In this document: positions 1 through 64,000 of the stretch, piece after piece
Position numbering within the stretch: the stretch's first letter is position 1
Layout of the letters: each line of letters begins with the position of its first letter
Assembly (NCBI GenBank): GCA_903911355.1
Contig: CAIWDD010000001.1
Coordinates: 62,001-126,000 of the forward strand
Origin: an uncultured Nodularia sp.
GTDB taxonomy: Bacteria; Cyanobacteriota; Cyanobacteriia; Cyanobacteriales; Nostocaceae
Direction of reading: 5' to 3'
DNA: 64,000 nt
Position numbers and translations under genes: made by a program
Notes under the pieces: model-generated
What the model saw: only the letters and a program-made list of their open reading frames with translations
What the model was told of the DNA's origin: nothing
The model's database searches: none

Positions 1-1194
1 CTGAAAAATGGGTTTGGTGTTTTTGGTCAATCAATAGCCAGTCTACAATTTTATGTAGATGAGAAACTCCCAGAATTAGAAACAGCTTTGTTCAAATCAA
101 GTGCTGCGGGATTATTAGCCATGATTGACCCGATTCAGCGACAAATCACCGCCGAAACCTTGAAAATTAGCGAGCAGACTGCTCTCGATGAAATTGATAT
201 TCTCGATGAAAATACTTGCAAGTATTTTCAAGACCTAGATGATTACGATGCTAATCATCTAGGGATTAAACAAGCAATTGAAGGCTGGATGTGTGATGCA
301 TTAGGATTCAAGTTAGTTAATAATCCCAATTCCGCAGAAATTAAGCGTTATCAACCGACAACTCGCACTTTGGTGTCTATAGACGAGTTGAAAACTTACT
401 TCGCTAATCATAATACAGAACAGTTTGGTAGTTACAATCGCCGGGTAGCCAATCAGAATTCAGGTATTAAACTATTTCGGACTGGGGAAGGATTAGTAGA
501 AGCACTCGTCAGCTATATAAACTGGGATGATAGAGGTAAAGCTTTTGCTCTATGGCGCACTGATGAATCTTGGAATGCTACAGGAGGTAAAGAATGGTTT
601 GGTTTCCGATGTAATTATGTAGTCGAAGCAAATTTAGAAGCTGTCAAGCAGGTTTTAACAACCAACAAACTCGATAATTACCAATACGAAACTTTGAAAC
701 GGCGTGTTGATGCTTTATTTCCCCCATTGTTAGAAACTATCTTTATAGATTGTCGCAATAATTCCATGAGTATGGTTGAAGATGAATCACTCTTAAATAT
801 CCTACAACGACCTTACAAAGATAGGAAAAATGATCAATCTCGGGATTATAACTTGGCAAAAGAACGCTTAGGAGTGATTGATACTTTTGTCGAGCCTAGC
901 CAGTGGAAGGATTTTTGTTATGAAGCGCGTCATCGTTCTCGAGAATTATTGCTACAGCATCGTAAATTCATAAAATTATACCAACAATCTGCTCCAGTCG
1001 CCCAGCAGAAATTAAACAAAAAAGTACAGCAATTACAACTGCGACTAAATCGGCAAAACCAAGATTCAGCACTGGCCGAAGAATTAAAAATAGAAATGGC
1101 ATTGAGTGCAGCCATTTTAGAGGGAATTCATCAGCCCCAGATTCGACTTGATTCTGTCGGTTTTATCATCGTATCTGGGCGAAGTCCTCTATAA
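1..1194 (+). CDS. C-terminal part of a SNF2/RapA-type helicase-like protein, possibly DpdE (5' end outside window)
   Basis: The reading frame is open from the first base, so this is the last ~397 codons of a longer gene; the internal TTG at 88 is not a real start. No helicase motif is in the visible part. The opening resembles the linker after the helicase core of SNF2/RapA-like proteins (GVFGQSIASLQF, then a long helical segment). The middle carries WDDRGKAFALWR near visible residue 175, followed by a segment of the kind used to close RapA-like proteins. A coiled helical stretch lies near the C-terminus. The best guess, made from memory, is the helicase DpdE of the 7-deazaguanine DNA-modification (dpd) clusters; a DISARM-type or stand-alone helicase is possible. 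Partner genes would lie left of the window. A terminator follows at 1284-1315. Confidence 0.45.
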   Translation: MKNGFGVFGQSIASLQFYVDEKLPELETALFKSSAAGLLAMIDPIQRQITAETLKISEQTALDEIDILDENTCKYFQDLDDYDANHLGIKQAIEGWMCDALGFKLVNNPNSAEIKRYQPTTRTLVSIDELKTYFANHNTEQFGSYNRRVANQNSGIKLFRTGEGLVEALVSYINWDDRGKAFALWRTDESWNATGGKEWFGFRCNYVVEANLEAVKQVLTTNKLDNYQYETLKRRVDALFPPLLETIFIDCRNNSMSMVEDESLLNILQRPYKDRKNDQSRDYNLAKERLGVIDTFVEPSQWKDFCYEARHRSRELLLQHRKFIKLYQQSAPVAQQKLNKKVQQLQLRLNRQNQDSALAEELKIEMALSAAILEGIHQPQIRLDSVGFIIVSGRSPL

Positions 1195-1283
1195 ATCTCC
1201 CCAAGATGCTCGAATTTAGCAGGTAAGAAAAGTAGGAACTGCTATAGTTGTGGTAGTCCTGGTTAAATATTCCAGACTCTAAC

Positions 1284-1315
1284 ACCCCGGTTGACCACCG
1301 GGGTTTTTGGTTTTT
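1284..1315 (+). terminator. Rho-independent terminator
   Basis: A perfect 8-bp stem (ACCCCGGT / ACCGGGGT, 1284-1291 with 1297-1304) with a 5-nt loop is followed by a run of T residues to 1315. It lies 90 bp after the helicase-like gene and is oriented to end it. Confidence 0.85.
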
Positions 1316-1665
1316 AAGAATCAACAAATGAACCCAAATACTTCGCAAGTATCTAAAAATTAAGTAGAATTGCACAAATTAGCTATACTATGTTTTCCCA
1401 CTTTCATCAGGGAGAAAAACAATAGTAAACTAATAGCCATAAACTGGAGACAACAGCTATTCATCATAAATAGCATAATAACAATACTTTTTGAGTAACT
1501 TTTTGTTAAATCTTTCCATCAAGCAATAATTAATCTTCATAAAGTTATAAATCCTTCTATTAAGTTTTTAATAATACTTGTCTCAGCTTGTATATTGAGC
1601 CGTAATCTGCGGACTAAATTGTGTAATCTAAGAAAAGCTAAGCTAATGATAAACTTGAGGTCTTA
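1316..1665. other. AT-rich intergenic region, no gene seen
   Basis: This stretch between the terminator and the small gene at 1666 is very AT-rich with many stops in all frames. It probably contains the promoter of the 1666 gene; no specific operator was recognised. Confidence 0.5.
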
Positions 1666-1881
1666 ATGACTCCTAAAATTCTGCGTCAGCTTTGGTCTGT
1701 GGTAGAAAATTCTCAAACCAGGATCTTATTGCAGATGGACGATGCTAGCTTGGTGCAATGGCTGGTAAAACAAACTACAAAGCAAGCGTTATTAGATCCT
1801 CAAGAAGCCGATTACCTCAGTGATTACATCCAATCTCGGCTGAATCTGATACGGGATATTGCTTATGAGCGACAGTGTTAG
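1666..1881 (+). CDS. Conserved small cyanobacterial protein of unknown function (71 aa)
   Basis: This is a 71-residue soluble protein, mostly helical by composition, with no signal peptide or membrane segment. The start ATG at 1666 is preceded by a weak purine-rich site (TTGAGG). A helical, charged C-terminal half (residues 40-68) and the compact size resemble small cyanobacterial hypothetical proteins. It sits alone, convergent with ribD. I do not recognise a family with an assigned function. It could be a regulatory adaptor, but nothing in the sequence proves this. Confidence 0.6.
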   Translation: MTPKILRQLWSVVENSQTRILLQMDDASLVQWLVKQTTKQALLDPQEADYLSDYIQSRLNLIRDIAYERQC

Positions 1882-1913
1882 AGTTTACATTCTCACAAAT
1901 GATACAGCCAATA

Positions 1914-1945
1914 GTCCTAACTATTGACTGTGAACTGTTAACTAT
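1914..1945. repeat. Degenerate heptanucleotide repeat (STRR-like)
   Basis: About four imperfect 7-nt units of the form CTAACTA/TTGACTG/TGAACTG/TTAACTA run through the 3' end of ribD. They belong to the same family as the clearer array at 50944-50992. Confidence 0.5.
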
Positions 1946-3216
1946 GAGTTTTTTTGCGGTAAATAACCTTCAACTAGGCAATCAGACCCGACTACCCGCC
2001 AACTAACCCTTTCTAAATTCAGAGCTGTGTTCATCATCGTCAAACCCAAGTCACCTACAGGTGTGGGGGCATGACTACCACCAATGATTTTAGGAGCAAT
2101 AAAAGCCAGAATCTTTTGTATCGCACCTTGAGCGATCGCACTGGCGGCCAAAGTACCGCCACACTCCCATAAAACGCTACAAAAACCGCGGTCGTATAAA
2201 TGCTTCATGGCAAGGTTTGGGGTCAGGGATGCTAACTCTACAACCTCAACCCCTTTTTGGCGTAAGAAATGTTGGAAATCAGGCGAGCTTCCCGGCTCTG
2301 TCAACACCAAGGTTTTAGCCTCAGCAGTGTCCCACAGGTGGGCATCTTGAGGTAAGTTGATCTGACGACTCATCACTACCCGCAGGGGATTATGGGATCC
2401 TACTTGATGACTGGTTAAGTAAGGATTATCTTTTCGGACTGTATTGCCACCGACAATTATGGCATCACAACCTGCCCGTAGTTGATGAACTTGACTACGG
2501 GCATCTTGGTTTGTCACCCAAGCACTGTGACCAGAGCTAGTAGCAATTTTACCATCTAAAGTCATGGCATATTTCAAAATCCCTAAAGGTCGTTTATATA
2601 AAATGCGATGGATAAAAGCTTCATTTATCTGATAACAGGCTTCGGCTTCTACCCCGACAACTACCTGTACACCAGCAGCACGTAAACGAGCAATACCTCC
2701 TCCACCAACCAATGGATTGGGGTCAACTATACCCACAACTACTTTAGCCACACCAGCCGCGATTAAGGCCTCCGAACAAGGGGGAGTACGTCCGTAATGA
2801 TTACAAGGTTCCAGATTAACGTAAACTGTCGCACCACGAGCGTGATTCTCTTGAGTTGAGTCCGCGCCAAAACCCGCCGCTTTCAAGGCAAAAACTTCTG
2901 CATGGGGCTGACCTGCTCCGGGATGAAATCCTTCCCCAACAATATTTCCATTTTTGACAACAACCGCCCCCACTAGAGGATTAGGTGAAGTCCGTCCCAA
3001 AGCACGGACAGCCAGTACCAAACACCGTTGCATCATAGCCCGGTCAAAGTCACTGCCTATTGTGGGTTTCTCTGGTGAATTCGATTGAACCGGCGAAAGC
3101 GCCAGGGTTGACTTCTCAGTTCGCAATATCAGCCCATTGTCCTGAGGATTAGGGACTACAGATACAATAGGGTAGGTTTCACGCGAATTATCCATAATTT
3201 TGGGCGGTAATTTCAA
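1942..3216 (-). CDS. ribD: Bifunctional riboflavin biosynthesis deaminase/reductase RibD
   Basis: RibD performs the second and third steps of riboflavin synthesis: deamination of the diaminopyrimidine ribosylamino-phosphate, then NADPH-dependent reduction of the ribose. The N-terminal cytidine-deaminase-type domain (about residues 58-190) shows the zinc site HAE at 105-107 with Cys138 and Cys147 (EPCNHYGRTPPC). The reductase domain (about 205-420) begins at RPLGILKYAMTLDGKIA. The ~55 residues before the deaminase domain are low in conservation, so the true start could be the ATG at residue 8. At 424 aa the length is slightly above the usual 360-400. The gene is monocistronic and convergent with the small gene at 1666. 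Confidence 0.95.
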   Translation of the reverse strand: MKLPPKIMDNSRETYPIVSVVPNPQDNGLILRTEKSTLALSPVQSNSPEKPTIGSDFDRAMMQRCLVLAVRALGRTSPNPLVGAVVVKNGNIVGEGFHPGAGQPHAEVFALKAAGFGADSTQENHARGATVYVNLEPCNHYGRTPPCSEALIAAGVAKVVVGIVDPNPLVGGGGIARLRAAGVQVVVGVEAEACYQINEAFIHRILYKRPLGILKYAMTLDGKIATSSGHSAWVTNQDARSQVHQLRAGCDAIIVGGNTVRKDNPYLTSHQVGSHNPLRVVMSRQINLPQDAHLWDTAEAKTLVLTEPGSSPDFQHFLRQKGVEVVELASLTPNLAMKHLYDRGFCSVLWECGGTLAASAIAQGAIQKILAFIAPKIIGGSHAPTPVGDLGLTMMNTALNLERVSWRVVGSDCLVEGYLPQKNS

Positions 3217-3259
3217 TATTTTGCACGCTAGCTGTTGTTACAAAGATGTAGGTTCAAAG

Positions 3260-3280
3260 CCCCTCGGCTTTAGCCAGGGG
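3260..3280. repeat. Small hairpin repeat (IS200/IS605-end-like or small dispersed repeat)
   Basis: A short imperfect hairpin (CCCCTCGGCT / AGCCAGGGG, one bulge) directly precedes the transposase relic. Its CCC..GGCTTTAGCC..GGG form is that of subterminal hairpins of IS200/IS605-family elements in cyanobacteria. Confidence 0.45.
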
Positions 3281-3285
3281 ATGAT

Positions 3286-3533
3286 AATGGAGATAGCAGG
3301 GTCAATTATCACCATTGATGCCATGGGAACTTAAACGGAGATTGCCCACAAGATTATCTCTAAAAAAGCAGATTATGTTTTGGCACTCAAGGCTAATCAT
3401 CCCACCTTATATCATCAAGTAAAACAATGGTTTGAAATGGCATTGGCACAAAATTTTCAGGGTGGAGAAGGGACATCATCGTACTGAAATCCCTCAAGTT
3501 TGGTCAATTGCTGTCTCAGCTTCTCAACGCTCT
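3286..3533 (+). pseudogene. Relic of an ISAs1-family (DDE) transposase
   Basis: Reading forward gives IITIDAMGT, an in-frame TAA, then TEIAHKIISKKADYVLALK and a continuation to about 3465. The continuation then shifts frame and reads GHHRTEIPQVWSIAVSASQR to a stop at 3533. This pattern (IDAMGTQ..IA..I...ADYVLALKANH) is the central block of ISAs1-family transposases. Only ~80 codons are left, with one internal stop (TAA where CAA is expected) and one frameshift, so it is non-functional. No terminal repeats are left that I can see, apart from the unrelated hairpin just upstream. Confidence 0.8.
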
Positions 3534-3605
3534 TAATTGTGAATCAACCTATAAACGCAGTCAACCGAATTCGCGAGAAATTGGGCAATGTCCAAACTGG
3601 AATTT

Positions 3606-4238
3606 CTAACCCTGCTCTAATAACTTTATCTTCTGCCACCAAAGGTTTAAGGGATAATAAACTATAGGTGCCCACAGACTACTGAGAATGGCAGAAGCCA
3701 GAGATACACGTTGATAATATGACCAAATATATTCGACTTTGCGTAGGCTTTGCCCGCCGTCGGCATTGTTCATCCAAGTTAACTGTAGTCCAAAGATAGT
3801 TCCCGCCACAACTGCCATCACAAAGACAATTAAAGCAATAGAAATAAAATCTTCTTGGATAAAACGCGGCTTTTGTAGCAAACTAGTCAACCCCCCCACA
3901 CAACCCAGAGTAATCACATGGGTAGGGTGAGGTGAGGTCATAGCATCTTGAAGTAGTCCCAGCACTATACCAGCTAACATTCCTTCCCAGAATGATCGCT
4001 TGACACTCCAGGAAACCACCCAAATTAATAGCCAATTCGGCCCAATACCCAATAATTCCATACCCACAAACCGCGTTGGTAACATCAGCAGACAAAACAG
4101 CACAGACGCAACGGTTACTGCCCAATTTAGCAGTTGAAGTGTAAATGGATGCCAGTGAGCAAGAGGCTTATATAAAATTTTTAACTTTCGTTGTAGCGCT
4201 CTTGGCTTGTTATGCCTGCTACCGCTAAATGAAGGCAT
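3606..4238 (-). CDS. mreD: Rod-shape-determining membrane protein MreD
   Basis: MreD is the polytopic membrane partner of MreC in the elongasome, which couples MreB filaments to peptidoglycan synthesis. The 210-residue protein has a basic N-terminus and about five hydrophobic segments; the central part (GMLAGIVLGLLQDAM) is typical of MreD. It is the last gene of mreB-mreC-mreD. A GC-rich stretch at 3741-3766 encodes ADGGQSLRK in an otherwise hydrophobic/aromatic region. It looks like a small dispersed repeat inserted in frame before the final helix pair (see findings). Confidence 0.88.
   Translation of the reverse strand: MPSFSGSRHNKPRALQRKLKILYKPLAHWHPFTLQLLNWAVTVASVLFCLLMLPTRFVGMELLGIGPNWLLIWVVSWSVKRSFWEGMLAGIVLGLLQDAMTSPHPTHVITLGCVGGLTSLLQKPRFIQEDFISIALIVFVMAVVAGTIFGLQLTWMNNADGGQSLRKVEYIWSYYQRVSLASAILSSLWAPIVYYPLNLWWQKIKLLEQG
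3741..3766. repeat. Small dispersed repeat inserted in frame in mreD
   Basis: The GC-rich block GCGTAGGCTTTGCCCGCCGT followed by CGGCAT contrasts with its AT-rich surroundings. Its GCGTAG..GCC..CGGC form is that of dispersed palindromic repeats common in Nostocales genomes. It keeps the mreD frame open. Confidence 0.45.
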
Positions 4239-4347
4239 CTTTTTAATTAAATCTAACTCAAGTTTTGGTTGTCAATTCCGGCTTTGTCAGCTACGGGATG
4301 CTAAAGTCTAGCACCTAGCATATAATTCTAGGATTTAAACTAAATAC

Positions 4348-5112
4348 CTAATTGTTCATCTGTATGAACGGATATACCGCTACCCAATCTAATGAAGGTA
4401 TCGGTGGAAACAGCTCAACTTTTGCCACTGATGCTACAGATTGCTGCAAATCTAGAGACTTAACTCGTCCTACTGGCACACCAGGCGGAAATTTCTGACT
4501 ATAGGGAGATGTAGATACTAAATCACCTACCTGAACATTTGGCACTTTTTCATAAAACTCCAGCACCGCTTCCGCGGAAGAATCTCCCCGCAAAATCCCT
4601 TGAGATGAAGTGCGGTTAATTTTGACCCCCACTTGACTCTTCAGGTCGCTAATTAACAATACACGACTAGTATTAGGAGTTACAGTCTCTACCAAACCCA
4701 CCAAGCCGCCATAAGTTTTGACAATAAAGCCTTCTTTAATGCCTGCATTGGAGCCGCGATTTAGGATCACCTGTTGCCACCAGTGGTCAGCACTACGTCC
4801 CACTACCCGCGCTGGAATGGGGCGTGATTTGAATGGCGACCTCTCAATATAACCTAATAAATTTTTTAGTTGTTCATTTTGACTTTCTAAATCAGCTATA
4901 CGTGTTTCCAACTCCAACAAGCGGACTTGATTCATGCGTTCCTCTGAACTGGGGTTAGTCCGTAAATTTTCTAGTGGACTCCCAATTATTTGATATATTT
5001 CTAACAGCAAATAACCCTGGGTCTGCCTCAACATCCAAGCACTACTCACTACTAAACTGACTAAACCGAGTTGTAGTAGTTTACTCTTCCACCAACGACG
5101 TACAGTAACCAT
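4348..5112 (-). CDS. mreC: Rod-shape-determining protein MreC
   Basis: MreC is a bitopic inner-membrane protein whose periplasmic part organises cell-wall synthases along the MreB track. The 254-residue product has one N-terminal membrane helix (about residues 12-30). A coiled-coil follows (about 55-90, RLLELETRIADLESQNEQLK), then the beta-rich MreC domain (about 95-245). It lies 54 bp after mreB and 109 bp before mreD on the same strand, and is transcribed with them. Confidence 0.95.
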   Translation of the reverse strand: MVTVRRWWKSKLLQLGLVSLVVSSAWMLRQTQGYLLLEIYQIIGSPLENLRTNPSSEERMNQVRLLELETRIADLESQNEQLKNLLGYIERSPFKSRPIPARVVGRSADHWWQQVILNRGSNAGIKEGFIVKTYGGLVGLVETVTPNTSRVLLISDLKSQVGVKINRTSSQGILRGDSSAEAVLEFYEKVPNVQVGDLVSTSPYSQKFPPGVPVGRVKSLDLQQSVASVAKVELFPPIPSLDWVAVYPFIQMNN

Positions 5113-5166
5113 CTATATGTTATAAATTCCTAGCTAAATAGAAACTAAATATCTGAATATTTCTGA

Positions 5167-6210
5167 CTACATACGGCTCGAATGTCCACTGAGAACACGT
5201 TCTAGCTGTTTAAAGTTTTCTAACACACGACCTGTTCCTAGCACAACACAACAGAGAGGATCAGGGGCAATGTGGGTGACAATTCCTGTCTCATTGCTAA
5301 TTACGGTATCTATCCCTTTAAGCAAAGCACCACCACCAGCTAGCATAATTCCTCTGTCAATAATGTCTGAGGCTAATTCTGGCGGCGTGCGTTCCAGTGT
5401 TCGCTTCACAGCTTCTATAATTACTGCTAGCGGTTCCAACATACATTCACGAATTTCTGCCCCTTTGACTGTGACAGTTCTGGGTAACCCAGAAAGCAAA
5501 TGTAAGCCCCGGACTTCCATCATGGCATCATTATTATCATTAGTAGAGTAGGCGGAACCAATGCGGATTTTTATCTCTTCAGCAGTTCGTTCTCCGATTA
5601 CCAAGTTATGGACTTTTTTTAGGTATACGATAATACATTCAGTCAGTTCGTCACCAGCGATACGCACTGATTCACTAATGACAGTACCCTGGAGACTGAG
5701 CACTGCAACTTCCGTTGTCCCGCCACCAATATCAATAATCATATTACCTGTTGCTTCAGCAACAGGTAGCCCTGCTCCTATTGCTGCAGCCATTGGCTCA
5801 TCTATTAAATGCACCTCTCTTGCCCCAGCTTCGGCTGCTGCATCCATTACAGCCCGTCTTTCTACCCCTGTAATACCACTAGGTATACCAATGATGATTC
5901 GAGGCGAAATCAGAGAATGACCCTCATTGACACGCTGGATAAAGTTTTTTAACATCAGCTCCGCCATATCAAAATCAGCAATTACACCATCACGCAAAGG
6001 GCGGACTGCAATCATATTTTCAGGTGTACGTCCGATCATTTTTTTAGCTTCCTCTCCCACCGCACGTGCTACCTTTTCGTTTTGATTCAGGGCAACTACT
6101 GAAGGTTCTTGGAGTACAATCCCTTTACCTGATACATAAACTAGGGTATTGGCTGTACCAAGGTCGATACCCATACCCCACGATGAGCGAAAGTTCTTAA
6201 AAAGCCCCAC
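5167..6210 (-). CDS. mreB: Actin-like cell-shape protein MreB
   Basis: MreB polymerises on the inner face of the membrane and guides lateral wall synthesis. The 347-residue protein has the actin/Hsp70 ATPase motifs: phosphate-1 (GIDLGTANTLVY, about residues 14-25), phosphate-2 (DIGGGTTEVAV, about 164-174) and the adenosine motif (LAGGGALLKG, about 290-299). The start is GTG at 6210, and the next residues (GLFKNF) form the short amphipathic membrane-binding N-terminus. First gene of the mreBCD operon, divergent from ssb with a 267-bp promoter region between. Confidence 0.97.
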   Translation of the reverse strand: MGLFKNFRSSWGMGIDLGTANTLVYVSGKGIVLQEPSVVALNQNEKVARAVGEEAKKMIGRTPENMIAVRPLRDGVIADFDMAELMLKNFIQRVNEGHSLISPRIIIGIPSGITGVERRAVMDAAAEAGAREVHLIDEPMAAAIGAGLPVAEATGNMIIDIGGGTTEVAVLSLQGTVISESVRIAGDELTECIIVYLKKVHNLVIGERTAEEIKIRIGSAYSTNDNNDAMMEVRGLHLLSGLPRTVTVKGAEIRECMLEPLAVIIEAVKRTLERTPPELASDIIDRGIMLAGGGALLKGIDTVISNETGIVTHIAPDPLCCVVLGTGRVLENFKQLERVLSGHSSRM

Positions 6211-6477
6211 GCGTCTCTATGCCCCTTCTTTGCGATACTGATTTGCTAAAAACTTTTACAGTTAATCATTACCGATTCTATTATTTTTTTCACCCGGAGT
6301 CCACCAAGAAATTTAATTTCACTAATACTGTTTAGTTATGAGGTATTTAGATCTGAAATACATCTAAGTATCTGAGTAGTATAAATGCTATGATTTTTAC
6401 ATATTTATCATAACTTCAAAATTGGCTATGATCAAACTCAAAATATATCAGTAATTTTGTACCTAAAGGTTAGACTC

Positions 6478-6840
6478 ATGAGCATTAACGTTGTCACCCT
6501 TGTTGGTCGTGTAGGTAGCGATCCAGATATTAAATATTTTGAGTCCGGTACGGTTAAGTGTAGATTAACATTAGCAGTTGATCGCAGAACCCGTAATAGC
6601 GATGAACCTGACTGGTTCACTTTAGAACTATGGGGGAAAACAGCAGAGGTGGCGGGTAATTATGTCCGCAAGGGCAAGCAAATTGCCGTTAAGGGTTCCT
6701 TGAGATTTAATAATTGGACCGATCGCCAAACCGGTCTCAACCGCTCTACACCATTTATCCACGTTGACCAACTAGATTTGTTAGGTTCCAAGCGGGATAC
6801 AGAAGGCGGTATGGCAGATATGCCTTCAGAACAGTTCTAA
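6478..6840 (+). CDS. ssb: Single-stranded DNA-binding protein
   Basis: An OB-fold SSB that coats single-stranded DNA in replication and repair. The chosen start (ATG 6478, MSINVVTLVGRVG) matches the family N-terminus and has an AAAGG site upstream; an extension back to 6457 is unlikely. The OB fold spans about residues 3-108. At 120 aa it has only a short tail ending DMPSEQF rather than the long acidic DDDIPF tail of E. coli SSB, as is known for cyanobacterial short SSBs. The ssb-mreB divergent arrangement is conserved in Nostocales. Confidence 0.93.
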   Translation: MSINVVTLVGRVGSDPDIKYFESGTVKCRLTLAVDRRTRNSDEPDWFTLELWGKTAEVAGNYVRKGKQIAVKGSLRFNNWTDRQTGLNRSTPFIHVDQLDLLGSKRDTEGGMADMPSEQF

Positions 6841-6849
6841 CTTGAGATG

Positions 6850-6881
6850 GGGGAATAGGTAAAGATACTCACCTATTCCCC
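6850..6881. terminator. Bidirectional hairpin between ssb and the SIMPL gene
   Basis: A perfect 11-bp stem (GGGGAATAGGT 6850-6860 with ACCTATTCCCC 6871-6881, 10-nt loop) sits between two convergent genes. The T-tract is poor, but the position suggests it ends both transcripts. Confidence 0.7.
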
Positions 6882-6889
6882 ATGCTTAA

Positions 6890-7636
6890 TTAGTAACTAA
6901 TTTGCAGTGTCACTGATGCTTCTACCTGCTGTTCACCACCAATTACAGGGGTAGAAAAATCTGTATTAGCTAACTTGACAACCTCAGCCCGCTCCAACAT
7001 GGGAGGAGGGGGCGCAGCTGCACCATTAATCTGAATGCTTACCACTTCCTGAGACTGGAAACCTAGGGTACTCAAAACAGCATTAGCTTGTTCCTGAGCA
7101 TGTTGGGTGGCTTGTCTGAGTGCTTGTTTTTGAGCTGAGGCGATCGCCTGGTCACTAGCAATAAAAGTAACACTATTAATTTGCGTTGCACCGACTTTTA
7201 CAGCTTCATCTAAAAGCATACCGACGCCCTGTGTTGCCATAATAAACATCACAGTATTATTGGCAGTATATCCAGTAATTCGTTGTACATTATCGGTGTA
7301 ACTATAAACTGGATTGAGCCGGATACCACTAGTTTGTAATTTTTCTACATTTCGGGTTTTGAGCAAAGCGACCACAGCTGATGCTCTGCGAGCCGCTTCC
7401 TGTTGCGCTGACTGTGCAGTTTCAGCCTGAACCTCCACAGACATACTGACTTGTGACAAAGTGGTGGGAATTGTTTCCACACCGCGACCGCTCACTGTCA
7501 GAGTTCGCAAAAATTTTTCCTTGTCTTGAGCCAAACCAGGTTCAATATAAATTATACAGCTTATTAAGAACAGTGCCAGTGTTTTAGTACAGTTAGCACC
7601 GGGAAACCAAGAAGCAGATAAAGCGGATCCATACAT
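6890..7636 (-). CDS. Exported SIMPL-domain (DUF541) protein
   Basis: SIMPL-domain proteins are periplasmic or surface proteins of poorly defined role. I chose the ATG at 7636 because an AGGAG site lies 10 nt upstream; the frame opens 16 codons earlier without one. The N-terminus has a hydrophobic signal segment (about residues 15-35, ending near GLAQ). The SIMPL domain fills residues 45-245 (LTVSGRGVETIPTTLSQVSM; internal GATQINSVTF). The protein is 248 aa, usual for the family. It stands alone, convergent with ssb. Confidence 0.85.
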   Translation of the reverse strand: MYGSALSASWFPGANCTKTLALFLISCIIYIEPGLAQDKEKFLRTLTVSGRGVETIPTTLSQVSMSVEVQAETAQSAQQEAARRASAVVALLKTRNVEKLQTSGIRLNPVYSYTDNVQRITGYTANNTVMFIMATQGVGMLLDEAVKVGATQINSVTFIASDQAIASAQKQALRQATQHAQEQANAVLSTLGFQSQEVVSIQINGAAAPPPPMLERAEVVKLANTDFSTPVIGGEQQVEASVTLQISY

Positions 7637-7857
7637 AAAATTCGCACTCCTATCAACAGATTCTACAGATGCTGGAAACAACACTGATATACTAGTTCGC
7701 AGTCAACTGTCTACTCTTAAGTCAACATTTCTGCTCTGAACTATGATCCACTCAGGATTTTATATTTTCTGACTTTGACACTGCCATACTCATAATTAGG
7801 AGCGGTTACATTTTTGGAAACTCAAAAAAAATAATTATAAATTTTGGAGACTCTTGG

Positions 7858-8271
7858 ATGGCATACTGGCTGCTGAAAACTGAACCGGAAAAATACTCTT
7901 ACTTTAATTTAGAACAGGATGGTAATACAGTTTGGGATGGAGTTAACAATCCCCTAGCGCTCAAACATATACGGAATATGCTGATTGGCGACCTAGCCTT
8001 AATTTACCATACAGGCAAAGAAAGACAAATTATCGGTATAGCAGAGGTGGTCAGTCAGCCTTATGCCGATCCAACATTAAATGATCCCAAAAGAGTAGTT
8101 GTAGATGTCAAGGCACTGAAAAAAGTCTCTGTACCCCTGCAACTCAAGCAGATAAAGCAAGATGCTGAATTTGAACATTTTGAGTTGGTGCAACTTCCTA
8201 GACTTTCAGTTATCCCAGTATCCGAATTTTACTGGCAACGCTTGATGTCATTGACTGAAGACACAAAATAA
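7858..8271 (+). CDS. EVE domain protein (modified-base-binding fold)
   Basis: A single EVE domain of the PUA-like superfamily, 137 residues. The characteristic N-terminus WLLKTEPEKYSY and the central GDLALIYHTGKERQIIGIAEV (split about residues 41-61) are plain. EVE domains bind modified cytosines in DNA or modified nucleotides in RNA and are found in defence as well as housekeeping settings; here the gene stands alone. A GGAG site lies 9 nt before the ATG. Function in this organism is not known. Confidence 0.92.
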   Translation: MAYWLLKTEPEKYSYFNLEQDGNTVWDGVNNPLALKHIRNMLIGDLALIYHTGKERQIIGIAEVVSQPYADPTLNDPKRVVVDVKALKKVSVPLQLKQIKQDAEFEHFELVQLPRLSVIPVSEFYWQRLMSLTEDTK

Positions 8272-8337
8272 TTTATTGGCAGATATTTTCCATTTATGTT
8301 AATTGCCATAAAGTAGTAAAACTAAAGAGAAGGATTT

Positions 8338-9005
8338 TTGCACAGCATAATGCAGTTTTTAGATGCAATCAACGTATATTCTCGCCTGCTGGACACTACC
8401 ACAGAAACAGCAGATAGTTCAATAGTGATAGGCACAGTACTCTTGAGTTTAGTGGTAATTTATCTAGCCAGTAAAGTGGGTGGCGAGTTATCCAACCGAG
8501 TAGGTTTACTACCTGTCTTAGGTGAACTCTCAGGAGGTAAGGTTTAATTATGGCCATTTTCCTGATCACAGTGGCCATTATAGGTAAAGTAATTACAGGT
8601 TTCAGTATGTTTGGTCAACCCCAAATAAATCATTTAGCAATTGGTGTAGGAATGATTCCTCGGGGTGAGGTCGGTTTAGTCTTTGCTGGTGTAGGTGCTG
8701 CTAGCGGTGTTCTCTCTAAATCAGTGGGGGCGGTAATTATCATGATGGTCATCCTGACGAACTTTTTAGCCCCCCCACTTTTACGGTTAGTATTTCCCGA
8801 AACAGATAATTTGCTAGCAGATACAGACAAACTGATTTTAGACAATGTGACCGGAACAAAGGTAATTGTCGAAAAACCTCGATCGATCATGTCTAGTATC
8901 AATGATGCTAAGAATCAGGAAAGCAAAACCGAATCTGGGGACAATTCATCAAAAACCAAAATGGCGTGTTGTGATACCCCGGAGGGACTCAAGAGTAGGG
9001 TGTAG
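8338..9005 (+). pseudogene. Decayed cation/proton antiporter (CPA2-type), large internal deletion
   Basis: The first part (8338-8547) reads as the N-terminus of a Na+/H+ antiporter (DSSIVIGTVLLSLVVIYLAS, then LPVLGELSGG). After a stop, a different frame (8550-9005) reads as the C-terminus (GVGMIPRGEVGLVFAGVG, then a membrane helix and a charged tail). Intact relatives are about 450-480 residues; some 200-250 residues of core helices are missing between the two parts. The second frame also ends in an atypical Cys-containing tail. No transport function is expected. Confidence 0.85.
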
Positions 9006-9690
9006 TATCTGGGAAAAAGTGTTTCTCATATCCAATCCCCATGACCAGGTAATCAGTCCCGAATTACAGGAAACATAATCCCTAAATCCTCGTCTTTGGA
9101 GACTGTAAATTGTAGTTTTTGTCTCACTACTACCAGCATTCAAAATCCTATGGTTCCGGATTCTTAACCTGCTTAAAATGTTAATTTAGATACTTGATAA
9201 CCCGATCATCAACAATCCCCAGTTTGATGACAAAAATTAAACCTAGTTGAAATTTACTGTGGGTGATTTGAGGTATGAACACGATTGGTGATGATGTGAG
9301 AACCACTCTAGGGAGTTTCCAGAGAATGTCTCTACACCTAATTAATATGTTGTTTTCAGCAACGCCGGAAAATTTTTAGCCATGACAAAACTGAATTGCA
9401 ATCAAAAGGCTCAGTCAAGTATTAACAACTAAGCATTGACAAAAAAGGTATGGTTAATTGTGGTGGTAATCTGGTTGCATCTAGAATAATTTGCAGCCTT
9501 GAATATTATATCCTAATAGGATGGCAAAGTTAGAGGTGATACTAGCAATTTCAGCCATTAATTGTGTCTTTATACCAGCACAAAAGTCACAGCAGTAACA
9601 AAGGTCAAGATTAGGTTGTAACACTGTGACGATTAGCCAATATGTTGAGATATTGATGGCTCCCATAAACGCGAATCAGGAGAAAGGATT
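9006..9690. other. Long intergenic region upstream of amiC, no gene seen
   Basis: About 685 bp without a convincing coding frame on either strand; a 61-codon minus-strand frame (9481-9666) lacks a ribosome-binding site and any recognisable fold. It probably holds the amiC promoter and debris from the decayed antiporter's 3' side. Confidence 0.5.
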
Positions 9691-11649
9691 GTGAAATTAC
9701 ACTGGTTACTACCCAGTACAGTAGGAACGATCGTCTTACTATCGTCGCCGGCTGTAGCAGCAAAACTGGAATCTTGGCGTTTTGATGCCAATCAAAATCG
9801 TCTGGAGATTAACACGAACAGCCCTGTTCAACCCCAAGCACAACTGATATTCGATCCTACGCGTCTGGTCATTGATTTGCCCGGAACGACCTTCGGTCGA
9901 CCACAGTCCACACAACAAGTCGGTGGTGCCATTCGTGTTGTCCGCGTGGGGCAGTTTGATCCACAAACAACGCGCCTAGTTGTTGAACTCACTCCTGGGT
10001 ATACTCTAGACCCCCAGCAGGTGAAATTTGAAAGCGTTGGTGGCAGTCGCTGGCTGGTAAAATTACCAACCCCAACACCAGAGAAGACAGAATCTTCCGC
10101 CAGAAGTATGTATACTGTGGTCACTGTTGACTCTGATGGCGATACCAAACCCGAGTTCTTGTCCCCGCGTGCCGAGTCCTTAGGAAAGCAAATTGCCAGC
10201 GCCATACCAGGAAAAATTCAAATTGAGAACTTACTGGTAACAGGAGATGGGTTGTTTGTGCGGACAAACGGGGGCAGTCCTGAACTGAAAATCAATCGGA
10301 GCCGCGATGGCAATACCATTTTTATGGATATCGCCGACGCTAGTTTGTCACCCAGTTTGACACAACTAAATTACGAAGTTAACAGACATGGTATTAGTCG
10401 GATCGAATTAGCTCCGTTAAACAGCCAAGCACCTGGTGTCCGCATGACCTTGCGGGTAGACAAAGATAGCCCCGATTGGCGATCAATTAATAGTAGCGCC
10501 AATGGTTTAGTTCTTTTGCCCTCTCGTTTTGTAGGATTACCGGCTAATAATAATTCCCACAACTCCCGCAATACTAAGGCTGAGGTTAGCAGCAGTCATC
10601 AGACAGGAACCGTGGTAACAGCCAACAGGCCAGTTGCGAATAATGTAAATCTGAGTGTAACCGCGGGAGCGCCAGCAACAATTCAGGCTATAGAACTGGG
10701 TAATAATGATACGCAGTTACTGATTAGATCAGATAAAACAGTCAACGCCAATAGTCGATGGGATAGATCCTCTGGTTTGTTCCGAATCACTATTCCCAAT
10801 GCTCAGTTAGCTGCCAACGTCACAGGCCCAAATTTTAGTGCTAATAGTCCCATCCTCCGGGTACGCCTGCAAGCTGAAGGCAATTCAGTGGTGATATTGG
10901 TACAACCTGCAGCGGGAGTACAAATTGGGGAAATAAATCAAGTCAACAACCAGCTTTTTTCTCTGCAATTACACGGTTCTCGTCGGGGTACAGTGGTTTC
11001 ACCCCCAGTGGCCTTATCACCCCTACCACTACCCACCCAAGGGCAACTACCCACTGCAACTTCTCCGCCCCAACCGACACGCCAGCCTACGCCAACTCCA
11101 GCACGGAAAACCAGATCTGTCGTGATGATTGACCCAGGGCACGGTGGCAGAGACCCAGGGGCAATTGGTATTGGCGGACTGCGCGAAAGCGATGTAGTTT
11201 TGCCCATTAGTAAAAGGGTAGCAGCGATTTTGGAGCAAAATGGCGTCCAAGCGGTATTAACTCGTGATTCTGACTATTTTGTCAGCCTACAAGGACGGGT
11301 GGATTTGGCAGAACGAGCTAATGCTGATTTATTTGTCAGTATCCATGCCAATGCCATCAGTATGAGTCGTCCAGATGTCAATGGCTTGGAAACATATTAT
11401 CACGAAAGTGGTCAGGGTCTTGCTCGCTCGATTCATAACAGTGTTATTCAAAATGTCACTATCAGAGATAGACAGGTGCGCCGAGCTAGATTTTATGTTC
11501 TCAGAAGAAATACTATGCCCTCGGTTCTGGTAGAGGTGGGTTTTGTCACAGGTGCGGAGGATGCTGCTAAACTCAGAACCACAGCTTACCAAAATCAAAT
11601 GGCGGATGCGATCGCTCGTGGTATTCTCCAACATCTAAAAAGAAGATAA
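9691..11649 (+). CDS. amiC: AMIN-domain N-acetylmuramoyl-L-alanine amidase
   Basis: A periplasmic zinc amidase that cuts the bond between muramic acid and the stem peptide. In heterocystous cyanobacteria AmiC enzymes drill the septal nanopores needed for cell-cell communication. A signal peptide (residues 1-24, ending AVAA) is followed by an AMIN domain (~27-130), a second AMIN-like region (~330-430), a Pro/Thr-rich linker (~435-470) and the Amidase_3 domain (~475-650). Metal ligands are seen in DPGHGG (~483), LRESD (Glu ~498) and SIHAN (His ~551), with catalytic Glu in LVEVGF (~614). The GTG start has an AGGAG site 9 nt upstream. From memory PCC 7120 has two such genes in tandem here; this genome shows one. 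Confidence 0.93.
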   Translation: MKLHWLLPSTVGTIVLLSSPAVAAKLESWRFDANQNRLEINTNSPVQPQAQLIFDPTRLVIDLPGTTFGRPQSTQQVGGAIRVVRVGQFDPQTTRLVVELTPGYTLDPQQVKFESVGGSRWLVKLPTPTPEKTESSARSMYTVVTVDSDGDTKPEFLSPRAESLGKQIASAIPGKIQIENLLVTGDGLFVRTNGGSPELKINRSRDGNTIFMDIADASLSPSLTQLNYEVNRHGISRIELAPLNSQAPGVRMTLRVDKDSPDWRSINSSANGLVLLPSRFVGLPANNNSHNSRNTKAEVSSSHQTGTVVTANRPVANNVNLSVTAGAPATIQAIELGNNDTQLLIRSDKTVNANSRWDRSSGLFRITIPNAQLAANVTGPNFSANSPILRVRLQAEGNSVVILVQPAAGVQIGEINQVNNQLFSLQLHGSRRGTVVSPPVALSPLPLPTQGQLPTATSPPQPTRQPTPTPARKTRSVVMIDPGHGGRDPGAIGIGGLRESDVVLPISKRVAAILEQNGVQAVLTRDSDYFVSLQGRVDLAERANADLFVSIHANAISMSRPDVNGLETYYHESGQGLARSIHNSVIQNVTIRDRQVRRARFYVLRRNTMPSVLVEVGFVTGAEDAAKLRTTAYQNQMADAIARGILQHLKRR

Positions 11650-11826
11650 GTGAACTGCCCCACCCTGGGGCGGATGGGGCTTAGTGTGTCACTGAGGGAT
11701 ACCACGTTAGGTACAGTTATACCTGAGAGGCTGTCTTGTCTAGGGATAGCTGGAAGCCATTACGAATTCCAAATTTTCTGCTACATTTGGTATTTTATAA
11801 CCCCAAGCAGAAATTAATATCTACCT

Positions 11827-12699
11827 GTGTATTCATCCTCCATCTTTGAAAATAATCCTGACCATTTTACCTATCAAGAGCCTCAACGAGCCCCTATCGG
11901 GGTTTTTGACAGTGGTGTGGGTGGTCTGACAGTCCTGCAACAACTGTATCGGCACCTGCCCAATGAATCTATTATTTATTTTGGAGATACAGCTCGATTG
12001 CCTTATGGCATTCGTTCACAAGCTGAAATTTTACAGTATGTGCGCCAAATCCTTAATTGGATGCAACAGCAACGTGTCAAAATGGTGATTATGGCTTGTA
12101 ATACTAGTTCTGCCCTCGCTCTGGAAATAGTACGTAGGGAGTTTAGTATGCCTATTCTGGGAGTTATCCTACCAGCGGCTAAGGCAGCAGTGCAGCAGGG
12201 GAAGCGTATTGGTGTAATTGCTACCCCAGCCACAGCCAAAAGTAATGCCTATCGCCATGCGATTCTGGGAATTGATGCCAATGTCCAAGTCTGGCAAGTT
12301 AGTTGCCCTGAGTTCGTGCCACTCATTGAACAAAATCGCATTCATGACCCTTATACTACTGAAGTGGCACGGTCATATTTACAGCCGTTAATACAGCAAG
12401 AAATTGATACCTTGGTTTACGGTTGTACCCATTATCCACATCTTGCACCGGTACTGCGATCGCTCCTCCCCTCTCAAGTCAAACTCGTAGACCCAGCTGT
12501 TCACGTTGTCGCCGCTTGTAGCCAAGAGTTAGAACTATTAGGATTAAGCAATACATACCCACCAGTAGCTACTCGCTTCTGGGTCAGTGGTTCTCCACCA
12601 CAATTTGCTCAATCCAGTCTCCCCTGGCTAGGCCATACTCCAACTGTTGAGCTTGTTGATTTCAATGACACATCAGTTTCCAATTTTAGCAGTCATTAA
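11827..12699 (+). CDS. murI: Glutamate racemase
   Basis: Makes D-glutamate for peptidoglycan stem peptides. The 290-residue protein shows IGVFDSGVGGLTV (~22-34), FGDTARLPYG, and both catalytic cysteines: ACNTS (Cys ~90) and YGCTHYP (Cys ~199). The GTG start at 11827 gives ~20 extra residues before the family core; an internal start nearer the motif is possible but no ATG with a good site is present. It follows amiC by 177 bp on the same strand, so two cell-wall genes sit together. Confidence 0.95.
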   Translation: MYSSSIFENNPDHFTYQEPQRAPIGVFDSGVGGLTVLQQLYRHLPNESIIYFGDTARLPYGIRSQAEILQYVRQILNWMQQQRVKMVIMACNTSSALALEIVRREFSMPILGVILPAAKAAVQQGKRIGVIATPATAKSNAYRHAILGIDANVQVWQVSCPEFVPLIEQNRIHDPYTTEVARSYLQPLIQQEIDTLVYGCTHYPHLAPVLRSLLPSQVKLVDPAVHVVAACSQELELLGLSNTYPPVATRFWVSGSPPQFAQSSLPWLGHTPTVELVDFNDTSVSNFSSH

Positions 12700-12746
12700 T
12701 GATTGATGATTATTTTGACTTCATAATCACGCCTGGCAAAGCTAAC

Positions 12747-12944
12747 CTATTGACTATTGACCACCTCAGTCACCTGATGAGTTATTGACACCTGTTGCTT
12801 GTCTTTTTCTGAGTTAGTGATGGGTAAATCTCTAGGAGCAGATTGTTTACCACTTCTTTTGGCCAGCGCTAATAATAAGTAAACTGTAAACAAATATCCC
12901 GCGGCTAAAATAAAAGTCAACATAGGCATCTTCCCGTAAATCAT
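12747..12944 (-). CDS. Small single-span membrane protein, unknown function
   Basis: A 65-residue protein (or 60 from the second ATG) with one membrane helix (about residues 8-28, LTFILAAGYLFTVYLLLALA). A basic stretch and a polar Gln/Ser-rich tail follow. It is convergent with murI. Similar short one-helix proteins occur at this place in related genomes as I recall, but no function is known. The start is uncertain: both the ATG at 12944 and the one five codons later are possible. Confidence 0.55.
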   Translation of the reverse strand: MIYGKMPMLTFILAAGYLFTVYLLLALAKRSGKQSAPRDLPITNSEKDKQQVSITHQVTEVVNSQ

Positions 12945-14008
12945 CTTTCTAGCAGCACCCCTATGAATGGAATATGTAATTTTTTAAGAAGAAATTCAAC
13001 CAACCAAGGGGTTCCTTGATGGCTGTAGTTTCTTCCACTGAAATCTTCCGTAAACTTATTACTATCTACGGTTAGCTAAATAACTATTGAAATTGGTTTT
13101 TTTTGCAGACAACACACCACAACAGTTAAATTGCTCAACAGCAAACCTAACTGCACTCCTCAGCAGTCTACTGAGTCTGCATTATGGGCACACCTCTATC
13201 ACCAGAGCGGCCTTACCGTTCAGTAAACGCCAAGAAATTGTAGCGAATAACCATAAGGATACCGCTAAACTCCAGAAGGGGAGGCTAAATTGCCGCACAA
13301 AGAATGAATGAAGAAATAATTTTCTTTTTCTTACTTCAAAGCGACTAATTATTTTAGAACTCAGTACCACATAGGTAGAAGTACTTAAAACTTGCTTACC
13401 CTTGGAAAATGAGTCCTGAAAAATTTAAAATCCATACATTTTAGCCTAACACAATGATCCTGAGTTTTCACTCAAGTTTGGAACAAAATTTGAAAATTTT
13501 TAGATCTGCAAAAATCAACCTGGTACCACTTAGCAATCTATGGTGATCAATAAATGGATATTGTTCAATTGTTATTTATCAAACATATTGACATTTATGT
13601 ATTATAGATAACCTGTAATTGCCATTGGGAGAAATTAATTTCTGGTAGAAGCAGCAATATCTTTCTCATGGAGTATTGGCATAAAACACGACACGTGGCA
13701 GATACTCAACAATATACAGAAAATATCAAGTCTCATTTATTTCTGGAGATCAGAGGACATAGACAACAAATCTCAAAAAAAATTTGCCCAGATGCAGAAA
13801 ATATTTTTCTGAGCGGTAAGCATGGCTAGAGAACGTTTCCATAAGGGTTATAGCCAACTTCTAGTTGTTACGCATCTGAGTTTTTATCCAGAATAGAGAG
13901 TAAATAGGCAGGTATTATCTCATCAAAACTTTGCGCTGGCACAGGGTTATCTTAAAATGAGTGTAGGATATGTAAACTTTCGTAACGTAAGCCAGAGTCC
14001 GCCCATCC
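12945..14008. other. About 1 kb without a supported gene
   Basis: Frames at 13087-13311 (+) and 13182-13370 (-) overlap each other, lack ribosome-binding sites and resemble nothing. A 53-codon frame at 13668-13829 (+) also lacks one. The last ~150 bp are likely the promoter/leader of sds. The region may be eroded DNA. Confidence 0.45.
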
Positions 14009-14980
14009 ATGACCTCAGCCACCTCCCTGTTTACCCCTGTGGAAGCAGACCTGCGACTACTAGCAGATAACCTCAAGCAGCTAGTTGGAAATCGCCACCC
14101 CATTCTATTTATGGCCGCCGAACATCTATTCGGAGCTGGGGGAAAGCGTATCAGACCAGCAATTGTTTTGCTGATATCGCGGGCCACAATGTTAGAAAAA
14201 GACATAACGCTGCGTCACCGCCGCCTAGCAGAAATAACGGAAATGATTCACACGGCAAGCTTAGTGCATGACGATGTGGTAGATGAATCACAAATGCGAC
14301 GTGGTGTGCCTACTGTTCATAGTCTGTTCGGTAATCGCATTGCTGTCCTTGCAGGAGATTTTCTCTTCGCCCAATCGTCCTGGTATTTAGCAAACTTGGA
14401 CAATTTGGAGGTGGTGAAACTACTCTCAGAAGTGATTATGGATCTGGCTACCGGCGAAATCCAGCAAGGAATAAATTGTTTTGATAATAGCATCTCAATA
14501 GAGACTTACCTCAAAAAGAGCTATTACAAAACAGCCTCGTTAATTGCCAACAGTTCCAAAGCAGCCGGGTTACTTAGTGAAGTTTCCCAAGAAACAGCCG
14601 AACATCTATACAACTACGGTCGTCATCTGGGTCTGGCATTTCAGATTGTGGATGACATTTTAGATTTCACTGGTACAACAGATACTCTGGGTAAACCTGC
14701 CGGTTCTGATCTCAAAAGTGGCAATCTTACTGCACCCGTTTTATTTGCTTTAGGGGAAAAACCATATCTGGAAGTCCTCATAGAACGGAAGTTTGACCAA
14801 CAAGGAGATTTAGAGCAAGCACTGGATCTGATTCAAGATAGCCAAGGTATACAACAAGCTAGGGAATTAGCCTCTTACCATGCCAAGTTAGCAGTTGATC
14901 ATCTTGAGGTACTACCACCTTCCGAGTCACGCCAGGCACTAATTAACATCGCTGACTATGTACTTAGTCGGCTTTATTAA
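14009..14980 (+). CDS. sds: Solanesyl (polyprenyl) diphosphate synthase
   Basis: A trans-prenyltransferase that builds the long isoprenoid tail, most likely the C45 chain of plastoquinone-9. The 323-residue protein has GGKRIRPAI (~46-54), the first Asp-rich motif DDVVD (~87-91) and the second DDILD (~213-217). The residues before the first motif (LVH) are small-to-medium, as in long-chain synthases. An AT-rich terminator lies just after the stop. Chain length cannot be fixed by reading. Confidence 0.93.
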   Translation: MTSATSLFTPVEADLRLLADNLKQLVGNRHPILFMAAEHLFGAGGKRIRPAIVLLISRATMLEKDITLRHRRLAEITEMIHTASLVHDDVVDESQMRRGVPTVHSLFGNRIAVLAGDFLFAQSSWYLANLDNLEVVKLLSEVIMDLATGEIQQGINCFDNSISIETYLKKSYYKTASLIANSSKAAGLLSEVSQETAEHLYNYGRHLGLAFQIVDDILDFTGTTDTLGKPAGSDLKSGNLTAPVLFALGEKPYLEVLIERKFDQQGDLEQALDLIQDSQGIQQARELASYHAKLAVDHLEVLPPSESRQALINIADYVLSRLY

Positions 14981-14988
14981 CAAATTTG

Positions 14989-15018
14989 AAATTTTTAATT
15001 TAAAAATTTTTATTTTTT
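14989..15018 (+). terminator. AT-rich hairpin terminator of sds
   Basis: An 8-bp AAATTTTT/AAAAATTT stem with a 5-nt loop is followed by TTTATTTTTT, 9 bp after the sds stop. The stem is weak (no GC), but position and T-tract support termination. Confidence 0.6.
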
Positions 15019-15069
15019 GCAGTAGAGAGTAATTAGATGTATTTAATTACTCCCCACTGCAAAATTCAT

Positions 15070-15543
15070 TTATGCAATATCGGGAGGGATTTTTTCACTG
15101 ATTTCGTGTTGCTTCATCTGGTTTTCCAGGATATTTTGTAATTCTGAACGTTGGATTTCAACTGTATGAGTGGTCTGACCCGGCGTTTCTAAAAAGACTA
15201 TACTATCTACGGGTTCTAGTGCCAGCAGTTGGAACAAAATATGGGTAACCGGAACAATTTTGGCCAGCATTTGAGGGTCAAGCCCAGCAGGTGAAATTAG
15301 GGAAACATCCTGTATGGTAGGGAAAGCGTAGATAACGCGCCTTTCCAGTCCTGGATGTGCACGATTGCTCAATGTAGTTAACACCCAGCGCTCTTCAGCA
15401 TTTTGGAGAATATAGTACTGGGAATGGCGTAATTTCTTAGCGATCAGAATCAATGCAGGAGCAATTGCTGAAACGAGATGTGGTGTTATGCCATCGCGGG
15501 GTGCATTATTAATCAGCAATTGAACTTGTGTTTTTAAATCCAT
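15070..15543 (-). CDS. Conserved cyanobacterial protein of unknown function (157 aa)
   Basis: A soluble 157-residue protein with no signal peptide or membrane segment, reading as an alpha/beta domain (about residues 1-130, with GLERRVIYAFPTIQDVSLIS in the middle) and a Gln/Glu-rich helical tail. It lies between sds and hetZ, convergent with sds and divergent from hetZ, an arrangement I recall from other Nostocales. I do not recognise a functional family. Confidence 0.7.
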   Translation of the reverse strand: MDLKTQVQLLINNAPRDGITPHLVSAIAPALILIAKKLRHSQYYILQNAEERWVLTTLSNRAHPGLERRVIYAFPTIQDVSLISPAGLDPQMLAKIVPVTHILFQLLALEPVDSIVFLETPGQTTHTVEIQRSELQNILENQMKQHEISEKIPPDIA

Positions 15544-15749
15544 AATGACTTGTAAACGGCTCGGTGGGTAATGGCAAAAGCATCTATCAAATTGTGAACT
15601 ATCCCATCACAGTTGGGAACTCCGATAGCTACGGCTTGCTTAAGCCATACATAGGCACATCCTAATTACGGGAAAAATTTAAACAGCCAACACCCACAGT
15701 CCTCACATGTTTTACTTAAGTATTTTAGGGTCTTTCGAAAACCGAGACT

Positions 15750-16970
15750 ATGAATTCAGTCGCAACTGCAACAATTCCAAGCAAAAAAGTTACCACCCCA
15801 ACCGTTCAGGGAGACAATTCTATCGGCGTGGAAGGGACATTCCAAGTCCTATATCAGGAGCTTCAGGAATCAACTAAAGCTTCCCAGCAGAATTGCCATG
15901 ATGTAGCCACAAGAATTACCACCGAAGTATACCGGATTTGCCAAGAGAGTAAACGTATACAGGCTTCCGGCGACGTCCAAAGCTCGGCCATTTCCCTAGC
16001 CAGACATCGCCTGCAACAGTGTCTGAGATACTATCTCTTGGGTTCTAGTCGGGGTAGGGGAGAGTTACACAGTACTCTGAGTGCAATTATTTACCGCTAC
16101 ATCAATCCTCCTCAAAGACAGTTGAGCTATCAAGGACGACTGACCATTATTGAAGATTTTCTACAGGGTTTTTATCTGGAAGCGTTAAATGCTTTCCGCA
16201 GGGAAAACCAGATGGTCTCCACTTATCGTCCCCAAACTCTCCTGGAATTGGCAGAATACATGGCGTTTACTGAACGCTATGGTAAGCGGCGAATTCCCTT
16301 ACCAGGGCGACAGCAGCAGCTGATCATCCTGCGGGCTCAAACGTTTTCCCAACAGCAACCCCAGGAAACCAATGTAGATATCGAACAAGCTGCAGAAGGT
16401 AGTTCCAATGACAACGATGGTTCTTGGGAAGAACCAGCAGTACAGCAATTGCGTTCAGCAATGGCTATGCAAGCAGAACCAGAACCTGAAGAAGATACTT
16501 TGCGTTCGGTTGTGATTACAGAATTAATGGATTATCTCGAACAACGACAACAATCTGATTGTGCTGATTACTTCAGTCTTCGTCTTCAGGATTTATCAAC
16601 TCAGGAAATTGAGTCTATTTTGGGTTTAACTCCCCGTCAACGCGACTACTTACAGCAACGCTTTAAATATCATCTGATTCGCTTTGCGTTATTACACCGT
16701 TGGGAATTAGTTCATGAGTGGTTAGAAGCCTCACTCCACACTAATTTGGGTTTAACTCCCCAGCAATGGCACAACTATACAGAATTATTGGATGACAAAC
16801 ACAGAGCGTTACTGAAATTGAAACAACTTGGACAGCCAGATGAGAAAATTGCTAAAACTCTAGGTTTGTCAACAGCCCAACTACAAAAACGGTGGTTTAA
16901 AATTTTGGAACAAGCATGGGAAATTCGTAACTCCCTAGTATCCGGATCAAGTGCATCTACTCATGAATAG
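15750..16970 (+). CDS. hetZ: Heterocyst differentiation protein HetZ
   Basis: HetZ acts early in heterocyst differentiation downstream of HetR and is needed for commitment and patterning. The 406-residue protein has a variable Ser/Thr-rich N-terminus (1-30), a helical conserved core (~30-200) and an acidic linker (~205-255). The C-terminal half (~260-400) contains helix-turn-helix-like segments (QEIESILGLTPRQRDYLQQR and KIAKTLGLSTAQLQKRW). The downstream gene is patU, which settles the call. A TCCCA-N7-TGGGA inverted repeat at 15602-15618 upstream is a candidate operator, for example for HetR, but does not match a consensus I can state firmly. Confidence 0.88.
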   Translation: MNSVATATIPSKKVTTPTVQGDNSIGVEGTFQVLYQELQESTKASQQNCHDVATRITTEVYRICQESKRIQASGDVQSSAISLARHRLQQCLRYYLLGSSRGRGELHSTLSAIIYRYINPPQRQLSYQGRLTIIEDFLQGFYLEALNAFRRENQMVSTYRPQTLLELAEYMAFTERYGKRRIPLPGRQQQLIILRAQTFSQQQPQETNVDIEQAAEGSSNDNDGSWEEPAVQQLRSAMAMQAEPEPEEDTLRSVVITELMDYLEQRQQSDCADYFSLRLQDLSTQEIESILGLTPRQRDYLQQRFKYHLIRFALLHRWELVHEWLEASLHTNLGLTPQQWHNYTELLDDKHRALLKLKQLGQPDEKIAKTLGLSTAQLQKRWFKILEQAWEIRNSLVSGSSASTHE

Positions 16971-17943
16971 TGACTCAGAATCCTTACAATCCGATTTACT
17001 CCATTGGTGGTTGGCTACTAAAACTAACACTAACGGGCTTAAACTGTTAAAGTGTAAGGAAATTGACGGGGTAGACGACCTTCTCAATGAGGTGGCTGCT
17101 TTCACAAGCTGTGACCTAGAATTGGGAAGAATGCCCCAAACCTTTCAATTGGGAGAAATTCCTACTGTGCAAGAACGTTTCCAAGCCGTCCTCAAGCGTC
17201 GGCTACAAATCCAAGCTCAAGAGCAGCCTCCTTTATTCCCATGGGAGTCTCAATTAGTTGATTACCCAGATTTTGTGGAAGAGCGATCGCTCGCATTAAG
17301 TTCTAACTGGGGATGGATACCACAGCAGTCAAAGCTGAATCTGCCTATACCCCTACCAGATAAAGTTTTCCAACAATTATTGGCAAGATGTCAGGGGTTG
17401 ATTACATCTTCGCTACCTCTAGGGGCAAAACTAGTTCAGGTAGTTGAGAGCTTTTTCCCCAATGAGTCACAGACAATTAATGATTTAGCTGGATTGGTGC
17501 TCAGAAGCACCTATAGGTCTGTGAACACTCTGGATACAATTCCCCAGATCCAGAATAATTACTCAGATTTACAACCTCGTCAGCAGATGGCATTGTCATT
17601 ACTTGCAGCTAAACAACTGCTAGATAACTTGACGTTACCAGTGTCTTTAGCCAATCCAGTGGTAGAAAGACAATGGTTAACCAGCGCTGGAACCCTGAGT
17701 TTGACGGTAGAATACTATTCCCAGGATCAGCTGGTGAAATTGAGAGTTAATTGTGATTTACCCGCTCCTGGAATTTTGAAACTACAAGGAAATGGTAAGC
17801 AGGCAATAGCCAATGCTGCTACTCCCGGAGAGTTGAGCATAGAATTACAGATTGAACAACTAGTTACAAGCTATACGCTAGAAGTTGATTTTCCAGAACT
17901 AGACCAGCAGCCTTTAATGTTTGTGATTGGTTCGAGCATTTAG
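16963..17943 (+). CDS. patU: Heterocyst patterning protein PatU
   Basis: PatU affects heterocyst spacing and is encoded directly after hetZ. In PCC 7120 it is split into patU5 and patU3, whereas here it is one uninterrupted frame of 326 residues. I chose ATG 16963, whose ATGAATAG overlaps the hetZ stop by 8 bp, as in translational coupling; GTG 16951 is the alternative. The N-terminal region is helical and acidic, and the C-terminal ~100 residues are beta-rich (LSLTVEYYSQDQLVKLRVNC). No catalytic motif is seen. Confidence 0.82.
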   Translation: MNSDSESLQSDLLHWWLATKTNTNGLKLLKCKEIDGVDDLLNEVAAFTSCDLELGRMPQTFQLGEIPTVQERFQAVLKRRLQIQAQEQPPLFPWESQLVDYPDFVEERSLALSSNWGWIPQQSKLNLPIPLPDKVFQQLLARCQGLITSSLPLGAKLVQVVESFFPNESQTINDLAGLVLRSTYRSVNTLDTIPQIQNNYSDLQPRQQMALSLLAAKQLLDNLTLPVSLANPVVERQWLTSAGTLSLTVEYYSQDQLVKLRVNCDLPAPGILKLQGNGKQAIANAATPGELSIELQIEQLVTSYTLEVDFPELDQQPLMFVIGSSI

Positions 17944-18617
17944 TTGAAATCACCAATGCTAGTGTTGTCACCTAATTAGTAATTCATGTATCACATATTA
18001 CTTGTGTTTTGAAACTTATCCTTCAGTCACAATTAGTCACAATCGATCATTAGGGTTTCTACTTTATTAACTAGTGGTAATTAATTGCTTTACGCAAACC
18101 GCATTGAAAACTACACAGGTCTCACCTCCGCAAACGGATGTAGCTCACCTTCGGGGAGTTCCTTTGTTTTTAACACAAACTGGCATAAAACATCATGGAC
18201 AATCAAGGTAGTCATACCAATTTGTAATTACAAAAGCCAGTTTCAACCGAGTTTTCCACATGATTGTGTCTGTGGCATTTTCCTAAGCTTGCTGTGAGTT
18301 GCTGTGCAAAAGATTGTTTTTATGGCATCATCTGTAGTATTCCTTTAGCGATATTCTCAATGTTTAACTTATCCACTAGCAAGCAGGTTTAGCTTCTACC
18401 TATAGGCGGTTACTGGCGGCAAAATGTCCACAGACCACGGTCAAAATCAGCAAAAAATATAATTTCCTTGACATGACGAATGGCTGTAGAACCTTGTTGT
18501 GTACCTAATCTGTTCAAACCTCAAATAGGGATCTTAGATATTGAAGATGAGTCAAATCAGCACTTCGTGCTAGATATGCCAGGAATAAGGGACTTTTGCA
18601 ATTACCCTTAAATACGC
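17944..18617. other. Intergenic region between patU and rnc, no gene seen
   Basis: About 670 bp with no coding frame that has a start site and recognisable content. A GC-rich patch at 18125-18165 (CTCCGCAAACGG..TTCGGGGAG) looks like a small dispersed repeat. Confidence 0.45.
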
Positions 18618-19310
18618 TCATTCTGCAATTAAACCCTGTTTTTTGAGCTTAGTTAAGGCATTTTCTGCAGACAGTTTTTTAGCCTCCTTTTTACCACGAG
18701 CTTTTCCTTCTCCGTAAAGCTGTTCACCAACAAAAACCTGGGCAAAATATTCCGGAGCATGATCTTGTCCTCCGATGCGTTCCGTGATATAATGGGGTAG
18801 CATAGAATCAAAGTTAGCCTGTACCCACTCTTGGAAGCGGTTCCTGGAATCGACATTAGAACGGACTTGAATAATTTCTTCAGGCACAGATTTAAATAAA
18901 TCTAAAATAATCGGGCGGATTTTCTCAATATTGCCATCGCAATCTAAATAATAAGCTCCAACAACCGATTCAAAAGTGCTACTTAATAAATTGGGGCTTT
19001 TAAGTCCTCCATCCTGAATCGCTCCTTTTCCCAGGCGCATTAAGGATTCTAAACCAACTTCAATGGCAAATTTAGCGAGTTGCTTCTCGTCCACTAGTGC
19101 AGCTCTTCGGCGAGTCATTTCATCTTCTGCCATCTCTCGATAGCGAGTATCGAGATAGAGATACTCTCCACTGAGAAAGGTCAGCAAAGCATCGCCTAAA
19201 AACTCTAAGCGCTCATTATCCTTTTCACCAGGATTTTCGTTGACATAGGAACGGTGAGTTAACGCCTGACGTAAAAGTTTTCCGTTGTTAAATTTTAATA
19301 ATTCATGCAT
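18618..19310 (-). CDS. rnc: Ribonuclease III
   Basis: Cleaves double-stranded RNA in rRNA maturation and mRNA/antisense decay. The 230-residue protein has the catalytic domain with NERLEFLGDAL (about residues 32-42) and the second acidic cluster at TFESVVGAYYLD (~113-124). A C-terminal dsRNA-binding domain follows (~155-228; ARGKKEAKKLSAENAL). The N-terminus is short compared with many RNase III proteins, starting shortly before the first helix. It is monocistronic and divergent from remA. Confidence 0.95.
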   Translation of the reverse strand: MHELLKFNNGKLLRQALTHRSYVNENPGEKDNERLEFLGDALLTFLSGEYLYLDTRYREMAEDEMTRRRAALVDEKQLAKFAIEVGLESLMRLGKGAIQDGGLKSPNLLSSTFESVVGAYYLDCDGNIEKIRPIILDLFKSVPEEIIQVRSNVDSRNRFQEWVQANFDSMLPHYITERIGGQDHAPEYFAQVFVGEQLYGEGKARGKKEAKKLSAENALTKLKKQGLIAE

Positions 19311-19546
19311 TTGTGTTTCGTCTCTGAACTCTTGTGAACGACTTAGTTAGATTGTTTGTTGAGGTTTTGCATATCTCCTGGGGAATATTTTTAGTATATT
19401 TAGGTATTTATTAGCCAAAAAAATGATTTGTCATTTAAAAACTCAGGCTGGCTAGACATAAAGCGTTGTAACTCGTGTTTTTTGACGATAATATGGGGAT
19501 AATTACCTTACCAGCTTGTAACACCACATTTGGTGTGAATTTTTTT

Positions 19547-19813
19547 ATGGAAATACAATTAATTAACATTGGTTTCGGTAACATCGTGTCTGCCAACCGA
19601 GTAGTTGCCATTGTTAGTCCGGAGTCTGCCCCGATTAAACGGATCATTACCGATGCACGGGATAGAGGTCAACTAGTAGATGCAACTTATGGTCGTCGAA
19701 CCAGGGCTGTAATTATTACTGATTCCAGCCACGTGATTCTTTCGGCAATTCAACCGGAAACCGTAGCGAATCGATTTGTGATTTCTCGAGATCATCATAC
19801 TGTAGATAACTGA
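19547..19813 (+). CDS. remA: RemA/DUF370-family protein
   Basis: An 88-residue member of the RemA (DUF370) family, small ring-forming DNA-binding proteins first described as biofilm-matrix activators in Bacillus. The start is ATG 19547 ([14 protein letters not shown]); the in-frame extension to 19475 is not conserved in character. The whole length matches the domain ([20 protein letters not shown]). It lies upstream of gmk on the same strand, as in Firmicutes and other cyanobacteria, although 396 bp apart here. Targets in cyanobacteria are unknown to me. Confidence 0.88.
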
Positions 19814-20209
19814 TTTCATATAGGTCAATAACCCTACAGCTATCTGCACCCCATCCGCACTACCATATTAATTAGAGAAGTTTTCTGTCACTCATGTGCT
19901 ACTTTGTTGATCACAAGTTCCTCATCTCACAAAAACACAGCTAATGACCCATAAATAGTGTCTCTGTTTAGTGATCCCACAGGAGTTCCGTTAAACCCGC
20001 AAGTTAAGATTGAGCCGAATTGCCGCAGGAGTTGAATTTACTTGAAGTCTGCTCTCGTGAGTCAGGTTGGGAAAAATAGTTACTAGTTCTTACTGAGGGT
20101 AGCTCTAGGAATAGCAGTGTAGTTAACTAGACATAAAATAATAATAGCAACGTACATTCCACATAAATGCGCGGTGAGACCGTTAATAATTAATTCAGAG
20201 TTTGAACGG
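19814..20209. other. Intergenic region between remA and gmk
   Basis: Nothing coding is seen in these ~400 bp. The length suggests that gmk has its own promoter despite the conserved neighbourhood. Confidence 0.45.
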
Positions 20210-20809
20210 ATGAAGCAAGTTTTACCTATCCAGACTGGTTCTAAAACCAAAGAAAGCCCTTTTCTAGGCAGGCTAATTGTTTTGACTGGCCCAAGTGGGG
20301 TTGGTAAAGGCACTTTACTGCACGCGCTCTTAAAACGTCATCCGGAACTTTACTATTCTGTATCCGTGACGACTCGTTCTCCCCGTCTAGGAGAAATTAA
20401 CGGTGAGAATTATTACTTTATTAGCCGCACTAAGTTTGAACAATTAGTTTCCCAAGGTGAATTCTTGGAGTGGGCAGAATTTGCCGGTAATTATTACGGT
20501 ACTCCTCGCGAAGCTGTGCTGAACCAAGTTCACTCTGGTAAATTGGTGGTACTGGAAATTGAACTTAAAGGCGCAAGACAAATCCGTGCTTCCTTCCCCA
20601 GCGCCCTGAGCATTTTTGTTTTACCGCCTTCTTTGAAGGAGTTGGAGAATCGGATACGTGGTCGAGGACAAGATTCTGAGGAGGCGATCGCCCTTCGTCT
20701 GCGCCGGGCTGAAGAAGAAATTCAAGCCGCAGGGGAGTTTGACGTTCAAATTGTGAATGATGATTTAGAAAATGCTCTTAAGGACATAGAAGTCAAGTTA
20801 TTTGATTGA
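20210..20809 (+). CDS. gmk: Guanylate kinase
   Basis: Phosphorylates GMP to GDP. The P-loop GPSGVGKGT (about residues 27-35 from ATG 20210) and the GMP-binding segment [19 protein letters not shown] are intact; the product is 199 aa, the family's usual size. A GTG 12 codons upstream (20174) is an alternative start, but ATG 20210 gives a family-typical leader. It follows remA. Confidence 0.95.
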
Positions 20810-21103
20810 AGCGTTCGTCCTAAGCTGAAAAAATCTTCAGTTACCAAAGGCAATTTAAATATAGCTAGAAAAGTAACCCCAAGCTTTCTGGATGGGATAG
20901 AGGGCCTACCATTTGTGCCTATAGTTTTAAAACTTTGGACTAAGGCTACCAACACAAAACACTAGATTTATTTAGTATTTTATGAACGGTTATTACCCTC
21001 CTGGATGATTTTTGCTAAAAACGGGACATCAGGCATGGGTAATGGCAAAACATAATTAATCATTAGCGATTACCAATGCCCAATACCTGATTATGAAAAA
21101 ATC

Positions 21104-21625
21104 TTAACCCAATAGACCTTGAATAAGTGTCAAATTGCTAGTTAAGAAATAAGCGACTACTGCACCGCCAATCCCACCGATTAAGAAAGAACTAGCAAAA
21201 TTATTCCAGCTTTCTTTGGAGTTGAAAGCATCTACGGGTGGGTTGGGCACGGTGACACTGGCCATTGCCTTAGCAGGATTGGTATTGGCATATAGAGATA
21301 GGCAGGCTGTGAGAATCACAACCAAGCCAACAGATCCCAGTAATCCAGCTAAGTTAGCATTAGATGCATCACGTAAAGGACCCAATTTAGCGAAAGGTCC
21401 AAATAGCAAGTAACCATGAGCCATGCCCACTTCTAGTCCACGTCTAGAAGGATTGAGACCTTGACGATAGGCGGGTAAATTATTAATGAACCACTTCACC
21501 AAGGGAGAAGAATTAATCGGTGTTTCGAGGTTTCCTTGCTGAGGATCACGTCCTGCGGGAGACACTACCTCGCTATTTCTGGGATCGCTGGGGCGATTTT
21601 TCGATGAATTTACTGCTTGCGCCAT
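21104..21625 (-). CDS. psaL: Photosystem I reaction centre subunit XI (PsaL)
   Basis: PsaL forms the centre of PSI trimers or, in many heterocystous species, tetramers. The 173-residue protein has three hydrophobic helices and the conserved YRQGLNPSRRGLEVGMAHGY near the stromal side (about residues 53-72). A long N-terminal extension (NRPSDPRNSEVVSPAGRDPQ) is seen. It lies downstream of psaF-psaJ on the same strand, separated by 238 bp that contain two perfect hairpins. Confidence 0.96.
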   Translation of the reverse strand: MAQAVNSSKNRPSDPRNSEVVSPAGRDPQQGNLETPINSSPLVKWFINNLPAYRQGLNPSRRGLEVGMAHGYLLFGPFAKLGPLRDASNANLAGLLGSVGLVVILTACLSLYANTNPAKAMASVTVPNPPVDAFNSKESWNNFASSFLIGGIGGAVVAYFLTSNLTLIQGLLG

Positions 21626-21743
21626 ATTGTGTATTCGCCTTTAAATTATAATGATGGCATTGTTATATTATTAATATAAATTGTGGGTAAATATGTTTTT
21701 TGGGTCTTTAGTTTAAAAAAATTAATTTATCTGCTTTTCTTCA

Positions 21744-21771
21744 GCTAAGATAATCGCCAGATTATCTTAGC
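21744..21771. repeat. Perfect 12-bp hairpin in the psaJ-psaL interval (I)
   Basis: GCTAAGATAATC (21744-21755) and GATTATCTTAGC (21760-21771) form a perfect stem with a 4-nt loop. On the psa (minus) strand no T-tract follows, so RNA processing or stability is a better guess than termination. Confidence 0.65.
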
Positions 21772-21806
21772 CAATATTCCTGTTAATTCGAGTGATGCCT
21801 GAGCCT

Positions 21807-21840
21807 AATATTGTGTGGTGCAATTGCTCCACACAATATT
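21807..21840. repeat. Perfect 12-bp hairpin in the psaJ-psaL interval (II)
   Basis: AATATTGTGTGG (21807-21818) pairs with CCACACAATATT (21829-21840) across a 10-nt loop, 24 bp after the psaJ stop. It lacks a T-tract on the minus strand. Confidence 0.65.
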
Positions 21841-21863
21841 ACGACTGAAACTCTACTTTTTAC

Positions 21864-22013
21864 TTATGGTAGTGGGTGGAAAAGTAGGTCAGGAAAAAAG
21901 CGGTTAAATTCAATCAAAATTCCGGCGGTAATGGTTAGCCAGATGGTAGCTGCTACTGGAGCGGTAGAAAGAAAAGTGATGAAGTAGGAGGATTGCTCGC
22001 CTTTGTCTGCCAT
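21864..22013 (-). CDS. psaJ: Photosystem I subunit IX (PsaJ), 49 aa
   Basis: A short gene identified by translation of the minus strand: [20 protein letters not shown], then a hydrophobic helix, then [13 protein letters not shown] and stop. The single helix, its N-terminal Phe/Leu-rich part and the FFPDLLF tail are those of PsaJ, which binds beside PsaF and holds chlorophyll and carotenoid in PSI. A GGAG-containing sequence precedes the ATG (22011-22013). It follows psaF by 40 bp, the standard psaFJ operon. Confidence 0.96.
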
Positions 22014-22053
22014 GAATTTAGTCTCCAAAAGAGATGAATTGAGTGAGGGATAA

Positions 22054-22548
22054 TTAACGGGGAGAAACAGTAATTTCTGAATCTTTAGCGGTTAACTCAC
22101 CCGATAGGAATTCTTTAATCGCGGCTGCGGGCCAAGCAAAGCCTGATCCGATAATGGGTAGTGCTAAACCCAGATCAATTTGGATTTCTTTAGCTTCGGT
22201 GTCTGATAACTTTTTGATGGCTTGGAGGTAAGCACGGCCTACCCAGCCGATCCAACCGGCAATATACAAAAAGAGAATGCTGGGAATTAGGAAGTCACCA
22301 GCCCGATCAAGGCGACCGTCAACAATCAAGTGAGGGTAACCTTCAGGTCCACACAGTGCCTGAGAATAACGCTCAAAGCGCTTTCTGCCTGATTCGGGAT
22401 CTGCGGTGGTGTTCCGGGCATTTTTTGCTAGCTCTTGAAATGCGGGAGAGTCTTTACACGGTACCAGGTTAGCCCCCAGCGCTTGGGCGGGAGGGGCAAA
22501 ATTGGACCAAAGACAAATCGCTAAAATCAAAGCAAACAATCGTCTCAT
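22054..22548 (-). CDS. psaF: Photosystem I subunit III (PsaF)
   Basis: PsaF lies on the lumenal side of PSI. The chosen ATG at 22548 ([14 protein letters not shown]) has an AGGA site and begins a lumenal-targeting signal peptide cleaved after PAQA (~residue 23). The open frame runs 28 codons further upstream, but that part is not PsaF-like. The mature part (~141 aa) has two Cys residues (VPC.., ALCGPEG), a transmembrane helix ([19 protein letters not shown]) and a second hydrophobic segment. Operon psaF-psaJ, divergent from tsaD. Confidence 0.96.
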
Positions 22549-22723
22549 GAGTTGTTTCCTTTTATTACAAAACAAAAAGTTCTTGTACAAAACGAAGCGG
22601 CTTGTACAGTTGTTTATTTGCATAACTAGCAAGTCATCATACTCTTGGGCGGGAACAGAGTAAAGTTTAAGTAAATAAAAGTTAAAGCTTCTCCAACAAA
22701 TCGTTACTTAACATAACCTGACA

Positions 22724-23764
22724 ATGGCAACTGTTTTAGCAATAGAAACTAGCTGCGATGAAACTGCCGTGGCAATTGTAAACAATCGTCAAGTTTATAG
22801 CAGTGTGGTAGCTTCCCAAATTCTAGTTCACAGTCAATATGGTGGGGTAGTACCAGAGGTGGCATCCCGTCAACATCTAGAAACAATCAATCAGGCGATC
22901 GCACAGGCTTTAGAGCAAGCCCAACTAGACTGGGATCAAATAGATGGCATTGCCTCCACCTGTGCTCCTGGACTTGTAGGAGCACTCTTGGTAGGGTTGA
23001 CTGCTGCTAAAACTTTAGCAATGTTACATAACAAGCCATTCTTGGGAGTGCATCACCTCGAAGGCCACATTTACGCAACTTATTTGAGTGAGCCTAGTTT
23101 AGATCCCCCATTTCTTAGCTTACTCGTTTCTGGTGGACATACAAGCTTGATTTACGTTAAGGATTGTGGTGTTTACGAAACCCTGGGTGAAACTCGCGAT
23201 GATGCCGCAGGTGAAGCTTTTGATAAAGTAGCACGGTTATTACAACTGGGTTATCCTGGTGGACCCCTCATTGATAAATTAGCACAAACGGGAAATCCCC
23301 GCGCCTTTACTTTGCCAGAAGGTAAAGTTTCTTTACCAGGTGGGGGATATCATCGCTATGACAGCAGTTTTAGTGGGTTAAAGACGGCGGTACTGCGATT
23401 GGTTCAGCAATTAGAGAAAGATGAAAAACAATTACCAGTCAGTGATTTAGCGGCTAGCTTTCAGGAGACTGTGGCGCGATCGCTGACCAAAAGAGCGATC
23501 GCCTGCGCCCTAGACTATAATCTCAATACCATTGCCGTTGGTGGAGGGGTAGCAGCTAACAGCAGCCTGAGAAAAACCTTACAGGTAGCCGCCGGCGAGC
23601 ATAACCTGCGTGTCCTGTTTCCACCCCTGAAATACTGCACCGATAACGCTGCTATGATTGCCAGCGCTGGGTCTCATCACCTATCCCTTGGTCATACATC
23701 ACCCTTGACCTTAGGTGTTCAGTCCAGGTTACCACTCACCCAGGTCATGAAGTTGTATAGTTGA
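22724..23764 (+). CDS. tsaD: tRNA N6-adenosine threonylcarbamoyltransferase TsaD
   Basis: Transfers the threonylcarbamoyl group from TC-AMP to A37 of ANN-decoding tRNAs (t6A). The 346-residue ASKHA-fold protein shows ETSCDETA (about residues 7-14), the metal-binding HHLEGHIYA (~109-117), the SGGHTSL loop (~139-145) and [20 protein letters not shown]. Its partner enzyme TsaC is encoded 5 kb away (28714). Divergent from psaF. Confidence 0.97.
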
Positions 23765-23879
23765 TAATTCAGCTATACAACTTCATCAAATCATCTGCGA
23801 CAAAGACCTGTGCTTAGGGGGAGCAAATCCTCTCAATAACCTGTCTGGTTGATAGATAGCGTAGCCGAGCAATGGAAAA

Positions 23880-23907
23880 AATCCCACGGGCTGCTATCCG
23901 TGGGATT
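23880..23907 (-). terminator. Rho-independent terminator of the 23.9-kb hydrolase gene
   Basis: AATCCCACGG and CCGTGGGATT form a perfect 10-bp stem with an 8-nt loop. On the minus strand this is followed by TTTTT. The stem overlaps the last codons of the hydrolase gene. Confidence 0.85.
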
Positions 23908-24826
23908 GTCCAATGGAAAATTGTTTGACTATTGAACAAATATGATCAGCAACTGCATCCGGCTGTTCTAACATTGCCAAGTGACCACAATCGGGAATTT
24001 CAATCACATTGTCACCAGTATATTTAAAAAGCCGATGAAAACTAGCTAAATGGCGAACATACTTGGGTTCCATTACTTTGTCATCAGTACCAGCCAAGAA
24101 ATAAACTGGCTGCTGCAACTGAGACACTAGTTGAGGTAAACGGTTAATTTCTTCCTCGGTTGTAAAGTCTAGTAATGCTCCTAGTGCGGCTTCTGGGTCA
24201 GCCATGACAAAATCTACCACGCGCTGACGCGCCCAATGACGGTCTAAAGGACGAGCGACACTTGCTCTAGTAAATAACAAATCAATTAAAGGGATATGAG
24301 AAAGCCAGCGCGGACGGACTTGCAAGAATCTTTGACCTGCTGAACGAAACTGCTCAAAGGACTCTTTGAGATAAATACCACCACCGGCGTTGATACATAT
24401 AACTCCTTTAACACATTCAGGCATTTGAGCAGCAGCCCACAGGGCGATTGTGCCTCCCAAGGAATGCCCAATTAGCCAAGCACTAGTAATATTCATCTGT
24501 TCTAGAAGAGCAGCTAAATCCTGAGCATAAACAGCTGGCGTATAAATAGAATCAAGGGACAAACTCGACTCATCAATTGAGTTAGAAGTCAAGTTTACAG
24601 AAGTTGGTGTTTGAGTCAAATCTGGTTCTGGCTGGGATTTAGATTCACCAAAACCTCGCAAATCATAAGAAAGGCACTGCAAGCCAACTGAGAGGCGAGA
24701 AATGACGGGTTGCCAATACCCACGGCTATTGAGCCAACCGTGGATAAAGACTAAAGCATGGGGACAGGAAGTAGGAGCCGTGAGCTCGTATGCGTGTGGA
24801 ACGCCCAAGATTTCAATGGTTGCCAT
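23894..24826 (-). CDS. Alpha/beta-fold hydrolase
   Basis: A 310-residue hydrolase from the preferred ATG at 24826 (MATIEILGVPHAYEL). The fold markers are the oxyanion region FIHGWLNSRGYW (~residues 28-39), the nucleophile elbow IGHSLGG (Ser near 123), a late Asp in GTDDKV and the terminal His in PDCGHLAMLEQP. A Ser/Thr-rich insert lies near residues 65-90. Substrate unknown; such proteins include esterases, haloperoxidase-like enzymes and acyl hydrolases. It is convergent with tsaD. Confidence 0.85.
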   Translation of the reverse strand: MATIEILGVPHAYELTAPTSCPHALVFIHGWLNSRGYWQPVISRLSVGLQCLSYDLRGFGESKSQPEPDLTQTPTSVNLTSNSIDESSLSLDSIYTPAVYAQDLAALLEQMNITSAWLIGHSLGGTIALWAAAQMPECVKGVICINAGGGIYLKESFEQFRSAGQRFLQVRPRWLSHIPLIDLLFTRASVARPLDRHWARQRVVDFVMADPEAALGALLDFTTEEEINRLPQLVSQLQQPVYFLAGTDDKVMEPKYVRHLASFHRLFKYTGDNVIEIPDCGHLAMLEQPDAVADHICSIVKQFSIGQSHG

Positions 24827-25370
24827 ACCTAATATCGTACCGCCAACAACGGGTGCGATTGACGTACTTGCCCGTATTAACAACGGGGTATTATGGGGTT
24901 AAACAGCAATAACAGGTACAGCCTGTCTGACCTGGTCTCAACCACCGGATAACACCTGACGCGGTATATTTTTTTTGGGATTAGTACATTTTGGTAACAA
25001 ACTTACTCATTATAGCATTGAATAGCTCAAGAAATGCCGCCGGTTGGGGATACTAGGCGCATCAATCACCGCGGTGTTCCACCAGTAGTAATCATGTACC
25101 AATGTTCCATCCCTAATTTCCCATGTTAGAGAATTCAACTGAGATTTCCCAGTTTTTAGGAAATTACTCCTGGACTGCAAAACAAAATGCTAAACTGGTA
25201 AATGATTGGTGTGAAACACGCTATAAAAAGCCGTTGCCATCAAAAATCCCGGAAACATCTAAAGAAATTTAAGTGAGAGGGATATTTAGGGTTTCAGCTT
25301 TCTAGAACGTGAGTCAACACTCCTGTGAAAGTGGAAGCCAATTAAGTTACACTACCCGAACCACGTTGGC
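24827..25370. other. Intergenic region, no gene seen
   Basis: About 540 bp between two divergent genes. No coding frame or RNA gene was recognised. It presumably holds the promoters of the hydrolase and of the GNAT gene. Confidence 0.45.
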
Positions 25371-25922
25371 ATGGGTTTTTGGAAAACTTGGTTTAATAGT
25401 CCTGAGTCTATAGCGACAAGTAAAACTAACTCTTTCGAGGAACGTACACGGTCTGTGGCGAGCGAATCTAGCCCCAATGGCGAGAGCTTTGCTTATCAGA
25501 AGGAGACTCGTATTGTTTTTAGTACGGAGCGAAATATTGACCTCTATGAACTAGAGGAACTTTGCGATGCAGTTGGTTGGTCGCGTCGTCCTTTAAGAAA
25601 AGTCAAAAAAGCCATTGAGCATAGTTTTCTCGTAGCGTCTATGTGGCAAGTGCGAGGAAACCAGAAACGGCTCATTGGTTTCGCTCGTGCTACCTCTGAC
25701 CATGCTTTTAATGCGACTATTTGGGATGTGGTAGTTCACCCCGACTTTCAAGGGAAAGGACTGGGTAAAGCCCTGATGAAATACGTACTCAAAAAACTCA
25801 GAAGTGAAGAAATTAGCAATGTTACTCTATTTGCCGATCCTCATGTTCTAGATTTTTATCGCGGTATGGGTTTTATGTCAGACCCAGAAGGCATTAAAGG
25901 TATGTTCTGGTATCCGCAGTAA
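25371..25922 (+). CDS. GNAT N-acetyltransferase (chloroplast-GNAT-like)
   Basis: A 183-residue acetyltransferase using acetyl-CoA. A Ser-rich N-terminal ~45 residues precede the GNAT domain (~50-180). Motif A reads [19 protein letters not shown], with the acetyl-CoA loop QGKGLG near residue 126. The form with [19 protein letters not shown] is shared by cyanobacterial and plastid GNATs that act on lysines, N-termini or serotonin/tryptamine. A shorter paralog is at 30170-30643. Substrate unknown. Confidence 0.88.
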
Positions 25923-26423
25923 TTGTCAGCCAAGGTTAGGCAGTTTCTACCAAAAAACGCGCACATTGCCCCTAGTTTCTAACTATGGGGGTGTAGTGCG
26001 CTAGGGACTTCAGTCGCAGTCCTAAAAATAAATTTGACAAACATTAGCTTTAATGTGTAATTTTGTGTAGTCGCTATACCCATAACTTGCAGCCCTGGGG
26101 CACAGGGTCAAGATGCTTGCTGTTAGCAGAGCGGCGCGTTAGCGGGGGTAAATTCATTGGAGTCCCCGTGAAGCAAGAATCCCCCGGCTTCTAGCCGTGG
26201 GAAGTGTCAGAGGGGATGGAGTTTTACGGCTGCTAAAATCAAGATAAAATTGGTTAGCGAAAATCAGTTAAACGTGCTATTATGATATAATGTTAATGTC
26301 GAGGTGATAAACTATCATTTGGCATTTGGGACGCAGTTCCAAAGATTCAACCTGTTTAACTATAATTAAACCAACGTGTATGTTGGTTTCACAGGTTATA
26401 GACGGCATTAAGACTAATGGATC
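25923..26423. mobile_element. Intergenic region with an IS200/IS605-family right-end relic
   Basis: Before the tRNA gene, 26130-26212 reads like the right end of an IS200/IS605 element: GTGAAGCAAGAATC, then a subterminal hairpin (CCCCCGGCT 26181-26189 with AGCCGTGGG 26193-26201, one mismatch), then the cleavage-type end GAAGTGTCA. No transposase or accessory gene is left. The rest is non-coding. Confidence 0.55.
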
Positions 26424-26497
26424 CGGGATGTAGCGCAGCTTGGTAGCGCGCCTGCTTTGGGAGCAGGATGTCGCAGGTTCAAATCCTGTCATCCCGA
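26424..26497 (+). tRNA. tRNA-Pro (TGG)
   Basis: A 74-nt cloverleaf: the acceptor CGGGATG pairs with CATCCCG, the anticodon stem is CCTGC/GCAGG with the loop TTTGGGA (anticodon TGG at 26458-26460), and the T-arm contains GGTTCAAATCC. The discriminator base is A and CCA is not encoded. Confidence 0.96.
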
Positions 26498-26950
26498 TTT
26501 TAATTTATAATTGGCAGCGTATGAATTTAATAGACATGGATCCAGATTATCTAAGTCTTGCGTGAAAAGTTGAGATAACAGCGCGTTAGGCTGGAACGAT
26601 TAATCATCTCATGTCGTCAAGTAGATTTAAGCAAGCCAATTACATGGTATTGAGCATTTCAACTGTGGGGAGGAGGTTTCCCCGTCTTAACAGCAAACTA
26701 AACAAGATTAGCAACCATTGTGCATTAAATACCCAGGTAAGCTGGAGAAAAACATAATGCGATCGCCTATGACCAGAGAACTTATTCTGGGTGAGGAAAT
26801 GGCGGTTTTTGAGAATTAATTGTTAGCATTGAACCGCAAAAACAAATTTTTCAGATTTTCCGCCGGATGAGAATATAACTAAAACTAGTTATTCTAGTCC
26901 TCATACCAGCATTTCTGTGTCTTATTTAACTATTCATGTGAGGAGATATT
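26498..26950. other. Intergenic region upstream of tic22
   Basis: No gene of normal size. It holds a short GGGGA..TCCCC hairpin near 26670 and a 20-codon frame at 26757 with an upstream GGAG, too small to support. Promoter of the tic22-prmC-tsaC run is expected here. Confidence 0.4.
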
Positions 26951-27751
26951 ATGAAAGCATTAGTTCGCTGGGGCGCAACATTAGGACTACTTGGAAGTAC
27001 TTTACTGGGATCGGTTTTTGTGGGTAATTTGCCCGTACAGGCTTTGTCAGAACAGCAAATAAAAGAGAAGTTAGATGCTGTGCCTGTATATCTAATTACT
27101 AATGATCAGGGTGTTCCACTGAGTCGTCCGTCATCAGACAGTGAAACAACTGGTGCGTCGGTGACGGAGGTTTATATGAGTCGGCAGGAAGCTCAAAGTT
27201 TTATTAAGGAACTACAGGGCCGCCCGGGTAAAGATCCGAAAATGGAAAAAATATTTAGCAGCCTACAAGTAACAGCAGTGCCTCTAGGTGTGATTTATCA
27301 AGAATTGCAACAAAGTAAAAATCAGTCAGAACGCCTTATATTTGAGTTTAAACCCGTAGAGGGGGAAATTAAGGGAGCAATGGAATTACTGCGTCAAAGT
27401 GGTCAAAAAGTAACCCAGTTTCCTAGCGTGCCGATTTTTGCGGTGAGATTTTCACCAAATCAGAGTTATGTGCCCATTCAGTTCAAATCTGATAATAATC
27501 AAGAATGGATTCCTTTGTTTTTAAGCAAGCAAGATGCCCAAGGCTTATTAAATCAAGTGAAGCCGAAGTTTCCCCAAGCGGATATTCAGGTCATAGATAT
27601 AAACGGGGTAATTAAAACTTTACAGGATAAAGATGATCCCTGGCTTAACCAAGTTGTTCTCGTACCATCCCAGGAATCTCGAGAATACATCAACACTTTG
27701 CCTAGAGAGAGCAGTAATAATTCAGGGACAGCTAGACCCCGGCAACGTTAA
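26951..27751 (+). CDS. Tic22-like periplasmic protein
   Basis: Cyanobacterial Tic22 is a periplasmic/thylakoid-associated chaperone-like protein thought to help outer-membrane protein biogenesis; it is the ancestor of the plastid import factor. The 266-residue product has a signal peptide (1-32, ending VQAL) and the Tic22 domain (~35-250), built from two similar halves (VPVYLITNDQGVPL..SRQEAQSFIKEL and VPIFAVRF..LSKQDAQGLLNQV). A polar tail ends the protein. The RBS GAGGAG precedes the ATG. It ends 3 bp before prmC. Confidence 0.9.
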   Translation: MKALVRWGATLGLLGSTLLGSVFVGNLPVQALSEQQIKEKLDAVPVYLITNDQGVPLSRPSSDSETTGASVTEVYMSRQEAQSFIKELQGRPGKDPKMEKIFSSLQVTAVPLGVIYQELQQSKNQSERLIFEFKPVEGEIKGAMELLRQSGQKVTQFPSVPIFAVRFSPNQSYVPIQFKSDNNQEWIPLFLSKQDAQGLLNQVKPKFPQADIQVIDINGVIKTLQDKDDPWLNQVVLVPSQESREYINTLPRESSNNSGTARPRQR

Positions 27752-27754
27752 GGA

Positions 27755-28672
27755 ATGACAGACAAATGTGATGGGGTAGTTTCCGGTTTACGGATTTGGG
27801 AGTGGCGTAACAGAGCGATCGCCCAAGCAGTCGCTCATGACATTTCCCCCGCCGAAGTAGATTGGTTACTTCTGGAAGTAGCGGAGTTAGACCGCTTGGG
27901 GCTGCGTTTAGAATCTTTTAAACAGAGGGCTGACATTCCCATGTCCTTACCTTTAGAAGATTTAGAGCAGTTATGGGAAAGGCGATTAAATGAACACCTG
28001 CCAGTACAGTATATTGCCGGAGTAACCCCTTGGCGAAATTTTAAAATCGCCGTGTCAAATGCAGTTTTGATTCCCAGACCGGAAACTGAATATTTAATTG
28101 ATCTAGCTGTGGCGGCTGGGAATAACAGTGGCGCCCCCCCATTGCTCAGTTCCGGACATTGGGCAGACTTAGGTACTGGTAGCGGTGCGATCGCCTTAGG
28201 TTTAGCAGATGCTTTACCAAAAGCAACAATTCATGCAGTGGATTACAGCCCGGAAGCATTAAAAATTGCCCAGTCAAATGCCTGTAATTTAGGTTTTGAC
28301 CACCGGATTAAATTTTATCAGGGTTGTTGGTGGGAGCCGCTAACAGCCCTCAAAGGACAGTTTAGCGGTATGGTATCCAACCCACCTTATATTCCCACTA
28401 CTACCGTGGCTACCTTGCAACCAGAAGTAGTCAACCATGAACCACATCTAGCTTTAGATGGTGGTACTGATGGCTTAGATTGTATTCGCCAGTTAATAGA
28501 AATTTCTCCGGACTATTTGCGCCCTGGTGGTGTATGGCTAATTGAGATGATGGCGGGACAGGCGGATACTGTAGAGAGACTTTTACAGCAACAAGGTAGC
28601 TACTCTAGTATTAAAATTTACCAGGACTTAGCAGGTATTGAAAGATTTGCAGTAGCTTCTATAAGTGGCTAG
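27755..28672 (+). CDS. prmC: Release-factor glutamine N5-methyltransferase PrmC
   Basis: Methylates the Gln of the GGQ motif in peptide release factors. The 305-residue protein has the helical N-terminal substrate domain (~1-95), a Rossmann methyltransferase with DLGTGSGAIALGLA (~137-150), and the catalytic NPPY (~209-212). The ATG overlaps its AAGGA site, 3 bp after tic22, so translation is probably coupled. Confidence 0.95.
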   Translation: MTDKCDGVVSGLRIWEWRNRAIAQAVAHDISPAEVDWLLLEVAELDRLGLRLESFKQRADIPMSLPLEDLEQLWERRLNEHLPVQYIAGVTPWRNFKIAVSNAVLIPRPETEYLIDLAVAAGNNSGAPPLLSSGHWADLGTGSGAIALGLADALPKATIHAVDYSPEALKIAQSNACNLGFDHRIKFYQGCWWEPLTALKGQFSGMVSNPPYIPTTTVATLQPEVVNHEPHLALDGGTDGLDCIRQLIEISPDYLRPGGVWLIEMMAGQADTVERLLQQQGSYSSIKIYQDLAGIERFAVASISG

Positions 28673-28713
28673 TCGTGAAATAATTGTTAATTCAACTGTG
28701 TTCAACCTGACAA

Positions 28714-29316
28714 ATGACTCAAGTTTCCTTAGTTGACTTAATAACCGGCGCACGTGCTGGCTTATTAGTCAGTTTTCCCACAGATACAGTACCCGCACTG
28801 GCGACTTTACCAGAGCAAGCACCATTGATTTTTGAGGCGAAACGGCGCAGTCAAGATAAACCTTTGATTTTGATGGGAGCTAGTGCGGAGGATTTATGGC
28901 CTTATGTCCAAGGTAATGAAAATGAGTGGAAAATTTGGCAACAGGTGGCAAGTAGATATTGGCCGGGAGGATTAACATTAGTATTACCAGCTAGCGATCG
29001 CGTCCCAAAACAGATGAATCCTCATGACCCTAATACAATTGGTATTCGAGTCCCTGATAGTGCGATCGCTCAAACCATTTTGGCGCAAACAGGCCCCCTT
29101 GCCACCACCAGCGCTAATTTTTCAGGTCAACCACCCTTACAAGACTTAGCAGAAATTGCTGATCAGTTCCCTGAAGTTCTGACTCTGGAATCAACTCAAG
29201 GTCGTGCTGAAGTTTCTGGAATTGGTGTACCTTCCACTGTGTGTAAGTGGACTGGTAATAATTGGCAAATTCTACGCCAAGGTACGGTTAAATTAAGTTT
29301 TGAGAATAATTGTTAA
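28714..29316 (+). CDS. tsaC: Threonylcarbamoyl-AMP synthase TsaC
   Basis: A YrdC/Sua5 short-form enzyme making TC-AMP from threonine, bicarbonate and ATP, the donor for TsaD. The 200-residue protein shows SFPTDTVPALA (~19-29), the KxR-SxN signature (KRRSQDKPL; TTSANFSG, ~128-135) and GIRVPDS. It lacks the Sua5 C-terminal domain. It follows prmC by 41 bp and ends 3 bp before the kinase gene. Confidence 0.93.
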   Translation: MTQVSLVDLITGARAGLLVSFPTDTVPALATLPEQAPLIFEAKRRSQDKPLILMGASAEDLWPYVQGNENEWKIWQQVASRYWPGGLTLVLPASDRVPKQMNPHDPNTIGIRVPDSAIAQTILAQTGPLATTSANFSGQPPLQDLAEIADQFPEVLTLESTQGRAEVSGIGVPSTVCKWTGNNWQILRQGTVKLSFENNC

Positions 29317-29319
29317 ATA

Positions 29320-30207
29320 ATGATCAATTGGATATATTTAGGTGTAGGAATATTACTGGGGTTGGGTATTAGGGAAGTATTTAGTCGGTTATCGCCGGTC
29401 ATCTCTCCACAGCAGGCGCAAATTACAGCAGCACAGATCAAGCAAACAGAATTAGCTTACCAAATGGCGCGGGAAATGAGCCTGTTTAAAGGGGGATTTT
29501 TAGCCCGGACTACCCATGAATTGCGATCGCCCCTGAATGGTTTAATTGGCTTACATCAGTTAATTTTGTCGGATTTGTGTGAAAATCCAGAAGAGGAGCG
29601 AGAATTTATTGCTCAAGCCCACGAAAGAGCGCTGAAACTACTACACCTAATTGATGAAATTCTTAACATAGCCAGAACAGAACATGGGACTAATAAATTA
29701 GATATTCAACCCCACTGCTTGGCTAAGATTTTACAGGAAGTTAATAATTTAACTTATATGGTGGCAGCAAATCGCAATTTATCCTTGCGCGTTGTGCTTC
29801 CAGACCCAGAAATTTATGTTTTGGCAGATTACCGGTGGCTCCGCCAAATATTGGTCAATTTAGTAGACACTGCGATTAATCAAATGGAATTTGGTGGTAT
29901 CCGTCTTTCTAGTAGTTTCTCGCCTACTAATAATAGGCTGGAGATTTTCCTGGATGTTCCAAGCCATGCTATTACTACCAGTGAGTCCATAGAACTGATG
30001 AAATTAGGAGTCGATAGTGCTGAGAATAATCAAGATCATACAATTCTTTCCCCAGGAATGAAGATGTTATTCAACCAGAGTCTCTTGGAGATGATGAGAG
30101 GAAAATTAGAAATTGTTTCTTGTCCAAGCACTCCAGAAACAAATCAAGAATTAACTAGGTTACAAATTTCTATCCCCCCAGTGATTCCTGAAGCTGAACT
30201 TCAGTGA
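29320..30207 (+). CDS. Histidine kinase with degenerate ATP-binding domain (heterocyst-linked family)
   Basis: A 295-residue protein with one N-terminal membrane helix (WIYLGVGILLGLGI) and a short linker. The HisKA dimerisation domain carries the phospho-accepting H-box THELRSPLNG (His ~66). The C-terminal part has an N-box-like LVDTAINQ, where the usual Asn-rich motif is altered, and no clear G1/G2 glycine motifs, so ATP binding is doubtful. From memory it matches alr0117 of PCC 7120, reported to affect heterocyst development, and it sits in the same tsaC neighbourhood. Its 3' end overlaps the convergent GNAT gene by 38 bp. Confidence 0.8.
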   Translation: MINWIYLGVGILLGLGIREVFSRLSPVISPQQAQITAAQIKQTELAYQMAREMSLFKGGFLARTTHELRSPLNGLIGLHQLILSDLCENPEEEREFIAQAHERALKLLHLIDEILNIARTEHGTNKLDIQPHCLAKILQEVNNLTYMVAANRNLSLRVVLPDPEIYVLADYRWLRQILVNLVDTAINQMEFGGIRLSSSFSPTNNRLEIFLDVPSHAITTSESIELMKLGVDSAENNQDHTILSPGMKMLFNQSLLEMMRGKLEIVSCPSTPETNQELTRLQISIPPVIPEAELQ

Positions 30208-30643
30208 TGGGGAGAGTTTCAATATTTGGTTGGTGATATAGTACCATTGTGGTGCTGACATTGGACTGAAAACCAATTTTTTGGTAAAACTCCTGTTGAT
30301 GAGTAGTCATTAAGTATACTCGCTCAACCCTTCTAACCCGGGGATGACTTAAAACGGTTTCTACCAACTTACGCCCCAGACCAGTACCGCGATAATCTGG
30401 GTGAATCACCACATCCCAGATAGTAGCACGATAGATACCGTCAGAAGTCGCCCTGGCAAAGCCAATCAGCTGCTCTCCGTCGCAAATACTGATCACTGGG
30501 TCGCTATTAGCGATCGCTATACTTAAATCCTCTATACTACGTCCTTTTGCCCAAAAAGCGGCAAGATTAAATAATTCTTGAAGTTGGTAAAGGTTGATTT
30601 CTGACTGGCGATATTCCGTAAATTGAATTTGAGGATAGTTCAT
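30170..30643 (-). CDS. GNAT N-acetyltransferase
   Basis: A 157-residue acetyltransferase, essentially only the GNAT domain. Motif A is VVIHPDYRGTGLGRKLVE (~76-93). [20 protein letters not shown] is close to the GNAT at 25371, so the two are paralogs. I chose ATG 30643, which has GGGG upstream; the frame opens at a GTG 3 codons earlier. Substrate unknown. Convergent and overlapping with the kinase gene. Confidence 0.85.
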   Translation of the reverse strand: MNYPQIQFTEYRQSEINLYQLQELFNLAAFWAKGRSIEDLSIAIANSDPVISICDGEQLIGFARATSDGIYRATIWDVVIHPDYRGTGLGRKLVETVLSHPRVRRVERVYLMTTHQQEFYQKIGFQSNVSTTMVLYHQPNIETLPITEVQLQESLGG

Positions 30644-30751
30644 GTTTTGCACCCCAAGGCAGTATCATTATGTGGATGAACTCATATTGTCCTAGAAAGT
30701 TTCCGATACGTATATCTATATGCAACTATCTTCAAGTTTAATTATCATTAT

Positions 30752-31198
30752 TTAATGACAAATCCACTTCCACAGAGGATGAGTGGGTCCTTGCTGTCTG
30801 ATTTTCAGAACTTGTTTTTCTAGGCGTTGTTTTTCGCGTTCTGGTAATCCCAGGAGAATACTTCGGCTTTGCCAAACTATAGTATAAACGGTAGTACCGA
30901 TACAAACGGCTAAACCGAGGCTAGATAGTGGATGATAAAACAGTCCGTATCTTAGAGAAACCCAGGTAAAGTATTGTTGTAATATGACTATTTCTGAACG
31001 TAAATTCCACAGAGTGAAAGGTGCAATGGTCAGCCACAAACAGGTGACAAAAAACCATCTCCCGTATACATTCATCTGATGTAGCCTTTCTACTTGTTGG
31101 TTAAAGGATGAGTTAATACCACTGGCATTTTTACTATTTATTGATGGTTCTTCGAGTTGATCCATGGGAGAATAAACAACCGGTTCCAAATTAATCAA
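30752..31198 (-). CDS. Conserved two-span membrane protein of unknown function
   Basis: A 148-residue protein with a polar N-terminus (1-45), two predicted membrane helices (about 48-66, WFFVTCLWLTIAPFTLW; and 92-112, LGLAVCIGTTVYTIVW) and a basic C-terminal helix (REKQRLEKQVLKIRQQ) ending in an aromatic tail. It resembles conserved cyanobacterial unknowns. It is a single gene between GNAT and secF. Confidence 0.7.
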   Translation of the reverse strand: MINLEPVVYSPMDQLEEPSINSKNASGINSSFNQQVERLHQMNVYGRWFFVTCLWLTIAPFTLWNLRSEIVILQQYFTWVSLRYGLFYHPLSSLGLAVCIGTTVYTIVWQSRSILLGLPEREKQRLEKQVLKIRQQGPTHPLWKWICH

Positions 31199-31406
31199 AG
31201 GCTTGTTGTTCGGGTAATGAGGAATTATGCACAGGCGGATTGGGATTTACTATGGTTCAAATAAGAATAATTAACCACCGATAAACCACGGATTTTAATG
31301 TGTTGATGTTGGTTATTTTAAGCTAATATACACTCAATTTAACCTGATTAAGCTCTGGTTTGTATAAGCCATATTTCCCACCGCCTGGTATTCCCTTAAG
31401 CTCATT

Positions 31407-32384
31407 CTAACCATCCTGGGAGTTAGTAGATGTATCAATGGCCTCAGCACTGACTAAAATAGGATATTTCTCTGTGCGTTCTCGCCACCAAGTCAAAAGA
31501 GTACTGGCGACAAAAATACTGGAATAAGACCCTATAGCAAAGCCAATAATTAATGCTAGGGCGAAGTATCTGAGTGTTTCTCCGCCAAAGACAAAGATGG
31601 GGATTACTGACAGCAAGGTTGTTAAGGTAGTATTGATTGATCTTCCTAATGTTTGGTTGACAGCATCATCCACAACCTCGACAATTGGCTGCTGGGGATT
31701 GACCTTAATAGTTTCCCGAATGCGATCATAAATCACGACTGTATCGTTGACAGAGAAACCGACAATTGTCAGCAGTGCCACAATAAACAGACTATCCACT
31801 TGTAGGTTTAGCAGTAAGCCCAAAATTGAAAAAATCCCTGCAGTAATCAAGACATCGTGCAAAAGCGCCACAATGGCAAATAAGGCGTAGTCCAACTGGA
31901 AGCGGAAGGTCAAGTAAATAATAATACCCATAAAGGAAACTATTAGGGCGATCATACCAGACCTAAACAATTCTGCTCCCAAGGCAGGGCCAACAGTGTC
32001 AATTTGGTTTTGTTGCGGGTCAAAGATACCAATTTTCTCACTTAAAGCAGTTTGTAAATTGGTGCGCTGATCAACATCTAAGTCCTTGGTGCGAATTGAT
32101 ATGCCATTGTCTCCCACTATTTGGATGCTGCTATCGCCCAAACCCTGGGCTTGTGCTACTTCTCGGACTGTGGTTATATTTATTGGTTGATCGCAGTTAC
32201 CCAGTTGTGTACAGTCACGTTCTAACTGTAAGCGCGTACCACCGATGAAATCTAAGCCGGGGCGTAGGGGGGCGCGAATTTGGGGGTTTTGCCAGGAAAT
32301 CGCCATTGAGATCAAACTAATGAGAATAAATGCACTAGAAATGCTCCACCATAGCGATCGCGATTTGTTAATATTCAATTTCAT
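31407..32384 (-). CDS. secF: Protein translocase subunit SecF
   Basis: SecDF uses the proton gradient to pull exported proteins out of the SecYEG channel. The 325-residue protein has the SecF start ([12 protein letters not shown], about residues 44-55), a periplasmic domain and five further membrane helices with [16 protein letters not shown] (~208-223). It overlaps secD by 4 bp, so both are translated together. Confidence 0.96.
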
Positions 32385-33796
32385 TTAGCCACCTCTGGCT
32401 TATTTAATGCTGGTAGGTTAGGACAGAAAAGCTCTCGCTTATTTTTCACAGCCGGACTAGTAACTGCTAAAAACATGAGTGTACGGCTACAAGTGATTGC
32501 CGTAAACATACTCATGGCTACACCCAAGGCTAAGGTGAGAGCAAAGCCTCTGACTAATCCTGAACCAAACCAAAACAAAGCAGCACAAGCAATCCATGTA
32601 GTGACGTTGCTGTCTAAAATACTGGAAAATGCTCGGTAAAAACCAGATTCTACAGAACGATACAAAGATTTACCCGCTCGCAATTCTTCCCGTGTACGCT
32701 CAAAGATTAGCACATTGGCATCAACTGCCATGCCAATACTGAGGATAAAACCAGCAATTCCCGGTAAAGTCAGGGTAACCCCCAACAGAGCAAAACTCGC
32801 CCATGTTAGTAGAGAGTAGATGACTAATGAGATATCGGCAATCAATCCTGGTAGGCGGTAGTAAAATACCATAAATATTAATACTAAGATTAGACCGCCA
32901 ATACCAGCATAAATGCTGCTTTGAATACTGTCTTTACCCAAGGTAGCGCCTACAGTCCGTCTTTCGGCGATTTTCACGGGTACAGGTAAAGCACCGCCAC
33001 GCAACTGCACGCCCAAGTCATTGGCTTCTTGGGGGGTAAATGTACCTGTAATCACTGCAGCACCGCCGGTAATTCCTGTACCAGCAAATTCTACCCCCAC
33101 TACAGGAGCGCTGATTAATTCATTATCTAAAAAAATCCCAATGCTCCGCCCCGTACCGGCAAGGTTTTTGGTGAGATTGGTAAACAGTTCACCACCTTTA
33201 GTATCAAAGCGAATGGCAACATTCCAATTACTACCTTGAGTTGGTTCACCATAGGCATCTTGGAGATATTTACCGTCTAGTGGTGGTTCAGTGCTGTCAA
33301 ACAATTCTCTGATGGCTTGATTATTTTTAGCTAATTCTTCTTGATTATTAATAATTGCGGCCTCATCGCCGCCGTTTCTTAACTCTTCTTGCTTGGCTCT
33401 GAGTTCAGTTCTGGATGCTTGAAAAGCAAAAAGTTGAGTTTCTGTACCAGGCTTTTGTTGTCGAAATTCTAACTGTGCTGTACCACCTAGCACTCTTTCT
33501 GCTTGCTGCGGGTCATTGACTCCTGGTAATTGTACCAGGATTTTGTCTTTGCCTACAGTTTGAATTACTGGCTCAGAAACCCCAAGACCATTAACCCGAC
33601 CTTCCACAACTTTCTGAACCCCAGCCAAATCTCGTTCAGTAATTTCTCTCATCAGGAGTGCTGATTGCACCTGAATGGTTAACTGTGAACCGCCCCTTAA
33701 GTCTAACCCCAAAGGTACTGGAATTTTGACTATCACCGCAATAGCGGCCATGAGCAGCACGAAAATTAAAGCTAATAGCGATCGCTGTCTTTGCAT
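32381..33796 (-). CDS. secD: Protein translocase subunit SecD
   Basis: Partner of SecF in the proton-driven export motor. The start ATG 33796 ([12 protein letters not shown]) is preferred over a TTG seven codons upstream. The protein (471 aa) has helix 1, the [15 protein letters not shown] motif (~27-41), a long periplasmic domain and the C-terminal five-helix domain with the functional Asp in [17 protein letters not shown]. First gene of secD-secF. Confidence 0.96.
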
Positions 33797-33869
33797 ACAA
33801 TAACTCGCAACTGACAAAGGCTATAATAGCGTTCTTTGAACGAGTTTTGAATGGGTAGATGGGGGAGGT

Positions 33870-33901
33870 GGGGAGATGAGGTAGATTTTTCCTCATTCCC
33901 C
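33870..33901. terminator. Hairpin terminator after pdhB
   Basis: GGGGAGATGAGG (33870-33881) pairs with CCTCATTCCCC (33891-33901) with one bulge, just beyond the pdhB stop and before the secD start. On the minus strand only a weak T-rich context follows. Confidence 0.6.
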
Positions 33902-33913
33902 AGTCTTGGGCTT

Positions 33914-34897
33914 TTAAACTCGCATAGCGACCATTTTTTCTACAGCTTCGACGATTTGTTCTGGTTGCACAATTGTTAACCGTTCCAAACTACCGTTATA
34001 GGGTGTGGGTATATCCTGGGAAGAAAGCCGCAGTACCGGCGCATCCAATTCATCAAACAAGCGGTCATTGATGGAGGCGGTTAATTCTGCACCAATACCC
34101 CCGGTTCTCATACACTCTTCCACGATAATAACTCGATGGGTTTTGCGTATGGATGCCCCAATAGTCTCAAAATCCAAAGGCTTGAGTGATATTAGGTCTA
34201 TTACTTCTGGATCATAACCTTGTTTTTCTAAAGTTTTCACGGATTGCAATACATGATGGCGCATCCGTGAGTAAGTGAGTATTGTGACATCTTTGCCACG
34301 ACGCACAACTTCTGCTTTATCCAGGGGTAGTAGATATTCTTCTTCTGGTAAATCTTCTTTTAAGTTGTAAAGTAGAACGTGTTCAAAGAACAACACCGGG
34401 TTATCGTCACGAATAGCGGATTTTAGTAGTCCTTTAGCGTTATAGGGTGTGGAACAGGTAACAATTTTTAAGCCCGGAACTGCTTGGAAGTAAGCCTCTA
34501 GGCGTTGAGAATGTTCAGCCCCTAGCTGTCTACCTACACCGCCAGGACCGCGAATTACCATAGGGATTTTAAAGTTACCGCCGGAGGTGTAGCGTAGCAT
34601 TCCAGCGTTGTTGGATATCTGGTTAAAGGCTAGGAGCAAAAAGCCCATATTCATACCTTCAATTATCGGTCTTAACCCAGTCATAGCTGCGCCGACCGCC
34701 ATACCAGTAAAACTGTTTTCGGCGATGGGAGTATCGAGAATCCGTAGTTCGCCATACTTTTTGTATAGGTCTTTAGTAACTTTGTAGGAACCGCCGTAAT
34801 GTCCTACATCTTCCCCAAGAACGAATACACTGGAATCACGGGCCATTTCTTCATCAATGGCTTCCCGCAGAGCGTTAAAAAATAGTGTTTCTGCCAT
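33914..34897 (-). CDS. pdhB: Pyruvate dehydrogenase E1 component, beta subunit
   Basis: Half of the alpha2beta2 thiamine-diphosphate E1 enzyme that decarboxylates pyruvate to feed acetyl-CoA synthesis. The 327-residue protein contains the ThDP-side Glu region ([14 protein letters not shown]), [17 protein letters not shown] (~56-72), and the C-terminal transketolase domain ([26 protein letters not shown]). No E1-alpha gene is nearby, which is normal in cyanobacteria. Confidence 0.96.
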
Positions 34898-35013
34898 TTA
34901 GACCTTATAGTCAGACTATTGTTTTAGAATCTTATCGTGCCACCGTAGCAAATATCGTGAGCGATCGCACTAGATTAGAGATTGATTTTTTGGACAAAAT
35001 TAATTAAGTTGTA

Positions 35014-36150
35014 TTATTTGTTATTTACTGCCTGTAATTGAGAAGTTTCTAAGCGGTTCATCCATTTTTCTAAATAGACACGATTAGCAGTTTGTTCAGA
35101 TGTATCTTCAGTATCCATAGGATAAGGCATTAGTCCCAAAATCGCTGCTGTGGTTACACAAAACATTGACTTTTGGAAGCTGATACAAATTTGGACTCGC
35201 AAATCATCCTCCCCTCGAAGACTGTGACGATAAATTGTGTGTAAATAATCCGGGAGATAATGACGCATATCCTGCATCAGCAAAGTGGGAGGAATACCAG
35301 AACCTCCTATAGGTAAAGGGTCGGCATATAGTGCGCCATACTGAAATCGAGCTTGGTCTAGGGGAATTTGATATGCTTGGGCATTATATGACACTGTGCC
35401 ATGAAAGGGAGTTCCCCGAAAGAATACTGCCTCTACATAAGGGATGGCTGTATCTGCTAGGAAGGTTAAACCCACAGATTTAGGAATGATGTCATAAACT
35501 TCCCCTCGGATTTTGACGGCGTAAGTAATAGGCTTTAACGCATCTGCAACCAAACCCGCTTTAATGTGGTCTACAACTTGGGGAATGGTTTTAATTTCTT
35601 TGTGGTCGTAGCGGTCTGATAAATTCAGGAAAATATCGGCCATTACCCGCCAAAATTGGCCTAAGCCACTATAGTAAGCCGACACACGCAACATTTCCGT
35701 TAAAAAATCCGGAAATAGTTGGTTAACGCCGATGATGGGATTGTTGGGGAATTTGGCTTGAATAACTGCTTGTGCTCTTTCTTCAAACTCTGGTGTATCT
35801 AAATATTCATCTAGACCACCTCCACCGTGCCACATCATGGCTTTCATGCAATATTCGGCATATTCAAAGTTAATTCTGTCATGCCACCAATGGCGAATTA
35901 GCTTGGGGAAAGAAATTTCCCCGTTAAAGTATTTAAAAAAGGGAAAAAATACTAGAAATTGATGTTCAGCAATATAAATGAGGTTTTTTGAATAGGCATC
36001 TAAAACCACGCCGTAGCTTTTAAGTATGCCCACAACTTCCATGACATTATCTGGACTATCAGGAACTAATGTACCTCCGGTGAGTAGTCTTTGAATATAC
36101 TCAGATAAAGGATGTGAGAAAGGTTTTTTTTGCATTCTTACCATTGCCAT
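35014..36150 (-). CDS. cupA: CO2 hydration protein CupA (ChpY) of the NDH-1MS complex
   Basis: CupA caps the NDH-1MS complex and is the carbonic-anhydrase-like part that turns CO2 into bicarbonate using redox-driven proton pumping. The 378-residue protein matches the ChpX/ChpY family over its full length (YCMKAMMWHGGGGLDEYLD about residues 98-116; a Zn-ligand-type His/Cys supply is present). It is the third gene after ndhF3-ndhD3, the order typical for the low-CO2-inducible type. The CupA rather than CupB assignment rests on that order and on the neighbouring ccm operon. Start ambiguous among three close ATGs. Confidence 0.88.
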   Translation of the reverse strand: MAMVRMQKKPFSHPLSEYIQRLLTGGTLVPDSPDNVMEVVGILKSYGVVLDAYSKNLIYIAEHQFLVFFPFFKYFNGEISFPKLIRHWWHDRINFEYAEYCMKAMMWHGGGGLDEYLDTPEFEERAQAVIQAKFPNNPIIGVNQLFPDFLTEMLRVSAYYSGLGQFWRVMADIFLNLSDRYDHKEIKTIPQVVDHIKAGLVADALKPITYAVKIRGEVYDIIPKSVGLTFLADTAIPYVEAVFFRGTPFHGTVSYNAQAYQIPLDQARFQYGALYADPLPIGGSGIPPTLLMQDMRHYLPDYLHTIYRHSLRGEDDLRVQICISFQKSMFCVTTAAILGLMPYPMDTEDTSEQTANRVYLEKWMNRLETSQLQAVNNK

Positions 36151-36215
36151 TTCTGCAAAATTTACAGAGATTTAGAGAAGGGGTATCGGGTATCGAAAAT
36201 ACTCTTCCCCAGCCC

Positions 36216-37715
36216 TTAGTTACCAGTACCCTGATCTAAAGACACCGCAGTTACTACATTTTCGCTATTAACCATAGCTGTGATTGTGGGTTCACTCCAG
36301 CGCACTAACCAAGCTGGTTGTATACCAAAAATCACAATTAATACTGCTAGAATTACTGAAGGTATGCGATCGCTCCACAATACACGGGGCAAGTTGCTGA
36401 CTTGTGGGGACAACCGCCCAAAAAAAGCGCGATTCATCAGAATTAAGAAGTAAACGGCAGTTAAGCCTGTACCAATCATAGATAACAGCGTCTGGACTGG
36501 AAAAACGGCAAAACTGCCGCGAAAAACGATAAATTCGGAAATAAACCCCACCATTCCCGGTACACCGGCGCTGGCCATCACACCCAAAACCATTAAGCTA
36601 CCAATCAGGGGTAACCCTCGTTCTGGGTTAAGTAATCCTTTAATTACATTTAAATCGCGGCTTCCAGCTTTTTGATAAACAACCCCCACAAGTAAAAACA
36701 GCAGTGGGGAAATCAAACCGTGGCTGATCATTTGCATCACAGCCCCCAAGGTACTCACCGGTGTAGCCGCCGCCGCTGCTAATAGGATGTAGCCCATGTG
36801 TCCAATGGAGCTGTAGGCTACCATTTTTTTCATGTCGGTTTGGGCGATCGCACAAGAAGAGCCAAATAGGACACTAACCACAGCCCAAGTTGCCAACCAT
36901 GGGGCTAAATAAGTCCAAGCTTCTGGTAACAAGTTCATGCCAAAGCGTAGTAGGCCATAGGTTCCTAACTTCAACAGCACTCCCGCCAGCAGGACAGAAA
37001 TGGGTGTAGAAGCTTCAACGTGGGCATCTGGTAACCATGTATGAAAGGGAAATAGGGGAATTTTAATCCCAAAACCCACTAGAAGGCCTCCTAGTAGTAT
37101 CAGCTGTGTTGCCAAGGGTAAAGTTGTGGTTTTCAAACCCAAGAGTGCAAAGCTACCAGAACCACTCAGCCAAACCATACCCAGGAAACTTGCCAAAATT
37201 AATATCCCGGAAATGGCGGTGTAAATCAGAAATTTTGTGGCAGCATAACCCCGTCTAGCGCCTCCCCAAATGGCAATTAACAGATATAGCGGTATTAGTT
37301 CCAGCTCATAAAACAGGAAAAATAGTAGTAAATCTTGTGCCAAAAATGCTCCAATCACCCCAGCATTTAACAGTAAGATTAAGGAGTAATAAAATCTAGG
37401 ACGCTGAAGGGATTCATTACTGCTGTAAATGGCAATACAAGTTAACAGTCCATTTAAAACCAGTAATGGTAAAGATAAACCATCTATTCCTAAATTATAA
37501 TTCAAGCCTAAAGATTCTATCCAGGGGATAGACTCAGTAAACTGTTGACTGGCTTGGGCGGGGTTGAATTTTACTGCCAGTACAACTGTCCACAAGAAGA
37601 TGATAATGGCGAAGAGGAAAGCCAGTTGACGGGAAAGTTTGCCACTGATGTGACCGGGCCAGAAACCGATTAAAGCCGCCGCTAATAATGGCAGTACAAT
37701 TAGTACACTCAGCAT
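36216..37715 (-). CDS. ndhD3: NDH-1 subunit NdhD3 (inducible CO2-uptake complex)
   Basis: A 499-residue antiporter-like membrane subunit with about 14 helices. The proton-path residues typical of the family are seen in YELELIPLYLLI (Glu ~138), FGIKIPLFPFHTWLPDAHVEA (split; Lys ~220) and MKKMVAYSSIGHMG. It lies between ndhF3 and cupA with gaps of 49 and 65 bp. Expression of this operon is known to rise at low CO2 under LysR control. Confidence 0.92.
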   Translation of the reverse strand: MLSVLIVLPLLAAALIGFWPGHISGKLSRQLAFLFAIIIFLWTVVLAVKFNPAQASQQFTESIPWIESLGLNYNLGIDGLSLPLLVLNGLLTCIAIYSSNESLQRPRFYYSLILLLNAGVIGAFLAQDLLLFFLFYELELIPLYLLIAIWGGARRGYAATKFLIYTAISGILILASFLGMVWLSGSGSFALLGLKTTTLPLATQLILLGGLLVGFGIKIPLFPFHTWLPDAHVEASTPISVLLAGVLLKLGTYGLLRFGMNLLPEAWTYLAPWLATWAVVSVLFGSSCAIAQTDMKKMVAYSSIGHMGYILLAAAAATPVSTLGAVMQMISHGLISPLLFLLVGVVYQKAGSRDLNVIKGLLNPERGLPLIGSLMVLGVMASAGVPGMVGFISEFIVFRGSFAVFPVQTLLSMIGTGLTAVYFLILMNRAFFGRLSPQVSNLPRVLWSDRIPSVILAVLIVIFGIQPAWLVRWSEPTITAMVNSENVVTAVSLDQGTGN

Positions 37716-37764
37716 AAGTATAACTATGTATGGGTAGAGGGGATGTAAAAAGTCTGTTGCCCTG

Positions 37765-39627
37765 TTAAAACGGTAATTTATCTAGTAGACCTAATGACCA
37801 GCTAATGAAAAAACCCAGGACGCTGATCACTACCAGGATAGTTAACATATATCCCTGGGATTGACCAGAAATGGTATATTTTAAGCCTTGTCCACCTAGA
37901 ATTGTCGCAAATCCTACCAAGTTAACAAAACCATCAACTAGATAGCGATCGCTCCAATCAGAAAATTTTGATAGCAGGGCGACTAAATTAACTATTGTTA
38001 GTTTATAAATTTTATCAATGTAAAAATCATAACCCAATAAGTCCTGTACAAATCTCCAGACCAGGATTCTGGATCTTGACCATGCTTTATGGAGGGACAT
38101 TGTAGAGCCTATAGCTACCCCGATCACCGTAGAAGAAACCAAGATTAATAGTATGTACCAATCCACGTTTTCCCAATTAGGCAGCAAATACCATTGCTGT
38201 AGCATCAGTGGTAAGAGTAAATTCACTACAGTTAGTGCCACCATTGGTAATGCCATTTGCCAGCCAACTTCCGGGGTGCGGCGGGTTTTTTGTTGTGGTT
38301 TACCCCAAAATATTAATCTGAATACTCGTGTCAGGTTCAAGGCTGTCAAGCCGTTGACTAATACTAAGATGGCAATTACCCAAGGACTAGCATGAACTAA
38401 GCCATCTGCCCATGCCAGCATTGCCCAGAAACTTCCCAGTGGTAACAGTGTTACCATACCGGCAGAACCTACGATAAAAGCTGTGGTAGTGGCTGGCATC
38501 CTTGACCATAATCCACCCATTTCGGTTAAGTCTTGGGTGCTAGTGGTATAGATTACTGAACCAGAACTCATGAACAATAGAGCTTTAGCGATCGCATGGG
38601 TTAACATTAACATTAGGGCCACACCACCTTGCTCTAACCCCACTGCCAAAAAGACTAAGCCCATGTATGCACTAGTGGAATGAGATAAGGCTCGCTTAAT
38701 ATCTGTTTGGGCTAGTGACACTAATGTTGCACCCACTGCGGTCAATGCCCCTATCACAACTAGGGTATTTAAAGCAATGGGAGACAAGGTTAATATTGGC
38801 TGAAGTTTATATAATACATAAGCACCGCCACCTACAACTAATGAATTCCGCATTACCGAAGCGGGGTTAGGGCCTTCCATGGCTTCATCTAACCATAGGT
38901 GTAAGGGAAATTGAGCGCATTTACCCGCAGGTCCGGCAATTAATCCCAAACACAGCAAAGTCGAAGTAACTGGACTTAAATCAGCTGTTTGTGCCCACTC
39001 ATACAAATCAGAAAAGTTCAAACTACCACATAAAGTCGAAAGCGTTACCACCCCCATTAATAACAGTAAGTCTCCCACACGCTTGGTTAAAAAGGCATCT
39101 CGCGCTGCTGTCACGACTAGTGGTTGAGCATACCAAAATCCTACCAATAGATAGGTAGAAAGGGTGAGTACTTCTAAAACAGCGTAGCTGAGAAACAAGG
39201 AATCACTGATCGCTAAACCAGTCAGCGCCATTTCAAAGAATCCGATTAATGCAAAGAACCGTGCTAAAGACCAGTCCTTTTCCATGTATCCTAGGGCATA
39301 AATTTGTGTTAACAGACTTAATCCGCTAATTAATACCATCGCCCCAATGCTAGTTGGGGAGAGTTCCAAGGCAAAAGATAAGTTAATATCTGCAGCTTGC
39401 AACCAGTTGATCACTAAAATTTCTGGTTCTTTATCCCAAATATGCTTAAATACGAACAGACTATGAAGAAAACCCACAATGGTTGTCAATATGTTGAAAT
39501 ATGCCGCGGGTCTAGGGCCAGTACGCCGAATGATTCCCATTCCCCACGGTAAGGTTACCAGTGCGCCAAGTAGGCTGTAGAATGGCACCCACCAACTTGT
39601 TGAAAATAGAAACTGATTCATTGACAT
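37765..39627 (-). CDS. ndhF3: NDH-1 subunit NdhF3 (inducible CO2-uptake complex)
   Basis: A 620-residue antiporter-like subunit with ~16 helices including the long lateral helix near the C-terminus. The motifs LTQIYALGYME (~107-117), CAQFPLHLWLDEAMEGPNPAS (split; ~235-255) and DIKRALSHSTSAYMG mark the NuoL/NdhF family. NdhF3 interacts with CupA. It is the first gene of the operon, divergent from ccmK2 across 655 bp. Confidence 0.93.
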   Translation of the reverse strand: MSMNQFLFSTSWWVPFYSLLGALVTLPWGMGIIRRTGPRPAAYFNILTTIVGFLHSLFVFKHIWDKEPEILVINWLQAADINLSFALELSPTSIGAMVLISGLSLLTQIYALGYMEKDWSLARFFALIGFFEMALTGLAISDSLFLSYAVLEVLTLSTYLLVGFWYAQPLVVTAARDAFLTKRVGDLLLLMGVVTLSTLCGSLNFSDLYEWAQTADLSPVTSTLLCLGLIAGPAGKCAQFPLHLWLDEAMEGPNPASVMRNSLVVGGGAYVLYKLQPILTLSPIALNTLVVIGALTAVGATLVSLAQTDIKRALSHSTSAYMGLVFLAVGLEQGGVALMLMLTHAIAKALLFMSSGSVIYTTSTQDLTEMGGLWSRMPATTTAFIVGSAGMVTLLPLGSFWAMLAWADGLVHASPWVIAILVLVNGLTALNLTRVFRLIFWGKPQQKTRRTPEVGWQMALPMVALTVVNLLLPLMLQQWYLLPNWENVDWYILLILVSSTVIGVAIGSTMSLHKAWSRSRILVWRFVQDLLGYDFYIDKIYKLTIVNLVALLSKFSDWSDRYLVDGFVNLVGFATILGGQGLKYTISGQSQGYMLTILVVISVLGFFISWSLGLLDKLPF

Positions 39628-40282
39628 TTTCCTTGACGACTCCGCTGTGACTTTTTCTTAAATATCCTGAGAACAATCTTTGACTAAAAAATATAATTAT
39701 TGGATTATATCTATGGTTTTTTTAACTATTTGTTGCCTAAATTCTTCAATGAGTATTTTTTGTTTATGTTATCTTATTTTGGTATATTTGAATATAGTTT
39801 TACATATTTACAAGCATTCACGCTTATTAAATCATCGGTGATGATGGATTTATATTTGTACTTGCAGTAAATAAATTTATCCAATACATTAAAAAAAATT
39901 ATGTGTTTTTTACAAAATGATTACTTTTGCTCTCAAGGTCGGAAAACTTATAGACAGCAAAACATACAGCGATTAATATCCCCACTGCGGAGCGGACTCG
40001 CCGTAGCTATGAATGTCCTTTTGTAAATGTAATAAAGAAATTATAAAGCATAAGTGGGTACTCTAGGAATTGATTAACTTTCATTGATCCCAATCAGGGA
40101 TAAACTTTTGTTAAGTTTTTTAAAACTATTTTATCATAAACTATTATACTAATTTATATTGCCAGGGAGGCCAAGCTTTCCTATGCTTAATTTAGAAGTG
40201 TTTTTATGGCTCAAGATGCAGCCCTCCGCTTAAACATTTCAAAACACAGTACTAATTGGATTAAATTTTTAGGAGTTCTGCG
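39628..40282. promoter_or_regulatory. Divergent control region between ndhF3 and ccmK2
   Basis: No gene is present in these 655 AT-rich bp. For ccmK2, a -10-like TATACT is at 40145-40150. A LysR-type site candidate at 40070-40098 reads ATTGAT-N7-CATTGA and then AATCA; these half-sites resemble the ATCAAT/TCAATG halves recalled for CcmR boxes, but the spacing differs. A TCAATG half-site also occurs at about 39748. A GC-rich small repeat sits at 39983-40011. The LysR gene at 45048 is the natural candidate regulator. Confidence 0.5.
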
Positions 40283-40591
40283 ATGCCAATTGCAGTTGGA
40301 ATGATTGAGACTAAGGGGTTTCCGGCGGTAGTAGAAGCTGCTGATGCGATGGTGAAAGCCGCACGTGTGACTTTGGTAGGCTATGAAAAAATTGGTAGTG
40401 CTAGGGTAACCGTGATTGTCCGGGGTGACGTGTCGGAAGTACAAGCCTCCGTTGCGGCCGGCGTAGATGCAGCCAGAAGAGTTAATGGTGGCGAAGTATT
40501 ATCCACTCACATTATTGCCCGTCCCCACGAAAACCTAGAGTACGTTTTGCCCATACGTTACACCGAAGCTGTAGAACAGTTCCGGACTTAA
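40283..40591 (+). CDS. ccmK2: Carboxysome shell hexamer protein CcmK2
   Basis: A 102-residue single-BMC-domain protein that tiles the carboxysome facets. It contains [19 protein letters not shown] (~4-22), the VGYEKIGS pore segment with the KIGS motif (~36-39), and [20 protein letters not shown] lies 8 nt before the ATG. Its close neighbour ccmK1 is ~90% alike but longer at the C-terminus. K2 versus K1 naming follows operon order and length. Confidence 0.94.
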
Positions 40592-40624
40592 AAACTGATT
40601 TTAAGCAAGTAAAGTAATTAACGG

Positions 40625-40652
40625 GGTCGCTGTCTTGAGCGCCACTTTTTCC
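40625..40652 (+). terminator. Attenuator-like hairpin between ccmK2 and ccmK1
   Basis: GGTCGCT (40625-40631) pairs with AGCGCC (40638-40643), one bulged T, followed by ACTTTTT. This resembles a weak intrinsic terminator inside the operon. Confidence 0.45.
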
Positions 40653-40686
40653 CAAGGGTAAAAACTTTAATTCAGGATAAGAACTA

Positions 40687-41022
40687 ATGTCAATCGCAGT
40701 AGGAATGGTAGAAACGCTGGGCTTTCCCGCAGTAGTAGAAGCTGCTGATGCCATGGTAAAAGCCGCGCGTGTTACTTTGGTAGGCTATGAAAAAATCGGC
40801 AGCGGTCGAGTCACAGTCATCGTTCGGGGTGATGTTTCCGAAGTTCAAGCTTCAGTGGGTGCGGGGGTAGAATCAGTTAAACGAGTCCATGGGGGAGAAG
40901 TTTTATCTACCCACATCATTGCTCGTCCTCATGAAAACTTGGAATACGTGTTACCAATTCGGTATACCGAAGACGTAGAACAATTCCGGGAAAATGTCAA
41001 CGCCATTCGTCCTTTTCGGTAG
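40687..41022 (+). CDS. ccmK1: Carboxysome shell hexamer protein CcmK1
   Basis: A 111-residue BMC-domain shell protein nearly identical to CcmK2 in the fold (same KIGS pore motif) but with a longer C-terminal tail, [13 protein letters not shown]. CcmK1 and CcmK2 form mixed facets. It lies 95 bp after ccmK2 and 16 bp before ccmL. Confidence 0.94.
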
Positions 41023-41038
41023 AAGACCGTAATCTGTA

Positions 41039-41341
41039 ATGCAAGTTGCCAAAGTTCGTGGCACAGTAGTCAGCACGCAAAAAGATCCAAGTCTTCGCGG
41101 TGTCAAACTACTGTTGTTGCAATTAGTAGATGAAGAAGGAAACCTCCTGTCTAAATACGAAGTAGCAGCAGATACCGTAGGTGCGGGAGTAGATGAGTGG
41201 GTGCTTGTCACTCGTGGCAGTGCCGCTCGTCAGATTTTAGGTAATGAACAGCGTCCCTTGGATGCTGCAGTGGTGGCGATCATTGATACCATTCACTTGG
41301 AAGGTCGTCTCATGTACAGCAAAAAAGAGCAGTATCGATAG
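41039..41341 (+). CDS. ccmL: Carboxysome vertex pentamer protein CcmL
   Basis: A 100-residue EutN/CcmL-type protein that closes the twelve carboxysome vertices. VRGTVVSTQKDPSLRGVKLL (~5-24) and the closing AVVAIIDTIHLEG are typical. It sits between ccmK1 and ccmM, the standard order. Confidence 0.95.
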   Translation: MQVAKVRGTVVSTQKDPSLRGVKLLLLQLVDEEGNLLSKYEVAADTVGAGVDEWVLVTRGSAARQILGNEQRPLDAAVVAIIDTIHLEGRLMYSKKEQYR

Positions 41342-41397
41342 TCTTTGCTCATTCAAAGACTTAAGAAAAAAAAGCTTAATTGAGGAGGAATCTTGTA

Positions 41398-43053
41398 ATG
41401 GTTGTCCGCAGCACGGCGGCACCCCCAACCCCGTGGTCGAGGAATTTAGCCGAGCCCAAAATCCATGAAAGCACTTTTGTACATCCGGCGGCCAATATTA
41501 TTGGAGATGTGCGAATAGGTGCTAATGTCATCATTGCTCCAGGAACCTCGATTAGAGCGGATGAAGGTACACCTTTTTTTATTGGCGAAAATACTAATAT
41601 TCAAGATGGTGTAGTAATTCATGGACTCGAACAAGGCCGAGTCATTGGCGATGACCAAAATCAATACTCAGTATGGGTAGGAGAAAATGTTTCTATTACC
41701 CACATGGCATTGGTTCATGGTCCGGCTTATGTAGGAGATAATTCCTTCATTGGTTTTCGTTCCACAGTATTTAACGCCAGAGTAGGCGCGGGTTGCATCG
41801 TCATGATGCACGCTTTAATTCAAGATGTAGAAATTCCCCCTGGTAAGTATGTACCTTCGGGAGCGATAATTACTACTCAGCAGCAAGCTGACCGGTTGCC
41901 AGATGCTGAGGTTCAGGATCAGCAGTTCGCCCATCATGTGGTGGGGATAAATCAGTCATTAAGAACTGGTTATCGCTGTGCTGCGGATAGCAAGTGTATT
42001 GCACCCATTCGGGATGAGATTGCTAAATCTTATACAAATACTGGTATTACTGTTTTAGAGCTAGAAAGGAGTAGTGAAGTGTCGAGCAACAGCTTGGGTG
42101 CAGAAATCATAGAACAGGTGCGCTATCTTTTAGATCAAGGATATAAAATTGGTACTGAACACGTAGATCAAAGACGGTTCCGCACTGGTTGTTGGCAAAG
42201 TTGCCAACCCATTCAACCTGGATCTATAGGTGAAGCGATCGCAGCCTTAGAAAGCTGTCTGAAAGATCATAGCGGCGAATATGTCCGTCTGTTTGGCATT
42301 GACAATGGTAAACGGCGCGTCCTAGAAACCATTATTCAACGCCCGGATGGCATAGTCACTACCATCGCCTCTAGTGGTTTTCCGGCATCTGCTAATAATG
42401 GTAACGGTCGCTATAGTAGTAATGGCAATGGTCACGTTGCCAGCAGTGGTGTACTGAGTAGCGAAACCATAGAGCAAATTCGTAATTTGCTATCAAGTGG
42501 TTACAAAATTGGCTCTGAACACGTAGATGAGCGACGTTTCCGCACTGGTTCCTGGAACAGCTGCCAGCCCATTGAATCAACTTCCACCAATGAAGTGCTA
42601 GCCGCATTAGAAGCATGTTTAGAATCCCACCAAGGGGAATATGTACGGGTGATTGGTATTGATACCAAAGCTAAACGGCGGGTTTTAGAAAGCATTATCC
42701 AAAGACCAGGCGGAGTAGTTGCCCCATCTGCTACCAAGAAATCCTTTAGCAGCAATAGTTCCGGCACTGCTACCGCCACCGCCACCAGTACCCGGTTGAG
42801 TTCTGAAGTGGTAGACCAAATCCGACAAATTTTGGCGGGTGGATATAAAGTTACTGCTGAACACGTAGACCAAAGACGGTTCCGTACAGGTTCCTGGGCG
42901 AGCTGCGGTCAAATTGAAGCCAAATCTGACAGAGGGGTGATTGAGGCTTTAGAGGGATACCTCGCTGAATATCCAGGGGAATACGTGCGGTTAGTTGGTA
43001 TTGACACTAAAGCTAAACGCCGAGTCCTGGAAACTATCATCCAACGTCCCTAA
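41398..43053 (+). CDS. ccmM: Carboxysome scaffold and gamma-carbonic anhydrase CcmM (long form)
   Basis: CcmM gathers Rubisco in the beta-carboxysome. From ATG 41398 (strong GAGGAGG site) the protein is 551 aa. A left-handed beta-helix gamma-CA domain spans 1-205, then come three Rubisco-small-subunit-like repeats (~236-320, 354-438, 467-551) joined by Ser/Asn/Gly- and Ala/Thr-rich linkers. Zinc ligands His75, His102 and His107 are present, as is the Cys194-Cys200 pair that forms the activating disulfide in functional homologs, so this is probably an active carbonic anhydrase. Repeats 1 and 2 have two or more Cys; repeat 3 keeps one. An internal GTG start for the short form lies at 42079. Confidence 0.97.
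42065..42081 (+). promoter_or_regulatory. Internal ribosome-binding site and GTG start for short CcmM
   Basis: AAAGGAG (42065-42071) lies 7 nt before an in-frame GTG (42079-42081), in the linker just before the first small-subunit-like repeat. Initiation here gives a 324-residue protein (~35 kDa) made only of the three repeats, matching the CcmM35-type isoform known in beta-cyanobacteria. Confidence 0.8.
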
Positions 43054-43210
43054 AAGTGCTGAGTTAAGAGTGCTGTTAGCATCCGTGGGCGTAGCCATTG
43101 CTGAGTAAAATTTTTAGTCATTACTCCAGGCATCAAGCTATTGCCAACCTTATAGAATGGATTCAGCACTTAGCACTATGCTCTCTCCGGCTTCCGAGGT
43201 AAAAATTTCC

Positions 43211-43963
43211 ATGTCTGTGCCGCCACTGCACCTGAGCAACAAGTTCGAGTCTTATATAAGTGGCGAGGTGACTATTCATCCCAGCGCGGTCTTGGCACCT
43301 GGAGTCATACTTCAAGCTGCTGTAAACAGCAAGATGATCATCGGACCAGGGGTGTGTATTGGTATGGGGTCAATTCTCCAAGTTAGCGAAGGCACTCTAG
43401 AGGTAGAAGCAGGAGCAAACTTGGGAGCCGGTTTTTTGATGGTGGGTCAAGGCAAAATTGGCGCAAATGCTTGTATTGGTTCAGCAACCACAGTTTTTAA
43501 CTGTTCTATCGAGCCAGGAACAGTCATTCCGCCAGGCTCAATTTTAGGGGACACCAGTCGGGAAATTGAGGATACACAACAACCGGGAGCAGCTCCTAAC
43601 AATGGTGCTCATACCAGTAGTGAACAACAGCCAGAAGCGGAAAATAGTTTAGATCCGGATGAGGAGACAGTCATTTCCTCAACTAACATTTGTGCATCTG
43701 CTTACTGGAAATTCAAATACCAGTCTACTTCCTCTTCTGTGTCTTCGCCTACATCGGAAAGCCAGCCCCCTGCTGGAGAAAAAAACGCTGACACCAATAA
43801 ATCCATACCCCAGGAACCAAAATCAAGTCAGCCTCCCACTAAATCAGCTCATAATTTCGGGAACCAAATTTATGGACAAGGAAGTATAAATAGGTTACTA
43901 GTGACATTATTTCCCCATCGGCAAAGCTTAAATGACCCCATCTCTGACGATCAGTCTGAGTAA
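43211..43963 (+). CDS. ccmN: Carboxysome adaptor protein CcmN
   Basis: CcmN links the CcmM-Rubisco core to the shell. The start at ATG 43211 (MSVPPLHLSNKF) has a GAGGT site and fits the family; an open extension to 43157 exists. A hexapeptide beta-helix domain (~10-130, with GVCIGMGSILQV and ANLGAGFLMVGQGKIGANA) is followed by a Ser/Pro-rich disordered linker (~135-220). The C-terminal amphipathic encapsulation peptide (NQIYGQGSINRLLVTLFPHR) binds CcmK. 250 aa. Confidence 0.92.
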   Translation: MSVPPLHLSNKFESYISGEVTIHPSAVLAPGVILQAAVNSKMIIGPGVCIGMGSILQVSEGTLEVEAGANLGAGFLMVGQGKIGANACIGSATTVFNCSIEPGTVIPPGSILGDTSREIEDTQQPGAAPNNGAHTSSEQQPEAENSLDPDEETVISSTNICASAYWKFKYQSTSSSVSSPTSESQPPAGEKNADTNKSIPQEPKSSQPPTKSAHNFGNQIYGQGSINRLLVTLFPHRQSLNDPISDDQSE

Positions 43964-44010
43964 GTGTTAATTGTAAGTTGTCAGTTTCATGAGTAATCTG
44001 GAAAGTTCAC

Positions 44011-44814
44011 ATGGAAACATCTAACCAACACTCTATTAGCACAATTCAGAAATCCCGCCGACGAGATCCTCTGAAAAATACTGCTTTGGGTTTAGTCTCT
44101 ACCAGCAGCTTTCCCGCCATAGTGGGAACGGCAGATATGATGCTCAAATCCGCCGGTGTTCACCTAGTCGGTTATGAAAAAATTGGTAGTGGGCAGTGTA
44201 CCGCTATTGTCAGAGGCGGAATTGCCGATGTGCGTCTGGCTGTAGAAGCTGGTGTTCAAACTGCTGAACAGTTTGGTCAATTGGTTTCTAGCTTGGTGAT
44301 TCCTCGGCCTTATCCCAACCTGGATATAGTGCTGCCCATCACCAGCCGGCTGAGTAAATTGATGGAGGAAGGGAATCAAAGCAGTTTAAGTAACTTAGCC
44401 ATTGGTTTAGTGGAGACTAGGGGATTTCCGGCCATGGTGGGTGCTTGTGATGCCATGCTTAAGTCGGCTGATGTTCATTTAGCAGCCTATGAGAAAATTG
44501 GTGCCGGTTTGTGCACTGCCATTATTCGTGGCACTGTTGCTAATGTGGCAGTGGCGGTAGAAGCTGGAATGTTTGAGGCAGAACGCATTGGCGAATTGAA
44601 CGCAGTCATGGTTATTCCTCGACCACTAGATGAGATGGAGAAAACCTTACCTTTAGCCAGCTGCTGGATTGAACACCGCGAACCATTGCATATGCCCGTC
44701 AATGTCCAAGAGCAGGTGGCGGAAATAGAAGTGTTACAGTTGCCTGATTTATCCCAAATCCCGGCCAAAATTCCCCAGGAAGTTGCCGAAGAAATATGGC
44801 AAGATGAAGGTTGA
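44011..44814 (+). CDS. ccmO: Carboxysome tandem-BMC shell protein CcmO
   Basis: A 267-residue protein with two BMC domains (about 28-115 and 128-215) forming pseudohexameric trimers at facet edges. Each has the GLVSTSSFPA/GLVETRGFPA start and an EKIG(S/A)G pore-side motif. A short acidic C-terminal tail follows (EEIWQDEG). Last gene of the ccm operon, 47 bp after ccmN. Confidence 0.94.
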   Translation: METSNQHSISTIQKSRRRDPLKNTALGLVSTSSFPAIVGTADMMLKSAGVHLVGYEKIGSGQCTAIVRGGIADVRLAVEAGVQTAEQFGQLVSSLVIPRPYPNLDIVLPITSRLSKLMEEGNQSSLSNLAIGLVETRGFPAMVGACDAMLKSADVHLAAYEKIGAGLCTAIIRGTVANVAVAVEAGMFEAERIGELNAVMVIPRPLDEMEKTLPLASCWIEHREPLHMPVNVQEQVAEIEVLQLPDLSQIPAKIPQEVAEEIWQDEG

Positions 44815-45047
44815 AATTATTACATAATTTTAACTATTCATCTTGCCCTGGAAGGCATCTTACGCTTTGCTTGTTGTCTTGATAATAACTTGTGAATACC
44901 ATAAATAAAAGAACTTTCTTTGAATAAGATTAATAGATTTTTATCTATAGGATAATTCAGAACTTCGTATGAGTGGTTCTGTTGCATTGGCAAGTGTTCA
45001 GTGATACTAGATTTATAGATGAAATTTCTATTAGAGGAGAATCACCC

Positions 45048-45983
45048 TTGAAGCAGGCAACGCTACACCAGTTGAAGGTGTTTGAGGCAGCGGCACGGCA
45101 CAGTAGCTTTACTCGTGCGGCTGAGGAATTATTTCTTACTCAACCTACCGTGTCGATGCAAATTAAACAACTCACGAAATCGGTGGGGTTGCCATTATTT
45201 GAGCAGGTGGGAAAACGTCTATTCTTAACAGAGGCCGGGAGGGAATTATTTACCACTTGTCGGCAGATTTTTGAAACCATGGCCAAGTTTGAAATGACTG
45301 TGGCGGATTTAAAAGGTCTTAAACAGGGGCAATTACGGTTGGCAGTGATTACAACGGCTAAGTATTTTATCCCTCGTTTATTAGGGCCGTTTTGTCAACT
45401 TTATCCCGGAATTGAGATTTCCTTACAAGTCACCAACCATGAACGCATTTTGGAACGGATGCTGAATAACATGGATGACCTGTACATTTTAAGTCAAGTT
45501 CCAGAAAATATCGATGTCAACTATGAGCCATTTTTAGACAACCCTTTAGTAGTATTTGCACCCGTTAATCATCCCTTGGCAAAACAGAAAAATATCCCCA
45601 TAAAAAGGTTGACAAATGAACCTTTTATTATGCGGGAACCTGGTTCAGGGACTCGCCGCGCCGTGCAGAAACTCTTTGATCAACATGGTGTGAAGGTAAA
45701 AGTTAAACTGGAATTGGGCAGCAATGAGGCTATTAAACAGGCGATCGCCGGGGGGTTGGGAATTTCTGTTTTATCTCGCCACACCTTAATGCCAGACTCT
45801 TCTGAGTTCGCTATTTTGGATGTAGAACATTTCCCCATCAAGCGAACTTGGTTCATAGGGTATCCCTCTGGTAAACAATTATCTATTGTCGCTCGTACTT
45901 ATTACGAGTATTTACTGGAGTCCGCCAAAAAGTTTGTCGAGGAAAATGGTGATTATGGTAACAGTCCCGTTGAGAAAGTGTAA
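45048..45983 (+). CDS. LysR-type regulator of inorganic-carbon genes (CmpR/RbcR/CcmR family)
   Basis: A 311-residue LysR regulator. The start is TTG 45048, preceded by GAGGAG at 8 nt; it gives the family N-terminus MKQATLHQLKVFEAAARHSS with the winged-helix domain (residues 1-65, FTRAAEELFLTQPTVSMQIK). The C-terminal effector domain (~90-300) contains EPGSGTRRAV. Members sense carbon metabolites such as ribulose-1,5-bisphosphate, 2-phosphoglycolate or 2-oxoglutarate and control rbc, cmp or ndhF3/ccm genes; position suggests control of this cluster. It lies 233 bp after ccmO. Confidence 0.9.
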   Translation: MKQATLHQLKVFEAAARHSSFTRAAEELFLTQPTVSMQIKQLTKSVGLPLFEQVGKRLFLTEAGRELFTTCRQIFETMAKFEMTVADLKGLKQGQLRLAVITTAKYFIPRLLGPFCQLYPGIEISLQVTNHERILERMLNNMDDLYILSQVPENIDVNYEPFLDNPLVVFAPVNHPLAKQKNIPIKRLTNEPFIMREPGSGTRRAVQKLFDQHGVKVKVKLELGSNEAIKQAIAGGLGISVLSRHTLMPDSSEFAILDVEHFPIKRTWFIGYPSGKQLSIVARTYYEYLLESAKKFVEENGDYGNSPVEKV

Positions 45984-46808
45984 AATATAATTTATTTTTT
46001 GATATCGATAATTTTGGCTATACTCGGCAGATATATTTAGAAAATACCTAGCAGTCTGCCGGTGTAAGGACAACTGCGTGGGTGTAAAAAGCCTAAACTT
46101 TAAAAGTTGTCCCTCCGGGGAGGCTACCCCAGATGGTGAATTATTCCGACATTTGAGATATTAGAAAATTTTATACATTTTCCTTGCGTATTTGCCCACA
46201 GTTCTAAAAACCAAAGATCAGCCAGAATACTAGCAGGGATGGGGTTAGTAGCAAAATTGTTATGGGGCCAACCCTAGCAATTAAAGGTGGTGCAGCATCT
46301 GTAAATAAACCACCACCAACAATAGGTTCAATCTGACAGGCGATCGCTGATTATGATTAAATTTAGGTGGTGTGTGAATCCTGGACTTGCTGGAATAAGC
46401 TGGAATAATTTTTATGGTCAATTTTGTTGTCGGCAAGCTGCCAAATTTTCACGAACAATAATAGTATGGGGATGATTGTGTCGCAGCAGGCGTTATTTTT
46501 TTGTGATAGGATGCCAAACAAAGGGCTATATTTATGTAAGGCAGCCTGGGAAGTCGGCATTGTTAAAAATATCCTCAAGATTTAGGGAGAAGTCGATCAA
46601 ACGACTACAGTAGTTAATTTAGCTGCACAATTCACGTAAAATAATCAGTTTATTATTGATGCAGATATTGAAGCTTTTGCCAGTTCATAGGGAAAGCAAA
46701 ATCACAACTAGGGGCGATCGCTATTGCTGAATGGCGAGAGAAAAATACACCCTAGGGGGAGTCATAAACCACGTCTGCAAAGGAATTACAGCGTTATTGG
46801 AGAAAATA
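45984..46808. other. Intergenic region with decayed coding remnants
   Basis: About 825 bp. On the minus strand (46200-46340) a 48-codon frame reads EPIVGGGLFTDAAPPL, followed by a hydrophobic helix and a stop. It has no start and may be the 3' relic of a membrane-protein gene. On the plus strand 46560-46690 reads VDQTTTVVNLAAQF and NNQFIIDADIEAFASS between stops, another broken frame I cannot name. A small CCTCC/GGAGG hairpin is at 46112-46123. Confidence 0.4.
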
Positions 46809-47363
46809 ATGGTTAAGCCAAATCTATCCGAATCACTACAGCAAGAGGCACAAAAATTGATACTACTTGAAAATGAAGCTGCGGTTGAAGTTACAGCACA
46901 GGAAGTTACCGAACAGAATGTTTTAGCAACAGAGCAATTACTTAAACCCCATGATGCTGCTATGTCTAGTTCAAAAGATTTAGAAACTACTGTGGAAAAA
47001 TTAAAACAAACTCTGGAAGAATATCAAAATAAAGAAAAAACTCTGCAAAAACAAATTGTCGATTTACAATCAAATTTGTATGAAAAGCAAGTATTAACAG
47101 AAAGGCTGACTAAAGAACTGCACGAAGCTAAACAAACCGCCCTACAGCTTGCAGAGTCTAACTCTCAATTAATACAACAAAGTAAATCCCACATCCCACT
47201 AAAACAGGATAAGTCAGCAATTCCCAAGAAAGAAAGTGCAATCCAAGTCAAAGAGAAATATAATCCAGTTGGCTATAAAAAATCACATCGGTCTCCTGAA
47301 CATCTGCCAGAACGTCAAAAACAAAATGATGATTTTACGGATAAAACTTGGTTGTATGACTAA
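46809..47363 (+). CDS. Small coiled-coil protein in the carboxysome cluster; candidate McdB-like positioning factor
   Basis: A 184-residue protein from ATG 46809, chosen because GGAG lies 6 nt upstream; the frame is open to 46731. It has a polar N-terminus (1-55), a long Gln/Glu/Lys-rich coiled coil (~58-130, EKLKQTLEEYQNKEKTLQKQ), a charged disordered segment and a C-terminus with Trp four residues from the end (DKTWLYD). McdB proteins, which space carboxysomes with the ATPase McdA, share this architecture, including a conserved C-terminal Trp, and are often encoded near ccm genes. No McdA is in the window. The call is inference; a generic coiled-coil protein remains possible. Confidence 0.5.
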   Translation: MVKPNLSESLQQEAQKLILLENEAAVEVTAQEVTEQNVLATEQLLKPHDAAMSSSKDLETTVEKLKQTLEEYQNKEKTLQKQIVDLQSNLYEKQVLTERLTKELHEAKQTALQLAESNSQLIQQSKSHIPLKQDKSAIPKKESAIQVKEKYNPVGYKKSHRSPEHLPERQKQNDDFTDKTWLYD

Positions 47364-48244
47364 TTAATCATTGCTAAAATTTGTTTGGCGGTAACTTCTG
47401 GCTGTTCTAAGTGGGGAACATGACCAGCATCTTTGATCCAAACAAGGTTACTACTAGGAATCGCTTGGGTAAACTTTTTAGCGTCCGATGTACCTAAAAT
47501 TTTATCGGTATCTCCCCATAAGATGAGAGTTGGTTGGACAATGCTGGTAAGCTGCTTTGGTTTAAAAGCGCGATACCCACCACTTTTAGTAAAAGCTATT
47601 AAGGCTTGAGTCCAGTTAGGCATTTCTAGGTGTAATGAGGCACATATTCGAGCATCAGTTGAGGCGAGTAACTGATTTTTGTAAGCAGCGCGGGAAATGC
47701 GATCGCGTATATTAGGATTACGCAAAAAATTAGCTGCTAAAGAATCCAATGGGGGAAACATCAAGCTTGAGGGTGAACCCCCCTTCAAACCAGCGCTATC
47801 GATTAACACGAGTTTTTGCACCAATTCTGGGTAAGTTAGGGTAAAATCAATGGCAGCTGCACCCCCCATAGACGCACCCACTAAAATCACAGGTTGGTTA
47901 ATTAAAGTTTTCCAGAAATAATACAGATGAGTTTTGATAGCCAGGGGACTAAATTGCACATCGGTAATTCTGTCTGTGAACCCAAAGCCTAATAAATCCA
48001 CAGCCCAAGTTTCATTATCTCTTGGTAGCAGTGGTAAAAGGCGACGGAATTCAAACACAGAACTGTCGAATCCGTGAATTAATAAAATAGGTGTACCGCC
48101 ACTACCCTTTTGCACATAGGTAGTGGTAATTGGTTGATTAGTTAAAGGAGTGGCGATCGCTTGAGCCTGAATAATTTGAGCCAAGGCGATGGAGGTAGGT
48201 TCAGTTAGTTGTCCAACTGTGGGAGGTAAGAAATTAGGAAACAT
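47360..48244 (-). CDS. Alpha/beta-fold hydrolase
   Basis: A 294-residue hydrolase with LLIHGFDSSVFEFRRLLP (~54-71, oxyanion region), nucleophile elbow VGASMGG (Ser ~125), WGDTDKIL (Asp) and DAGHVPHLEQPE (His ~278). This is the pattern of small cofactor-free lipase/haloperoxidase-like enzymes. It overlaps the stop of the coiled-coil gene by 4 bp (convergent) and is divergent from ccmK3. Whether it has a carbon-concentrating role is unknown. Confidence 0.87.
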   Translation of the reverse strand: MFPNFLPPTVGQLTEPTSIALAQIIQAQAIATPLTNQPITTTYVQKGSGGTPILLIHGFDSSVFEFRRLLPLLPRDNETWAVDLLGFGFTDRITDVQFSPLAIKTHLYYFWKTLINQPVILVGASMGGAAAIDFTLTYPELVQKLVLIDSAGLKGGSPSSLMFPPLDSLAANFLRNPNIRDRISRAAYKNQLLASTDARICASLHLEMPNWTQALIAFTKSGGYRAFKPKQLTSIVQPTLILWGDTDKILGTSDAKKFTQAIPSSNLVWIKDAGHVPHLEQPEVTAKQILAMIN

Positions 48245-48356
48245 AATTCTTCAGTTTACACCGGGGCGAAGAGAAAATTTTGCTAAATGTCAAAGTTGGT
48301 ACGAAACCCTCGTACAATTAATATCACTTGATTTTTTAGACTCAGGAGCTAATGCC

Positions 48357-48665
48357 ATGCCCATGGCGGTTGGCGTCATTGAAACCTTGGGCTTTCCTGC
48401 TGTACTAGCAGCAGCAGATGCCATGGTTAAATCTGCCGCAGTCACAATTGTGTATTATGGTCAAGCCGAAAGCGCTCGCTTGTTAGTCGCGGTTCGGGGA
48501 CACGTTGCCGAAGTTCAAAGGGCTGTAGAAGCAGGAATATTAGCTGGAGAACAAGCTTATGGTGGTCAAGTAATTACCCACTATATTGTTCCTAACCCCC
48601 CGGAAAACGTCGAGACCATTTTACCCATCCACTTCACCGAAACATCTGATCCGTTCCGTATGTAA
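48357..48665 (+). CDS. ccmK3: Carboxysome shell hexamer protein CcmK3
   Basis: A 102-residue BMC-domain protein. The start ATG 48357 ([20 protein letters not shown]) has CAGGAGCT upstream; an in-frame extension into the hydrolase's 5' region is spurious. Pore-region residues differ from ccmK1/K2: VYYGQAESARLLVAVRG replaces [17 protein letters not shown], so the KIGS pore motif is lost. CcmK3 is known to make mixed hexamers with CcmK4 and tune shell permeability. Confidence 0.93.
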   Translation: MPMAVGVIETLGFPAVLAAADAMVKSAAVTIVYYGQAESARLLVAVRGHVAEVQRAVEAGILAGEQAYGGQVITHYIVPNPPENVETILPIHFTETSDPFRM

Positions 48666-48731
48666 TAGGTAAATTCCTCAGGACAATAAATTTGTCGCCC
48701 CAAATACGTTAATTCATACAGGAGATTACTA

Positions 48732-49082
48732 ATGTCACTACAGGCCGTTGGCGCACTTGAAACAAAAGGTTTTCCTGCTGTACTAGCAGCAGCAGATGCG
48801 ATGGTGAAAGCTGGTCGCGTCACCCTTGTTGGTTATATCAGAGTCGGTAGCGCTCGTTTTACAGTAAATATTCGCGGGGATGTTTCCGAGGTCAAAACTG
48901 CTATGGCCGCTGGTGTGGAAGCTGCGGAAAATGTTTATGGTGGTACTTTGGAATCTTGGGTGATTATTCCCCGTCCCCATGAAAACGTGGAAGCTGTTCT
49001 ACCAATCGCCTATACAGATCAGGTTCAACAGTATCGGGATTCTGTAGAAAACCCCATCGTGCGTTCATCTAACAGGTTTTGA
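48732..49082 (+). CDS. ccmK4: Carboxysome shell hexamer protein CcmK4
   Basis: A 116-residue BMC protein with pore segment [11 protein letters not shown] (RVGS in place of KIGS) and a C-terminal tail ending [10 protein letters not shown]. The site AGGAG precedes the ATG by 8 nt. It lies 66 bp after ccmK3 and ends at a strong terminator (49133-49169). Confidence 0.94.
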
Positions 49083-49132
49083 TCCCTTCCCATGTTTTGT
49101 ATGGGACCAAAATTCAGCTAAACCTTTAATTT

Positions 49133-49169
49133 ACACACCTTAACTAAAAGTTGAGGTGTGTCTATTTTT
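49133..49169 (+). terminator. Rho-independent terminator of ccmK3-ccmK4
   Basis: ACACACCTTAACT (49133-49145) pairs with AGTTGAGGTGTGT (49149-49161), one G-T pair, 3-nt loop, then CTATTTTT. It is one of the strongest hairpins in the window. Confidence 0.92.
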
Positions 49170-49443
49170 AGCCTCCGTTGGCATACATCAACACAAAAAA
49201 CTAGAATTTTCGTCAATTGTGCATAAAGTTAGTCAATCCAGACGTAATAACAATAAAACATCTCAGATGTTCTGATGTCAAAACTAATTTGACCAGAGTA
49301 GGGCGGCGTTCCTGGTAAATAGGGAAATTGATTAGCACTATTCCCTGACTGAAAAGCACCCCTTCTAGGGTGGCGAATTTATGCGCCCGTACCTTGCATT
49401 TATATTCATGGTCGGGGATACGTTACGGAGGTTCTGGTGATAA
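49170..49443. other. Upstream region of the HetZ-related gene
   Basis: No gene. A CCCTTCTAGGGTGG inverted patch lies near 49360. The ribosome-binding site of the next gene (ACGGAGG, 49425-49431) is at the end. Confidence 0.4.
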
Positions 49444-50640
49444 ATGGGGGTTGTGATGCCGAGTTTAATACAGGTTCTTGAGGGACGCAAGGCAAAGGAT
49501 AGGGAAAATTTAGCTGATTACTGGGGTAAGCGTCTAGCCGCGGAGTGTCCAGAACAAAGTATAGCCAACCGAGAAAGTATTATTCTCTGGCTTTTGGGAA
49601 GTGATTTAAAATGCTCGGATCAGTTGAATCGCCAACAACTCAACATTGCTCAACAATGTATTCAGTATCGCTGGAGGATTTTACATCAGCACTACCTGGG
49701 CTACGGAAGAGAAGTGGCCTATCGTCACCTACTAATTCGTTTAGCAGGTTTGGTGACATTACGCAATAAGATTCAGACTTGGGTTTCTTTGAGTTGCGAT
49801 CGCCAGCGTACTGTCATCGATGTGTTACAAGAAGTCTTACAAGACCTATTGCAAAATGATCGATATATGCACCAGCAAATGGCTTGTATCGCTGAATTTA
49901 CCATCGATCAACGGCTGCGGGATACCCTTTTATTTGCCAGTATAGAAGAGTATTCTATGCGCCCAATACGTAATCAACCCTTACTCCTATACAGATTTGT
50001 CAACTACCTGCGGCGAATTCAGCGTGGTGGCTTAACCCAAGTGCCAAATACTGAATTGGTCAAGATGGTTTCGGTACACACCCTCTCAGATAACAGTGAG
50101 AATGGCTTGACCCGGGCTGATCATCGAGCGATCGCCCAATATCAAAGGACACAAGAACTAGAAGAACAGCAGATACTGAGGCATCTGGTAAAAAAAGAAT
50201 TTGCCGAATATTTACGACAAACCCTAGGAAAAGAGGCAGTAGAGTGGCTGAGTTTGTATCTGCAAGGGCAGTCTCAAGATGACATCGCGAAAAAACTACA
50301 TAAGTCCACCAAGGAAATTTACCGACTACGAGAAAAAATTAGCTACCATGCCGTGCGCATCTTTGCCCTCAAAGTTAATCCAGAACTGGTTGATAACTGG
50401 TTGGCAATATCCCTCCCGGAAAATAATTTGGGGCTAACTGAAAACCAATGGCAGCGACTGTACGAAATCTTAACTCCTATGAAGCGACAGATCCTAGACT
50501 TGCGTAAAGCAGGTAACTCTATAGAAGCAACGTCTAAACAGTTAAACCTCAGCCAGCATCAAGTCTTAGCCGAATGGAGAAAAGTTTATCTCGCAGCCCA
50601 ATCTTTAAGAACTCGGAATACGAACTGTCCCAGGATCTAG
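49444..50640 (+). CDS. HetZ-related protein
   Basis: A 398-residue homolog of HetZ with the same plan: a helical N-terminal core and, in the C-terminal half, tandem HTH-like segments (QDDIAKKLHKSTKEIYRLRE, ~280-299; IEATSKQLNLSQHQVLAEW, ~360-378). The phrase NLGLTENQWQRLYEIL parallels NLGLTPQQWHNYTELL of the HetZ at 15750. Nostocales carry two to three HetZ-family genes; this one's role is not established as far as I recall. The ATG at 49444 follows GGAGG by 12 nt; a second ATG is four codons on. Confidence 0.82.
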   Translation: MGVVMPSLIQVLEGRKAKDRENLADYWGKRLAAECPEQSIANRESIILWLLGSDLKCSDQLNRQQLNIAQQCIQYRWRILHQHYLGYGREVAYRHLLIRLAGLVTLRNKIQTWVSLSCDRQRTVIDVLQEVLQDLLQNDRYMHQQMACIAEFTIDQRLRDTLLFASIEEYSMRPIRNQPLLLYRFVNYLRRIQRGGLTQVPNTELVKMVSVHTLSDNSENGLTRADHRAIAQYQRTQELEEQQILRHLVKKEFAEYLRQTLGKEAVEWLSLYLQGQSQDDIAKKLHKSTKEIYRLREKISYHAVRIFALKVNPELVDNWLAISLPENNLGLTENQWQRLYEILTPMKRQILDLRKAGNSIEATSKQLNLSQHQVLAEWRKVYLAAQSLRTRNTNCPRI

Positions 50641-50943
50641 GCCAAAGATGGGGAATGTCGCAGATCCGGTTAAATGTGGGAAACTACCTATATATAATCA
50701 ATCTGGGACTGGTGAAATATGTTCAAAAGTTGACTGTAATTATATGTGCTGAGATTGCGGCAATATAACAGATAGAAATGTGCCACATAGACAATTCGTT
50801 TTCATTCCGCATCTAGTGCTGCGGTAAGGTATACGGAAAATATGCTGTAACAGTATAAACTCTTACGCAAAAATTCCGAGTAACATCCGTGATAACCAGA
50901 GCATGGCGAGTGTCAATCGGTCTTAAGTCTACAGTTGTTAAAT

Positions 50944-50992
50944 ATTAACTATTGACTATTGACCATTAACTCTTGACTATTAACTATTAAGT
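50944..50992 (+). repeat. Heptanucleotide tandem repeat (STRR), seven units
   Basis: Seven imperfect 7-mers of consensus ATTRACT (ATTAACT, ATTGACT, ATTGACC, ATTAACT, CTTGACT, ATTAACT, ATTAAGT) fill the 24 bp-distant upstream side of the M61 peptidase gene. Such short tandem repeats are characteristic of heterocystous cyanobacteria. The remaining ~300 bp of this intergenic region show no gene. Confidence 0.85.
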
Positions 50993-51016
50993 GAGGATTT
51001 ATAACTCTTTTTACAC

Positions 51017-52801
51017 ATGATTAAAGCAACAGCACCTCATATCGAGATTGGCATCCAGGAAACAGTACCGACAATTCATTACCTTGTGGCAATGCCTCAA
51101 CCAGAAACTCACCTGTTTGAGGTTACATTGGAGCTAACTAACCATTCATCGCAAATTCTTGACTTGAAAATGCCAGTATGGACACCAGGGTCATACTTGG
51201 TGCGAGAATACGCGAAAAATCTCCAAGATTTTGCCGCCTTTGCCGGCGATAAGCCTTTAAACTGGCGAAAAATTAGTAAAAACCACTGGCAGGTAAATAC
51301 AAGTGGTGTTTCACAGTTAAGTGTGCGTTACCGAATCTTTGCCAATGAGCTATCGGTACGGACGAATCATTTAGATAAGACTCACGCCTATTTCAATGGT
51401 GCTGCACTGTTTTTTAGACTCCCTGGTTGGGAAAGTCTACCAATTCAGATTACTGTCGTACCACCACAGCCAGACTGGCGGGTAACTACTTCTTTACCGA
51501 CAGTTGGTGGGCAAAGCCATACTTTCTGTGCCGGGGATTTTGATACCCTTGTGGATAGCCCCTTTGAAATTGGTAAGCACCAATCATATTACTTTGAGGT
51601 TTTGGACAAGCCCCATGAACTGGCTATCTGGGGAGAAGGGAATTTACCATCAGAACGGGTAATTACTGATATCAAAAAAATTATTCAGGTAGAAGCTGAG
51701 ATGTTTGGGGGTTTACCCTATGACAGATATATTTTTCTCCTGCATTTATTCGCCCAAGCTTATGGAGGATTGGAGCATAAAAACTGTTGTTCATTAATTT
51801 ACCAGCGTTTTGGCTTTCGCAATCAGGAGAATTACGAGCGGTTTGTGCAATTAGTGGCACATGAATTTTTTCACCTGTGGAATGTCAAGCGGATTCGCCC
51901 CAAAGGGTTAGAAGTGTTTGATTATGAGCAGGAAAACTATACACCTTCTTTGTGGTTCTGTGAAGGAACTACAAGTTACTATGACTTACTGATTCCTTTG
52001 CGAGCTGGCATTTATGATGCTAAGTCTTATTTAAATCATTTGAGTAAGGAAATTACTAGATTTCTGACAACGCCAGGGCGCAAGGTGCAAACACTCGCGG
52101 AGTCGAGTTTTGATGCTTGGATTAAACTTTATCGTCCAGATGCCAATAGCAGCAATTCCCAAATGTCCTATTATCTTAAAGGGGAAATGGTTTCTTTGTT
52201 GCTAGACTTGTTGATTAGAGCGCGACATGGCAATAAGCGATCGCTTGATGATGTCATGCTGCAAATGTGGCGGAAATTTGGAGAACCGGAACTTGGCTAC
52301 ACCCCGGAAGAGTTACAGGAGGTAGTTGAATCAGTAGCGGGTGTGGATTTGTCCAATTTCTTTGAATCCTACATTAACAGCACTGATGAATTACCTTTTA
52401 ATCATTACTTCCAACCCTTCGGTTTACATCTGGTAGCGGAACGGGAAGAAGCACCTTATTTAGGTATCAAGGTGAAAACCGAACATGGCCGGGAAGTAAT
52501 TAAATCTGTAGAAGTGGGTTCACCAGCACAACTAGCGGGAATTGATCCAGGTGATGAGTTGTTGGCCATTGGGGGTGTGCGGTTAACTGCTAGTCAACTT
52601 AATGAGCGCCTGCAAGAGTACCAACCACAGGATAGTATTGAAGTAACAGTTTTCCACCAAGATGAATTACGTACCCATTCTGTTACCCTGGGTACACCAC
52701 GCCCTGGTAAATTTGAGATTTTGCCAGTAGCTAATCCCGATAGCTTACAAAAAGAGAATGGCGCAGGATGGTTAGGAGTACCGATAGTTAATCTTGGTTG
52801 A
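51017..52801 (+). CDS. M61-family metallopeptidase with PDZ domain
   Basis: A 594-residue aminopeptidase of the M61 (glycyl aminopeptidase-like) family. The N-terminal beta domain (~10-175) is followed by the catalytic domain with HEFFHLWNVKRIRP (zinc His ~282 and ~286, Glu ~283, a further Glu in EGTTSYY). A C-terminal PDZ domain (~475-560, YLGIKV..VGSPAQLAGIDPGDELLAIGG) ends the protein. No signal peptide is seen, so it is probably cytosolic. It is monocistronic, downstream of a heptanucleotide repeat array. Confidence 0.92.
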   Translation: MIKATAPHIEIGIQETVPTIHYLVAMPQPETHLFEVTLELTNHSSQILDLKMPVWTPGSYLVREYAKNLQDFAAFAGDKPLNWRKISKNHWQVNTSGVSQLSVRYRIFANELSVRTNHLDKTHAYFNGAALFFRLPGWESLPIQITVVPPQPDWRVTTSLPTVGGQSHTFCAGDFDTLVDSPFEIGKHQSYYFEVLDKPHELAIWGEGNLPSERVITDIKKIIQVEAEMFGGLPYDRYIFLLHLFAQAYGGLEHKNCCSLIYQRFGFRNQENYERFVQLVAHEFFHLWNVKRIRPKGLEVFDYEQENYTPSLWFCEGTTSYYDLLIPLRAGIYDAKSYLNHLSKEITRFLTTPGRKVQTLAESSFDAWIKLYRPDANSSNSQMSYYLKGEMVSLLLDLLIRARHGNKRSLDDVMLQMWRKFGEPELGYTPEELQEVVESVAGVDLSNFFESYINSTDELPFNHYFQPFGLHLVAEREEAPYLGIKVKTEHGREVIKSVEVGSPAQLAGIDPGDELLAIGGVRLTASQLNERLQEYQPQDSIEVTVFHQDELRTHSVTLGTPRPGKFEILPVANPDSLQKENGAGWLGVPIVNLG

Positions 52802-53132
52802 TAGGAGGTTGGGAGGCTGTTTTTGCCTCTCAACCCTAATTATCTGGTTGTTGCAGCTACAAACAACACATCTTTGCAGTTGTTTATTTACGCACAATTA
52901 AACTATACAATTTACACCCAGGAGGATAGCGATCGCCTTCCCCTTGTATGAATAGTATAATAAGTAATTTATCCTGGTCTACCCATGGGGGTGCTGCTCA
53001 ATTTATACCAGTTGATGCTACCAGTAATCAGGCTTTTTCATCGGTGCTTTACAGATTGATGGCTAGTGGCTACCCTAGGGTAATCGATAAATTGCCATTA
53101 TTATTGATTACCGGTAATTCATGTTTGAGCTT
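52802..53132. promoter_or_regulatory. Intergenic region with a -10-like element
   Basis: A consensus-type TATAAT lies at 52956-52961. A 74-codon frame at 52948-53172 overlaps the next gene and lacks a ribosome-binding site, so I do not call it. Confidence 0.4.
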
Positions 53133-54437
53133 ATGCGTATCTTTTCAACCCGAAAACTCCGCTTTACATTAGGTTTTGGTGCTTTGCTGCTCATCAGTAC
53201 AGCCACTAGTACTTTATTCAGTCACTCAAACAGTGAACCAGGGATTTCAAAACATGAGAATAAAAATTATCTTTTAACTAAATCACAGATTTCCCAAGCT
53301 CAAATTTGGCAAAATCCTGTTATTCTTCCCCAAATATCTGATTTAAATATTATCTCCCCAAATGTCTCTACATCTACAATATCTCAAGGGGGAATACCTG
53401 TAAGTTATCCTGTGGTTGACGAGTGGCAAAGGTTCAAGTTTAGTATTCAAGGTAGCCAGGTTTTCAGCCCTGGTAAACTACCCACATCTAATATCAATTT
53501 TCAACAAAGAGATTTATTAACCGTTCTGGTTAACACCAGAAATTATTTTCAAAACCATGCGGATAAAGACCCAAATATTTTTCGGCGGGGTCTGCTCGGT
53601 ACTCAGGGAGTGAGTGTACAGGATATTGTCAGAACTTTAGATTTTATGATTACTGTATTAAGGGAAGATATCGCCAACAATCGGATTACCAGGTTAAAAA
53701 ATCCTGATTTTATTAATGAAAATTTTCGGGTGATTAAATGGACTCCCCATAATCCTAGTGACCGGGGACAGAAGCAAGTAAGAATTACCAAGTATGCTGT
53801 TTTTGAGCATACAGGTTCGCGTACTAAAAGTTCTACTTATAATATCCCAATTTATAGTTTAAAAGATGACCAAATTGCTGATAAATTCTATACTAGATAT
53901 ACAAAACAGGATGTTTTATCAGGGATTTATGAGCCGGGTGGTAAAGAATATGGTAGAGTTAAACCCCTGGCTTATTTGACCCGGAATGGGTTAGAAGAGG
54001 CTTTAATGCAAGGAACAATCCTGATTAATTTTACCGATGGTACTCAAGGATTTTTCAATGTGGATAGAAATAATGGTATTTCCTATGTCCGGGGATTAAA
54101 AGCCACAGCACAACAGCGTTACTGGTACTTTAGAGAAGTGGATGGTATTAAAGGTTACGGACATAATATAAATGCAAAAATTTCTATCAAGCCAGGAGTA
54201 ACTTTTGCTGGGGATGTTCTGAATATGGGCTTAGGTAGAATAGTGGTAATTGAAGATACTAGAGGCGGTCGGCAACATTTACAAATGGGCGTGATTGCCG
54301 ATACGGGCGGAGCATTTTTACCTAATCTTTATCAACTAGACTTTTTAGCGGGAACCTTTAAGAATCGCCAAGAGTTCACCCAGCATATTAGACAATTACC
54401 TGAGTATGTCACAGCATACTTTTTAGTGAAAAAGTGA
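53133..54437 (+). CDS. Secreted MltA/3D-domain-like protein (possible murein transglycosylase)
   Basis: A 434-residue protein from ATG 53133 with an N-terminal signal segment (RKLRFTLGFGALLLIST). The N-terminal half is unremarkable. The C-terminal half resembles the MltA lytic transglycosylase layout: a beta-domain (GTILINFTDGTQGFF, ~290) and the 3D-domain signature IADTGGAFLPNLYQLDFLAG (~395-414), with the Asp of DTGG as expected catalytic residue. It could cleave peptidoglycan in the periplasm. Assignment is by motif memory; a non-catalytic cyanobacterial variant is possible. Confidence 0.6.
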   Translation: MRIFSTRKLRFTLGFGALLLISTATSTLFSHSNSEPGISKHENKNYLLTKSQISQAQIWQNPVILPQISDLNIISPNVSTSTISQGGIPVSYPVVDEWQRFKFSIQGSQVFSPGKLPTSNINFQQRDLLTVLVNTRNYFQNHADKDPNIFRRGLLGTQGVSVQDIVRTLDFMITVLREDIANNRITRLKNPDFINENFRVIKWTPHNPSDRGQKQVRITKYAVFEHTGSRTKSSTYNIPIYSLKDDQIADKFYTRYTKQDVLSGIYEPGGKEYGRVKPLAYLTRNGLEEALMQGTILINFTDGTQGFFNVDRNNGISYVRGLKATAQQRYWYFREVDGIKGYGHNINAKISIKPGVTFAGDVLNMGLGRIVVIEDTRGGRQHLQMGVIADTGGAFLPNLYQLDFLAGTFKNRQEFTQHIRQLPEYVTAYFLVKK

Positions 54438-54698
54438 TAGCTGTTACTTGCAGGGTAAGGGTTTGAGGTTATTGGGTTGCGGTAGTTGCGCACTAACTAG
54501 ACAGGTTCCGCCGGAAAGTCTCTACCAGGCTACAGCTAGGTAAATACAGCATATTTCATCTGAGTAGGTACAAGGGCGGGCAAGATGCCCACCCCACAAA
54601 AATTGTATCATTTATATCTGTACTTCAGATTCTGTGCAAGGTGCTGTAAATATCCCGGCGGGGTGATCATCCCCTATAGTTCAGAATATGTATATTAG

Positions 54699-56327
54699 TT
54701 AACGCCTTTGCCAAATCTTGATGGTTTCATCCCAACTACCAGAGGCTAGGGTGCGACCATCCGGGCTGAAGGCTACTGAAATAACCGCATTTGAATGTCC
54801 GGTGAGGGTAGCGATTTCCTGACGGGTGGCTACATCCCACAGTTTGATGGTTTTATCCTTACTACCAGAGGCTAAGGTGCGACCATCCGGGCTGAAGGCT
54901 AGTGAATAAACCTCACTATGATGTCCGGTGAGGGTGGCGATTTCCTGACCGGTGGCTACATCCCACAGTTTGATGGTTTTATCCAAACCGCCAGAGGCTA
55001 TAGTGCGACCATTGGCTGCGCCACGCAAGCTATCGGGGCTGAAGGCTACTGAATTAACATATCTAGAATGTCCGGTGAGGGTGGCGATTTGCCGCTGGCT
55101 TGCGACATCCCACAGTTTGATAGTCTTATCCGCACCGCCAGAGGCTAAGGTGTGATCTATGGCTGTACCAGGCAAGAAGCTATCGGGGTTGAAGGCTACT
55201 GAACGAACGTAACCTGAATGTCCGGTGAGGGTGGCGATTTGCCGCTGGCTTGCGACATCCCACAGTTTGATGTCATCCGAACTACCAGAGGCTAAAATGC
55301 GACCATCCGGACTAAAGGCTACTGAAAGAACGTAATCTGAATGTCCTGTGAGGGTGGCGATTGACGCCCCCGTGGCGACATCCCACAGTTTGATGGTTTT
55401 ATCCCCACTACCAGAGGCTAAGGTTTTACCATCCGGGCTGAAGGCTAGTGAATAAACCTCACTATGATGTCCGGTAAGGGTAGCGATTTCCTGTCGGTTC
55501 GCTACATCCCACAGTTTGATGGTTTTATCCTTACTACCAGAGGCTAAAATGCGACCATCGGGGCTGAAGGCTACTGAATTAAGATATCTAGAATGTCCGG
55601 TGAGGGTATGCTGCAACTCCCATGAAGATAGATCAATATCTTCTTTAACTGGGGAAACTGTCAAACCTTCTAAATAGCTGCGTAAACCCCCAGAATACAG
55701 ATCAATATCTTCTTTAACTGGGGAAGCTGTCAAACCTTCTAAATAGCTGCGTAAACCCCCAGAATACAGCAACTCATTGATTTTTACCCTGGCTTTCCCC
55801 CCAGTCACAGTTGTCATATTAGTGGGTAAAAACCCTGCTAGGACTAAATGATATTGATTTTGTGCCTCATTGACTTCCTCTTCAATTAAAATACAAACCA
55901 AAACAGCATTTTTGTTAATTTCTTCTTGACTAATTGACCATTCAACTTGATCAAATTTACCCTGACGAGCTTTTACCTGAATACCAATAGATGAATCAGC
56001 AGTTAGGGTAAAGTCTACCTTACCATCACCACCCTGATATTTTTCATAGTCAACCTCCGTAAGCAGATCACTTAAACGGGTTTTAACTACTTCCTCCCCT
56101 AGCTTTCCCTTCATGTTGTTAACAAACAGATCACGAATATGAGAGGAACTACGTTTATATTTATTAGCCATGTCCCAGCAAAACCACCGTAATTGCTGTA
56201 AGGAGTCACCGGTGATCACGGTTAACTCACTGTGCTGTCCTGGCTGGTCACACTGGAGTAAATTACCGGACTTCAGTCGGTTAATAAAGTCTGTTTGTTG
56301 GGCTTGTAATATAGTTTTCCCATCCAT
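54699..56327 (-). CDS. PD-(D/E)XK nuclease-like domain fused to a seven-blade WD40 propeller
   Basis: The N-terminal ~190 residues carry a restriction-nuclease-like core (DUF4365-type): GEE (78-79), Asp105 in GKVDFTLT, and IQVKAR with Gln117 and Lys119, a D..QxK pattern. It reads like an intracellular nuclease or DNA-modification sensor. A 23-residue segment (YSGGLRSYLEGL..SPVKEDIDL) is then duplicated in tandem (~188-233). Residues 237-542 form seven WD40 blades, each with TLTGH and IKLWDVA. Blades 4 and 5 contain extra 9-10-residue insertions. The gene lies downstream of the ATPase at 56615 on the same strand (287 bp). A defence function is inferred, not shown. Confidence 0.75.
   Translation of the reverse strand: MDGKTILQAQQTDFINRLKSGNLLQCDQPGQHSELTVITGDSLQQLRWFCWDMANKYKRSSSHIRDLFVNNMKGKLGEEVVKTRLSDLLTEVDYEKYQGGDGKVDFTLTADSSIGIQVKARQGKFDQVEWSISQEEINKNAVLVCILIEEEVNEAQNQYHLVLAGFLPTNMTTVTGGKARVKINELLYSGGLRSYLEGLTASPVKEDIDLYSGGLRSYLEGLTVSPVKEDIDLSSWELQHTLTGHSRYLNSVAFSPDGRILASGSKDKTIKLWDVANRQEIATLTGHHSEVYSLAFSPDGKTLASGSGDKTIKLWDVATGASIATLTGHSDYVLSVAFSPDGRILASGSSDDIKLWDVASQRQIATLTGHSGYVRSVAFNPDSFLPGTAIDHTLASGGADKTIKLWDVASQRQIATLTGHSRYVNSVAFSPDSLRGAANGRTIASGGLDKTIKLWDVATGQEIATLTGHHSEVYSLAFSPDGRTLASGSKDKTIKLWDVATRQEIATLTGHSNAVISVAFSPDGRTLASGSWDETIKIWQRR
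55632..55769. repeat. Tandem 69-bp duplication inside the nuclease-WD40 gene
   Basis: Units 55632-55700 and 55701-55769 differ at one position or so and encode the doubled 23-residue segment before the WD40 domain. The length is a multiple of three, so the frame is kept. Confidence 0.9.
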
Positions 56328-56614
56328 TAGTAAAAATTCGCCTTCATCTGACCAGGAATATTAATCTCACTCAGGGAGTAGTGTTTTATTTTTAACAGGT
56401 TTTTGGTTAAGGTAATCTCAGACCAGTTTATATTGTAGGGTTTCTAGGGTGTTGTAGGGGTATTAATATCAGTCGTAGTTTGAAAATATCAGATAGGATG
56501 TCTGTAGTGAGTGTTATTGTCTACTTTGGCGAAATGAGAAAATCACAAAAGATTATTTAACAGCGATCGCCTTTTACAACTCAAGTTTAGGCATGATGGG
56601 GATGAAGATATGGT

Positions 56615-58621
56615 TTATTTTTTAACAGTGCGATAAGTTTGATGAGGGTCATTTGGTTTTTCAGGATTGGTATATTCCAGCGATCCCTCATCAATTAAAG
56701 GTTTTAAATGTTTATGTAGCAGGTATTTTCGCTCTCGGTTTAATAAAGAGGCTAATTCATTAGAGGAGTAAGGTTGTATTTTACACAATTCAAGGATGAT
56801 ATGTTTAATTTCCTCCTGCTTCGTGCGACTACCAATCTTCTCTATTTTCTCTTGTAAAGATGTTTTTTGTGTATCAGTGAATAATTCAAGTGTAAGTTGT
56901 TCTGGTGTCAATTGAGTACTGTCTTGATAGGGGGTTGAGGACTGTCTTGATAAGGTTCCGCCCTCTACTGTACTACTGTCTTGATAAGGGGTTAAGGACT
57001 GTCTTGATAAGGTTCTGCCCTCTACTGTACTACTGTCTTGATAAGGGGTTGAGGACTGTCTTGATAAGGTTCTGCCCTCTACTGTACTACTGTCTTGATT
57101 AAAGTTATCTACCTGAGATTGTTCTTTAGGCTGAAACTTAGGGTTAAGGGTATAATAAGTCGCTGAACTTTTTCCATGTGATTGAATTAAACCAATATCC
57201 CTCAATCTTTTTAAGTTTTGACTAGCCTTCAGGGTATCTACACCATTGATTAAACGAGAAACCGCATTATTAATTATTCCTTTTTCTCTCAAGACAACTA
57301 ATATTTTCGCTTCTTCATCAGTCAGATTATGGATTTTGAATTGTGATAACCATTGTAAGGCTTCTGTATCAAAAAGATTATGAGAAAAAAGAGTAAGATT
57401 AAATTTGTCTAAGTTACGATTAGATTCAAAAGATGGTAGGCTCAAGTTAGCTTCTAGCATAGCTTCCAAGATGACTCGAATCCCCGATCCTTTAGTTTCA
57501 GCAAATCCCGTTTCATGAAGCACTGCGGCGATCGCTTCATTACGAATCACAGAACCTGGTTCTCCTAAAGTTTCTCGGTCAAGAGTTTTCAAAGAGTAAC
57601 CAGGATTGCGGATTTCCAAGCGGTTAGAATACTTAATAATCTGGATAGGACTACGTTGGCTATAGTCTCGGTGCATGACAGCATTAACTATTGCTTCTCT
57701 AATAACTTTACGGGGAATGAGAGGAATTTCACTGCGTTGAATACTATCCTCAGCTAGTCCAAATCTTGTGGGTAAGTCATTGAGAACATTTGTTACCAGT
57801 CTAGGAATAGCTAAGAGTAATGGTTCACGGATTTCAAGAGTCTGATATCTATTCTGATAATCAGTAATCCATTCTGTACCTTCAATTAAAATATAATCTA
57901 CACGATGCAGGGGACAATAACGCCTCAGAGCGATCGCATTTCCAAACAAGATTAATCCCGCAATTGTTGGACAGTATTGATTTTGATGTTTAACGATGAC
58001 ATTAAGAGAATAAAGTAAATCTTGATCTAAATAGTTCAATTCAGGAGCATTAGGTTTAATTTTCCCTCGCGCTTGTCTATAAGCGTTAATAGCTTGAGGT
58101 TCTAAATCTTCTAGGGTTGCTTCTAAAATGGGAGTTGTATCGTAGCTAGAAAAACTATTTTCTTGATAAAGACGTTTGATATCTACATCAGTACAACGTT
58201 GGTCTGTGGAAGAAATACGCCTATATGCTCCCTTTGGTAGACCTGTACTCACAATATATACAGGCTTTTCTGTGGGTTGAGCTTCAGGAATATATGCAAT
58301 TAAGACAGTTTTGCCTTCTTTAGTAGCCAAGTGGATTTGGGGACGGATAATAATATTAAATTGTTGGGTGCAGTAGCTGGTTAAATCTCTCTGGATCTTA
58401 TCAGGATCTTCCAATCCTTCGATTTCATACTGATTGCTATCACTATCTTCTGGTGCTTTGACTCCCAAAATCAAATATCCACCTCTTAACCCAGGTTCAT
58501 TAGCAAATGCACTGATTGTAGTTAAGCAACTCTTACCAACTCCTGAGCCTTTTTTTGCTTCGATTTCTACACTTTCATCTTGAGTCGTGAGAAGTTCCCA
58601 GAGTTGATCAAAGGTAAGCAT
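56615..58621 (-). CDS. Schlafen/AlbA_2-type putative ATP-binding transcriptional regulator or effector
   Basis: A 668-residue protein of the COG2865 family. The AlbA_2 (Schlafen-like, divergent AAA_4) domain spans ~12-150 (SVEIEAKKGSG; GGYLILGVK; KGAYRRISSTDQR). A GHKL-like C-terminal ATPase follows (~295-420) with REAIVNAVMHRDY (Glu309, Asn313) and FAETKGSGIRV. Winged-helix segments lie at ~435-500, then a tandem 19-residue repeat (~505-565, QDSSTVEGRTLSRQS), and a second helical/winged-helix segment at the C-terminus. Relatives are regulators and, in several cases, parts of anti-phage systems. It precedes the nuclease-WD40 gene. Confidence 0.8.
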   Translation of the reverse strand: MLTFDQLWELLTTQDESVEIEAKKGSGVGKSCLTTISAFANEPGLRGGYLILGVKAPEDSDSNQYEIEGLEDPDKIQRDLTSYCTQQFNIIIRPQIHLATKEGKTVLIAYIPEAQPTEKPVYIVSTGLPKGAYRRISSTDQRCTDVDIKRLYQENSFSSYDTTPILEATLEDLEPQAINAYRQARGKIKPNAPELNYLDQDLLYSLNVIVKHQNQYCPTIAGLILFGNAIALRRYCPLHRVDYILIEGTEWITDYQNRYQTLEIREPLLLAIPRLVTNVLNDLPTRFGLAEDSIQRSEIPLIPRKVIREAIVNAVMHRDYSQRSPIQIIKYSNRLEIRNPGYSLKTLDRETLGEPGSVIRNEAIAAVLHETGFAETKGSGIRVILEAMLEANLSLPSFESNRNLDKFNLTLFSHNLFDTEALQWLSQFKIHNLTDEEAKILVVLREKGIINNAVSRLINGVDTLKASQNLKRLRDIGLIQSHGKSSATYYTLNPKFQPKEQSQVDNFNQDSSTVEGRTLSRQSSTPYQDSSTVEGRTLSRQSLTPYQDSSTVEGGTLSRQSSTPYQDSTQLTPEQLTLELFTDTQKTSLQEKIEKIGSRTKQEEIKHIILELCKIQPYSSNELASLLNRERKYLLHKHLKPLIDEGSLEYTNPEKPNDPHQTYRTVKK
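56926..57108. repeat. Tandem 57-bp repeat inside the AlbA_2 gene
   Basis: Three near-identical 57-bp units encode QDSSTVEGRTLSRQS(S/L)TPY three times, with a partial fourth. Each unit itself holds two copies of ACTGTCTTGATAAGG. It is in frame and probably gives a flexible linker; it is not a CRISPR, as there are no unique spacers. Confidence 0.9.
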
Positions 58622-58995
58622 TTTTATTTATCTCCTCCCTGGGGTTTGAGATTAAGGGGACAAACATCAGGGTCATTAACTCTGATTTAGGCATGATTTG
58701 GTGAAGCAGGGTATGGAATGACTTTTGTAATTGTTCATAAATCACCACAAGGGAATCAGCGCTCTACCTGGTTTTAGAAACGCTGAAGCTTTTTACCTAT
58801 GAAATTATACCAAAAAAAGCCAATTATCTTGTGCTGATGACAATAGTATCATTTACTACCACAGGTAAATAATTGGGGAATGGGGAACGGGTAATATAAA
58901 GAAAGCAAGTTAGACCAATGTTTCTAACTACTGCGTACAGTGGTTTATCAAGGAAATTAAGTTAACCCAGTCAAATTATTTGGGAATTAACACAA
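58622..58995. other. Intergenic region between the cassette and tRNA-Arg
   Basis: No gene. Promoter of the ATPase gene is expected here. It is AT-rich with no clear direct repeat of the tRNA 3' end. Confidence 0.4.
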
Positions 58996-59068
58996 CGAGC
59001 GCGGAGGGATTTGAACCCCCGACCCACAGAACCGGAATCTGTTGCTCTATCCACTGAGCCACGCGCCC
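58996..59068 (-). tRNA. tRNA-Arg (CCG)
   Basis: Read on the minus strand: the acceptor GGGCGCG pairs with CGCGCTC (one G-T), the anticodon stem is ACAGA/TCTGT with loop TTCCGGT (anticodon CCG), and the T-arm contains GGTTCAAATCC. The discriminator base is G; CCA is not encoded. Confidence 0.95.
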
Positions 59069-59196
59069 TAACTTTACCCTATTGTAGCACAGGTTAAAAA
59101 ATAATTGGTAGGGTGCTGAACAGAATTAAAGAACACCCGGTAATCTACCCATGTACTGAAAAAACCAGGAACCCTCCCTTAGTGAGGGAGAAAAAT

Positions 59197-60510
59197 TTAA
59201 AACTGATTTTTCCAGCTGGCTAAATCAGCCAAAGAGCGATCGCGATAACGCCCATAACGCTCCGGCTTACTTTTAATTTTGACACCCAAATCCGGCAAAA
59301 TCCCAAAATTAGGTGGTATTGGTTGAAAGTGCTTCGGTGATGCTGAACTAATAAATTCTAATAACGCCCCCATCATAGTAGTAGTTGGTGCTGTTAAGAG
59401 TTCCTGACCCAAAGCCAACCGCGCCGCATTAGTTCCCGCTAACCAACCATCAGCAGCAGCTGCGGTATAACCTTCAGTACCAATCAACTGCCCTGCTGCG
59501 AATAAAGTAGGACGGTGCTTAAATTGTAAGGTGGAGTGGATTAACTGGGGGGCATTAATAAAAGTATTCCGGTGCATGACTCCCAACCGTACAAATTCGG
59601 CATTTTCTAACCCAGGAATCAAGCGGAAAACTCGTTTTTGTTCACCCCAGCGCAGGTTAGTTTGAAAGCCTACCATGTTCCACAGTTGACCGGCCTTATC
59701 TTCCTGGCGTAGCTGTACCACGGCGTAGGGACGTTCCCCTGTGCGACTATCCGAGAGTCCCACGGGTTTGAGTGGACCATAGCGCATGGTGTCTTCTCCC
59801 CGGAGGGCTTGTTCTTCAATGGGTAAACAAGCTTCAAAAAACTTGGCTGTTTCCCGTTCAAAGTCTTTTAATTCGGTTTGTTCTGCTTGGCGCAGTTCTG
59901 ACCAAAAGTGCAGATACTGCTGTTTATTCATGGGACAGTTGAGGTAAGCTGCTTCCCCTTTGTCATAGCGGGATGCCATAAAAGCGATATCATGATTTAT
60001 GGACTCTCCCACAATAATGGGGCTAGCAGCATCGAAAAAGCTGAGGTATTCCATCCCCGTGAACCGGTGTAAATCGGCGGCTAAGTCGGGACTGGTTAAG
60101 GGGCCTGTGGCTAAAACTACGATTCCTTCGGGAATGGCTGTTACCTCACCCCGGCGAAATTCAATTAAGGGATGCTGACATAGGGTGGCGGTTAGGTCTT
60201 GGCTAAATTTCCCCCTATCTACCGCTAGGGCTCCCCCAGCAGGGACGGCGTGTTCATCGGCTTTGGAGATGACTATAGAATTGAGTTGACGTAGTTCGGC
60301 GTGTAAGAGTCCTGTGGCGCGATCGCTCGCCATAGCCCCAAAGGAATTACTACATACTAACTCTGCCACATCTTCGCTATGATGGGCTGGACTAAAGCGT
60401 TTTGGGCGCATTTCATGGAGTATTACCGGTACGCCAGCTTGGGCTATTTGCCAAGCTGCTTCTGTCCCAGCTAGTCCGCCTCCAATTACTTGTATTGATT
60501 GTTTATCCAT
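59197..60510 (-). CDS. trmFO: Folate- and FAD-dependent tRNA(U54) methyltransferase TrmFO
   Basis: Makes ribothymidine (m5U54) in tRNA using methylene-tetrahydrofolate and FADH2. The 437-residue protein starts with the FAD-binding [11 protein letters not shown] (~9-19) and has [11 protein letters not shown] (~33-43), CSNSFGAM (53-60) and the C-terminal [21 protein letters not shown] (split) typical of the family. It lies next to a tRNA gene, divergent from the small gene at 60639. Confidence 0.96.
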
Positions 60511-60638
60511 ATTTATAGGTTAAGGTTAGCCAATTTCCAATTGGTGGTGTATATCAATTTTGAGATATTTGGTGTCATACTAATTTTCTATACTAAAACT
60601 AAAGTCTGAGCATAAGAAAAATTTTGGAGTGAATACTT

Positions 60639-60821
60639 ATGGAATGGTCGAAACTAGTTGCAGTTATTACAGGTGCTATTTCTGTGATTTTAGCGATCGC
60701 CTACCTTGTTTTAGTGCAATTGCTAGACTACCGGGATATGAAACCAGCCCCGGTAAGTGAATTAACTCCACAGCAAGTTATAGTAGCATTAGCTTCTAAT
60801 GATGCAGAAAACCTCTGGTAG
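60639..60821 (+). CDS. Small single-span membrane protein, unknown function
   Basis: A 60-residue protein whose first half is a membrane helix (about residues 7-28) and whose second half is polar. GGAG lies 11 nt before the ATG. It looks like a conserved cyanobacterial small protein; no function is recognised. Divergent from trmFO. Confidence 0.65.
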   Translation: MEWSKLVAVITGAISVILAIAYLVLVQLLDYRDMKPAPVSELTPQQVIVALASNDAENLW

Positions 60822-60988
60822 AAATATTACCCTCCTTGGCTGTAAGAGATATGAGTATTCTTGTCTCTACTCCTTTTCAGTTCATCGATGCACAATAGGG
60901 ATAGATTTTTGACAAAGTGGCAGAAAATTCATCATGCCAGTTGTTAGATTAGTTAATTATTCATCTTTAATTTATAGGGGGTCAAGTG

Positions 60989-61255
60989 ATGGCAGAGCCT
61001 GATCAGGACGATAAAAAGAATTTTATTTACCCTCGTAGCCGATACTATGGTCAATTTGAGCCAAAAAACTTAATATTTAACGCCAATCTTCAAGAATTTG
61101 CTCAAAAAGTCGGCTATATCTCCAATTTAGAGACATCAGGGAAACTTACACCCCAACAAGCTTATAAACAAATTAAAACTCTTTGGAAACAGTTGAAACG
61201 CAGCAAAAAAGAACTAAGCATTGGTAACAAGGTGGAACCCCCAAGCATACCTTAA
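60989..61255 (+). CDS. Conserved small cyanobacterial protein (88 aa), unknown function
   Basis: A soluble 88-residue protein: MAEPDQDDKKNFIYPRSRYY then a FNANLQEFAQKVGYI helix and a basic C-terminal helix (TLWKQLKRSKKEL). The start is ATG 60989, with GGGGG about 10 nt upstream. It matches, from memory, a widespread cyanobacterial family of unknown function. Convergent with the next gene, stop codons 1 bp apart. Confidence 0.75.
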   Translation: MAEPDQDDKKNFIYPRSRYYGQFEPKNLIFNANLQEFAQKVGYISNLETSGKLTPQQAYKQIKTLWKQLKRSKKELSIGNKVEPPSIP

Positions 61256-61256
61256 A

Positions 61257-61466
61257 TTATTTAAAACCCGGGCTAAGTGTCTCAAACTCATCCCGGGTGA
61301 GTGACACCACCATATTTTCTGATGGGATTTGGATAATCCAACGGGTGTTCGACTGACTGTCATAACTTGACTCCATTCCACAAACCACGCCTACTTTGCC
61401 CATTACGTAAGCTGGAAGTAGTATTAAAACCTGATCCCCGACTTGAACACTGTGTGAGGTATACAA
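61257..61466 (-). CDS. Conserved small beta-rich protein (69 aa), unknown function
   Basis: A 69-residue protein with alternating hydrophobics typical of a small SH3-like barrel (VQVGDQVLILLPAYVMGKVG; RWIIQIPSENMVVSLTRDEF). AGGGGGA precedes the ATG by about 8 nt. No function recognised. Convergent with the 60989 gene. Confidence 0.7.
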   Translation of the reverse strand: MYTSHSVQVGDQVLILLPAYVMGKVGVVCGMESSYDSQSNTRWIIQIPSENMVVSLTRDEFETLSPGFK

Positions 61467-61588
61467 GATTCCCCCTAGAAACTCTACACTTCAGGATGAA
61501 ATTATATAAGTAAAACCCGACAAATATTTAACTTTAACTAAAACTTGCATATTTCATAACCTTATCTTAATCAAAATGGAGGGAAATA

Positions 61589-61726
61589 ATGCATTATCTC
61601 TTGCCAGCACCCCGAAAAAACCGCCATCAACTAGTCACAGTCGGTTTTTTAACTGCTGGGTTGCCATTTTTCGGTAGGATAGCTCCCATATCCTCAACTA
61701 GTGAGGGACACATCACAACAAAGTAA
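61589..61726 (+). CDS. Small ORF (45 aa) with strong SD just upstream of trpD
   Basis: ATG 61589 follows GGAGGGAAATA, one of the best ribosome-binding sites in this part. It runs 45 codons to TAA at 61724, ending 5 bp before the trpD ATG. The product [20 protein letters not shown] then LTAGLPFFG looks like a short leader with a hydrophobic middle. It has no Trp codon, so it is not a classical trp leader peptide. Inside it lies a hairpin (61614-61650). It may be a leader ORF or a remnant. Confidence 0.4.
61614..61650 (+). terminator. Terminator- or attenuator-like hairpin upstream of trpD
   Basis: AAAAAACCG (61615-61623) pairs with CGGTTTTTT (61642-61650), a 9-bp stem with an 18-nt loop; the 3' strand is itself a T-run. 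The loop is long, so the strength is uncertain. Confidence 0.45.
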
Positions 61727-61730
61727 TCCT

Positions 61731-62804
61731 ATGGCAACTTCCCCAATCCCGACTCAAGAATCTTCTGCTAACTGGCATCTCCTGCTACAACAATTAATGG
61801 ACAGTGAATCATTGACCCGCATTCAAGCTGCTGAGTTGATGCAAGGGTGGTTAACTGAAACTGTCCCGCCAGAATTATCAGGGGCAATTTTAACAGCGCT
61901 GAACTTTAAAGGCATTTCCGCCGAAGAGTTGACGGGGATGGCTCAAGTGTTACAGTCTCAATCAAAACAGGGTACTAACCGAGAATCCACCCAATCCATA
62001 ATGAACCTCATAGATACCTGTGGTACTGGGGGCGACGGGTCATCAACCTTTAACATTTCTACAGCAGTGGCTTTTGTAGCTGCTGCCTATGGTGTACCTG
62101 TTGCTAAACATGGCAATCGCTCCGCCTCCAGTCTGACTGGTAGTGCGGATGTGTTGGAAGCATTGGGGGTAAATCTCAAAGCTGCTAGTGAAAAGGTGCA
62201 GGGGGCAGTAAAAGAGGTGGGGATCACTTTCTTGTTTGCCCCTGGGTGGCATCCGGCACTCAAAGCCGTTGCTGGTTTACGACGGACTCTCAAAGTCAGA
62301 ACCGTATTTAATTTACTAGGTCCCTTAGTCAATCCCTTATATCCCACGGGTCAAGTAGTGGGGCTATTTACTCCCAAGCTTTTAACAACTGTTGCCCAAG
62401 CATTGCATAACTTAGGTAAGCAGAAAGCAATTGTCCTACATGGAAGAGAAAGACTTGATGAGGCTGGCTTAGGAGATATAACCGACTTGGCAGTTTTATC
62501 AGAAGGTCAGGTTGAATTAAGTACTGTAAATCCCCTAGAAGTAGGTGTAACTCCGGCTGCCATTAGTGCGCTGCGGGGTGGGGATGTCCAAGAAAATGCA
62601 GTGATTCTCAAAGCAGTATTACAAGGTAAGGGAACTCAGGCACAACAGGACGCTGTGGCCTTAAATGCTTCCCTAGCCCTGCAAGTGGCGGGTGTAATTC
62701 CTTTATTAGACCATGCCCAAGGGGTGAATGTGTCTAGGGCAATTCTTGAGAGTGGTGCTGCTTGGCAAAAATTAGAACAGCTAGTTGAGTTTCTGCAGGA
62801 TTAA
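61731..62804 (+). CDS. trpD: Anthranilate phosphoribosyltransferase
   Basis: Joins anthranilate and PRPP in tryptophan synthesis. From ATG 61731 the protein is 357 aa; a GTG ten codons upstream (61701) is possible. [15 protein letters not shown] (~96-110, PRPP loop), [21 protein letters not shown] and GRERLDE (~235, metal/Asp-Glu) are intact. It lies upstream of carA, an arrangement I recall from other cyanobacteria. Confidence 0.95.
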
Positions 62805-63049
62805 CTTTTGAGCCTGATTAGTGACTGAAATAATCGGTTCGGACATGAGATAATTAATATTTGCAGTAATAGCTGAACTAGGGACAAAATACTGCTTACC
62901 ATTAACAAATGCCCACATAGGATCACTGTTCCACTATCCCCAAAGCCAAGCTTTGACGGCGTGGCGGTGGATCAAAGAATTACCAGGTGAGAAACCTGGG
63001 TTATGCCTTAATGGCGTGAAAGTTACATTATTTTTTGTCTTAATCACCT

Positions 63050-64000
63050 ATGCCCCTGTCTGACACAATACCTGCTCTACTTGTCTTAGCCGATGGAACT
63101 ACTTATCGCGGTTGGTCTTTTGGTGCAACGGGAACCAAAATCGGGGAAGTGGTATTTAACACCGGTATGACTGGATATCAAGAAGTCCTGACTGACCCCA
63201 GTTACTGCGGTCAAATCGTCATTTTTACCTATCCTGAATTAGGGAATACTGGTATCAATATTGAAGACGAGGAATCGAACCGGCCTCTGTGTGCTGGGGC
63301 GATCGCCCGCAATATTTGTCATCGCCCCAGCAACTGGCGGTCAACCCAATCCTTGCCTAATTACCTCAATCACCATCAAATACCCGGCATCTACGGCATT
63401 GATACTCGTGCCCTCACGCGCAAAATTCGCACAGTAGGAGCTATGAATGGTGGTATTTCTACATCTCTCGATGAAGTGGAATTGTTAGAGCAGGTACTAG
63501 CAGCACCCAGCATGGCTGGTTTAAATTTGGCGCGTCAAGTTAGCACACCCAAGGTATATGAATGGACTGAGAAGACAATTCCCGCTTGGGAGTTCAATTC
63601 AGAATTTGTAGTTAATAACACAGAAACTTTGACTGTTGTTGCCCTAGACTTTGGTATAAAACGTAATATTTTGCGTCGTCTAGCCAGTTACGGTTGCCGA
63701 GTGATAGTTGTTCCTTTAGATACACCTGTAGAAGAAATCCTTAAATATAACCCAGATGGGATATTTCTTTCCAATGGTCCGGGTGATCCAGCGGCGGTGA
63801 CAGAAGGGATTACAACCGCTAAGGCATTGCTGGAAAGTCAAAAACCCATATTCGGCATTTGTATGGGACACCAGATTATAGGTCATGCCCTGGGGGCAGA
63901 AACTTATAAACTTAAGTTTGGTCATCGGGGTTTAAATCAGCCAGCCGGACTACAGCAGAAGGTAGAAATTACCAGCCAAAACCACAGTTTTGCCATTAAC
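63050..64000 (+). CDS. carA: Carbamoyl-phosphate synthase small subunit (3' end outside window)
   Basis: The glutaminase subunit that gives ammonia to CarB for arginine and pyrimidine synthesis. The frame from ATG 63050 ([20 protein letters not shown]) is open to the window edge: 317 codons of ~380. The N-terminal domain has [20 protein letters not shown] (~30-50) and [15 protein letters not shown]. The class-I glutaminase part shows SNGPGDP and the nucleophile in GICMGHQI (Cys ~275). The final His-Glu pair lies beyond the edge. Confidence 0.95.

Follow-up and report, generated by a model that had tools for sequence, protein, structure and literature searches.

The gene at positions 46809-47363 (+) of the window, by which we mean the whole 64,000-nt stretch analyzed here, very probably encodes a beta-McdB type 2 protein that descends from an mcdA-mcdB operon and now acts on carboxysomes without McdA, as judged from sequence comparison. 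McdB is the adaptor that links the carbon-fixing carboxysomes to their positioning motor McdA. In the window genome the adaptor has been kept while the motor gene is dead, and this suggests that McdB has a useful function without its usual partner.

The mcdB gene and its predicted product

The open reading frame of mcdB is intact, encodes 184 aa and ends with a TAA stop. A longer frame from an upstream ATG at 46731 (210 aa) was rejected, its first 26 codons lying inside the mcdA remnant in another reading frame; we place the start at 46809 because it is fixed there by the orthologs and by the TAATG junction described below. A ribosome-binding-like sequence, GGAG (46799-46802, +), is retained within the mcdA remnant, and GGAG(G/A)AAATAATG is conserved in the relatives.

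AlphaFold2, run on an alignment of the window McdB with 37 named orthologs, predicted an N-terminal helix (residues 6-16), a low-confidence linker and a coiled-coil helix (residues 55-127), most of which had a pLDDT above 90; everything outside the two helices was of low confidence, and the tail was predicted to be disordered. Gln accounts for 21 of the 184 residues (11.4%), and 11 of these Gln lie in the coil; Lys and Glu together make up 24.5%, and there are very few Arg. The protein has a single Trp, Trp181, which is followed by three more residues and lies in DDFTDKTWLYD, the C-terminal ending being NDDFTDKTWLYD. The initial annotation had described a Gln-rich central coiled coil, a disordered part and a Trp four residues from the C-terminus, and this architecture is borne out by the reading frame, the composition and the structure prediction. 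With their low pLDDT and biased composition, the flanks of the coil match the disordered flanks of low hydrophobicity in beta-McdB type 2.

Homology to beta-McdB type 2

Orthologs were matched in 39 of 60 relatives. Trp181 was invariant in a 38-row ortholog alignment, and a Trp was found within the last six residues in 120 of 121 orthologs, the sole exception being interrupted by masked bases; the C-terminal Trp is therefore not a matter of chance, and its loss from orthologs, which the initial annotation had named as a refutation, does not apply. The orthologs have the N-terminal consensus MxRKRLSDLLQEEAQK, with the conserved motif KKRLSDLLQEEAQK, and share a coil end, LTKELxEAKKxALQLAEANSQLIEE, which is followed by a variable basic tail and then by the invariant Trp.

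A profile built from 38 orthologs (A1) matched 137 of 242 Cyanobacteriia genomes. We read 53 distant loci, and at 48 of them a ParA gene precedes the homolog, which begins where that gene ends or no more than about 150 bases from there; the ends of the two genes often overlap by 4 or 13 bases. The ParA proteins carry the motif KGGVGKT, except for one with KGGVAKT. They form a tight family, 59-72% identical to the sequence in the first alignment row, and the homologs in these operons keep the C-terminal Trp as GWVD, TWLL, SWLL and similar endings. The profile missed two genomes of the same order (3.3-3.4 Mb) in which the genes are laid out likewise, the McdB starting with MASSKQNLSDLLRQEAKQ and ending with EEIGWFD. 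The operon arrangement of beta-McdAB type 2 and the signature lysine of its McdA have been described (PMC8262871). The layout of ParA and mcdB, together with KGGVGKT, is this arrangement, and the window protein is thus an McdB by homology. The initial annotation had called it McdB-like; the comparison strengthens that reading, since the gene is an ortholog of mcdB from beta-McdAB type 2 operons.

Coiled coils can yield spurious profile matches, and searches of Pfam, NCBIfam and the PDB with the window protein and its profile returned generic coiled-coil matches only, with no fitting family. A rival explanation is that the window gene encodes a coiled-coil protein of other origin, similar to McdB in composition only. 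However, this explanation is contradicted by the operon context, in which the gene directly follows mcdA, and both KKRLSDLLQEEAQK and the C-terminal Trp motif are conserved outside the coil, so that we regard it as hardly credible.

By its sequence features, then, the window gene encodes a genuine McdB that belongs to beta-McdB type 2 and has been orphaned. The characterized example of this type is the protein of Synechococcus sp. PCC 7002, to which the window McdB is likened by description. The Gln-rich central coil, the disorder and the C-terminal Trp with acidic residues are common to both; in type 2 most orthologs have a basic N-terminal helix and the operon of the relatives has a type 2 McdA, whereas the window genome has an mcdA pseudogene and a reduced basic pair. 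The alpha-McdB type 2 of cso operons, likewise an orphan, has no charged N-terminus (PMC8262871). The window McdB shares its role class, its C-terminal Trp and its richness in Gln with beta-McdB type 1 (S. elongatus PCC 7942), which has a C-terminal coiled coil and a partner McdA without the signature lysine (PMC8262871). We rejected identity with type 1, as the coil of the window protein is central and the partner family carries KGGVGKT.

Carboxysome genes around mcdB

The window mcdB is linked to carboxysome genes on both sides. A ccmK-ccmK-ccmL-ccmM-ccmN-ccmO cluster (40283-44814, +) lies 2 kb upstream, with the same gene order in Anabaenopsis elenkinii, and is followed by a gene for a LysR-family regulator (44973-45983, +), the upstream neighbor of mcdB, whose context is also found in A. 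elenkinii. Genes for a ccmK3-type (48357-48665, +) and a ccmK4-type shell protein (48732-49082, +) lie 1 kb downstream. The initial annotation was right to place mcdB between the LysR gene and ccmK3-ccmK4, but an alpha/beta-hydrolase gene on the opposite strand (47360-48244, -) sits before ccmK3; it is convergent with mcdB, and the two ends share 4 bases. The same hydrolase gene and ccmK3-ccmK4 adjoin mcdB in many, though not all, of the Nostocaceae relatives. Outside Nostocaceae, the operon lay mostly away from ccm genes at the distant loci that we read. Orthologs unlinked to carboxysome genes had been given as another refutation of the McdB reading, and this does not hold in Nostocaceae, where the copies often adjoin ccmK3-ccmK4. 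No Rfam family was found within the 64,000 nt.

Remains and repeated loss of mcdA

The intact McdA that a functional McdAB positioning system requires is missing from the window genome, which is 99.55% complete. No McdA match was obtained in it at E<1e-25, and its best ParA scored 48 bits against the McdA profile, compared to 354-407 bits for McdA members; no McdA was found in the congener Anabaenopsis elenkinii CCIBt3563 either. A search for a ParA-type McdA elsewhere in the genome, suggested by the initial annotation, thus found none, and what we found instead was an mcdA pseudogene directly upstream of mcdB.

Using intact Nostocaceae McdA as the tblastn query, we recovered two pieces of this pseudogene. 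The N-terminal piece (46586-46708, +; McdA residues ~13-54), from which a weak match reaches back to 46550, contains GGVGKTTTAVNLAAQF decayed to GEVDQTTTVVNLAAQF, followed by a stop and a small deletion. The C-terminal piece (46699-46806, +) covers the last 37 residues and contains two stops, AITQWRGKNAREAESDYRRVANELQRDWRK having changed to AIAEWREKNTP*GES*TTSAKELQRYWRK. About 120 codons have been deleted between the pieces, which are collinear and end exactly at the start of mcdB. The best tblastn score was 35.0 bits, compared to a maximum of 24.3 in 500 dinucleotide-preserving shuffles. At TAATG (46807-46811, +), the former mcdA stop (TAA, 46807-46809) overlaps the mcdB start (ATG, 46809-46811), as it does in intact relatives. 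We aligned the junction with those of Nodularia (L215-L217) and a Nostoc MAG (L230) and with intact mcdA minus its middle, and found the same breakpoint, McdA residue ~54/~174, in the window, Nodularia and the Nostoc MAG. The common junction indicates one ancestral deletion of mcdA, followed by separate decay.

The loss was repeated within the family. Present in 210 of 217 Nostocaceae genomes, mcdB directly follows mcdA in most of them, with McdA matched at E below 1e-90. On an rpoB tree of 49 genomes, those without mcdA fell into 7 separate groups, with 7 changes by both Fitch and Dollo reconstruction; the count of about seven is approximate, one nine-genome grouping being poorly supported (9.8/50). 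Both states, mcdA present and absent, occur inside three genera. Other lesions of mcdA were found in a genome of the Cylindrospermum group (G312), in Anabaena lutea, in the Sphaerospermopsis/Trichormus group and in g22, and no trace of mcdA remains upstream of mcdB in the genomes of the Dolichospermum group.

Some further observations concern the distribution of the genes. In G009, mcdA (L056, L196) is well conserved apart from a TAA within the frame, which may reflect a sequencing error or an inactivation that happened very recently. A few Nostocaceae, the genomes G011 and G289 and the genus g175, appear to have neither McdA nor McdB. Many of the genera without mcdA form planktonic blooms, among them Dolichospermum, Aphanizomenon, Cuspidothrix, Nodularia, Sphaerospermopsis and Anabaenopsis. 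Gas-vesicle genes, which were found in 12 of 25 genomes without mcdA compared to 5 of 24 with it, track the loss loosely and not cleanly.

Selection on mcdB and its N-terminus

With its partner gene already dead and the N-terminus of the window copy diverged, mcdB might be a functionless leftover that has been slowly decaying since the loss of mcdA. We consider this quite improbable. The reading frame is intact in nearly all genomes without mcdA over about seven losses, the Trp motif is invariant, and the mcdA pieces have decayed heavily over the same period. In pairs without mcdA, the dN/dS of mcdB was mostly 0.2-0.4, similar to that of pairs bearing mcdA. For the window and A. elenkinii the whole gene gave 0.38, the coil 0.23 and the final 12 codons 0.18, the values for such short segments being noisy. 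As far as these codon comparisons go, mcdB is kept under purifying selection after the loss of mcdA.

The N-terminus presents a more mixed picture. Each of the 81 McdB copies that are accompanied by an intact mcdA has two K/R or more among residues 2-7, whereas 8 of the 38 mcdA-less copies, from 3 of the 7 loss groups and including that of the window, have fewer than two. In the window, where the protein begins with MVKPNLSES, the usual basic pair is cut to one Lys. The K/R count differed between the two groups with p=0.009, uncorrected for relatedness, and the net charge of residues 2-9 showed no difference between mcdA-bearing and mcdA-less orthologs (p=1.0). The loss of K/R fits the report that the first 20 residues of McdB bind McdA in Halothiobacillus neapolitanus (PMC12204374). 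Because the net charge is unchanged and the counts are not independent, we take the apparent erosion of the N-terminus in mcdA-less copies, which is partial, as a lead rather than proof.

Since at least two K/R are kept by 30 of the 38 mcdA-less orthologs, McdB may still contact an ATPase of some kind in many of these lineages. The main alternative to our reading builds on this retained basic N-terminus and on the several ParA/MinD ATPases of the window genome: McdB would work with another ParA/MinD-type ATPase, for example a conserved 293-aa ParA on contig C72 or MinD, and the positioning of carboxysomes on the nucleoid or membrane would persist. The best candidate is the 293-aa ParA (L069; G000:C72:21118-21996, -), which 19 of the 20 Nostocaceae searched for it carry at 78-97% identity. 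However, it is equally present in genomes bearing McdA and is absent from G014, which has McdB without McdA, so that it is not a dedicated replacement and a takeover by it was not supported. In addition, the basic pair has been lost in the window, in Nodularia and in two other lineages. We therefore judge that a partnership with another ATPase is unlikely, although it is less so than the decay of a useless gene.

A proposed role of McdB without McdA

The preferred reading, in which McdB acts on carboxysomes without McdA, can be put as a series of steps. McdB was inherited from an mcdA-mcdB operon whose mcdA decayed in place through the deletion that the window genome has in common with Nodularia and other close relatives. 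The C-terminal Trp motif would still anchor the protein on the carboxysome shell; in S. elongatus and H. neapolitanus, carboxysome binding depends on this Trp (PMC11321042). The coiled coil would oligomerize the protein, which may then act on the spacing, condensation or function of carboxysomes without McdA, and the N-terminal helix of the window copy, with its basic pair eroding, would have lost its McdA-binding task.

In S. elongatus, Rillema et al. reported that the asymmetric-division phenotype was stronger in delta-mcdB than in delta-mcdA, and they pointed out that orphan McdBs occur in numerous species, which suggests a role independent of McdA (PMC8406218). The window McdB has no neighboring McdA, as in these orphans of cyanobacteria and proteobacteria (PMC8406218). 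Unlike the reported orphans, it has a dead mcdA still visible in place, and the genome has no intact McdAB pair to which it would be a surplus copy. These fossils in place show that the orphan state arose by decay of a linked mcdA, and that this happened several times.

McdB and orphan McdB are already known kinds. What appears to be new is the fossil of mcdA, its repeated in-place decay in Nostocaceae and the partial erosion of the McdB N-terminus, none of which we found described in the papers covered, which did not extend to the original type 1/type 2 survey with its list of orphans (MacCready 2020).

Whether McdB does more than recruit McdA is a question raised by the S. elongatus mutants and by the orphan McdBs. 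The repeated death of mcdA, with readable fossils and a preserved McdB, provides a set of natural knock-outs, and an McdA-independent role of McdB is directly testable in the relatives within Nodularia, Anabaenopsis and Dolichospermum. Here evolution separates residues related to McdA, the N-terminal basic pair, from a residue related to the carboxysome, the C-terminal Trp. We lean towards the broader view that the heterocyst-forming cyanobacteria have a second, McdA-independent carboxysome function of McdB, which selection would have kept through about seven losses of McdA, and that McdB may in some lineages already be without the end that binds McdA, leaving a coiled-coil or condensate protein dedicated purely to carboxysome binding.
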